The position numbers were made by a program, and so were the translations under genes. Shown here in pieces: positions 1 to 38,900 of a stretch of 38,900 nt of DNA. The stretch's first letter is position 1; each line of letters starts with the position of its first letter. The notes beneath the pieces are model-generated. The model saw only the letters and a program-made list of their open reading frames with translations, did no database searches and was not told where the DNA came from. This stretch comes from Halovivax asiaticus JCM 14624 (GTDB taxonomy: Archaea > Halobacteriota > Halobacteria > Halobacteriales > Natrialbaceae). The stretch lies in contig NZ_AOIQ01000024.1 in NCBI RefSeq assembly GCF_000337515.1, positions 1 through 38,900 of the forward strand, given 5' to 3'.

Positions 1-18
1 GTAGCTCCGGAGATCGCC

Positions 19-264
19 TCACGGACCGGACGTCTCGGTGGTCCGTTTCGCGTACGCGAAGACGAGGAGCGACGTGACGAGCCAGACGATGGCACCGACG
101 CGGATAGCGAACTCGACGCGGTCGCCCCACGTCGGCAGGTCGGCAGGGAGCGAGAGGATCGCGACGATCGGGGCACCGACGACGATCGTCAGGACGAACG
201 TCATCTGCATCACCCAGCCGTAATCGAGGCCGTCGGGTGAACTCGTTTCGACGGGTTCTGGCAC
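19..264 (-). CDS. Small membrane protein, DUF5822-like
   Basis: An 81-residue protein with two predicted membrane segments (about residues 17-40 and 50-74) separated by a short acidic loop, and a conserved-looking N-terminal stretch PEPVETSSPDGLDYGW. It resembles the haloarchaeal DUF5822 family, whose function is unknown. I chose the GTG start at 264 because a CTTTAAG TATA-like box lies on the minus strand at 289-295, about 28 bases upstream, which fits a leaderless transcript; an in-frame ATG at 321 lies upstream of that box and is therefore unlikely. It is divergent from panB, and the two promoters lie within about 130 bases of each other. Confidence 0.7.
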   Translation of the reverse strand: MPEPVETSSPDGLDYGWVMQMTFVLTIVVGAPIVAILSLPADLPTWGDRVEFAIRVGAIVWLVTSLLVFAYAKRTTETSGP

Positions 265-288
265 GATCGGCTCTCTCGTGGGGGAGAC

Positions 289-295
289 CTTAAAG
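289..295 (-). promoter_or_regulatory. TATA-like box for the DUF5822-like gene
   Basis: CTTTAAG read on the minus strand, centred about 28 bases before the GTG at 264. The spacing matches leaderless archaeal promoters and decides the start codon. Confidence 0.5.
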
Positions 296-365
296 TCGAC
301 GTCACACCGTCGTGGGGGCACCAGAAGGACGGACAGAAACCGGCACGATGGCCTCCAACCGGTGG

Positions 366-372
366 AATTTAC
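366..372 (+). promoter_or_regulatory. TATA-like box for panB
   Basis: AATTTAC centred about 27 bases before the ATG at 396, consistent with a leaderless panB mRNA and with rejecting the upstream in-frame ATGs at 312 and 348. Confidence 0.5.
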
Positions 373-395
373 CCGGTCGAGTCGAAGGCTCAGCT

Positions 396-1208
396 ATGAC
401 GTCCGTCCGCGACCTGCGAGCGAAAGCGGGGACCGAGCCGATTACCATGTTGACGGCCTACGACGCTCCGACGGCGGCGATCGTCGACGAGGCCGACGTC
501 GACGTGATCCTCGTCGGCGACAGCGTCGCCAACGCGGCGCTGGGCTACGAGACGACCGTTCCCGTCGACGTCGACGCCATGGCCCATCACGTCGGGGCCG
601 TGACCCGGGCGACCGAGGAGGCGATGGTCGTCGCTGACATGCCCTTCCTCTCCTACGGCGCGGACGAGGCGACGGCGATCGAGAACGCCGGTCGGATGCT
701 CCAGGAAGAGGGTGCGGACGCGGTCAAGCTGGAGTGTGGCCCACATACGGTCGACCTCACCCGGCGGCTCGTGGAACTCGGGATCCCGGTGATGGCCCAC
801 CTCGGGTTGACGCCCCAGCACGTCAACCAGTACGGCGGCTATCCGCGCCAGGGAACGGATCAAGAGAGCGCAGAGCGCATTCTCCAACTCGCGCGGGAAC
901 ACGAGGACGCTGGCGCGTTCTCACTCGTTCTGGAACACGTCCCCTCGAACGTCGCGGCCGAGGTGACCGACGCCATCGATATCCCGACGATCGGGATCGG
1001 TGCCGGCCCGGACTGTGACGGCCAAGTGCTCGTCTTCCACGACGCGGTCGGTATGAGCGAGTGGTCTCCGTCGTTCGCGAAACAGTTCGGCGACGTCAAA
1101 GGGGAGATGGAGTCGGCAGTGTCCGACTTCGTCGAGGCGGTCGAATCCGAGTCGTTCCCGGCCGAGGAACACAGTCACGAACAAGCCGACCTCGACGAAC
1201 TGTACTGA
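396..1208 (+). CDS. panB: 3-Methyl-2-oxobutanoate hydroxymethyltransferase (ketopantoate hydroxymethyltransferase)
   Basis: A 270-residue protein of the usual PanB length. PanB transfers a hydroxymethyl group from methylene-tetrahydrofolate (or the archaeal C1 carrier) to 2-oxoisovalerate, the first committed step towards pantothenate and coenzyme A. Visible family motifs are [11 protein letters not shown] near the start, the metal-binding [18 protein letters not shown] stretch, [26 protein letters not shown] and the catalytic Glu region [11 protein letters not shown], followed by [21 protein letters not shown]. The C-terminal tail is acidic, as usual in haloarchaea. The start at 396 is preferred over 312 because the residues upstream show no family similarity and the TATA-like box sits at 366-372. 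It is a stand-alone gene, convergent with the hydrolase that follows. Confidence 0.96.
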
Positions 1209-1264
1209 CACGCCGGTCGTCCAGTCCGATTTCTGCTCCTGGAGGCCTATTCTATTCGCGCTCC

Positions 1265-2059
1265 CTATCCGTCGATTTCGTCCGTGAGAAAAGATGTGAG
1301 CGCTTCGTTGAACGCAGCTGGCTGCTCGACCATCGCCAGGTGTGCCGCGTCGTCGATCTCGACCAGGGTCGTCTCCGGAATCTCGTCGGCGAGGTACTCG
1401 TGGAACCAGGGTGGCGTCAACTGGTCTCCGCTCCCGTATACGACCAGTGTGGGGACGGAGATTTCGCCGAGCCGATCGCGCACGTCGAACCGGTGGGAAG
1501 TGAGGAAGTCCCGATAGGTGACGGTGGAGCCGGTTTCGGCCATGGTTTCACTCGAGCGCTCCCGGACGTCCGGATCGGGGTCGAGGAAGAGTCGGCCCGG
1601 TTCGTGGAGGAACTCGTTCGCCCGCTCGAAGTCGTTGTCGAGCCAGTCGAGCAGGTCTTCGAGCACTCCCAGTCGCGCTCCGGTACCGGTCAGGACGGCT
1701 GCATCGACGTCCACGTCCCGCTCTATCAGCAGGTGCTGGGCAACTGCTCCGCCCAGGGAGTTACCGATCAGGACGCGATCGCCGGTCGATTCGAGGACGG
1801 CGAGGACGTCGTCTGCGTAGGCCGTAAGCGTCTGGTAGCCGGCCCGCGCCTCGATATCCTCGGAGTCGCCGTGGCCGCTCAGGTCCAGCGTGGTGATGGG
1901 GCGGTCCCTCGCGAGGGGGAGCTGACCGTTCCAGACGCGACCCGTCGCGCCACTTCCGTGGACGAAACAGCACCCGGCTGCGTCGGATCGGTCGGGCTCA
2001 TCCCGTCGATCGACGTGACGGTAGGCCGTCACCCGGTCGTGGTGAGTGACCGTTTCCAT
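1265..2059 (-). CDS. Alpha/beta-fold hydrolase
   Basis: A 264-residue alpha/beta hydrolase. The catalytic nucleophile is Ser in GNSLGG (about residue 101); an oxyanion-region motif FVHGSGATG lies near residue 33, the acid is probably Asp in [11 protein letters not shown], and the His lies in [12 protein letters not shown] near the C-terminus, a complete Ser-Asp-His triad. A lid region rich in acidic residues spans roughly 120-200. The family covers esterases, haloperoxidase-like and meta-cleavage hydrolases, and the substrate cannot be told from sequence. A CTTATAGG TATA-like box on the minus strand at 2081-2088 is about 26 bases before the ATG at 2059; the ATG at 2065 would be two codons longer and cannot be excluded. 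No obvious functional partner is adjacent. Confidence 0.92.
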
Positions 2060-2169
2060 ACCCATCCTTCCACGACCGGACCTATAAGTGCCGGTGCCTG
2101 TTGGATTGTGAACCGCGAACAGCGTTCTATTTCGATTTCGGGGGATGTGGTGGGGGTGTTGGGGGAAGA

Positions 2170-2177
2170 TTTATATA
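2170..2177 (+). promoter_or_regulatory. Strong TATA box for the Hsp20-like/cdc48 operon
   Basis: TTTATATA is a near-ideal haloarchaeal TATA box, about 31-38 bases before the ATG at 2208, so transcription should start only a few bases upstream of the coding region. Confidence 0.65.
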
Positions 2178-2207
2178 TCAGCGATGCTTACTTGGGGTTA
2201 GTAACAC

Positions 2208-2456
2208 ATGACTATCGCAGACACCGCCGGCGCGCAGTCGGCCATGGTGCGGACGTACGAGTACGACGACTCGTCGGTCGTGGTCGCGGACCTCGCCGAC
2301 GCGTCGGCCGAACCCGCCGTCGACGTCGTCGATGGCACGGCTATCGTGGTTCTCGACGGCCGCCAACACGAAATCGATCTTCCCCGGGAGGGGACGGTAG
2401 CGGACACGTTTATGAAAAACGGCGTGCTCAGCATCGAACTGGAGGGTACCCGATGA
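2208..2456 (+). CDS. Small Hsp20-like beta protein (DUF7127-like), upstream of cdc48
   Basis: An 82-residue acidic protein with alternating beta-like hydrophobic strands and no membrane segment. Its C-terminal part, with [17 protein letters not shown], resembles the alpha-crystallin signature A-x-x-x-NGVL of small heat-shock proteins, but the protein is shorter than a full Hsp20 and lacks the IXI tail. I believe it belongs to a haloarchaeal DUF7127-type family; no function is established. The stop codon overlaps the cdc48 start (ATGA at 2453-2456), indicating translational coupling, and a strong TATA box lies just upstream. A chaperone or adaptor role for CDC48 is an inference from this coupling and the Hsp20-like motif. 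Confidence 0.85.
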
Positions 2457-4717
2457 AACTTACCGTCAAACCGTTAAAGCAGAAGGACGCCGGTCGTGGA
2501 CTCGCTGCGATCGATCGCGCGTCGATGCGCGAGATTGGCCTGGAGAACGGCGACTACATCCTCATCCAGGGTAACGGCGAGGGGCGATCCGTCGCCCGCG
2601 TCTGGCCCGGCTACCCCGAAGACGAAGGGAGGGGGATCATCCGTATCGACGGCCGGCTTCGCCAGGAAGCGGGTGTCGGGATCGACGACAGCATCGCCGT
2701 CGAGGCGGCCGACGTCAACCCGGCAACGTCGGTTACCGTCGCCCTGCCGCAGAATCTCCGGATCCGCGGCGACATCGGCCCGCTCGTCCGCGACAAGCTG
2801 AGCGGCCAGGCGGTCACCGAGGGCCAGACCGTCCCGTTTTCGTTCTCGTTCGGCCCCATGGCCGGCTCCGGCCAGTCGGTCCCACTGAAGATCGCCGAGA
2901 CGGCGCCGTCCGGGACGGTCGTGATCACCGACTCGACGTCGATCCAGATCTCCGAGAAGCCGGCCGAGCAGATCTCGAGCCGCGGTGGTGCCACTGAGGG
3001 CGTCCCCGACGTGACCTACGAGGACATCGGCGGACTCGAGGGCGAACTGGATCAGGTTCGTGAGATGATCGAACTGCCGATGCGCCACCCCGAACTGTTC
3101 CAGCAACTCGGCATCGAGCCGCCGAAAGGCGTCCTCTTACACGGCCCGCCGGGCACGGGGAAGACGCTGATGGCGAAGGCCGTCGCCAACGAGATCGACG
3201 CCCACTTCGAGACGATCTCCGGGCCGGAGATCATGTCCAAGTACTACGGCGAGTCCGAAGAGCAACTGCGCGAGGTGTTCGAGGAAGCCGAGGAGAATGC
3301 GCCGGCGATCGTCTTCATCGACGAGATCGACTCGATCGCCTCGAAGCGCGAAGAGACGAGCGGGGACGTCGAACGCCGCGTCGTCGCCCAGCTCCTCTCG
3401 CTGATGGACGGGCTCGAAGAGCGCGGCCGGGTCACCGTCATCGCCGCGACCAACCGCGTCGACGCCATCGACCCCGCGCTTCGTCGCGGGGGTCGCTTCG
3501 ACCGCGAGATCGAGATCGGCGTCCCGGACAAGGAAGGCCGCACCGAGATCTTGCAGGTCCACACGCGCGGCATGCCGCTGGTCGATTCGATCGACCTCGA
3601 CCAGTACGCCGAGAACACGCACGGCTTCGTCGGTGCCGACCTGGCGACGCTCGCCCGCGAGGCGGCGATGAACGCCCTGCGACGCATCCGGCCCGAACTC
3701 GATCTGGAGGAAGAGGAGATCGACGCCGAGGTCCTCGAAACGCTCCAGGTGAAGGAAGTCGATTTCAAGGAGGCGCTCAAGGGCATCCAGCCCTCCGCCC
3801 TCCGCGAGGTTTTCGTCGAGGTGCCGGACGTCACCTGGGACGACGTCGGTGGCCTCGAAGCGACCGAAGAGCGGCTTCGCGAGACGATCCAGTGGCCGCT
3901 CGACTACCCCGAGGTGTTCGCCGAGATGGACATGCAGGCGCCGAAGGGCGTCCTCATGTACGGGCCACCGGGGACCGGAAAGACCCTGCTCGCGAAGGCC
4001 GTCGCCAACGAATCCCAATCGAACTTCATCTCGGTCAAGGGCCCCGAACTCTTGAACAAGTTCGTCGGCGAGTCCGAGAAGGGCATCCGCGAGGTCTTCG
4101 AGAAGGCTCGCTCGAACGCCCCGACCGTGATCTTCTTCGACGAGATCGACTCGATCGCGGGCGAACGCGGGCGTAACTCCGGTGACTCGGGCGTCTCCGA
4201 GCGGATGGTTAGCCAGTTGCTGACCGAACTCGATGGCCTCGAAGAGCTTGAGGACGTCGTCGTCATCGCGACGACCAATCGGCCGGACCTGATCGACTCG
4301 GCGTTACTCCGCCCCGGGCGACTCGACCGCCACATCCACGTCCCCGTTCCGGACGAGGCGGCCCGCCGGAAGATCTTCGCGGTCCACACGGAACACAAAC
4401 CGCTCGCCGACGCGATCGATCTCGACTGGCTCGCGGCCGAGACCGAGGGCTACGTCGGTGCCGACATCGAGGCCGTCACGCGAGAGGCGTCGATGGCGGC
4501 GACTCGCGAGTTCATCAACTCGGTCGACCCCGACGAGATGGACGACACGCTCGGAAACGTCCGTATCTCGAAGGAGCACTTCGAGCACGCACTCGCGGAG
4601 GTCTCGCCGAGCGTGACGACCGAGACCAGAGAGCGCTACGAGGAGATCGAAGAGCAGTTCGACTCGGCCGAACCAGCTGCGGCAGAAGGAGACCAGCTCG
4701 GTCGGACCTTCCAGTAG
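2453..4717 (+). CDS. cdc48: CDC48/p97-type AAA+ ATPase
   Basis: A 754-residue protein with the full CDC48/VAT layout: an N-terminal double-psi barrel and beta-clam domain (about residues 1-190, beginning [20 protein letters not shown]), then two AAA modules, D1 and D2. Walker A motifs GPPGTGKT are at about 231-238 and 504-511; Walker B FIDEIDS and FFDEIDS are near 289 and 562; sensor ATNR motifs and paired Arg fingers ([13 protein letters not shown] and [12 protein letters not shown]) are present. The protein ends with GRTFQ, a tail common in haloarchaeal CDC48. It unfolds proteins with ATP and can feed the proteasome in the cytoplasm. The reading frame is open far upstream, but similarity begins at 2453, where ATG overlaps the previous stop. 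No intein interrupts it. Confidence 0.98.
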
Positions 4718-4859
4718 GACCTTTATCGGGTTCTCGCACTCACGGGTCGCGTGGAATCCGATACAATCCCCACCGAAAACCCGCATCTCGCGGGCTCCCC
4801 CGTCGGAACACGCGCACTGTCCGTGGGGCAGTTTCTGACCGCATCCTGCCGTTGCCGAC

Positions 4860-4864
4860 TTTTT
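4860..4864 (+). terminator. Oligo-T tract downstream of cdc48
   Basis: Five consecutive T residues about 140 bases after the cdc48 stop, in a gap before a convergent gene. Archaeal intrinsic termination uses T-tracts, so this is a candidate terminator only. Confidence 0.3.
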
Positions 4865-4906
4865 GTCTCCGACTGCGAGCGAACCGCTCGGCTTGAGGTC
4901 GACGGG

Positions 4907-5359
4907 TTACAACTCCGCGAGAACTTCGTCCGCGTGGCCCTCGGGATCGACGCCCTCGTAGGCGGCGACGATCGTGCCGTCGCCGTCCAGGACGTAGGTA
5001 TTTCGGAAGACGCCGTCGAACGTGTTCCCGAACATGTTCTTCTCACCGTAGGAATCGTAGGCCGCGGAAACGCTGCCATCCTCGTCCGAGAGGAGGTGGA
5101 AGTCCAGGTCGTAGTCGTCGGCGAACTCGGCCAGGTCGGAGACCGGATCGTCACTGATCCCGAGGACAACTGCGTCGTGATCCTCGAGTTGCGGTCGGGC
5201 GTCGCGGAATTCGCAGGCTTCGACCGTACAGCCCTCGGTGTTCGCGCGCGGGTAGAAGTAGACGACGACCGGCTGTCCGGCGAACGAGTCGAGCGAGACC
5301 GTCTCGCCGTGTTGATTCTCGAGTTCGAACGTGGGTGCGTCGGTGCCAACGTCGAGCAT
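4907..5359 (-). CDS. bcp: Thioredoxin-dependent peroxiredoxin, BCP/PrxQ type
   Basis: A 150-residue peroxiredoxin that reduces hydrogen and organic peroxides in the cytoplasm. The peroxidatic Cys44 lies in ANTEGCTVEACEF with a second Cys49 five residues later, the spacing used by the BCP/PrxQ subfamily; FELENQHGETVSLDSF, VVVYFYPRA and GISDDPVSDLAEFA are typical. A longer start at 5425 would add 22 residues (with TTTSGPAKRAS) that have no counterpart in the family. A weak TATA-like AGTTTGA lies near 5442-5448, closer to that upstream ATG, so the exact start is uncertain. It is convergent with cdc48 and close to the end of the priS-gins operon. Confidence 0.94.
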   Translation of the reverse strand: MLDVGTDAPTFELENQHGETVSLDSFAGQPVVVYFYPRANTEGCTVEACEFRDARPQLEDHDAVVLGISDDPVSDLAEFADDYDLDFHLLSDEDGSVSAAYDSYGEKNMFGNTFDGVFRNTYVLDGDGTIVAAYEGVDPEGHADEVLAEL

Positions 5360-5469
5360 GGATGCGCGTTTGGCCGGCCCCGACGTAGTGGTGTCGGTCC
5401 CGGCGGTCCAGTCCTCGGTCGCCACTCAGTGGAAAACCAGTCAAACTCTTCTGACGGCGGTCCACCCGA

Positions 5470-6327
5470 TCACTCGAGCGGTTTCGCCGCGTCGCGCTCG
5501 ATCAGCGGGTCCGCGTTGGCCTCGGGGAGGGTTACGACGTCGTCGCTCGCGAGGGTGTACTCGCGGTCGTCGACGCCGAGGATGGAGCCGACGTCAGCCG
5601 TGATCTGGACCGTCACTCTGTCGACGGCCGAGTCTTTGTCTGTTGCAGGAGGGGATGGCGCGGACGCATCGGCGTCCGAGTCGTCCGACGCCTCGTCTGT
5701 CGATCGATCACTGGGCTCGGCTGGCGTCGATTCGGTACTCGGCGAGGCCGCCCCCATCGCCTCGGCGGCGTCGAACGCGTCGTCCGCCGCCCCATCATTC
5801 GGACCGGAATCGGCGGGCGGTTCGTCGGCCGGCGGCACCGGCGGATTCGCCGAATCCGGATCCGACTTCGTCGGCTCCGCCTGTGACGCGGTGTCGCGCT
5901 CGCCGGCATCGATGGCGGGGTTGTCCGCGACGGTCGTCTCGGCTCCCTCGAGAACGGAGAGTATCTCCTCTTTGTTCGTCTCGATCCGGTCGACGAGGTC
6001 GTCGAACAGCGTCGCTTCCTCGCTGGTGAGCCCGTCCGAGTCGGCCGTCATCCCGGCGGCGGCGAGACTCGCCTGTTTGACGAGTTTCCCCATTCGGCGT
6101 TCGTAGATGGCTTCGGCGACGTCTTTCGACGTCTCGATCTCGTCCGTGAGTCGAGTCACTTCCGGTGCGGCGAACGGATTCTCGTGTTCGGCGGCGACCT
6201 GATCCCGTTCGTGTTCTAACGCCTCGATGTACTCGCCGACTTCCTGGTAGAACGATGGCCGCAGCTCCTGAAGGCTGTCTTTCTGGCGTTCCGTGTTCCG
6301 GACTGAGCGTAGTTCCTCCAGATTCAT
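5470..6327 (-). CDS. Archaeal GINS replication factor (Gins51/Sld5-like)
   Basis: A 285-residue subunit of the archaeal GINS complex, which works with MCM and the Cdc45/GAN homologue in the replicative helicase. The N-terminal helical A domain (about 1-120, beginning MNLEELRSVRNTERQKDSLQ with FYQEVGEYIEALEHE) is clear. A long low-complexity Asp/Ser/Pro/Ala linker (about 135-225) follows, then a short beta B domain (about 230-285, with VTVQITADVGSILGVDDREY and TLPEANADPLIERDAA). That A-then-B order is the Sld5/Psf1-like Gins51 form; haloarchaea usually carry only this type. The gene starts 27 bases after priS ends, on the same strand, so primase and helicase accessory are co-expressed. The linker is longer than in non-halophiles. 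Confidence 0.95.
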   Translation of the reverse strand: MNLEELRSVRNTERQKDSLQELRPSFYQEVGEYIEALEHERDQVAAEHENPFAAPEVTRLTDEIETSKDVAEAIYERRMGKLVKQASLAAAGMTADSDGLTSEEATLFDDLVDRIETNKEEILSVLEGAETTVADNPAIDAGERDTASQAEPTKSDPDSANPPVPPADEPPADSGPNDGAADDAFDAAEAMGAASPSTESTPAEPSDRSTDEASDDSDADASAPSPPATDKDSAVDRVTVQITADVGSILGVDDREYTLASDDVVTLPEANADPLIERDAAKPLE

Positions 6328-6354
6328 ACTGCGGTGGGTGTGGTCGGCGGCCGA

Positions 6355-7539
6355 TCAGGCGCCGGTCTCTTTTTCCTTCTCTGCGCGGCCACGCGCCATG
6401 AGGAACATGGCAACGTGCTCTGGTACTGACTGCTCACCTTCCGTGACTGTAAAGGTGTCGCCACCGAGTTCGACGGGGCCGCCGCGGTCGACCGTCACCC
6501 GGATCTCGTGGCCGGTGAACGTCTCGGGGACGGCGTCGACGAGCGGGTCGAAGTCGGTGAGGTCCGCGCGATCGATCCGCCGCACCGCGAGTGAGCTGCC
6601 GCCGTGGAGGCTCCCGGGGAGCCTGATGAGCCGGTTGGTGTCCGTCGTCACCGGCTCGTCGATGGGTGCGTTCTCCGCCTCGACCGTTCGCTCGGCGAAG
6701 CGCTGGGCGAGCTGGGCGATCGCGGTGTGGACCGTGACGTTCCCGGCCTCGATCGCCGCCCGGTTGTTCGTCGCCGCGTTCAACGCGGCCGTCGCCTTTC
6801 CTTCCCCGATCCCGTCGAACGACTGGAGTCGTTCGAGAGCAGCTTCCTCGTCCATCGCCAGCAGGTCGTCGAGGAAGGAAACGAAGCGATCGTGCAGTCG
6901 TTCTCCCCAGCCGCCGCTGGTTCGCAGGATGCGACGCTCGGTCGGCGTTTCCCGCCCCATTCCCGCGACGGTCTCCGTCTCGATGAGGTGGTCGAACTCG
7001 AGGCCGATACCGCGGACGTAATCGACGATTTCGCGACGGTGTTCGCGTTCGAGGTGGCGGATCCGCTCGTCTCTGACGTGGACGTGATACCCGCGACCGC
7101 CGGAGAAGACGATCTCCATGTTCTCGAACCCGAAGTCGTCTTCGAGGAAGTCGAGGAGGCGACGGAGGGCATCCTTGCACGTGGCGAGCATCTCGGCGTA
7201 GGAATCCTCGCCGAGGGTGACCCCTGGGAGGTGGTCGGCGTCAAGGTCGAAGACGAGATCCGATCGCTGCCATCCCTTCTCGTCCATGGAATTGGCACCT
7301 GGGTCCTCGTACAGTCCGGCGGAGTAGTAGACGTGTCGCGGGCGCTCGCGCTCCAGAAAGGTCTCGATGTCCCCGATGTCGAGGACGGATCGATGTCGAA
7401 TCATCCGCGTGTCGGGGCCGGTCGTCCAGGGGATGTACCCCCACTCACGGGACTCGGGGGCGGGCGGCGGCGTAATCTCGGCCCGCCGGTAGTAATCCCT
7501 GAACCGGCCGCGAAGGTACGCTCGCGTTCGCTCCTCCAT
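6355..7539 (-). CDS. priS: DNA primase catalytic (small) subunit PriS
   Basis: A 394-residue archaeo-eukaryotic primase small subunit that makes RNA/DNA primers with PriL. The catalytic acidic motif DLDAD is at about 98-102 in LVFDLDADHLPGV; the second motif SGGRGYHVHV is at about 146-155; a third conserved region RLPGSLHGGSSLAV lies around residue 310. The N-terminal MEERTRAYLRGRFRDYYRRA is typical. A TATA-like AGTTATA on the minus strand at 7566-7572, about 30 bases before the ATG, supports the start. It is first in a two-gene operon with gins; the large subunit priL is not in this window. Confidence 0.97.
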   Translation of the reverse strand: MEERTRAYLRGRFRDYYRRAEITPPPAPESREWGYIPWTTGPDTRMIRHRSVLDIGDIETFLERERPRHVYYSAGLYEDPGANSMDEKGWQRSDLVFDLDADHLPGVTLGEDSYAEMLATCKDALRRLLDFLEDDFGFENMEIVFSGGRGYHVHVRDERIRHLEREHRREIVDYVRGIGLEFDHLIETETVAGMGRETPTERRILRTSGGWGERLHDRFVSFLDDLLAMDEEAALERLQSFDGIGEGKATAALNAATNNRAAIEAGNVTVHTAIAQLAQRFAERTVEAENAPIDEPVTTDTNRLIRLPGSLHGGSSLAVRRIDRADLTDFDPLVDAVPETFTGHEIRVTVDRGGPVELGGDTFTVTEGEQSVPEHVAMFLMARGRAEKEKETGA

Positions 7540-7565
7540 TCGCCACTCACTCGCTCGCGGTGGCG

Positions 7566-7572
7566 TATAACT
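7566..7572 (-). promoter_or_regulatory. TATA-like box for priS-gins
   Basis: AGTTATA on the minus strand, about 27-33 bases before the priS ATG, consistent with a leaderless operon transcript. Confidence 0.5.
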
Positions 7573-7711
7573 GTATTGGAGGCGACGCCGCCGACGGAAC
7601 GGCGAGTCCCGCCTCGATTCGGGCAGTCTTGGCGTGCATCGGTCGGGTATCGGCGATTCGGCGTGCTCGGCAGGCGATCCAGACTCGTTTTTCCACTGCC
7701 CACTTCTCCGT

Positions 7712-8197
7712 TCAGCGCGTGACGAACTCGGAGAGTCGATCCGTCAGTCCCGCGTCTGACGAGAGTTTGAGATAGTAGGCGTCGCCGCCGTCTTCGTAGT
7801 AATTCTCGATGCGCCGGGTGATCTCGAAGCCGAGGTGTTCGTAAAACTGCAGGGCGTTTTCGTTGGTCGTCCGGGCGTGACACGTCACCGACCGGTGGTC
7901 TGTCGCGACCGCCGAGACGAGCCGCTTGCCGATTCCTCGCCCCTGACAGTCGGGATCGACACCGAGAAAGAGGATGTAGCCGTCGCGTCGGACCGTCACG
8001 AACCCGACGAGCGACTCGCCGTCGTGTTCGTGGACGATACAGTGGACGGTCGATCGACGGTAGGCGTCGGAGAAAAAGTCCCAGCGTTGTTTCAGTACGT
8101 TCTCGCGCTCGCGGATCCGCTCTTTGAGTTCCCAGGCGTCTTCGACGTACTCGTCGCTGCCCGCGGGGACGACACGGCTATCGACGTTGACGCTCAC
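7712..8197 (-). CDS. GNAT-family N-acetyltransferase
   Basis: A 161-residue GCN5-related acetyltransferase. The acetyl-CoA pyrophosphate-binding loop QGRGIGKRLV is at about 85-94 after the beta-4 strand YILFLGVDPD; the later segment TTNENALQFYEHLGFEITRR is the usual motif B with the catalytic Tyr region. N-terminal residues 15-45 are helical and charged. The acceptor substrate cannot be told from sequence; it could be protein N-termini, an amino acid or a small molecule. A well-formed AATTATATT box at 8221-8229 on the minus strand supports the start. It is a stand-alone gene divergent from archease. Confidence 0.92.
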   Translation of the reverse strand: MSVNVDSRVVPAGSDEYVEDAWELKERIRERENVLKQRWDFFSDAYRRSTVHCIVHEHDGESLVGFVTVRRDGYILFLGVDPDCQGRGIGKRLVSAVATDHRSVTCHARTTNENALQFYEHLGFEITRRIENYYEDGGDAYYLKLSSDAGLTDRLSEFVTR

Positions 8198-8220
8198 TGT
8201 CAGTGGATACCATCGTCGTC

Positions 8221-8229
8221 AATATAATT
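8221..8229 (-). promoter_or_regulatory. TATA box for the GNAT gene
   Basis: AATTATATT on the minus strand, centred about 28 bases before the ATG at 8197. Confidence 0.55.
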
Positions 8230-8290
8230 CTGCCGGCAGCGGGTGTTGCGAATCGATGCACATACCGTGGCGGGCCCTGAAGGACCGGCT

Positions 8291-8701
8291 ATGCCCTACG
8301 AGCTTCGGCCCCACACGGCCGACGTCGCCGTCGCGGCGACCGGACGGACGCTGTCGGCTGTCTTCGAAGCGACGGCCGACGGGCTCGCGGCCGCGAGTTG
8401 TGACGAACTGGTCGATTCGGGGGAGCAACTCGATATCACTGTCTCGGCCGAGTCGCTGGAGGCCCTGCTCTTCGAGTACCTCGACGAACTCATCTACGTG
8501 CGTGATGTCGAACTCGTCCTTCCGGTCGACCACGAGGTTTCGATTGCCGAGCGAGCTGGTGGGTGGGAACTCGAGGGGCGTGCTCGAGGAATCCCCCTCG
8601 ACGAGATCGATGCCAGAGAGGTCAAGGCGGTTACCTACGCCGATATGCGCATAGAAGAGACGGCAGCTGGCTGGGAGGCTTACGTCGTCTTCGACGTGTG
8701 A
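8291..8701 (+). CDS. Archease, RtcB-activating protein
   Basis: A 136-residue archease, the cofactor that speeds guanylylation and turnover of the RNA ligase RtcB. Visible are the N-terminal YELRPHTADVAVAATG with the conserved His and metal-binding Asp, the core EALLFEYLDELIYVRD, and the C-terminal REVKAVTYADMRIEE, which carries the family's V-K-A-x-T-Y signature. The start at 8291 aligns with the family; the ATG at 8243 would add 16 residues with no similarity. It lies 89 bases upstream of rtcB on the same strand, the usual functional pairing, although rtcB also has its own promoter-like box. Confidence 0.96.
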   Translation: MPYELRPHTADVAVAATGRTLSAVFEATADGLAAASCDELVDSGEQLDITVSAESLEALLFEYLDELIYVRDVELVLPVDHEVSIAERAGGWELEGRARGIPLDEIDAREVKAVTYADMRIEETAAGWEAYVVFDV

Positions 8702-8762
8702 TGTGCCAGTGACAATAGCTTCCGTGGCCAGTATCGGAAATCGGAACCCAGGTGCCAACGCC

Positions 8763-8768
8763 TTTTAG
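8763..8768 (+). promoter_or_regulatory. TATA-like box for rtcB
   Basis: TTTTAG about 25 bases before the ATG at 8791, supporting that start and a separate promoter for rtcB. Confidence 0.45.
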
Positions 8769-8790
8769 GAGGGCAACCGGACGTTCGGGT

Positions 8791-10302
8791 ATGACTACGT
8801 ACGACGCGAACGGCGTGACCTTAGAGCAGGTCCGCGAGTACGTCTGGGAGATCCCACAGGACGGTGAGATGCGGGTTCCCGCGCGTGTGCTCGCGAGCGA
8901 GTCGCTCCTCGACGAGATCAGCGACGACAAGACACTAGAACAACTGCGGAACACGACGCACCTGCCGGGGATCACCGACTACGCGATTTGCATGCCTGAC
9001 GGGCACCAGGGCTACGGCTTCCCGGTAGGTGGTGTGGGCGCGATGGACGCTGAAAACGGGTGTATCTCGCCCGGAGCGGTCGGCTACGACATCAACTGTG
9101 GCGTCCGAATGATGACGACGAACCTCACCTACGACGACGTCCAGGGGCACGAACGCGAGCTCGTCGATTCCCTGTTCGCGAACGTGCCGTCCGGTCTCGG
9201 CGGTGGCGGGATCGTCGAGGCGGGGATCGACACCATCGACGAGATCCTCGCGCGCGGCGTCGACTGGGCACTGGAGCACGACTACGCCGTCGAAGACGAT
9301 CTGCGCCACTGTGAAGACGAGGGCGTCCGCGAGGAGGCCGATCCCGCAGCAGTGTCCCAGAAGGCGAAGGATCGCGGGAAGAATCAGATCGGCTCGCTCG
9401 GGTCGGGGAATCACTTCCTCGAGGTTCAGCGGGTCACCGACGTCTTCGACGACGAGGTGGGTGCGGCGTTCGGGCTGACAGAGGACCAGATCGTCGTCCT
9501 CATCCACTGCGGCTCGCGCGGACTGGGTCACCAGACGTGTAACGACTACCTCCGGAAGATCGAGCAACACCACCAGGGATTGCTCAATCAACTCCCGGAC
9601 AAGGAACTCGCGGCGGCGCCGGCCGGCTCACAGCTCGCCGAGGAGTACTACGCGGCGATGAACGCGGCGATCAACTTCGCGTGGGTCAACCGGCAACTGA
9701 TCATGCACCGTTCCCGAGAAGTCTTCGAGCGGGTGTTCGACCGGTCGTGGCAGGATATGGAGATGGAGCTGTTGTACGACGTCGCACACAACATCGCGAA
9801 GAAGGAGACGCACACGATCGGCGCGGCAGCGCACTCCGCGGACGTCGCGAGCGGCGCCGATCCGCGAGCCGATGAGACCGAACGCGAACTCTACGTACAC
9901 CGGAAAGGAGCCACGCGAGCCTTCCCGGCGGGCCATCCCGAGGTGCCCGCAGCGTACCGTGACGTCGGTCAGCCCGTCATCATCCCGGGGAGCATGGGGG
10001 CGGGCAGTTACGTCCTCCGTGGCGGCGAGGCGTCGATGGACCTCACGTTCGGCTCGACGGCGCACGGGGCTGGCCGTCTCATGAGTCGGACGCAGGCCAA
10101 AGACGAGTACTGGGGCGGCGACGTCCAGGAGGAACTCGAGGCCGACCACCAGATCTACGTCAAGGCCCAGTCCGGCGCCACGGTCGCCGAGGAAGCGCCG
10201 GGCGTCTACAAGGACGTCGACGAGGTCGTCCGCGTCTCCGACGCGCTCGGCATCGGCGACAAGGTCGCACGAACCTTTCCCGTCTGTAACATCAAGGGGT
10301 GA
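8791..10302 (+). CDS. rtcB: RNA-splicing ligase RtcB
   Basis: A 503-residue RtcB, the GTP-dependent ligase joining 2',3'-cyclic phosphate (or 3'-phosphate) and 5'-OH RNA ends. In archaea it seals tRNA exons after intron removal. Metal-binding and catalytic motifs are seen in order: CMPDGHQGYGFPVGGV, GYDINCGVRMM with the Mn-binding Cys near residue 103, GSLGSGNHFLEVQ, IHCGSRGLGHQ near 239, and STAHGAGRLMSR, where His at about 425 should be the guanylylated residue. The C-terminus is VCNIKG. No intein interrupts the gene. The start at 8791 is chosen over 8752 on conservation and the TATA-like box. It sits directly after archease. Confidence 0.97.
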   Translation: MTTYDANGVTLEQVREYVWEIPQDGEMRVPARVLASESLLDEISDDKTLEQLRNTTHLPGITDYAICMPDGHQGYGFPVGGVGAMDAENGCISPGAVGYDINCGVRMMTTNLTYDDVQGHERELVDSLFANVPSGLGGGGIVEAGIDTIDEILARGVDWALEHDYAVEDDLRHCEDEGVREEADPAAVSQKAKDRGKNQIGSLGSGNHFLEVQRVTDVFDDEVGAAFGLTEDQIVVLIHCGSRGLGHQTCNDYLRKIEQHHQGLLNQLPDKELAAAPAGSQLAEEYYAAMNAAINFAWVNRQLIMHRSREVFERVFDRSWQDMEMELLYDVAHNIAKKETHTIGAAAHSADVASGADPRADETERELYVHRKGATRAFPAGHPEVPAAYRDVGQPVIIPGSMGAGSYVLRGGEASMDLTFGSTAHGAGRLMSRTQAKDEYWGGDVQEELEADHQIYVKAQSGATVAEEAPGVYKDVDEVVRVSDALGIGDKVARTFPVCNIKG

Positions 10303-10356
10303 GTCGGTCGATTACGTCGAGTCGGCCGCTGACGGTCGGATCGACCATCCGCCCCA

Positions 10357-10584
10357 TCACCCGATCTTGAACGGACTGTCGTCGTCGCTCGAGGCGCCAT
10401 TCTCGCCGTCGACGTTTTCCTCGGCGTACGGCTTTCTGGCGGAGATCGTCACCGACGCTTCGGGATCGTCTTCGTCCGCCCAGGGGCTCTCGTACGCGGT
10501 GAGTTCGAGATCGGTTACCTCCCAGCCCTCAGATTCGATCAACTCGACGAGCGTCCGGCCGTCTGTGAGCATCTCGTCTTCCAT
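10357..10584 (-). CDS. Short conserved-looking hypothetical protein
   Basis: A 75-residue soluble acidic protein with segments LVELIESEGWEVTDLELTAYESPWA and ASVTISARKPY, followed by a disordered Asn/Glu/Asp/Ser tail ending SPFKIG. It could form a small alpha-beta fold, and similar short proteins occur in haloarchaea, but I do not recognise a named family with confidence. An alternative start is the Met at 10572. It lies alone between rtcB (convergent) and the Bat-like regulator. Confidence 0.65.
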   Translation of the reverse strand: MEDEMLTDGRTLVELIESEGWEVTDLELTAYESPWADEDDPEASVTISARKPYAEENVDGENGASSDDDSPFKIG

Positions 10585-10676
10585 AGGCTAGCACCGCCGT
10601 CCGCCCGTGTAGGTGTTGTGCCGAACTGGTGGCTGTGGTGGGACCATCGTGGCGTGTCTGGAAACACCTCAACACG

Positions 10677-11342
10677 TCACTCGCTTGGCGACCGATCGAC
10701 GTCGAGCGATTCGGTGACGAGCCGTCGATGCGCTCGACGGAGCCGCTCGGAGAGGGCCTGGTGGGAGATATCGAGTTCGGCGGCGAGCCCTTCCATGTCG
10801 ACGTTTCGCGGGATCTCGTAGTAGCCGGCGGCGAGTGCCGTGACGAGCGTCTCGTACTGGGCGTCCGTCAAGCCGTATCGACTTCGTTCGGTCAGCTCGA
10901 GCTCGTGCACTCTGGCGACATCGATGGTGAGGCCCGCTTCGGTCGCCGCGTCGTAGGTCGCCGACAGTACGTCGCGTTCGGGGACGAGCACACGCAGGTG
11001 CCACTGCGCGCCGGTGCCGAAGGCGTCGAGGATCGCCGCCTTGGTAGCAGTGAGCCGGTTCACCGTCTCGATCACCGAATCGGCCCACTGGATCAGATAC
11101 CGGCGTTCGTCGTCACCGTTTGCGAGCCGTTTGAATCCGACGACCGTCGGGTCAGCCTCGAGGTGGTCGTCGAGGGTCGCGAGTGACTCCCGATCTGCAC
11201 GAAAGCCGACGTGTGGCATGATCGAGTCGGTAGCCGACGCGACGACCGGCTCGATCCGAACCTCGAGTGACGGCACGCGATCCAGTGATCGAGCGAGAGC
11301 GAACTCGGGAGCCGGTATCACGAGCTCGGCTGTCGTGCCCAT
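10677..11342 (-). CDS. Bat-type HTH_10 transcriptional regulator
   Basis: A 221-residue protein of the haloarchaeal bacterio-opsin-activator-like group: an N-terminal Bat-associated ligand or effector domain (about 1-150) and a C-terminal HTH_10 DNA-binding domain (about 155-215). The latter shows YGLTDAQYETLVTALAAGYY, IPRNVDMEGLAAELDISHQA and LSERLRRAHRRLVTESL, where the A-E-L-D-I-S helix is the probable recognition region. No PAS or GAF domain is visible, so the protein is a short form. The start at 11342 is supported by a strong GGAGGTGG Shine-Dalgarno about 10 bases upstream. The frame stays open to 11810, but that part overlaps the rps4-derived sequence and is not protein-like. The target genes are unknown. 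Confidence 0.9.
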   Translation of the reverse strand: MGTTAELVIPAPEFALARSLDRVPSLEVRIEPVVASATDSIMPHVGFRADRESLATLDDHLEADPTVVGFKRLANGDDERRYLIQWADSVIETVNRLTATKAAILDAFGTGAQWHLRVLVPERDVLSATYDAATEAGLTIDVARVHELELTERSRYGLTDAQYETLVTALAAGYYEIPRNVDMEGLAAELDISHQALSERLRRAHRRLVTESLDVDRSPSE

Positions 11343-11352
11343 AGGGTGGCCA

Positions 11353-11360
11353 CCACCTCC
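11353..11360 (-). promoter_or_regulatory. Shine-Dalgarno sequence of the Bat-like regulator
   Basis: GGAGGTGG on the minus strand, 10 bases before the ATG at 11342. It shows this gene has a leader, unlike many neighbours, and fixes the start. Confidence 0.6.
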
Positions 11361-11622
11361 AGCCAAATGAGTTGTCTTCAGCGACGTGGGATGGTTCGCC
11401 GTTTTGAACGCTCTCCGCTCCTTCTGTCTCCCGATGATGACGAAAAGGACCTTCATTCTCGGTTGAGTGACGACGCTCGCCGGCGCCGGACTGGAACGGG
11501 TCACGAGATGTACGATCGTCCCGGTACTGGGGCACACTCGAGGCGACTGACGACCGGTTACTCTCCGAGGGTGACCGATGCTAACCGAGCCGAGACGCTG
11601 TGGATGGTCGAAATCGTCGACT

Positions 11623-11686
11623 CGGTCGAGCAGCGAGTGCTCGTTCGCGATGCGCTCGCCCTGGTAGGGATGGTTCGGCGTTTCGT
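11623..11686 (-). repeat. Inverted copy of the 5' part of rps4
   Basis: Read on the minus strand, 11623-11681 is identical over 59 bases to rps4 positions 16368-16426, and the match extends to 11686 / 16363 with one mismatch. It would encode [19 protein letters not shown] and most of the next codon, residues 12-30 of S4. Flanking sequence on both sides is unrelated, so it is a sharply bounded fragment and not a diverged second gene. Nearly perfect preservation in a non-coding interval suggests a recent event, gene conversion from rps4, or a function such as an antisense RNA. Confidence 0.9.
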
Positions 11687-11839
11687 GACATGGGTGTGAT
11701 TCGGGTTCTATTGGACGGCGAGTACATGGACGGACTGCTCCGAGTAGGAAGTGAACGACACGGACGTCGACTCGCTCACTCGGCCGAGTGATCGGGAAGG
11801 AGTCCCGCACCCGGCATCTCCTGTCAACCGATAGAAGGA

Positions 11840-11846
11840 CTTTAGG
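11840..11846 (+). promoter_or_regulatory. TATA-like box for the DUF4129-DUF58-DUF7519 operon
   Basis: CTTTAGG centred about 30 bases before the ATG at 11873; it supports that start over the in-frame GTG at 11858. Confidence 0.45.
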
Positions 11847-11872
11847 CGGTCTGGAATGTGGCTGGGACTATC

Positions 11873-12763
11873 ATGCGATTCGACGCCGTGTTCAAGGGGA
11901 GCCTCACGGTTCTCGGGATCGCTGCGGTCGCTCTCGTGGCGGCTATTCTCGACTCGCCGGTGGATCTCTCCGGTGAGAGTGGCAGCGGGCCGGTGAGCAC
12001 CCAGTCCGGAGCGGTCGATGCGATCGCAATCCCCGAAATGCCGCCTTTCGTCCAGGTGTTGTTTCTCGTTGTGGCAACGCTCCTGGCGGGATTGGTAGTG
12101 CTTCACATTATCGACGAACCGATGGAAAACCTCCTGACCGTGGTCGGGGTCGTGCTCGGGGCAACCCTTATCCTTGGTATATACACGCTGTTCCACGTGA
12201 TAGGGGCTGGGCCAGGGTTTCCGACCGAAGGGACCAGTTGGACGGGTGCCGAACTTACCGGTCCGACGAGCAACTCGGGCGGGAACGTAAACGCGGCGAC
12301 GCTCGTCGTCACTACGCTCGGCGGTTTCTTTGTGGTCTTCGTGGGGCTGGTACTCTATCTGCGTTCGAAAGGAACTCCGTCGAACGAGGTGACGGCCAAC
12401 CGGTCACCCCTCGACGGCGACGTATCCGCGGCAGCGGTCGGGGCGGCTGCGGGCCGTGCGGCGACACAGATCGAATCTGCCTCGCAGCAGGATACGGAAA
12501 ACGAGATTTATCGCGCCTGGAAAGAGATGACGACACTCCTGCCGGTCGAGTCACCGCAGACGACGACACCCCGGGAATTCGAGGCGGCTGCCGTCGAAGT
12601 CGGGCTGGAACGGGCCGACGTCTCGGACCTGACCGAACTGTTCGAGGCTGTCCGCTACGGAACGGAGGAGGTAACGCACGCCCGCGAGGAGCAGGCGATC
12701 GACATCCTTCGGCGGATCGAATCCACGTATGCGGTTGACGACGAGAGCGAGGTCGATTCGTGA
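11873..12763 (+). CDS. Membrane protein with DUF4129-like C-terminal domain
   Basis: A 296-residue protein with about four membrane segments: residues 9-28, 60-82, 87-110 and 142-167. A soluble C-terminal part (about 205-285) has EIYRAWKEMTTLLPVE, TPREFEAAAVEVGLERADV and LTELFEAVRYGTEEVTHARE; this matches the DUF4129 pattern found near transglutaminase-like and DUF58 proteins. Function is unknown; the family usually sits in MoxR-associated membrane clusters thought to act on cell-surface or envelope assembly. Its stop overlaps the start of the DUF58 gene, so the two are translationally coupled. The start at 11873 rests on the TATA-like box at 11840-11846. Confidence 0.88.
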   Translation: MRFDAVFKGSLTVLGIAAVALVAAILDSPVDLSGESGSGPVSTQSGAVDAIAIPEMPPFVQVLFLVVATLLAGLVVLHIIDEPMENLLTVVGVVLGATLILGIYTLFHVIGAGPGFPTEGTSWTGAELTGPTSNSGGNVNAATLVVTTLGGFFVVFVGLVLYLRSKGTPSNEVTANRSPLDGDVSAAAVGAAAGRAATQIESASQQDTENEIYRAWKEMTTLLPVESPQTTTPREFEAAAVEVGLERADVSDLTELFEAVRYGTEEVTHAREEQAIDILRRIESTYAVDDESEVDS

Positions 12764-14931
12764 TGCGAGCTCGCACGACCGTCGCCGCAGCCGTCGCGGT
12801 TGCCTGGTTCGGTGTCGGGCTTACCATCCTCCTGGGTGGTGTCCCTGGCGACGTGTCGGTCGCCATCCTGTTACTCGTGGGGACGCTTGCCGCGATGGTG
12901 GCGGTCTGGTCCGTCGTCAAACGGCGCGGCACGCAGCGTCGATTCGATCTGCCCGCCGTCGAACGGGGTCGACCGGTTCCGATTCCGGGAACGAACCTCG
13001 AAGATGCGATCGGCGAGTTCCACGAACGAACGACTGGTGCGGGGCAGCCAGGTCGACGCGCCGCGACCGGCCTCTACGGGCTGGCCATCGCCGTTCTCAC
13101 TCGGTTTCGCGGACTGACGAAGGCCGATGCGACGGCGCTACTCCACGATGGTACCTGGACCGACGACCCGTTCGCTGCCGGATTGCTTTCCCCGACCCGT
13201 TCCGTGCCGTATCCGGAGGGAGGACTTCGAACGCGGTTGCTCAGGTACACCTCGTTCGTTCCGACGGCTGCACTCCGCAATCGCGTAACCCGTCTGATCG
13301 AGACCAGATCTCGGTACGCTATTGCGATCGAGCGGACCGCGGCGGAAGTGTCCCGTATCAGTGACGAGGCTCGCGGGTCGACCGTGGAACGGGGCGCTCC
13401 GGATCGCATCGAACCGTCGGCCGAGAGAACCGACGTTCGGACGACCGACCGACCCGTCGAGACGCTGACCGAAGTCGATTACCATCAGACCGCCTACTGG
13501 AACGGTATCGGACTCGTCGCGCTGCTTCCCGTCACGGTCGGCCTCTACGTCCGGGAACCGGCGGTCGTCATGCTGGGCGCGGTGGCCGTCGCGTTCGCCG
13601 GAGTGGCTTCGATCACGCAGGCGCCGAAGCCGGATATCGCAGTCTCTCGAACGGTCGAACCGACGGACCCGGAGCCGGGCGAGCACGTCGAGGTGACCGT
13701 CACCATCGAGAACACTTCGACGTCGACGCTGTTCGACCTTCGATACGTCGACGGTGTCCCGGCAGCGCTCTCGGTCGTCGCGGGGTCGGCGCGTATCGGG
13801 ACGGCCCTCGGCGCCGGCGAGTCGGTCTCGTTCGAGTACACATTGAAAGCGAGCCGTGGCAGCCACGAATTTGATCCAGGCCTCGCGGTGACGCGCGACC
13901 TCTTCCAGTCCGAAGAGCGGGCGACGTACGTGCCGTCGGAGTCGGTCCTCGTTACCGAACCGCTCTCGACACCGCTGTCACACGACCCGGCACTGCGACG
14001 AGTAGCCGGGACCTTCGGGTCGAGTTTCACGACCGACGACAGCGGCGACGGGACGGCGTTTCACTCGGTCCGCGAGTACCGCCGAGGTGACCCACTCAAT
14101 CGCATCGATTGGAACCGCCGAGCGCGAACGGGCGAACTCGCGACATTAGAATTCGAGGAGGAGTACGCTGGCTCCGTTCTCCTCCTCGTCGACGCTCGAA
14201 CGCCAGCGTACGTTGCACACGAAGCGGGTGCGCTTCACGCCGTCGATCGGGCAGTAACGGCCTGTAGTCGGCTGGCCCCGACATTGCTCGAAGAGGGCCA
14301 CCACGTCGGTCTCGCAGCGATCGGTCCCGCCGTCCGGACGGGGGCGACCGATTCGTCGGCCGGCGAGTGCTGGATCGCACCCCACACCGGGCGTGCTCAC
14401 GAGCGTCGGCTCGCGGCCGCGTTGTCGGGTCATCCCCAGTTCTCACCGACGGTCCCGACCGGCGCGACCCGGTGGCGGACCCAACTCCGCCAGCTGCGGC
14501 GGCGTCTGTCCTCGAACGTACAAGTGCTCTTCATCTCGCCGCTTTCCGATGGCGTTAGCGTGGAGATCGCGCGCCGGATCGAGGCGAGTGGGTACGCCGT
14601 CTCCGTCCTGAGTCCGGATGCAACGGCGACCGCGACGGTGAGCCACCGTCTCGCGCGTGTCTCCCGTCTTCTTCGTCGGTTCGACCTGCAGCGAAACGGG
14701 ATTCCGGTGATCCAGTGGGACGCCGATGAGACCATCGAAGGGGCGCTCGCCGGGGACGTGGCGACGGTCGGGTGCCGGACCGGTGACCTGACCCAGGGAA
14801 CTGACGGTTCGGAGCGCGAATCGAGTACCCAGACCGGGAACGAACCAGCGGAACCGAACGACGCTCGAACCGGTTCGCCGGAACGGTCGTTGCACGCCGT
14901 GGCCGGGTCGTCCGACGGTGATCGCTCGTGA
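12763..14931 (+). CDS. DUF58 domain membrane protein
   Basis: A 722-residue protein. Two hydrophobic helices lie at the N-terminus (about 3-45), a third hydrophobic region at about 247-285, then a beta-rich domain with DPEPGEHVEVTVTIENTS resembling a CARDB/Ig-like repeat (about 295-370). The DUF58 signature FHSVREYRRGDPLNRIDWN begins near residue 431 and continues into a VWA-like fold (SVLLLVDARTPAYV). The C-terminus is a disordered acidic tail. DUF58 proteins accompany MoxR AAA ATPases, whose role in metal insertion or complex assembly is only partly known. The ATG at 12763 overlaps the upstream TGA; a GTG at 12760 is one codon longer. Its stop overlaps the next start. Confidence 0.93.
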   Translation: MRARTTVAAAVAVAWFGVGLTILLGGVPGDVSVAILLLVGTLAAMVAVWSVVKRRGTQRRFDLPAVERGRPVPIPGTNLEDAIGEFHERTTGAGQPGRRAATGLYGLAIAVLTRFRGLTKADATALLHDGTWTDDPFAAGLLSPTRSVPYPEGGLRTRLLRYTSFVPTAALRNRVTRLIETRSRYAIAIERTAAEVSRISDEARGSTVERGAPDRIEPSAERTDVRTTDRPVETLTEVDYHQTAYWNGIGLVALLPVTVGLYVREPAVVMLGAVAVAFAGVASITQAPKPDIAVSRTVEPTDPEPGEHVEVTVTIENTSTSTLFDLRYVDGVPAALSVVAGSARIGTALGAGESVSFEYTLKASRGSHEFDPGLAVTRDLFQSEERATYVPSESVLVTEPLSTPLSHDPALRRVAGTFGSSFTTDDSGDGTAFHSVREYRRGDPLNRIDWNRRARTGELATLEFEEEYAGSVLLLVDARTPAYVAHEAGALHAVDRAVTACSRLAPTLLEEGHHVGLAAIGPAVRTGATDSSAGECWIAPHTGRAHERRLAAALSGHPQFSPTVPTGATRWRTQLRQLRRRLSSNVQVLFISPLSDGVSVEIARRIEASGYAVSVLSPDATATATVSHRLARVSRLLRRFDLQRNGIPVIQWDADETIEGALAGDVATVGCRTGDLTQGTDGSERESSTQTGNEPAEPNDARTGSPERSLHAVAGSSDGDRS

Positions 14932-15473
14932 CCGCTCGGAACAGCCGACCGTCGACCGTTGCCGGGAGTTGTGCACTGGGGGCGGGACTCGTCGGCGTCG
15001 TGGTTGCCGGGCTCGGCTCGATCGAATCGGCCGCGATCGCCGTTGCGGGCTTCGGATTACTCGTCTGGGCTGTCAGACGTGGTGGGAGCGTCGCGCTCGA
15101 TCTGGGATCGGTTATTCTCTTTCTCGCACTCGTTCACGGAACGAGTCGAACCGCCTCGATGGGTGGGGCACTCGTCGGTTCTCTCGCGGTGGTGTTGGCG
15201 TGGGACTTCGCTCATACGGCCCGCGACATCGGTCGCCAACTCGGGCGGGACTCCCAAACGAAGCGGCTGGAGGTCGTTCGAATCAGTACATCGGCCCTGG
15301 CCGGACTCGTTCCCGCGTCGGTCGGGTATCTGGTCTTCCTCTCGGTCGGCTCGGTCGGCTCGGTTGGCGCATTGGTCGCGCTCGTCCTATCTATTCTCTT
15401 CGTGACGGTCGCGCTGGGGACCGGTGTTAGCTCGGTACGTTCCCGCACCGGTGACGTGTTCAGGGACGTCTGA
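14928..15473 (+). CDS. Integral membrane protein, DUF7519-like
   Basis: A 181-residue very hydrophobic protein with about five to six membrane segments (near 12-30, 33-50, 56-72, 77-92, 122-142 and 146-165) and a short polar loop around residues 95-120 (HTARDIGRQLGRDSQTKRLE). It begins with GTG inside the DUF58 stop (GTGA), so it is the third member of one translationally coupled unit. Haloarchaeal DUF7519 proteins occupy this position after DUF58; no function is known. The DNA has a small tandem repeat at about 15342-15366 encoding S-V-G-S-V-G-S-V-G within a membrane helix. Confidence 0.85.
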   Translation: MTARNSRPSTVAGSCALGAGLVGVVVAGLGSIESAAIAVAGFGLLVWAVRRGGSVALDLGSVILFLALVHGTSRTASMGGALVGSLAVVLAWDFAHTARDIGRQLGRDSQTKRLEVVRISTSALAGLVPASVGYLVFLSVGSVGSVGALVALVLSILFVTVALGTGVSSVRSRTGDVFRDV

Positions 15474-15577
15474 GGTCGCGAGATACCGGATCTTCGCTAT
15501 CGGGTCACCACGGCCGGTCGCTCCGGGGAAGTCGTCCATCGTGAGGTGGTCGGTCGCGGTCCCGACGTTTCGTTGCC

Positions 15578-15585
15578 CTTATGTA
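15578..15585 (+). promoter_or_regulatory. rRNA-type promoter for tRNA-Ser and the rps13 cluster
   Basis: CTTATGTA within TTCGTTGCCCTTATGTACCC, which resembles the TTCGACG...TTTTATGTACCCC form of haloarchaeal rRNA promoters as I recall them. It lies about 80 bases before tRNA-Ser. A second, weaker TGTATTT follows at 15596-15602. Confidence 0.5.
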
Positions 15586-15621
15586 CCCGACGGGATGTAT
15601 TTCCGGGTACGATACGCTGCA

Positions 15622-15636
15622 GGGGGTCGGTCCCCC
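15622..15636 (+). other. GC hairpin in the leader before tRNA-Ser
   Basis: GGGGG, loop TCGGT, CCCCC: a perfect five-pair hairpin between the promoter and the tRNA. It could guide processing or folding of the primary transcript; no T-tract follows, so it is not an obvious terminator. Confidence 0.4.
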
Positions 15637-15665
15637 GAGTCCACACGGGCGACGATAGATACCGG

Positions 15666-15749
15666 GTCGTGGTAGCCAAGCAGGCCCAAGGCGCATGGTT
15701 GCTAACCATGTGGCGTCAAGCCTCCGGGGTTCGAATCCCCGCCACGACG
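15666..15749 (+). tRNA. tRNA-Ser(GCT)
   Basis: An 84-base class II tRNA. The acceptor stem GTCGTGG pairs with CCACGAC, with discriminator G at 15749; the anticodon stem-loop CATGG-TTGCTAA-CCATG carries anticodon GCT at 15701-15703, reading AGC/AGU serine codons; a long variable arm follows and the T-arm is CGGGG-TTCGAAT-CCCCG. CCA is not encoded. The gene stands 67 bases before rps13 and probably shares its transcript, so RNase P and tRNase Z cleavage would release both. Confidence 0.96.
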
Positions 15750-15816
15750 TCCGTACCACAGAACGCTCTGGGAGGCCGGCAGACGGTCCTCTCAGCCAGA
15801 CACAGACACACGATAC

Positions 15817-16335
15817 ATGAGCGAGGAAACACCGCAAGAACCCGAAGACGACGAAGACATTCAGTACTTCGTTCGAATCGGTCAGACAGACTTAGACGGC
15901 ACGAAGTCCGTCGAACGCGCGCTGACCGGACTCGACGGGATCGGCCGACGGACGGCCCGACTCGTCGCGAGCGAAGCTGCTGTCGACCGAACGGCGACGT
16001 TCGGTACACTCGAGCAAGACACGATCGACGACATCGTTTCACTCGTCGAATCACTCGGAGACGACCTCCCCGACTGGTTGAACAACCGTCCGGGCGACTT
16101 CTACACGGGCGAGACGGAACATATCGTCGGCAACGATCTCGGTCTCACCCGCCAGCAGGACATCAACCGGATGAAGATGATCGACTCCTACAAGGGCGCC
16201 CGCCACAAGCGCGGCCAGAAGGTCCGCGGACAGCGAACGAAGTCCACCGGTCGTACCGAAGGGACCATCGGCGTCAACGTCGAGGAGATCCGCGAAGAGC
16301 AGGCCGAAGAGGCCGCCGAGGAGGATGACGAATAA
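15817..16335 (+). CDS. rps13: 30S ribosomal protein S13 (uS13)
   Basis: A 172-residue S13, which contacts the P-site tRNA and bridges to the large subunit. Family features are FVRIGQTDLDGTKSVERAL, the helix-hairpin-helix LDGIGRRTARLVASEAAVD, DLPDWLNNRPGDFYTGE and the C-terminal basic YKGARHKRGQKVRGQRTKST tail that reaches the tRNA. The acidic N-terminus (TPQEPEDDEDIQ) and C-terminal Glu/Asp tail are haloarchaeal. Its stop TAA shares the A of the rps4 ATG (TAATG), the first link of the rps13-rps4-rps11-rpoD order seen across archaea. Confidence 0.98.
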   Translation: MSEETPQEPEDDEDIQYFVRIGQTDLDGTKSVERALTGLDGIGRRTARLVASEAAVDRTATFGTLEQDTIDDIVSLVESLGDDLPDWLNNRPGDFYTGETEHIVGNDLGLTRQQDINRMKMIDSYKGARHKRGQKVRGQRTKSTGRTEGTIGVNVEEIREEQAEEAAEEDDE

Positions 16336-16856
16336 TGCCGCTCGGCACCGATACTAAGCAGTACGAGACGCCGAACCATCCCTACCAGGGCGAGCGCATC
16401 GCGAACGAGCACTCGCTGCTCGACCGCTACGGCCTCGCTAACAAAGAAGAACTCTGGCGAGCGCAGTCGGAACTTCGTTCGTACCGACGCGAGTCCCGGG
16501 ACCTGCTCGGACAGGCCCAGGGCGACGCGACGGTCCAGCGACGCTCCGAAGAGTTCCTCGGCCGACTCAAGCGAGTTGGCATTCTCGACGAAGCGGAAGG
16601 CCTCGGTGACGTCCTCGGGCTCGAGATCGAGGATGTCCTCGAACGCCGACTCCAGACGGTCGTCTACCGCAAGGGACTGGCGAACACGCCACAGCAGGCG
16701 CGCCAGTTCATTATCCACGGCCACGTCCGGATCGGTGACCGGCGCACACGCGTCCCGTCGTACGTCGTCGACGTCGACGAGGAGGACGACGTGGCGTTCG
16801 ACGAGACCAGCCCGCTGGCGGACGAACTGCACCCGGAACGTGCGGAGGGTCAATAA
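16335..16856 (+). CDS. rps4: 30S ribosomal protein S4 (uS4)
   Basis: A 173-residue S4, a primary 16S-rRNA-binding assembly protein. It shows the N-terminal [17 protein letters not shown], the helical core with [20 protein letters not shown], and the S4 RNA-binding domain (about 105-150) with [36 protein letters not shown] and [11 protein letters not shown]. The start overlaps the rps13 stop. Codons 12-30 are duplicated almost perfectly, inverted, at 11623-11686. In bacteria S4 regulates its own operon; whether haloarchaeal S4 does is not known to me. Confidence 0.98.
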
Positions 16857-16857
16857 T

Positions 16858-17247
16858 ATGAGTCAGGACGACGACAAGTGGGGGGTCGCCCACGTGCACG
16901 CATCGTTCAACAACACCATCATGACCGTGACCGACCTCACGGGCGCGGAGACGATCGCGAAGTCCTCCGGCGGGACTGCGGTCAAGCAGAACCGCGACGA
17001 GGCGTCACCCTACGCAGCCATGCAGATGGCCGAGGGCGTCGCCGAGGAGGTCAAGGCTGCGGGTATCACCGGTCTCCACGTCCGCGTTCGCGGGCCCGGC
17101 GGCAACCTGCAGAAGTCCCCCGGTCCCGGTGCGCAGGCGACGATCCGCGCGCTCGCCCGCTCCGGTATCGAGATCGGTCGCATCGAGGACGTCACGCCGA
17201 TCCCGCACGACGGATCGCGCGCACCGAAAGGCAAGGGCGGATTCTAG
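16858..17247 (+). CDS. rps11: 30S ribosomal protein S11 (uS11)
   Basis: A 129-residue S11 of standard length, forming part of the platform near the 3' end of 16S rRNA. Motifs are [58 protein letters not shown] and the conserved basic C-terminus [17 protein letters not shown]. The frame is open upstream inside rps4, but the family begins with MSQDDDKWG at 16858, two bases after the rps4 stop. The ribosome probably passes directly from rps4. Confidence 0.98.
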
Positions 17248-17251
17248 ATCC

Positions 17252-18004
17252 ATGGCATCCGACTACGACGTCGAGTTCGTCGAACGCACCGAACGGGAGG
17301 CGCGGATCCTCGTCCGTGGGATTACACCCGCGTTCGCCAACGGCATCCGCCGCGCGATGGTCGCCGACGTGCCGACCCTGGCGATCGACACCGTCCGGTT
17401 CATCGAGAACTCCTCGGTCATGTTCGACGAGCAACTGGGGCTTCGCCTCGGACTCGTCCCCCTGACGACGCCGACGCCAGAGGAGTTCGGCGATGACGAC
17501 GTGGTCACGCTCTCGATCGACGTCGAGGGGCCGGCCACCGCCTACTCGGGCGACCTCGTCTCGAGCGAACCCGACCTGGTGAAGCCGGCCGACGAGAACG
17601 TCCCGATCATCCAGCTGAAGGACGATCAGCGCCTCGAGGCCGAGGCCGAAGCGGTCTACGATCACGGCAAGAACCACGCCAAACACCAGGGCGGCGTTGC
17701 CGTCGGGTACCGCCACCTCCAGCGCGTGACTGTCGACGGAGATCTTCCCGAATTCGAAGAGGAGGAGAGCCAGATCGTTCGCGGCGTCATCGAAGACGAT
17801 GGCGAATTGATCCCGACCAGCGAGTTCGGGCACGATCTGACCGAGCGGTATCCGGGGAAAGACGTGACCGTCGAAGACGTTCCGAACGCCTTCGTCTTCC
17901 ACGTGGAGACGGACGGATCGTTTGCCGTGGAGGAGCTCGTGACGCGCGCCGTCGACTCGATCGACGACCGCGCAGCCGAACTGGAAGACGCCGTACAGCT
18001 ATAA
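17252..18004 (+). CDS. rpoD: DNA-directed RNA polymerase subunit D
   Basis: A 250-residue homologue of bacterial alpha and eukaryotic Rpb3, which with subunit L starts RNA polymerase assembly. The dimerisation domain is marked by [20 protein letters not shown] near residue 20, then [20 protein letters not shown] and LGLVPLTTP; an insert domain lies at about 70-170. The protein has no cysteine at all, so it cannot bind the 4Fe-4S cluster that many archaeal D subunits carry in the insert; this absence is a recognised haloarchaeal trait. It follows rps11 by four bases. This is an RNAP core subunit and not a sigma factor despite the symbol. Confidence 0.97.
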
Positions 18005-18098
18005 GAGAGACCAATGACCCGTCATCACCCTTCGAACCCGAAACAGGCCGGCGCCACGAGCTACGAGGCCGGCGACGGATCCGACCGGATCGAAAGCG

Positions 18099-18105
18099 GT
18101 TTGAA
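18099..18105 (+). promoter_or_regulatory. Possible TATA-like box before tRNA-Leu
   Basis: TTTGAAG about 30 bases upstream of the tRNA 5' end in the rpoD-tRNA gap. It is a poor match, so read-through from rpoD is equally possible. Confidence 0.25.
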
Positions 18106-18131
18106 GGGGCGGCGGGTAGACGGAAGTGCAC

Positions 18132-18216
18132 GCAGGGATAGCCAAGTCAGGCCAACGGCGCAGCGTTCAGGGCGCTGTCTCGTAGGAGTCCGCAGGTTCA
18201 AATCCTGCTCCCTGCA
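18132..18216 (+). tRNA. tRNA-Leu(CAG)
   Basis: An 85-base class II tRNA. The acceptor stem GCAGGGA pairs with TCCCTGC, with discriminator A at 18216 as expected for leucine; the anticodon stem-loop CAGCG-TTCAGGG-CGCTG carries CAG at 18168-18170, reading CUG; a long variable arm and T-arm with GGTTCAAATCC follow. CCA is not encoded. It is placed between rpoD and rpl18e on the same strand, 58 bases before rpl18e. Confidence 0.96.
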
Positions 18217-18273
18217 TCACTTCTGGGCGAGTTCCGCTCGTCAGCGACTGACACCGATTATCGGAGGATATCA

Positions 18274-18627
18274 ATGAGTACGAAGACCAATCCGAGGCTT
18301 ACAGACCTCATCGCCGAGCTGAAGTCGACGTCTCGTTCGCGAGACGCCGACGTCTGGCGCGACATCGCCGATCGGCTCGAGAAGCCCCGTTCGAACCACG
18401 CAGAGGTGAATCTGGGCCGTATCGAGCGATACGCGCGTGAAGAAGAGACAGTCATCGTTCCCGGCAAGGTGCTGGGAAGCGGTCGACTGCGAAAGAACGT
18501 CACCGTCGCCGCCGTCGACGCGTCGTCGTCGGCTGCGACGAAGATCGATCAGGTCGGCGAGTACGTACCGATCGAGCAACTGCTCGAAGAGAATCCAGAG
18601 GGATCGAACGTGCGGGTGATCGCATGA
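18274..18627 (+). CDS. rpl18e: 50S ribosomal protein L18e (eL18)
   Basis: A 117-residue archaeal/eukaryotic-type L18e of normal length, similar in fold to bacterial L15. It has [20 protein letters not shown] near the N-terminus, the central [38 protein letters not shown] and a C-terminal helix [16 protein letters not shown]. It starts the rpl18e-rpl13-rps9-rpoN-rpoK run; its stop overlaps the rpl13 ATG (ATGA). Confidence 0.97.
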
Positions 18628-19073
18628 GTCTCGCCGAATTCGACGCCGATGTCGTCGTCGACGCTCGGGACTGCATTCTCGGTCGCGTCGCGAGCGAGGT
18701 TGCCCAGCGCGCACTTGATGGCGAACGGGTCGCCGTCGTCAACGCCGAAGATGCCGTCATCACGGGCGACAAAGAAGACGTGTTCGAGACCTACCGGACC
18801 CGAGCGCAGCTCGGTTCCGACCGCGGCCCGAACTACCCGAAACGGCCGGACATGATCTTCAAGCGGTCCGTCCGTGGCATGCTCCCGTACAAGAAGTCCC
18901 GTGGGCGTGAGGCGTTCTCGAACGTCCGCATCTACGTCGGTAATCCCTACGAGGGTGACGACGACCACGAGGCGACGGTCCTCGAAGACACGTCGCTGGA
19001 TCGCCTGTCGAACATCCGCTTCGTCCATCTGGGCGAGGTCGCCGAACAACTGGGTGCTTCCGTCACATGGTAA
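18624..19073 (+). CDS. rpl13: 50S ribosomal protein L13 (uL13)
   Basis: A 149-residue L13, an early-assembly large-subunit protein. Features are [40 protein letters not shown], the basic [20 protein letters not shown] loop with SRGREAF, and [19 protein letters not shown] at the C-terminus. Its start overlaps the rpl18e stop and its end overlaps the rps9 start by seven bases, so the three are tightly coupled. Confidence 0.97.
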
Positions 19074-19465
19074 CGAACACGAGTGGGAAGAAGAAGACAG
19101 CCGTGGCACGAGCGACCGTCAGCGACGGCGAGGGTCGTGTCAGGGTCAACGCACAGCCAGTCGAACTGGTCGAACCGGAGATGTCCCGTCTCAAGATGCT
19201 GGAGCCGTTCCGCATCGCGGGCGACGAACTCCGCGACGGCGTCGACATCGACGTTCGCGTCGAAGGCGGTGGAATCAGCGGCCAGGCAGACGCCGTCCGC
19301 ACCGCCATTGCTCGCGGGATCGTCCAGCACACGAACGACGCCGAACTGCGCGATGCGTTCATGTCGTTCGATCGCTCGCTGCTGGTCAACGACGTTCGCC
19401 AGTCCGAATCGAAGAAGTGGGGCGGCCCCGGTGCGCGGGCTCGCTACCAGAAATCCTACCGCTGA
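19067..19465 (+). CDS. rps9: 30S ribosomal protein S9 (uS9)
   Basis: A 132-residue S9 whose C-terminal tail reaches the P-site tRNA anticodon region. It has [20 protein letters not shown], the core [20 protein letters not shown] and the invariant C-terminal [17 protein letters not shown]. Low-acidity basic ends are kept despite the acidic proteome. It overlaps rpl13 by seven bases and is followed by rpoN. Confidence 0.98.
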
Positions 19466-19470
19466 GGTGA
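19464..19470 (+). promoter_or_regulatory. Shine-Dalgarno sequence of rpoN
   Basis: GAGGTGA seven bases before the ATG at 19478. The spacing favours the first of two adjacent ATG codons. The same heptamer precedes rps28e and rpl7ae in this window. Confidence 0.55.
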
Positions 19471-19477
19471 GACAAGT

Positions 19478-19672
19478 ATGATGGTCCCGGTCCGGTGTTT
19501 CACGTGCGGCACGGTTGTCGCTGAACACTGGGAAGAATTCGAAGAACGCGCCCGCGAGGGTGACGAGGATCCCGCCGAAGTCCTGGACGACCTCGGCGTC
19601 GACCGGTTCTGCTGCCGGCGGATGCTCGTTTCGCACACCGACCTCGTGGACGTCGTCTCGCCGTACCAGTAA
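19478..19672 (+). CDS. rpoN: DNA-directed RNA polymerase subunit N
   Basis: A 64-residue Rpb10 homologue that clamps the D/L assembly platform. The zinc-binding residues are seen as CFTCG (Cys7 and Cys10) and the paired Cys in [12 protein letters not shown]. The start at 19478 gives MMVPVRC; an ATG three bases later would give one residue less and is not excluded, but the Shine-Dalgarno spacing favours 19478. It is followed by rpoK after two bases, the same order as in many archaea. Confidence 0.97.
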
Positions 19673-19674
19673 CC

Positions 19675-19860
19675 ATGCAACAGGAACGCTACAACCGGTA
19701 CGAGAAGGCCCGGATCCTCGGCGCGCGAGCGCTGCAGGTATCCTACGGCGCCCCCGTGCTGATCGAGACCGACCGAACGGAGCCGATCCTCATCGCGGCC
19801 GAGGAGTACGACGAAGGTGTGCTCCCGTTCACGGTCAATCGAGGGCAGGCATCGTCATGA
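19675..19860 (+). CDS. rpoK: DNA-directed RNA polymerase subunit K
   Basis: A 61-residue homologue of Rpb6 and bacterial omega, which latches the largest subunit. Typical residues are [38 protein letters not shown] and a short C-terminus. The protein is complete for archaeal K. Its stop TGA overlaps the enolase ATG (ATGA at 19857-19860), linking an RNAP subunit to a glycolytic enzyme in one message. Confidence 0.97.
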
Positions 19861-21062
19861 CGCTGATCACCGACGTCCGGCTGCGCGAGATACTCGACTC
19901 CCGGGGCAACCCGACGGTCGAGGCCGACGTCGTCACGGAAAGCGGTGGGTTCGGTCGCGCTGCGGCCCCGTCCGGCGCGAGTACGGGCGAGTACGAGGCC
20001 GTCGAGCGACCCACCGGAGAAGCCATCGCCGCGGCTCGTGAACGGGCCGTCCCCCGGCTCGTCGGTGAGGCCTACGCCGGCAACCAGCGTGAGGTCGACG
20101 CGATCTTGCGTGCGGCAGACGGCACCGATACCTTCTCCGAGCTCGGCGCCAACAGCGCGGTCGCCATCTCGATGGCGGCTGCGAAGGCCGGAGCGGACGT
20201 GCTGGGTGCACCGCTGTTTCAACATCTGGGCGGGACGTTCCGCGGGGAGACGTTCCCCACGCCGCTCGGGAACGTCGTCGGCGGTGGCGAACACGCCGCC
20301 GACGCGACCGACATTCAAGAGTTCCTCGCCGCACCCGTCGGGGCGCCGAGCGTTCAGGACGCAGTGTTCGCAAACGCGGCGGTCCACGCCGCAGTGGCGG
20401 ACATTCTGGACGAACGCGGCGAGCCTGCGGGGAAGGGCGACGAGGGTGCGTGGGCGCCGTCGATCACGGACGCCGAGGCGTTCGAAGTCGTCGACGAGGC
20501 AGTGAACCGCGTCGAGAACGAGGTCGGCTTCGAAGTCGGCATCGGCCTCGACGTCGCTGCTGCGGAACTCTACGACGCCGACGCGGGCGAGTACGTCTAC
20601 AGCGACAGAACGCGCTCGACCGACGAGCAGATCGCGTACGTCGCCGACCTCGTCTCCGAGTACGACCTCGTCTACGTCGAGGACCCACTCGACGAGGACG
20701 ACTACGAGGCCTACGCGGATCTCACCGACCGAGTTGGAGACCAGACGCTCGTCTGCGGCGACGACCTCTTCGTGACGAACGTCGATCGCCTGCGTGAGGG
20801 GATCGATCGGGGTGCGGCCAACTCTATCCTGATCAAGCCGAATCAGATCGGCACGCTCTCGGACGCGTTCGACGCGATCGAACTCGCGACCGAACACGGC
20901 TACGAGGCCGTCGTTTCCCACCGTTCGGGCGAGACCGAAGACACGACCATCGCACACCTCGCCGTCGCGACCGACGCCGCCTTCATCAAGACCGGCGCCG
21001 TCGGCGGCGAGCGAACCGCCAAGCTGAACGAACTCATCCGAATCGAGGACGACGCGATATGA
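19857..21062 (+). CDS. eno: Enolase (phosphopyruvate hydratase)
   Basis: A 401-residue enolase, which interconverts 2-phosphoglycerate and phosphoenolpyruvate with Mg2+. Motifs are [31 protein letters not shown] with the mobile loop, the metal-ligand region [30 protein letters not shown] with the catalytic Lys, and [20 protein letters not shown] with the conserved signature followed by FIKTGA. Similarity begins at [12 protein letters not shown]; the open frame upstream overlaps rpoN and rpoK and is not used. Its stop overlaps the rps2 ATG. Placement between rpoK and rps2 is common in archaea. Confidence 0.98.
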
Positions 21063-21853
21063 CAGAGAACGATACATCACAGGAGGGCCTCGACGCCGCC
21101 GAGGAGGAGATCGACGAGGAGCCAGCCGAGGGGGCTGGCCCCGCCGCCGAATCCGAGGAGGTCACCGAGGCCGACGACGCACAGCCCGCCGCAGACGACG
21201 CTGCGGACGAACCCGATACCGAGGAGGCAGACGACGGCCCCACGCTCGACGACGACGTCATGAGCGACGAGGACGTCGACCTGCTCATCCCGGTCGAGGA
21301 CTATCTGGGCGCCGGTGTTCACATTGGTACCCAGCAGAAGACGTCGGACATGGAGCGGTTCATCCACCGCGTCCGAACCGACGGTCTGTACGTCCTCGAC
21401 GTCTCGATGACCGACGGCCGGATTCGCACGGCTGCGGACTTCCTCGAGAACTACGAGCCGGAGCAGATCCTGGTCACCTCGTCCCGTCAGTACGGCCGAT
21501 TCCCGGCCGAGAAGTTCGCCGAGGCCGTCGGCGCACGCGCCCGAACGGGCCGGTTTATCCCCGGGACGCTGACCAACCCGAAGTACGATGGCTACATCGA
21601 ACCCGACGTGCTCGTCGTCACGGACCCGATCGGCGACGCGCAGGCCGTCAAGGAGGCCATCACGGTCGGGATTCCGGTCATTGCGATGTGTGACTCGAAC
21701 AACCAGACCGGTAACGTCGACCTCGTCGTCCCGACGAACAACAAGGGTCGCAAGGCCCTCTCGGTCGTCTACTGGCTGCTCGCGAACGAGGTCCTCGACC
21801 GCCGCGGCGCGGAGCCGTCCTACGCGCTCGAGGACTTCGAGAGCATGGTGTAG
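21059..21853 (+). CDS. rps2: 30S ribosomal protein S2 (uS2) with an acidic N-terminal extension
   Basis: A 264-residue S2. The S2 core starts near residue 70 with [19 protein letters not shown] and shows [54 protein letters not shown] and [20 protein letters not shown]. The first roughly 65 residues are an almost purely Glu/Asp/Ala extension, [20 protein letters not shown] and onward, likely disordered. Extended S2 N-termini are known in haloarchaea, but length varies. The gene ends the tRNA-Ser to rps2 cluster. Confidence 0.97.
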
Positions 21854-21981
21854 GTTCGGTATTGTCCTTTCAGACGTTTTCACGCCGATGAGCGGCGGCA
21901 CCCTCCGACGACCGCGTGACGTCCTCGATGCGACCGAACTCGACAGAAAGAGTTACCTGTCGAACGGCTCGACTGTGGCGT

Positions 21982-22110
21982 ATGAGCGATTTCCTGTACG
22001 AGTTCGACGAGGAAGCCATTCCGCCGGTCGTCGCACTGGCAGCAGCCGCGCTGGCTGGAGTCTTCGCGCTCGGATTCGTGTACAAGCTTCTCACCGTCGT
22101 CGTCCTGTAA
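21982..22110 (+). CDS. Single-span membrane microprotein
   Basis: A 42-residue protein starting MSDFLYEFDEEAIPPVV, followed by one hydrophobic helix (about residues 15-41) with VALAAAALAGVFALGFVYKL. The ATG at 21982 is favoured because the upstream in-frame residues are Arg/Thr/Ser-rich and not protein-like. It lies between rps2 and mvk, and both flanking gaps are short. A function cannot be inferred. Its acidic head and clean helix argue for a real gene rather than chance. Confidence 0.6.
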   Translation: MSDFLYEFDEEAIPPVVALAAAALAGVFALGFVYKLLTVVVL

Positions 22111-22169
22111 CGGTTGGCGAGCGATTCGACAATGGCCGACCTGCTGTCGATCGCCGCCCGAGAAGACAG

Positions 22170-22177
22170 CAATTAAG
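22170..22177 (+). promoter_or_regulatory. TATA-like box for mvk-ipk
   Basis: CAATTAAG centred about 28 bases before the mvk ATG at 22202, consistent with a leaderless transcript. Confidence 0.5.
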
Positions 22178-22201
22178 CCGGGTCGGGCTAATCCACCGCC
22201 A

Positions 22202-23188
22202 ATGACTCGTTCGAGCGCTCCCGGGAAGATTTACCTCTTCGGTGAGCATGCGGTCGTTTACGGCGAACCGGCGGTCCCGTGCGCGATCGAGCGGCGGGCC
22301 CGGGTCGGCGTCGAGCCGCGCGACGATGCGACGTTGCGTGTCCACTCCGACGATCTCAGTCTAGATGGCTTTACCGTCGAGTACGCGGGCTCGACCGACG
22401 GAAAACCCGATATCGACGTCGCCGAGTCGCTCGTCGACGCCGCGATGGGATACGTCGACGAGGCGATTGCGCAGGTCCGCGAGGTGACCGGCGAGCCCGA
22501 CGCCGGATTCGACGTGACGATCGAGAGCGATATCCCACTGGGGGCGGGTCTGGGGTCGTCCGCGGCAGTCGTCGTCGCCGCGGTCGACGCGGCGACGCGT
22601 GCACTCGGCGTCGAACTCTCCACGGCGGAACTCGCCGAGCGCGCGTATCAGACCGAACTCGCGGTGCAGGAGGGTCAGGCCTCGCGAGCGGACACGTTCT
22701 GTTCGGCGACTGGCGGAGCCGTTCGCGTCGAAGGCTCCGACTGTCGGGCGATCGATGCACCCGACCTCCCGCTCGTGATCGGGTTCGACGGCGGCGCTGG
22801 GGATACCGGTGCACTCGTCGCAGGTGTTCGACAGCTTCGCGACGAGTACTCGTTCGCGGCGGACACGGTCGCATCGATCGGCGACATCGTACGGCAGGGT
22901 GAGACGGCGTTGGCCGACGGTGACGTCGCGGAACTCGGGCGGTTGATGGATTTCAACCACGGACTGCTGTCTGCGCTGGGCGTCTCCGGCCGCTCGCTCG
23001 ATTCGATGGTGTGGGCGGCACGCGAGGCCGGTGCGTTGGGCGCGAAGCTGACGGGTGCCGGCGGGGGTGGCTGCATCGTTGCACTGGACCCGACGCCGGA
23101 GACGGAGACGGCGTTGCGGTACTTACCCGGGTGTGAGGACGTGTTCCGCGCGGAACTGGCCGACGAGGGGGTGCGCCGCCTCGAATGA
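22202..23188 (+). CDS. mvk: Mevalonate kinase
   Basis: A 328-residue GHMP-family kinase that phosphorylates mevalonate to 5-phosphomevalonate. The N-terminal APGKIYLFGEHAVVYGEPAV, the P-loop IPLGAGLGSSAAVVVAA (about 111-126) and the C-terminal GAKLTGAGGGGCIVALDP are all present, with the catalytic Asp and Lys in the usual regions (VQEGQASRADTFCSATGG). In archaea the product supplies isoprenoids for membrane ether lipids. Its stop overlaps the ipk start by four bases, and GGPP synthase lies a few genes on, so much of the lipid-precursor route is local. Confidence 0.97.
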   Translation: MTRSSAPGKIYLFGEHAVVYGEPAVPCAIERRARVGVEPRDDATLRVHSDDLSLDGFTVEYAGSTDGKPDIDVAESLVDAAMGYVDEAIAQVREVTGEPDAGFDVTIESDIPLGAGLGSSAAVVVAAVDAATRALGVELSTAELAERAYQTELAVQEGQASRADTFCSATGGAVRVEGSDCRAIDAPDLPLVIGFDGGAGDTGALVAGVRQLRDEYSFAADTVASIGDIVRQGETALADGDVAELGRLMDFNHGLLSALGVSGRSLDSMVWAAREAGALGAKLTGAGGGGCIVALDPTPETETALRYLPGCEDVFRAELADEGVRRLE

Positions 23189-23931
23189 CGGTCGTCCTGA
23201 AACTCGGCGGGAGCGTCGTCACGGAGAAAGATCGGGCGGAGACGATCGACGGCGCGGCGCTCGATCACACGGCGGACGCGATCGCCGACGCGATCTCGGC
23301 TGGCGATATCGACGACCTGGTCGTCGTCCACGGGGGCGGGAGTTTCGGCCACCACCACGCCAGTGAGTTCGGCGTGAGCACGACAGATGGGAGTCACGAT
23401 GTCGACGCCGTCCACGCGATTCACGGGGCGATGACGACGCTCAATCAGTTCGTCCTCCGACGTCTGCTCGACCGGGACGTCCCCGCCGTTCCGGTCCACC
23501 CGTTTTCGGCCGGTCATCGGTCCGAACGTGGTGAACTCACGTTTCCGGCTGGCCAGATCGAGACGCTGCTTTCGGAGGGGTTCGTTCCCGTGCTCCACGG
23601 GGACCTCGTCGCGCACGCGGGTGAGGGCGTCACCGTCGTGAGCGGGGACGAACTCGTCGTCGAGTTGGCAGCGAGCCTCGGGGCCGACCGCGTCGGCCTC
23701 TGTTCGGCAGTCCCTGGCGTTCTCGACGACGCCGATGCGGTCATCGACCGGATCGACGAGTACGAAGACGTCGCCGACGTGCTGGGTGAGAGCGAGGCGA
23801 CGGACGTGAGCGGCGGGATGGCGGCGAAAGTCCGAGCCTTGCTCGACCTTGACTCGAACGCGACGATTTTTGGACGCGACGGCCTGTCGGCGTTTCTCGA
23901 GGGAGACGATCCGGGAACGACGATCGACTAA
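23185..23931 (+). CDS. ipk: Isopentenyl phosphate kinase
   Basis: A 248-residue amino-acid-kinase-fold enzyme that makes isopentenyl diphosphate from isopentenyl phosphate, the last step of the archaeal alternative mevalonate route. It starts VVLKLGGSVVTEKDRAET with Lys6. It carries HGGGSFGHHHASEFGV, where His56 in G-x-F-G-H is the IPK-specific catalytic residue separating it from other amino-acid kinases, then VPVLHGDLV and VVSGDELVVELAASL. SGGMAAKVRALLDL near the C-terminus contacts ATP. It is translationally coupled to mvk (ATGA overlap). Confidence 0.96.
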   Translation: MTVVLKLGGSVVTEKDRAETIDGAALDHTADAIADAISAGDIDDLVVVHGGGSFGHHHASEFGVSTTDGSHDVDAVHAIHGAMTTLNQFVLRRLLDRDVPAVPVHPFSAGHRSERGELTFPAGQIETLLSEGFVPVLHGDLVAHAGEGVTVVSGDELVVELAASLGADRVGLCSAVPGVLDDADAVIDRIDEYEDVADVLGESEATDVSGGMAAKVRALLDLDSNATIFGRDGLSAFLEGDDPGTTID

Positions 23932-23960
23932 TCGTCGTCGGTGGCCTCTCGGGTCGCGGT

Positions 23961-24863
23961 TTAGAACGTCGAGACGACCTCGTGGATACAGCCGTCGGCG
24001 GCCGCGTAATCGAAGTGACTCGGGACGTACGGGACGTTGTGGTCCGTGTAGTTCGACGGTGGCGTCCCGTCGCAGCCGTCGTTCCCGACTGCGTCTCCCA
24101 TTTCCGCAGCGCCGTAGGCCCAGTTCAGAATTTCGTCGTCTTCCATCCAGTAGTTGTGTACGTCGCCCACGGCGGCTTCGATGTCGGGGCCGTAGGCACC
24201 GCCCATCGAGACGGATTCGTCGTCCGCGGCGCCGCCGAGGAGCGTGAGTGACGTGAGATCGTCGTGATGTCCCCACTCGGAGAGCTGCTCGACTGCCGAC
24301 AGGGCAACGCGAGCGCCGAGCGAGTGGGCGACGTACCGGACAGTGACGTCCGGGTTGGTCGCTTTGTAGGCGTGTGTGAAGGCCGCGAGTTTCGGGCCGT
24401 TTTCTTCGGCGATCTCGGTGGCGTTGTACCAGCCGAAGTCGGCATCCCACGAGAAGCCGACGAACGGTTGCTCGTATCCCTCGCTGGTGAACGTCTCGTC
24501 GGCGTCGCCGAACGTACAGACCGCTCCCTCGGCGTCGTTGTTCCAGCCGTGGACGAACACGAGCAGTTCGTCGCCCGGAGCGCTGTGGATGCCGGGAATT
24601 CCGTCGCCTGCGTACTCGTAGTTGGTCACGTCGTTGCCGTCTGTGAGGTAGACGCTTCCGTACCACGTGGTGTCGAAGTGACCGCGCGTCGTCACTCGCG
24701 GAAACGCCGTCGGTGGGTCGTCACAGCCGCCCTTGCTACCGGCGCTCGCAGTCCCCGATCCCGCGAGTACGGCGCTCCCGGCGAGTCCGGCCGCCGCCAC
24801 CTCGCTGAGTATTCGTCGTCTGGACGCCGATCGAGCCGCCTCCTCCGTGCCTTGTTGTGGCAT
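23961..24863 (-). CDS. Tat-exported lipase-like alpha/beta hydrolase
   Basis: A 300-residue secreted hydrolase. The N-terminus has a twin-arginine signal, SRRRILSEVAAAGLAGSAVL ending ASAGS, so export folded through Tat is expected. The mature part has an oxyanion-type VFVHGWNNDAEG, the nucleophile elbow AHSLGARVALSAVE, and a probable His in VPYVPSHFDY. Four cysteines in the mature region (GGCDD, AVCTF, DGCDG, DGCIH) could form two disulfides. The substrate is unknown; the layout is that of lipase or esterase relatives. The ATG at 24863 is chosen because a minus-strand TTAAATA at 24887-24893 is about 27 bases upstream; an ATG at 24878 is less well placed. It is oriented against ipk and RNase J. 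Confidence 0.88.
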   Translation of the reverse strand: MPQQGTEEAARSASRRRILSEVAAAGLAGSAVLAGSGTASAGSKGGCDDPPTAFPRVTTRGHFDTTWYGSVYLTDGNDVTNYEYAGDGIPGIHSAPGDELLVFVHGWNNDAEGAVCTFGDADETFTSEGYEQPFVGFSWDADFGWYNATEIAEENGPKLAAFTHAYKATNPDVTVRYVAHSLGARVALSAVEQLSEWGHHDDLTSLTLLGGAADDESVSMGGAYGPDIEAAVGDVHNYWMEDDEILNWAYGAAEMGDAVGNDGCDGTPPSNYTDHNVPYVPSHFDYAAADGCIHEVVSTF

Positions 24864-24878
24864 GACTGGTGTTACCAA

Positions 24879-25228
24879 TACTTACTATTTAACCATTGTG
24901 TCAATAGTCGGCAGTGACCGGTCAGTGTCGCGATAGACAGCTGGAACTGACCGTAACCGGTCGTCGGTGGGTGCCTGCTGGAGGCAGGCCATGGGCCGTG
25001 TGGTCGGCGTGAAACCGACGGAGCGACCCGCGGCCTTTATACAGGATGGGTGTGTATATCGGGGTAGCGAGACCCGCGGGCAAGTGCGATCGAGGTCGGG
25101 TCGGCCGGAGCCACCGATTCGATCGCATAGCGGGATGGCCGACGCGCAGTCACGTCGAGGCCGTAGGAACCTGGAGTCCGCGGACCGTTACCACGAGCGC
25201 CCACCAACGAGGCGCTCGGTGTCTACCA
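24879..25228 (+). other. Structured non-coding region and leader before RNase J
   Basis: No protein-like reading frame is visible in 350 bases. It has a 10-bp palindrome TGACCGGTCA at 24915-24924, hairpins GCCTGC/GCAGGC at 24973-24989 and GTCGG/CCGAC at 25003-25019, TATA-like CTTTATAC at 25035-25042 and TATATC at 25055-25060. Downstream are a nine-pair stem TGCGATCGA/TCGATCGCA (25085-25093 with 25119-25127), an interrupted stem at 25137-25162, and an eight-pair stem CGAGCGCC/GGCGCTCG at 25194-25218 ending 10 bases before the RNase J ATG. A leader of up to about 165 bases or a small RNA would explain this; the assignment is an inference. Confidence 0.5.
24887..24893 (-). promoter_or_regulatory. 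TATA box for the lipase-like gene
   Basis: TTAAATA on the minus strand, centred about 27 bases before the ATG at 24863. Confidence 0.55.
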
Positions 25229-26581
25229 ATGGAAATTGAAATTGCAACGATCGGCGGTTACGAGGAAGTCGGCCGGCAGATGACTGCCGTCCGCGCTGGT
25301 AACGACGTCGTCATCTTCGACATGGGTCTGAACCTCTCGCAGGTGCTGATCCACGACAACGTCGAGACCGAGCGCATGCACAGTCTCGATCTGATCGACA
25401 TGGGTGCGATTCCGGACGACCGGGTCATGTCCGACCTCGAGGGCGACGTACAGGCGATCGTGCCGACGCACGGCCACCTGGACCACATCGGCGCGATCTC
25501 GAAACTGGCACATCGGTACAACGCACCCGTCGTCGCCACGCCGTTTACCATCGAACTGGTTAAACAGCAGATCGAGAGCGAACAGAAGTTCGGCGTCGAG
25601 AACGACCTGGTCAAGATGGACCCCGGTGAGACGATGTCGATCGGCGACACCGGCCAGGTCGAACTCGAGTTCGTCAACGTCACGCACTCGATCATCGACG
25701 CCATCAACCCGGTCCTGCACACACCCGAGGGGGCCGTCGTCTACGGACTGGACAAGCGCATGGACCACACCCCAGTCATCGGCGATCCGATCGACATGGA
25801 GCGCTTCCGCGAGATCGGTCGCGAGGGTGAGGGCGTCCTCTGTTACATCGAGGATTGTACGAACGCGGGCAAACAGGGTCGCACGCCGAGCGAATCGGTC
25901 GCGCGGCGTCACCTGAAAGACGTCATCTACAGCCTCGAGGACTACGACGGCGGCATCGTCGCGACGACGTTCTCGAGCCATATCTCCCGCGTCACTTCGC
26001 TCGTGGAGTTCGCGAAGGATATCGGTCGCCAGCCGGTCTTGCTGGGCCGCTCGATGGAGAAGTACTCGGGCACCGCCGAACGACTCGACTTCGTCGACTT
26101 CCCCGACGACCTCGGGATGTTCGGCCACCGCAAATCGGTCGACCGAACGTTCAAACGGATAATGAACGAGGGCAAGGAGAACTTCCTCCCGGTCGTCACC
26201 GGCCACCAGGGCGAACCACGTGCGATGCTCACCCGGATGGCCCGCGGCGAGACGCCGTACGAACTGGACGACGGCGACAAGGTCGTCTTCTCCGCCCGCG
26301 TGATTCCCGAACCGACGAACGAGGGCCAGCGCTACCAGGCCGAGAAACTGCTCGGTATGCAGGGCGCGCGCATCTACTCCGACATCCACGTTTCCGGGCA
26401 CCTCAACCAGGAGGGCCACTACGAGATGCTGCAGGCGCTCCAGCCCCAGCACGTCATCCCGGCCCACCAGGACATGAAAGGGTTCTCGAGTTACGTCGAT
26501 CTCTGCAAGAGTGAAGGGTACAAACTCGGTCGAGACCTTCACGTCACATCGAACGGCAACCTGATTCAACTGGTCGAGTGA
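25229..26581 (+). CDS. rnj: Archaeal RNase J (5'-3' exoribonuclease, beta-CASP)
   Basis: A 450-residue metallo-beta-lactamase/beta-CASP nuclease. The zinc motif THGHLDH is at about 80-86; later motifs include [12 protein letters not shown], the beta-CASP segment [40 protein letters not shown], the dual-His [20 protein letters not shown] and [18 protein letters not shown]. There is no KH domain, which separates it from aCPSF1 proteins. RNase J trims and degrades mRNA from the 5' end. Similarity starts at [18 protein letters not shown], so the ATG at 25229 is used although the frame is open upstream. The next gene starts one base after its stop; a long structured leader precedes it. Confidence 0.96.
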
Positions 26582-26582
26582 A

Positions 26583-27635
26583 ATGACGACCCCTGAGGCA
26601 CGCGAACAGACGGTGCTCGAAGCGGTCCGGAAGCGTCGCGAACTGGTCAACGAGGCGATTCCCGAGGAGTTGCCCGTTCGCCGACCGGAACGGCTCTACG
26701 AAGCGTCGCGCTACCTGCTCGACGCGGGTGGCAAACGACTCCGGCCGTCGGTACTGCTCGCGACGGCAGAAGCGCTGACCGACGTGGAACCGCTTTCCCA
26801 ATCGTACCGGTCGTTCGAGCCGCTCGACGACTCGGAACCGGTCGACATGTTGGCGGCGGCCGTCAGCGTCGAAGTGATCCAGTCGTTCACGTTGATTCAC
26901 GACGACATCATGGACGACGACGATCTCCGACGCGGTGTCCCGGCCGTCCATCGTGAGTACGACGTGGAGACGGCGATTCTGGCCGGCGATACGCTGTACT
27001 CGAAGGCGTTCGAGATCATGCTCGATACGGGCGCCGAGACGGATCGGCTGGTCCGTGCGCTCGACGTTCTCGCGAACACCTGTACACAGATCTGCGAGGG
27101 CCAGTCGCTCGACGTCCAGTTCGAAGATCGTGACGAAGTCACGACCGACGAGTATCTGGGGATGGTCGAACAGAAGACCGCCGTCCTCTACGCGGCATCG
27201 GCCGCGTTGCCCGCCGTCCTCCTCGGAGCGGACGAGGAGACTGTCGACGCCCTCTACGGCTACGGCCTCGACATCGGGCGCGGGTTCCAGATTCACGACG
27301 ACGTCCTCGATCTGACCGTTCCGAGCGAGACGCTCGGCAAACAGCGTGGGAGCGACCTCGTCGAAAACAAACAGACTCTGATCACGGTTCACGCTCGCGA
27401 GCAGGGCGTCGACGTCGACTCGCTCGTCGACACCGACGACGTCGACGCGGTCACCGAGGCGGAGATCGACGACGCCGTCGCCACGCTCGAAGACGCGGGC
27501 AGTATCGAGTACGCCCGACGGACGGCGCGCGAGCTCGTGTCGAACGGGACCGAGCGGCTGGACGTGCTCCCGGAGAACGAGGCCCACGATCTCCTCGAGG
27601 ATCTCGCTGACTACCTCGTCGAACGCGGCTACTGA
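26583..27635 (+). CDS. idsA: Geranylgeranyl/geranylfarnesyl diphosphate synthase
   Basis: A 350-residue trans-prenyltransferase that condenses IPP with allylic diphosphates to make the C20 (or C25) chains of archaeal ether lipids. The first Asp-rich motif DDIMD is at about 107-111 followed by RRG, and the second is DDVLD near 238; the substrate Lys/Arg region GGKRLRPSVLLA is at about 49-60. Residues just before the first Asp motif determine chain length (IQSFTLIHDD), but I cannot fix C20 versus C25. It is one base from the RNase J stop and in the same operon. Confidence 0.95.
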   Translation: MTTPEAREQTVLEAVRKRRELVNEAIPEELPVRRPERLYEASRYLLDAGGKRLRPSVLLATAEALTDVEPLSQSYRSFEPLDDSEPVDMLAAAVSVEVIQSFTLIHDDIMDDDDLRRGVPAVHREYDVETAILAGDTLYSKAFEIMLDTGAETDRLVRALDVLANTCTQICEGQSLDVQFEDRDEVTTDEYLGMVEQKTAVLYAASAALPAVLLGADEETVDALYGYGLDIGRGFQIHDDVLDLTVPSETLGKQRGSDLVENKQTLITVHAREQGVDVDSLVDTDDVDAVTEAEIDDAVATLEDAGSIEYARRTARELVSNGTERLDVLPENEAHDLLEDLADYLVERGY

Positions 27636-27789
27636 CCCGCCACGGGCGACGGGAACCGGTCAGACGCCGGTGCCGGTTTCTCGTACCGTTACTTCGAGCG
27701 AGTCACCTAACTGGCGATGTCCCCGGTGCGGCGACCGCTCGCGATCGGATCCGCGGCTGTTTTGACGGAGCCCCGAGAAGCATCCGGTA

Positions 27790-29508
27790 ATGGACGACGA
27801 GGTACGCGAGCGCGTCGAACGCGAGGTCGAGAAACACGCGCTCTTGAACGCCGTCAAGCACGAGAGTGACGCGGATGTAGGCGCCATTATGGGCCCGCTC
27901 ATGGGCGAGAACCCGGACTTTCGGCCCCACGGGGGCGAGATTCCAGGCGTCGCCGGGCCGATCGTCAGCGAGGTGAACGCGCTGTCCCACGAGGAGCGCC
28001 GCGACCGCATCGCGGAGCTGGCACCCGACGAACTGGCCGAGATCGAAGCCGAGGACGAGGAAGACGAGTGGGACCTGCCGGCCCTCCCGAACGCCGAGGA
28101 TGTCGAAGAGGTCCGGATGCGCTGTGCGCCGAATCCGAACGGGCCGTGGCACGTGGGCCACGCTCGCATGCCGGCCGTGATCGGTACTTACCGCGAGCGC
28201 TACGACGGCTGGTTCTGTGTCAGGTTCGACGACACCGATCCGGAGACGAAGCGTCCGGATCTCGAGGCCTACGACGATATTCTCGACGACATCGAGTACC
28301 TCGGATTCGAGCCAGACGCCGTCTACCGCGCCAGCGACCGGGTCGAAACCTACTACGAGCACGCCCGTGAGCTGATCGAACTGGGCGGCGCGTACACCTG
28401 CTCGTGTTCCGGCGAGACCTTCAGCGAACTCAAAAACGACGGCGAGGCCTGTCCCCACCGCGAGAAGGACGTGGCTACCGTCCAGGAGGAGTTCGAGGCG
28501 ATGGTCGAGGGCGAGTACGACAGCGGCGAGATGGTTCTGCGGGTCAAGACCGACATCGACCACAAGAACCCGGCGCTTCGCGACTTCGTCGCCTTCCGGA
28601 TGATCGACACCCCCCATCCACGCGACGTGGCCAGCGAGTATCGTTGCTGGCCGATGCTCGATTTCCAGTCCGGGATCGACGATCACCTGGTCGGCGTCAC
28701 TCACATCATCCGTGGCATCGACCTGCAGGATTCCGCGAAGAAGCAGCGCTTCGTCTACGACTACTTCGACTGGGAGTACCCCGAGGTCGTCCACTGGGGG
28801 CACGTCCAGTTGGATGCGTACGACGTCCCGATGAGTACCTCCTCGATCAAGGAGCTGATCGACGCCGGCGACTTGGACGGCTGGGACGACCCGCGGGCAC
28901 CCACGCTCGCGAGCCTGCGGCGGCGGGGCATCCGCGGCGACGCGATCACCGACGCGATGATCGGCCTCGGCACGTCGACGTCGAACGTCGACCTCGCGAT
29001 GAGTTCCATCTACGCGAACAACCGAGAGCTGATCGACGACGAGAGTGACCGCTACTTCTTCGTCCGCGACGGCACCGAGATCCCACTCGGCGGGAGCCCA
29101 CCTGCGGAGGCGAATCCGCCGCTGCACCCCGATCACGAGGAGCGCGGCGACCGGGCGATCCCCATCGGTGACGCCGTCCTCGTCGAACCTGCTGACGTGC
29201 CGGATCGCGAAGAACGCGTCTGGCTGAAAGGGCTCGGCTGTTTCCAGTACACCCGTGATACCCTCCAGTATACGGGTGAATCGATCGACGTGGTCCGCGA
29301 GGGGGATGTCGACGTGATCCACTGGGTGCCGGCCGACGAGAACGTCCCGCTCCGGCTCCGGACGATGGAGGGAGATGTCCTCGGCCACGCGGAACCGGGT
29401 GTCGCCGCACTCGATTCCGACGACACCGTCCAGTTCGTCCGCGTCGGCTTCGCCCGAATCGATCGCCACGAGGACGAGGAAACGGTCGCGTACTTCACAC
29501 ACCCGTAG
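27790..29508 (+). CDS. gltX: Glutamyl-tRNA synthetase, archaeal type
   Basis: A 572-residue class I synthetase of the archaeal/eukaryotic GluRS type. An N-terminal helical extension (about 1-100) precedes the HIGH-type motif CAPNPNGPWHVGHAR (around 115-127). A degenerate KMSKS-type element, PMSTSSIKELI, is near residue 346. The C-terminal anticodon domain is the beta-barrel form (VWLKGLGCFQYT, GDVDVIHWVPADE, RVGFARIDRHED), unlike bacterial GluRS. In organisms lacking GlnRS it also charges tRNA-Gln before amidation, which is usual in archaea. It follows idsA by about 150 bases and could belong to the same transcript. A matching tRNA-Glu(CTC) lies at 38053. Confidence 0.97.
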   Translation: MDDEVRERVEREVEKHALLNAVKHESDADVGAIMGPLMGENPDFRPHGGEIPGVAGPIVSEVNALSHEERRDRIAELAPDELAEIEAEDEEDEWDLPALPNAEDVEEVRMRCAPNPNGPWHVGHARMPAVIGTYRERYDGWFCVRFDDTDPETKRPDLEAYDDILDDIEYLGFEPDAVYRASDRVETYYEHARELIELGGAYTCSCSGETFSELKNDGEACPHREKDVATVQEEFEAMVEGEYDSGEMVLRVKTDIDHKNPALRDFVAFRMIDTPHPRDVASEYRCWPMLDFQSGIDDHLVGVTHIIRGIDLQDSAKKQRFVYDYFDWEYPEVVHWGHVQLDAYDVPMSTSSIKELIDAGDLDGWDDPRAPTLASLRRRGIRGDAITDAMIGLGTSTSNVDLAMSSIYANNRELIDDESDRYFFVRDGTEIPLGGSPPAEANPPLHPDHEERGDRAIPIGDAVLVEPADVPDREERVWLKGLGCFQYTRDTLQYTGESIDVVREGDVDVIHWVPADENVPLRLRTMEGDVLGHAEPGVAALDSDDTVQFVRVGFARIDRHEDEETVAYFTHP

Positions 29509-29535
29509 CGTACGCGTCTCTACGATTTTCGACGC

Positions 29536-29700
29536 TCAGCCGAGTAATTCGTCGTCGGCGTCGGGGTTCGGATCGGCGACGACGCCATCTTGACGGCCGA
29601 GCACACGCGCGTGGGCCGCACAGACGAGTCGGTTCTCGGCCCACGGCACGTGAAGTTCGACGACGGCGGGCCGGTCACAGTCGGCTTCGGCACAGTCCAT
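29536..29700 (-). CDS. Very small Cys/His (putative zinc-binding) protein
   Basis: A 54-residue protein beginning MDCAEADCDRPAVVELHVPW, with the metal-ligand candidates Cys-x4-Cys at the start and a second pair in RLVCAAHARVLGRQ (Cys-x2-His). The C-terminus DPNPDADDELLG is acidic. The layout suggests a single treble-clef or ribbon-like zinc site. I do not recognise the family. The longer frame to 29853 is open, but its upstream residues lack protein character. It is convergent with gltX and divergent from the SDR gene. Confidence 0.5.
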   Translation of the reverse strand: MDCAEADCDRPAVVELHVPWAENRLVCAAHARVLGRQDGVVADPNPDADDELLG

Positions 29701-29846
29701 GCGCAAGCGTACGTGGCCGTCATAGTCAGTGGTTTCGGTCGGGCTGAGTCTGGCAGGAGATCGGCACGGGTCCAAATCAGTGGCGTGGGGACGCTCGGTA
29801 CACGATAGCCAAACCAACTTTGGCCGTGGACCCGGAACGACTCGCC

Positions 29847-30632
29847 ATGACACGTGGGGCGATCATCGTCGGTGCGTCGTCGGGGATCGGCGAGGCACTC
29901 GCCCGCCGTCTCGCGTCGGACGGGTACGAAATCGGACTCGCCGCTCGCCGGACCGATCGCCTGATCGAGATCGGCGAAGCGCTTCCAACGAAGGCGTCCG
30001 TCGCAACGATGGACGTCACGGAACCCGACGCCGCTCGCGAGGCGTTTTTCGATCTCACGCGGGCGATGGACCGGGTAGAACTGGTCGTGCTCTCGGCCGG
30101 TGTCGGTTCGATCAATCGCGATCTCGAGTGGGAACCCGAACGGGAGACGATCGACGTGAACGTCACCGGCTTCACGGCTCTCGCGACGGCAGCGATCGAG
30201 TACTTCGAACGCGGTGGTATCGACTCCGACCACGAGTCGTCGACCGCCGGTCGAACTCGGTCTCCCGACTCGCCCATCGACGGGCACCTCGTCGGCATCT
30301 CGTCTGTCGCGGCTGGATTCGGCAGTCCCGATTCGCCGGCGTACAACGCCTCGAAGGCCTTCGTCAGCCGGTACCTGGAGGGGCTTCGTCACCGACAGGC
30401 AGCCACCGCGACCGACGTCACCATCACGACCATCGAACCTGGGTTCGTGGATACCGACATGGCGCTGGGAGAGGACCTGTTCTGGGTGTGTTCGCCGGAG
30501 ACGGCCGCCGCCCAGATCCATCGCGCGATCGAGTCCCGTCGAACGCGCGCCCACGTCACCCGCCGGTGGCGACTGATCGCGCTACTGTTCTGGTTGCTCC
30601 CGGAATCGATCGCCCGGCGACTGCTCTCCTGA
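29847..30632 (+). CDS. Short-chain dehydrogenase/reductase
   Basis: A 261-residue classical SDR with the NAD(P)-binding glycine motif GASSGIG at about 9-15, an RR pair after beta-2 (ARRTDRL) favouring NADPH, the DVNVTGF region, the catalytic Ser near 153 in GISSVAAG and Tyr/Lys in YNASK (Tyr about 166). The PGFVDTDM loop follows. The C-terminal tail RRWRLIALLFWLLPESIARR is hydrophobic and basic, perhaps a membrane-associating helix, as in several long-chain or sterol-type SDRs. The substrate is unknown. The ATG at 29847 starts at MTRGAIIVG; the upstream ATG at 29820 would add nine residues. Confidence 0.93.
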   Translation: MTRGAIIVGASSGIGEALARRLASDGYEIGLAARRTDRLIEIGEALPTKASVATMDVTEPDAAREAFFDLTRAMDRVELVVLSAGVGSINRDLEWEPERETIDVNVTGFTALATAAIEYFERGGIDSDHESSTAGRTRSPDSPIDGHLVGISSVAAGFGSPDSPAYNASKAFVSRYLEGLRHRQAATATDVTITTIEPGFVDTDMALGEDLFWVCSPETAAAQIHRAIESRRTRAHVTRRWRLIALLFWLLPESIARRLLS

Positions 30633-30640
30633 CGGTCGGT

Positions 30641-32962
30641 CTACTCGCCGCCGAATCGGGCCCGGAGTGTTCGAACTGTCTCGGCTGCGTCGTCGCCGAC
30701 CGATTCTGCGTTCGTCCCGTAGTGATCGACGAGTGGTGTGAGGGCGTTGCCGAACGATCGCATGCACTGTCCCGTCGAGTGATAGTCGAGTTCGTCGGCC
30801 ACCGACGACCAGGCTCGTGCCTGGAGCCCCCGACGGACCAGTAGTCGCTCTTCGCGAGTCGATAGCCCGTCTTCGGGCAGTTCTGGTTGTTCGATTATCG
30901 TACGGACGATCAGCGGCCGAAACGGACCGGGATCGACGTCGAACAAGCCGGGTCCGTAGGCGGCGCCGGCGACGACGCGCCAGCTGTGGGGGTCCCGTGG
31001 AAGTTCCGGAGCGGCTTCGGTTGGGACCGACCGAAGCAACGCACGTGCGGTATCGACCGTGAGGTCGTCGAGTGCGTCGGCCAGGACGGCGGGAAGTCGG
31101 CGGGCGAACCAGGTACCGTGGCGATCACGGAGCGCCTCGCCGCGTTCGCTCGTGGGGTGGACGACGATCGCAGAGTACTCGCCGCTGCGATTGTTACGCG
31201 TCGTCGACGCGTGGATCGCCTCGTATCCGTTTCGGTGCCAGAACCGCAGGAGCTCGGGCGTCGCACCGAATCCGGAACCCAGCCAGTCCGCTTCGGATCC
31301 AACTTCCTTCCGAATCTTCGAGAGCAGGTGCGAGCCGAGGCCGCATGACCGAACGGCGTGGTGTGTCGCGATCCGAATAACGCGGTAGCCCACCGTGACG
31401 CCAGCCGATTCGTCCCTGAGCTGGCTCGTCAGCACGTCGGGAATCATGTTCCCGCGGATGCGCGCCCCCTCGTACATGTCGGCGCGCCAGTCCGCGTCGA
31501 GTCCCCCTTCGCGGGCGAGCAATGCGACAGCGACGACGTGCCCGTCTCGCTCTAGGGTTCGGACGGTCACGTTCGGTGCATCGAGCAATCGAGCCAGGTC
31601 GGTCGGCTCGGTCCGGTAGTGGGCGAGCACGAGCAATCCGAACGTCTCTCGAAGGCGGTGTTCGTCGGCGACGAGCGCCGCGGGCTCCGGGTGTTCGTAG
31701 CTGACGTTCGAGACGGTCGCGTCGGCGATCAGCGGTTCGACCGGTGGCCGGGCGTCCAGCGCGAGGACGCGAAAGGCCCACGTCTCGATCGGATCGCCGC
31801 CAGCGTAGCGAATTGGATCGACGAGCGATCGCGTGAGCACGTCGTGGGCACTCTCGTCGAGTCGATCGCGGAACCTGACGTCGAACCCGCGACCGGTCCC
31901 CTCGTAGCCGTGGACGGTCGTCGCGTAGGCGACCCGATCCGCAGCGAGCGTCGTCTCGAGTATCGAGACTGGCAGTGCGGCCGCTTCGTCGACGATGACG
32001 ATGTCGGGCTCGTCGATCCACGAGTCGACCTCGGTAGCGGTCGCGAACCGGACTCGCCCCCCGGCAGCAGTCGTGATGGTGGAATGGATCGGATCGTCCT
32101 CTTTGGGGTCTTCTGACTCTGTAATCGAGTCGAGATCGGCGACGAGTTCGCGAGCGCGGGCGAACACTTCGCGACAGCCGTCCGTCGACGGTGCGGTAAC
32201 GGCGACGTCTAGCCCGGCCGCCGCGAGCGCACCGGCTGCCAGTCCCGCCGCACTGGACTTTCCGCGACCACGGTCCGCCTCGACAACGACCGCGGTTTGC
32301 TGGTCGGGCGTCGCGAGGAACGGCTCGAAGACCTCGACGGTGTCTCGCTGATCGGCGGTCAGACAGGCTTCGAACGCCTCATCGGGGAAGACGGCGTCGG
32401 CTGGAACGCCCGATCCATCTGACTGCGACGCCAGCTGAGGGGCTGGATCAGTCCGCCCGCTTCGGCTGACGCGGTCGGCGTCGATGTCGACGATCCCGAT
32501 TCCGGGATGCGTTTCGAGGGTCTCGACGAGCCGTCTCCGGAAGTGACCGGTGACGTCGTCGACGGTGTACGGTGGCGACGCGAGCGTCTCGTCGAACGCG
32601 TCTCGGCGATCGGGCCACGTCTCGAGCGAGGGCGTGAGCAAGATCACGAGTCCACCACCGTCGACCGCGCCGACGATTCGGCCGAGTGCGTTCGGCCGGC
32701 ACGCCCGATGGGCGTCGACGGCGACGATGTCCCTGGTCGTTCCCAGGAGCCGGTCTGCCGTCGATTGGACCAGGTGCTCACAGCGAAGCCGGTCGTCCGG
32801 ACCGACGAGCGTGGTCTCGCTGATCGGGACCTCGAGGGTGTCGAGGATCGCTTCGAGATTGTCGTAACCGATCTCCCTGTCGCCTGCGAGAACGAGGAGG
32901 CGACGCTCGTCGACGGTCGCCGCCTCCGCCACGAGGTCCGCCGCGAGCGCCACCGAGTTCAT
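30641..32962 (-). CDS. tmcA: tRNA(Met) cytidine acetyltransferase TmcA
   Basis: A 773-residue TmcA/NAT10-type RNA cytidine acetyltransferase, which makes N4-acetylcytidine in tRNA and, in some archaea, rRNA and mRNA using acetyl-CoA and ATP. An N-terminal domain (about 1-190) is followed by an RNA-helicase-like module with Walker A EADRGRGKSSAAG near 228-240 and Walker B IVIVDEAAALPVS, then a GNAT domain (about 430-570) with IATHHAVRSCGLGSHLLSKI, and a C-terminal RNA-binding tail. The minus-strand GGAATTACC at about 32986-32994 is a plausible promoter element. It is convergent with the SDR and divergent from rpl7ae. Confidence 0.95.
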   Translation of the reverse strand: MNSVALAADLVAEAATVDERRLLVLAGDREIGYDNLEAILDTLEVPISETTLVGPDDRLRCEHLVQSTADRLLGTTRDIVAVDAHRACRPNALGRIVGAVDGGGLVILLTPSLETWPDRRDAFDETLASPPYTVDDVTGHFRRRLVETLETHPGIGIVDIDADRVSRSGRTDPAPQLASQSDGSGVPADAVFPDEAFEACLTADQRDTVEVFEPFLATPDQQTAVVVEADRGRGKSSAAGLAAGALAAAGLDVAVTAPSTDGCREVFARARELVADLDSITESEDPKEDDPIHSTITTAAGGRVRFATATEVDSWIDEPDIVIVDEAAALPVSILETTLAADRVAYATTVHGYEGTGRGFDVRFRDRLDESAHDVLTRSLVDPIRYAGGDPIETWAFRVLALDARPPVEPLIADATVSNVSYEHPEPAALVADEHRLRETFGLLVLAHYRTEPTDLARLLDAPNVTVRTLERDGHVVAVALLAREGGLDADWRADMYEGARIRGNMIPDVLTSQLRDESAGVTVGYRVIRIATHHAVRSCGLGSHLLSKIRKEVGSEADWLGSGFGATPELLRFWHRNGYEAIHASTTRNNRSGEYSAIVVHPTSERGEALRDRHGTWFARRLPAVLADALDDLTVDTARALLRSVPTEAAPELPRDPHSWRVVAGAAYGPGLFDVDPGPFRPLIVRTIIEQPELPEDGLSTREERLLVRRGLQARAWSSVADELDYHSTGQCMRSFGNALTPLVDHYGTNAESVGDDAAETVRTLRARFGGE

Positions 32963-33275
32963 ACCACGCGATTGCGCCCGCCCGACGGTAATTCCACCGC
33001 TTCCGGTCGGTCCGGGTCTCCCGGTCTGTCCGGTTCGGCTATCGTCGCGCCGTCGGGTATCTTTCTGACGTGCGCATCCGTGTCACCCCGAAGAATGTTT
33101 GAACACGCTTTTATGGGGGGCACCGTTACTGAGCAATACACCCTACGCGGGGTTGATGATGCTCCTAGCCGCACAGGAACTCCGCCGGAGTCGGGATCGA
33201 CTCGGTCTGGCACGGGGCCCCAGCGCCCCGACGGCAGGGGAGTGCGAGCCCGCGCGTAGGAGAGGTGAACAACCA
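32963..33275 (+). other. Divergent promoter region and structured leader of rpl7ae
   Basis: This 313-bp gap holds the tmcA promoter and, on the plus strand, a TATA-like CTTTTATG at 33108-33115. Transcription from it would start near 33135, giving a leader of about 140 bases. The leader begins with GAGCA/TGCTC (33131-33135 with 33160-33164) enclosing a TGATGA box-C-like word at 33154-33159. It continues with hairpins ACTCC/GGAGT (33179-33191) and CGGGGC/GCCCCG (33213-33230), and ends in a GAGGTGA Shine-Dalgarno at 33262-33268. No open reading frame in it is protein-like. Confidence 0.55.
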
Positions 33276-33638
33276 ATGTCAGTCTACGTCACGATCGACG
33301 TCCCGGTCGACCTGCAAGAGGATGCCCTCGAGGCCCTCGAGGTCGCCCGAGACACAGGACGCGTAAAGAAAGGAACGAACGAAACCACCAAAGCGATCGA
33401 GCGCGGCAACGCCGACCTCGTTTTCGTCGCCGAAGACGTCAGCCCCGAGGAGATCGTCATGCACCTTCCGGAACTCGCCGACGAGAAGGGTATTCCGGTC
33501 GTCTTCGTCGAGACCCAGGACGACGTCGGTCACGCCGCCGGTCTCGAAGTCGGCTCCGCTGCCGCGGCAATCGTCGACACCGGCGATGCCGACGACGATG
33601 TCGAGGACATCGCTGGCAAGATCGAGGACCTCGAGTGA
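33276..33638 (+). CDS. rpl7ae: 50S ribosomal protein L7Ae (eL8), K-turn-binding protein
   Basis: A 120-residue L7Ae, which binds kink-turns in 23S rRNA, box C/D and H/ACA guide RNAs and RNase P RNA. The signature [20 protein letters not shown] is at about 37-56, followed by [20 protein letters not shown] and [20 protein letters not shown], with a mildly acidic C-terminal tail. The start at 33276 is fixed by the Shine-Dalgarno GAGGTGA seven bases upstream and by family length. It heads the rpl7ae-rps28e-rpl24e-ndk operon. Confidence 0.98.
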
Positions 33639-33643
33639 GGTGA
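33637..33643 (+). promoter_or_regulatory. Shine-Dalgarno sequence of rps28e
   Basis: GAGGTGA six bases before the ATG at 33650, overlapping the rpl7ae stop codon. Confidence 0.5.
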
Positions 33644-33649
33644 GAGAGG

Positions 33650-33874
33650 ATGAGCGCTGAAGAGGATGAAAGCGGCTCCACGCCCGCCGAAGTTATCGAA
33701 ATCGTCGGTAAGACCGGCATGCACGGTGAAGCCATGCAGGTCAAGTGCCGGATCCAGGAGGGCGAGAATCAGGGTCGCATCATCACTCGCAATTGCCTCG
33801 GGCCGGTCCGCGAGGGGGACGTCCTCCAGCTGCGCGAGACCGCCCGCGAGGCCGATTCGATCGGAGGACAGTAA
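33650..33874 (+). CDS. rps28e: 30S ribosomal protein S28e (eS28)
   Basis: A 74-residue OB-fold S28e of the archaeal/eukaryotic type. It has [39 protein letters not shown], the conserved [20 protein letters not shown] and a short tail. The usual basic C-terminus is replaced by neutral residues. It lies 11 bases after rpl7ae and two bases before rpl24e, completing an RNA-binding protein pair conserved in archaeal operons. Confidence 0.97.
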
Positions 33875-33876
33875 CG

Positions 33877-34263
33877 ATGGTCGAGAAACGCACGTGTGAC
33901 TACACGGGAGAGGAGATCGAACCCGGGACGGGCATCATGTACGTCCGAACCGACGGGACCGTGCTCCACTTCGTCGACTCCAAGGCGGAGAAGAACTACC
34001 ATCTCGGTCGCGAACCGCGCGATTTGGAGTGGACCGAAGAGGGCCGTCGTGGCAAGGAGTCGACGCCGGATTCCGCTTCCGAGGAACCGGTCGAGACGTC
34101 GGAACCGGAAACCGAACCCGTCACCGAAGACGAGTCGGCTGCCGACGAACCCGACGATGCCGAGACCGACGATACTGAAAGCGACGAGTCCGACGACGTC
34201 GAAGACGGCGAGACCGACGCTGCCGAAACCGACACGGACGCGTCCGAGGAGGACGAGGAATGA
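33877..34263 (+). CDS. rpl24e: 50S ribosomal protein L24e (eL24) with a long acidic C-terminal extension
   Basis: A 128-residue protein. The first 60 residues are the L24e core: [40 protein letters not shown] and [12 protein letters not shown]24e in some archaea binds zinc through four Cys; here only Cys7 remains, and the other three positions appear as Thr, Val and Ala, so zinc binding is unlikely. Residues 62-128 form an almost uninterrupted Glu/Asp/Thr/Ser tail, roughly doubling the family length. It overlaps ndk by four bases (ATGA). The tail may be a disordered, highly charged extension exposed on the ribosome. Confidence 0.94.
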
Positions 34264-34724
34264 GTGACCACGAGCGGACCTTCGTGATGGTCAAGCCCGA
34301 CGCCTTCGCGCGCGGACTCGTGGGCGAGGTCGTCTCTCGGCTCGAAGATCGCGGGCTCAAACTCGTCGGCATAAACGTCGAGAACATGCCCCGCGAACGG
34401 GCCGAAGAGCACTATGCGGAACACGAGGACAAACCCTTCTACGACGACCTGGTCGACTTCATCACGTCGGGCCCGGTCGTCCCGATGGTCTGGGAGGGTC
34501 AAGATGCGACGCGACAGGTCCGCCAGATGATCGGCGAGACCGACCCGCTCGATGCGGCACCCGGAACGATCCGCGGTGACTACGCGCTCGACCTCGGTCG
34601 GAACGTCGTTCACGCGGCGGACAACGAAGACGAGGGCGCAAACGAGCGCGAGATCGCGATCCACTTCGACGAGGACGAACTGATCGAGTACGATCAGCAC
34701 GACGCCTCGTGGCTCTACGAGTAG
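34260..34724 (+). CDS. ndk: Nucleoside diphosphate kinase
   Basis: A 154-residue NDK that passes the gamma phosphate among NTPs through a phospho-His. It starts [20 protein letters not shown]; the active-site His118 lies in [14 protein letters not shown] (usual pattern N-x-x-H-x-S-D, here with A-A-D). [20 protein letters not shown] and [19 protein letters not shown] are classic. It is the last gene of the ribosomal-protein operon and is followed by a gap of about 220 bases. Confidence 0.97.
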
Positions 34725-34901
34725 TCGCCCTCGAATTGCTGCGGTCTCTTATTTGGGTGTGCGAACTACCGATTCGATGGCGTCTCGTCTCGTTCGCCGG
34801 TGTAATCGTTAACACGAGGACCGTCGTGGGTCCCGGTGAGGAGCTCGCGGGAATCCGATCGCCGGATCCGTTGCGCCGTGGTATCGTTTCACTCCTCAAC
34901 G

Positions 34902-34907
34902 TTTAAC
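34902..34907 (+). promoter_or_regulatory. TATA-like box for superoxide dismutase
   Basis: TTTAAC about 36-41 bases before the ATG at 34943, giving a transcript with a very short leader. Confidence 0.5.
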
Positions 34908-34942
34908 ACTCGCGCGAACGAACACCTCTTCGGGTGTCCACA

Positions 34943-35545
34943 ATGACCGAACACGAACTTCCACCACTACCGTACGATTACGACGCACTCGAGCCATCGA
35001 TTTCCGAACAAGTCGTCACCTGGCATCACGACACACACCATCAGGGCTATGTCAACGGCCTTAACGCGGCCGAAGAGACCCTCGCCGAGAACCGTGAGAG
35101 CGGTGACTTCGGCAGTTCGCCCGGTGCCATCGGGAACGTGACCCACAACGGCTGTGGCCACTACCTCCACACGATGTTCTGGGAGAACATGTCTCCCAAC
35201 GGCGGCGGCGAACCCGAGGGCGACCTCGCCGACCGTATCGAGGAGGACTTCGGCTCCTACGAGGGCTGGAAGGGCGAATTCGAGGCCGCGGCCGGCGCCG
35301 CCGGTGGCTGGGCGCTCCTCGTCTACGATCCCGTCTCGAAGCAGCTCCGTAACATCGTCGTCGACAAACACGACCAGGGTGCACTCTGGGGCTCCCATCC
35401 AATCCTCGCCCTCGACGTCTGGGAACACTCGTACTACTACGACTACGGCCCGGACCGCGGCGACTTCATCGACAGTTTCTTCGACGTGATCAACTGGGAC
35501 TCCGTCGCCGAGGAGTACCAGAAGTGCCTCGATCACTTCGAGTAA
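34943..35545 (+). CDS. sod: Superoxide dismutase, Mn/Fe family
   Basis: A 200-residue SOD of the Mn/Fe fold. Metal ligands are the His in TWHHDTHHQGYVNGL (about 28), the second His in CGHYLHTMFWENMS, and the Asp/His pair in ALDVWEHSYYYDYGPD. GGWALLVYDPVSKQLRN holds the substrate-channel region. Cofactor preference (Mn or Fe) is not settled from sequence. The ATG at 34943 is preferred over the in-frame GTG at 34934. It stands alone after the ndk operon with its own promoter and a T-tract after it. Confidence 0.97.
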   Translation: MTEHELPPLPYDYDALEPSISEQVVTWHHDTHHQGYVNGLNAAEETLAENRESGDFGSSPGAIGNVTHNGCGHYLHTMFWENMSPNGGGEPEGDLADRIEEDFGSYEGWKGEFEAAAGAAGGWALLVYDPVSKQLRNIVVDKHDQGALWGSHPILALDVWEHSYYYDYGPDRGDFIDSFFDVINWDSVAEEYQKCLDHFE

Positions 35546-35572
35546 CGCCGCGTCGCCCCTATCGAACCTGCA

Positions 35573-35577
35573 TTTTT
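35573..35577 (+). terminator. Oligo-T tract after superoxide dismutase
   Basis: TTTTT 28 bases after the stop codon, a likely archaeal intrinsic termination site. Confidence 0.4.
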
Positions 35578-35655
35578 GTCGTCCGCGCTGTGTCACCGAT
35601 CGCCGATCCGGCAGCGACAGTTACGCTGGCGATCCAGCCCAGAATCCGCCGGGAG

Positions 35656-35660
35656 TTTTA
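35656..35660 (+). promoter_or_regulatory. TATA-like box for the DUF5827 gene
   Basis: TTTTA centred about 29 bases before the ATG at 35687, supporting a leaderless transcript. Confidence 0.45.
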
Positions 35661-35686
35661 GGACCCGGCCGTTCGTAGCCACTCGC

Positions 35687-35956
35687 ATGCCACGACCGAA
35701 ATCTGCGTTCGAATCGACCTACCCCTGTGATTTCTACGAGCCGTCCGACCTCTTGGAGGCCGGGCAGATGTACACCGTCTACGAGATCGCCAGACTCCTC
35801 CAGGAGCTCGAACCGGAGGCCGAACTCGACAGGGAGACCGAAGACATCCTGCTGGACTGGGCGATTCCGTGGATCATGATCAACGCCGACGATCTCGTCG
35901 TCGCCGAACCGCGAACCGAGGACGAACCCGGCTACTACGGATTGGCCGCTGAATAA
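35687..35956 (+). CDS. DUF5827 family protein
   Basis: An 89-residue soluble acidic protein. Recognisable stretches are FESTYPCDFYEPSDLLEAGQ, MYTVYEIARLLQELEPEAEL, ILLDWAIPWIMINADDLVVA and the C-terminal EDEPGYYGLAAE; these fit my memory of the haloarchaeal DUF5827 family. The function is unknown. The central hydrophobic W-A-I-P-W-I-M segment is short and probably buried rather than membrane-spanning. The start is fixed by the TATA-like box at 35656-35660 and the conserved N-terminus. Confidence 0.85.
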   Translation: MPRPKSAFESTYPCDFYEPSDLLEAGQMYTVYEIARLLQELEPEAELDRETEDILLDWAIPWIMINADDLVVAEPRTEDEPGYYGLAAE

Positions 35957-36012
35957 CGTCTGCGCTGTTCGTTCGACGCTAGGAAGTATTCGTCGCGACG
36001 CTATCGAGGTGG

Positions 36013-36591
36013 TCAGTGCTGTCGAGCCATCCGTCCGGCGAGTGTAACGTGGTCGGCGGGGTCGTCGGTCACGCTGGCTCCGTGTCCCGAGTGGAGTGCC
36101 TGCAACGAATGGCCGACGAGTGACTCGATCCGGTCGATACTCTCGATCAACGCAGTTCGGTCACCTTCCGGTAAGTCCGTTCGACCGAATCCACCGTTCG
36201 CGAAGACGAGGTCGCCGGCGAAGAGGATCTCTGGTTCGTGCGCGTACAGACAGAGATGGTCGTCCTTGTGACCCGGAGTGTGGACGGCCGTGTACTGGTG
36301 GTCGCCGATCGGAAGCGTTGCACCGTCGTCGAGCTCGGTGTCGACACCGTCTACGGTCGGATCGTATCCCCAGACGTCGACGTCGAAGTGATCCGTCACG
36401 GCTGCCAGATTCCCGACGTGATCGGGATGCGTGTGCGTCAGGACGACTGTGTCGAGGTCGTCTACCCGTGCGTCGATTTTCGCTACTACGTCGAAGTTCG
36501 AACCAGTGTCGACCAGAACTCGGCGATCACCGTCGACGAGAAATGCGTTGCTCGTAAAGACCGACTCTCTGGCGGCGAGATTCGTGATCAT
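36013..36591 (-). CDS. MBL-fold metallo-hydrolase
   Basis: A 192-residue metallo-beta-lactamase-fold hydrolase. The metal site motif THTHPDHVG has His53, His55, Asp57 and His58; a second site is seen in VHTPGHKDDHLCLYAHEP, LFAGDLVFANGGFGRTDLP and a C-terminal ALHSGHGASVTDDPADHV. The overall form is like glyoxalase-II or sulfur-metabolism relatives, but the length and lack of a C-terminal glyoxalase domain leave the substrate open. It is divergent from the membrane HTH gene, and the two promoters share about 160 bases. Confidence 0.93.
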   Translation of the reverse strand: MITNLAARESVFTSNAFLVDGDRRVLVDTGSNFDVVAKIDARVDDLDTVVLTHTHPDHVGNLAAVTDHFDVDVWGYDPTVDGVDTELDDGATLPIGDHQYTAVHTPGHKDDHLCLYAHEPEILFAGDLVFANGGFGRTDLPEGDRTALIESIDRIESLVGHSLQALHSGHGASVTDDPADHVTLAGRMARQH

Positions 36592-36753
36592 ACCGGCGTA
36601 TTGGCGAGACAGCCGCTTGTGCGTGTCGTCTCTCCGATCGCTGTCCCAGTTGTGTCGGCCAACGTCGGTAATTCCCTTCAGTTTGTCGAAGTGAATGGGG
36701 TACAGTGTGGTGATTCACAACTTCTATGGGGGGTCCCGGCGAACTTCGGACGA

Positions 36754-37965
36754 ATGCAACGGTCGGTCGCTGTGGCAATCGTCGCCTCGCTGCTGGTAGC
36801 AGGCCTGGTAGTGAGCGTGGCGTTCGTCTCACTAGATGGGGAATCCACTCAACCGTCTGCACCCGAGGCGGGTCCGTCTCCGACGGCGGTCAACTCCTCG
36901 GTCGGGACGACGGACCAGGAGTTCGATCGAACCACGTTCGACATCACCATCCAGGAGGATGGATCGGCGAGGTGGACCTTCGAGTACGAACGGACACTGG
37001 AGTCGACGGAAGAGGAGGACAACTTCGAAGCGTACGCGGATCGATTCGAGTCCGAAGAGACCGACCTCTACACGAAGTTCACGGAGCAAGCGTCGGCGCT
37101 GGTCACTGACGGTGAACGCTATACCGATCGCGAGATGACGGCGACGGACTTCAATCGAACGGCGCGCGTCGAGCGGTCGATCAATACGGACGGTGTCGTC
37201 CGCATGTCGTTTACGTGGGAGGGATTCGCGGCGACGGAGTCCGGGCGGGTCGTCATTTCTGACGTCTTCGAGGGCGGTTTCTACATCATGGCCGACCAGA
37301 AGCTTCGGATTCGGGCCGGAGACAACCTTGCGTTCGATCAAGTGTATCCGGATCCGGATGGGCAGGGCCCGGAACTGCACGAACGCGAACACGTAGTCTG
37401 GGAAGGTGAGCGGGAGTTCAACAGCGACCGACCGTACGTCGTTCTCGTTCCGGAGGGGAGTGCAGGGGCTACCAGCGGGCAAGACTCCCTCTCCACTCCA
37501 ACAGTGATCGGTGGTGCCGTCGTCGGCCTCGGTCTGGTGGTGGGGCTCGCTCTCGTTGCCTCCAGACGGGGTTGGTTCCCTGATTCGCTCGCATCGCTGC
37601 CCGATTCGTTCGGCGACGGTTCGACTGCCGACGACGAGGGTCAGCCATCGTCCCTGGGGGGCGGAGCTGGGAATCGCACAACCGAAGACACGAGTGAGGA
37701 ATCGGTGAGTGCCATCTCCGACGCCGAGCTCATGACGGACGAGGATCGCGTCGTCTCGTTGCTCTCCGAGAACGGGGGCCGGATGAAGCAGGTCCAGATC
37801 GTCGAACGCACCGACTGGTCGAAGTCCAAGGTGAGTATGCTCCTCTCCGAGATGGAGTCCGACGGAACGATCAGCAAACTCCGAGTCGGTCGGGAGAACA
37901 TCATCAGCCTCGATGGCTTCGAACCGGAAGCCGCCCGTTCGCCCCACGAAACCGAGTCACAGTGA
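36754..37965 (+). CDS. Membrane-anchored winged-helix regulator
   Basis: A 403-residue protein with an N-terminal signal-anchor-like helix (about 4-26, VAVAIVASLLVAGLVVSVAF) and an outside domain of about 220 residues rich in beta strands (TTFDITIQEDGSARWTFEYE, ESTEEEDNFEAYADRFESEE). A second membrane helix follows at about 250-272 (TVIGGAVVGLGLVVGLALVA), then a polar linker and a C-terminal winged helix (about 324-390) with SLLSENGGRMKQVQIVERTD and WSKSKVSMLLSEMESDGTIS. The order suggests a one-component regulator that senses outside and binds DNA inside. It resembles haloarchaeal proteins with DUF7345/DUF7343-like domains, but I am not certain of those names. The start at 36754 is chosen for the signal-like N-terminus and a TTCTATGG box at about 36722-36729. 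Confidence 0.85.
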   Translation: MQRSVAVAIVASLLVAGLVVSVAFVSLDGESTQPSAPEAGPSPTAVNSSVGTTDQEFDRTTFDITIQEDGSARWTFEYERTLESTEEEDNFEAYADRFESEETDLYTKFTEQASALVTDGERYTDREMTATDFNRTARVERSINTDGVVRMSFTWEGFAATESGRVVISDVFEGGFYIMADQKLRIRAGDNLAFDQVYPDPDGQGPELHEREHVVWEGEREFNSDRPYVVLVPEGSAGATSGQDSLSTPTVIGGAVVGLGLVVGLALVASRRGWFPDSLASLPDSFGDGSTADDEGQPSSLGGGAGNRTTEDTSEESVSAISDAELMTDEDRVVSLLSENGGRMKQVQIVERTDWSKSKVSMLLSEMESDGTISKLRVGRENIISLDGFEPEAARSPHETESQ

Positions 37966-37983
37966 GCGCCCAGAAACGGAACG

Positions 37984-37990
37984 CTTAAAC
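37984..37990 (+). promoter_or_regulatory. TATA-like box for tRNA-Glu
   Basis: CTTAAAC, 63 bases before the tRNA 5' end, allowing a roughly 40-base leader; nothing else is downstream that it could serve. Confidence 0.5.
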
Positions 37991-38052
37991 TGGCTTCTCC
38001 GCAAGGATGGAGTAGACACGGAGACCCCGACGATGGGTTCGACGTGTGGTTG

Positions 38053-38127
38053 GCTCCGTTGGTGTAGTCCGGCCAATCATCTTGCCCTCTCACGGCAAGG
38101 ACCAGGGTTCGAATCCCTGACGGAGCA
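38053..38127 (+). tRNA. tRNA-Glu(CTC)
   Basis: A 75-base tRNA. The acceptor stem GCTCCGT pairs with ACGGAGC, discriminator A at 38127; the anticodon stem TTGCC/GGCAA holds loop CTCTCAC with anticodon CTC at 38089-38091, reading GAG; the T-arm is CAGGG-TTCGAAT-CCCTG. CCA is not encoded. It is preceded by its own TATA-like box. Confidence 0.96.
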
Positions 38128-38859
38128 CTTCTTGGAACGTCTTGACGCGAAGAGCGTTGTCGATTCTGGATCTGTGACCAGTCGGTCCAGCGTCCCGAAC
38201 GCGGTAGGATCTGGTTCATTTGGGGGTTTTACTCGGTCGAACCCGCGCCCGTATATCGGGCTCGTCGAATAGGCGATTCCCCACCAGCAGAACGTTCTGG
38301 AACGGTACCCGCATCGATTTTCGCCCGAACGCTGCCCTCCATCCATCGACGAAGCCATGATTAGCCACCTCTGGTCGTACCCGTTGTTGTGGGGTACGGT
38401 TGGTCCGGTGCCCCACTTGGAGCTCGAGGCACGTGCCAGTGGACGCTCGGCCACACTGATCCAGTGGGCACCAGCACTCCACTCGATGGTTGAATGTCCA
38501 GCCGCAGCGAGTGGCTATCTTTCTCACTATCGATCCGAAGTAGTTGTTCATCGTCGGTGGTCACCGCACACGGGAAATGGTCCGATAGGCTCGTTGAGTA
38601 AGTGGTGTGTGATCGACCTGGCTCGCATGCACGTCGGTCTATCGAATTCGCTCACGAACCTCTCCCCCGAATGATCGTCGGTGCCTACAATTCAGAGTGA
38701 TAGCTGACCGGGTATCGGGGTGATTTCTCCGTCGGCAACCTCGCCATTCGTTCTCTGGCCGGCCAGTTGTTTTCCGCCGCACCGATATTCAAATACTGTC
38801 GCGTCGGCCCGCTTTCGTGCAAAATCGTGGCATGGTATCGGGGCCCGGAGTGCGATTCG
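38128..38859. other. Gene-free stretch after tRNA-Glu
   Basis: No credible gene is seen on either strand; reading frames present are short and lack codon bias. It has lower GC than the coding parts. A perfect hairpin, CGTACCC with GGGTACG and a nine-base loop, lies at 38376-38398, and the related GTGCCCCA follows near 38410. The remainder is unassigned and could be the upstream part of an rRNA operon. Confidence 0.5.
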
Positions 38860-38900
38860 TTCGACGGCCTTATATAGGCACCCGGGCTTCCAAATGAATG
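38860..38900 (+). promoter_or_regulatory. rRNA-operon-type promoter at the window end
   Basis: TTCGACGG at 38860-38867 followed by TTATATA at 38870-38876, then GGCACCCGGGC and AAATGAATG. This resembles the TTCGACGGTGTTTTATGTACCCC consensus of haloarchaeal rRNA promoters, with a strong TATA core. The transcript would begin around 38900 and lie outside the window, so an rrn operon is expected but not seen. Confidence 0.55.

Follow-up and report, generated by a model that had tools for sequence, protein, structure and literature searches.

The moaA locus upstream of the ribosomal operon

The window, that is, the whole stretch of DNA analysed, is 38.9 kb long, contains no N, and makes up the whole of contig C24 in a draft genome of 24 contigs (3.24 Mb), haloarchaeal by its gene content and by its relatives. 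A gap between two intact genes, encoding a BAT-type regulator and a DUF4129 membrane protein, carries a copy, in inverted orientation, of the beginning of rps4. The features of the gap, its neighbours, and the donor gene are collected in Table 1.

When the upstream regions of rps4 were retrieved from 31 relatives and compared, all four congeners were found to have an intact moaA, encoding GTP 3',8-cyclase, at the corresponding position ahead of the rps13-rps4-rps11 operon, and the gene was intact in 22 of the 31 stretches overall (the four congeners and 18 further genomes). The gene was identified by a TIGR02668 match above cut-off and by its Radical_SAM and Mob_synth_C domains. G001 has the gene order of the window, regulator-moaA-DUF4129, with the DUF4129 gene in the same place and orientation. 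Judged by rps4 and by the regulator, G003 is the nearest relative: its rps4 differs at 5 of 522 bases, and its orthologue of the regulator (96% identical as protein) lies beside an intact moaA.

In the window, remnants of moaA lie in order between the same neighbours, interrupted by three deletions and an in-frame stop, as expected of a pseudogene. In translation, what is left can still be recognised as MoaA, broken by a stop and by changes of frame; the tblastn match of 11423-11501 ends in MMTKRTFILG*VTTLAGAGLERVT, and the 11602-11630 part is matched in about 20 further relatives. When the copy and its flanks were used to search relatives, rps4 itself was hit, and many genomes also gave weaker matches to this same part, at a distance of 1-7 kb on the upstream side of rps4. 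The remnants were placed by blastn and block alignment; in a global MAFFT alignment some of their parts ended up in the wrong place. An ORF at 11571-11699 (MTDANRAETLWMVEIVDSVEQ...) was considered as a small conserved gene and rejected, since its conserved part is moaA and its remainder is antisense to rps4. The preliminary description had placed the copy in a non-coding gap between unrelated flanks. The flanks are indeed unrelated to rps4, but both are moaA, and the gap is a moaA pseudogene, a setting that had been missed.

Table 1. Features of the moaA locus and of the rps4 donor. Positions refer to the window; coordinates in relatives are given under evidence.
Feature	Position	Strand	Evidence and remarks
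HTH_10/BAT-type regulator, intact left neighbour, divergent from moaA	10677-11342	-	Pfam PF04967 (E=2.2e-17), PF15915
Distal upstream leader of former moaA	11343-11422 (overall alignment from 11333)	+	86% to G003 L038 (oriented) 6622-6701; block alignment
Deletion D1, ~399 bp	after 11422		G003 6702-7100; lost: proximal promoter, start codon, radical-SAM cysteines (CxxxCxxC part)
moaA remnant, about codons 92-117, in-frame stop	11423-11501	+	62/79 to G003 7101-7179; tblastn
Deletion D2, ~310 bp	after 11501		G003 7180-7489
moaA remnant, about codons 221-267, ends ...MVEIVDSVE at joint	11502-11630	+	blastn to G003 7492-7630
Left joint microhomology CGGTCGAG, 8 bp, common to moaA and rps4	11623-11630		CCGGTCGAG in G003 and G001 moaA
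Deletion D3, 125 bp	after 11630		lost: C-terminal CxxC...C motif
Unambiguous rps4 filler, inverted	11631-11676	-	46/46 identical to rps4
Right joint microhomology GGCGT, 5 bp	11677-11681		imperfect extension to 11686, GGCGTyTCGT; ancestral moaA bases reconstructed from orthologues
moaA remnant, 3' end (AFRDMGVIRVLLDGEYM...)	11677-11800	+	blastn 71% to G001 over 11677-11856; tblastn
DUF4129 membrane protein, intact right neighbour	11873-12763	+	Pfam PF13559 (E=1.8e-9); 63% to G001
rps4 (uS4), donor gene, intact	16335-16856	+	NCBIfam NF003139 and TIGR01018, both above cut-off
Donor stretch inside rps4	16368-16426	+	59 bp identical to copy; same bases identical in G003 rps4

The inverted rps4 copy and its joints

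The inverted pair 11623-11686 / 16363-16426 consists of 64-nt arms that are complementary at 63 of 64 positions and lie 4676 nt apart, and it is by far the top-scoring inverted pair of the window. The near-perfect 64-bp copy with one mismatch reported in the preliminary description was thus confirmed, as were its 59 identical bases, which form an exact copy (59/59; 11623-11681 corresponding to 16368-16426 of rps4). The lone mismatch, a T at 11682 where rps4 has C on this strand, is the moaA base and belongs to a Phe codon in most orthologues, the majority of which read GGCGTTTCG or GGCGTTCCG in this region. The mismatch and the four matching bases beyond it most plausibly belong to moaA rather than rps4, and the mismatch would then mark the joint, so that the truly copied segment is 59/59 identical. 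The short word GGGATGGTTCG at 11388-11398, whose recurrence in the copy had been noted as perhaps due to chance, lies in ancestral moaA leader sequence, where G003 reads AAGATGGTTCG, and its resemblance to the copy indeed looks like chance.

The position of the copy coincides exactly with the third gap, where 46 bp of rps4 in inverted orientation stand in place of 125 bp of moaA. The properties of a templated insertion were found here in three respects: (i) the insert can be traced to nearby DNA, of which it is a copy, and the donor is intact; (ii) both joints show microhomology (8 and 5 bp), the right one depending on the reconstructed ancestor; and (iii) the ancestral site is known, as moaA is intact in all congeners. 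For the right joint, the ancestral moaA bases were taken from the majority of orthologues; G003 differs there, and its GGCATATCG would make the overlap shorter. Among random joints between moaA and the window, microhomology of at least 8 bp occurred in 0.047% and of at least 5 bp in 0.98%, or jointly in about 5e-6.

Age and possible function of the patch

The filler showed no changes at its 46 positions, whereas the ungapped moaA remnants had changed at 16 of 97 sites that are near-invariant among orthologues (Fisher p=0.0015), suggesting that the filler is probably younger than the onset of moaA decay. The donor bases of rps4 are the same in G003, and the donor has thus remained unchanged since the lineages of the window and G003 split. 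The perfect third-codon identity of the copy follows from recency, and selection is not needed to account for it. These results support the recent duplication proposed in the preliminary description, with the moaA pseudogene as its target and filling of a deletion joint as its likely mechanism.

The plus strand of the copy is perfectly complementary over 59 nt to the start of the rps4 mRNA, as a functional antisense RNA or decoy acting on this mRNA would be, with the identity kept by selection or gene conversion. The copy was absent from all relatives examined, including the four congeners, which have intact moaA instead, and neither a conserved RNA nor repeated gene conversion from rps4, both considered previously, gains support from the related genomes. 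Transcription antisense to rps4 is likewise unsupported, as the proximal moaA promoter region with its TATA-like word has been removed by deletion, and an Rfam scan of the window returned only tRNAs, with no known structured RNA at 11623-11686. Recency also accounts for the identity, and we consider a functional antisense RNA extremely unlikely; the patch probably has no function of its own and is probably inconsequential for the cell. The inversion that the repeat had been thought to allow was not seen either: the 4.7-kb segment is oriented just as it is in G001, and the gene order there excludes inversion as the present state.

Surveys for comparable inverted pairs

We surveyed linked inverted pairs in a sample comprising a further 400 kb of the same genome and 418 kb from relatives. 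In the 400 kb, the sole linked (<10 kb) inverted match was a pair belonging to a transposon-like repeat family. Setting aside tRNA genes, transposon-like and other repeats, and one pair in locus L054, no pair comparable to the rps4 copy was found in either sample, and the absence of such a pair from the 400 kb argues that the match is not due to chance. The pair set aside, in L054 of genome G017 (rps4 on the plus strand), is a perfect 113-bp inverted repeat at positions 2312 and 3881, 1.57 kb apart. A search for an exact 36-base pattern of the copy in the genome contigs of other species, a set that possibly did not include near relatives, gave no match.

The survey also bears on whether the patch could be an artefact of whole-genome amplification or a chimera of assembly. 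Amplification chimeras are mostly inverted, join segments mostly less than 10 kb apart, and do so at short complementary stretches (PMC1855051), all of which fits the orientation, the 4.7-kb distance, and the microhomology seen here, in a genome that is a draft. A chimera, however, has one joint, whereas here the path goes out of moaA and comes back into it with the orientation unchanged. Moreover, the host gene carries two further deletions, a stop, and changes at about 16% of near-invariant sites; an intact substitute moaA is present in the genome; and the assembly, free of N in the window, holds no similar linked inverted pair in the 400 kb sampled. An artefact is therefore very improbable.

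A second inverted match (29/30) links 21914-21943 of the window to 17168-17197 in rps11, also about 4.7 kb from its source, and sits in the gap between a gene ending at 21853 and a gene at 22202. G003 has a diverged version of it, and G001 and G004 seemingly lack it. The match could reflect either chance or an earlier patching event of this type; it came to light post hoc and was not counted as support. The same gap also holds a small ORF (MSDFLYEFDEEAIPPVVALAAAALAGVFALGFVYKLLTVVVL) at 21984-22110, which is conserved at the DNA level in G003, G001, and G004, and whose product looks like a one-helix membrane peptide. The gene at 22202 probably encodes a mevalonate kinase.

A substitute moaA elsewhere in the genome

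The genome contains one other full-strength MoaA match, an intact gene (L069, G000 C6:118846-119853) flanked by two moeA-like genes, so named from their translations. The relatives searched have a single strong MoaA match each. In the tree, the moaA genes of the four congeners formed one clade (98/99), and the C6 gene fell outside the family, beside that of G031 from another family (98/91); its branch is long and its exact position unsure. The C6 gene is thus probably a xenologous replacement, descended outside the genus. The presence of an intact moaA of different descent would explain how the old gene could decay, and in the simplest history the acquired moaA replaced the old one, which then decayed.

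Discussion

The inverted rps4 copy is very probably the scar of a templated insertion in a decaying moaA pseudogene, and polymerase template switching in vivo appears to be the best explanation of the patch. The moaA upstream of rps13-rps4-rps11 would have fallen out of selection and lost pieces, leaving the C6 gene as the only intact one. The geometry of the patch is what a two-step template switch, from moaA to rps4 and back, would produce. In a single later event, possibly started by a break or a stalled fork in the dying gene, a 3' end of moaA terminating in CGGTCGAG would have paired with the identical 8-base word of rps4, at a distance of 4.7 kb, and been extended by about 51 nt with rps4 as template. 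The extended strand would then have detached at GGCGT, re-annealed to GGCGT in moaA 125 bp further on, and been sealed.

The template in this scheme is taken to be DNA. The filler could also have been copied from rps4 mRNA, giving a patch made on an RNA template or from cDNA: the plus strand of moaA that ends in CGGTCGAG is complementary to CUCGACCG of the mRNA, extension towards the mRNA 5' end would give the filler observed, and the rps4 mRNA is expected to be abundant. The sequence holds nothing that sets an mRNA template apart from a DNA template, and we regard copying from mRNA as improbable. As for a wider role of template switching, it is rather doubtful that haloarchaea mend breaks by kilobase-scale template switching that leaves inverted patches, and that such repair has been at work repeatedly near this ribosomal operon, with the rps11 match at 21914-21943 as a second case.

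The locus thus provides a natural example, resolved to the base, of templated repair in an archaeon, in which donor, target, and ancestral state are all known. Examples of this sort are seldom met, since in most cases the empty site has not survived. The locus also warns against taking a near-perfect antisense copy of a conserved gene for regulatory RNA, as such a copy can be repair filler.

In the literature searched, no comparable templated insertion from an archaeon came to light. The part of a study of Haloferax volcanii drawn on here describes Ku-independent microhomology-mediated end joining (MMEJ) with overlaps of 3-5 bp and deletions of 6-977 bp (PMC2700283). It resembles the present case in concerning a haloarchaeon and deletions with short microhomology, but the overlaps lie at simple deletions, and templated filler is not described in that part. 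The archaeal primase PriSL, according to the section of the report used (PMC12019639), anneals strands at a few bases and extends them across discontinuous templates, which makes it a candidate enzyme for the switch; the work was on Saccharolobus, and that section does not describe haloarchaea or fillers of 50 nt. In quasipalindrome template-switch mutations of E. coli, as presented in the portion cited (PMC7202029), the polymerase moves to an inverted template and back, as proposed here, but on the scale of a hairpin within an imperfect inverted repeat and not over 4.7 kb. Templated insertions by MMBIR were described in yeast and human, with templates sought within 100 bp, whereas the present template lies 4.7 kb away in a haloarchaeon; nevertheless, their stated signature is inverted copies near the template, flanked by microhomology (PMC8421209), and the patch in moaA is likewise short, inverted relative to a nearby template, and bounded by microhomology at its joints.
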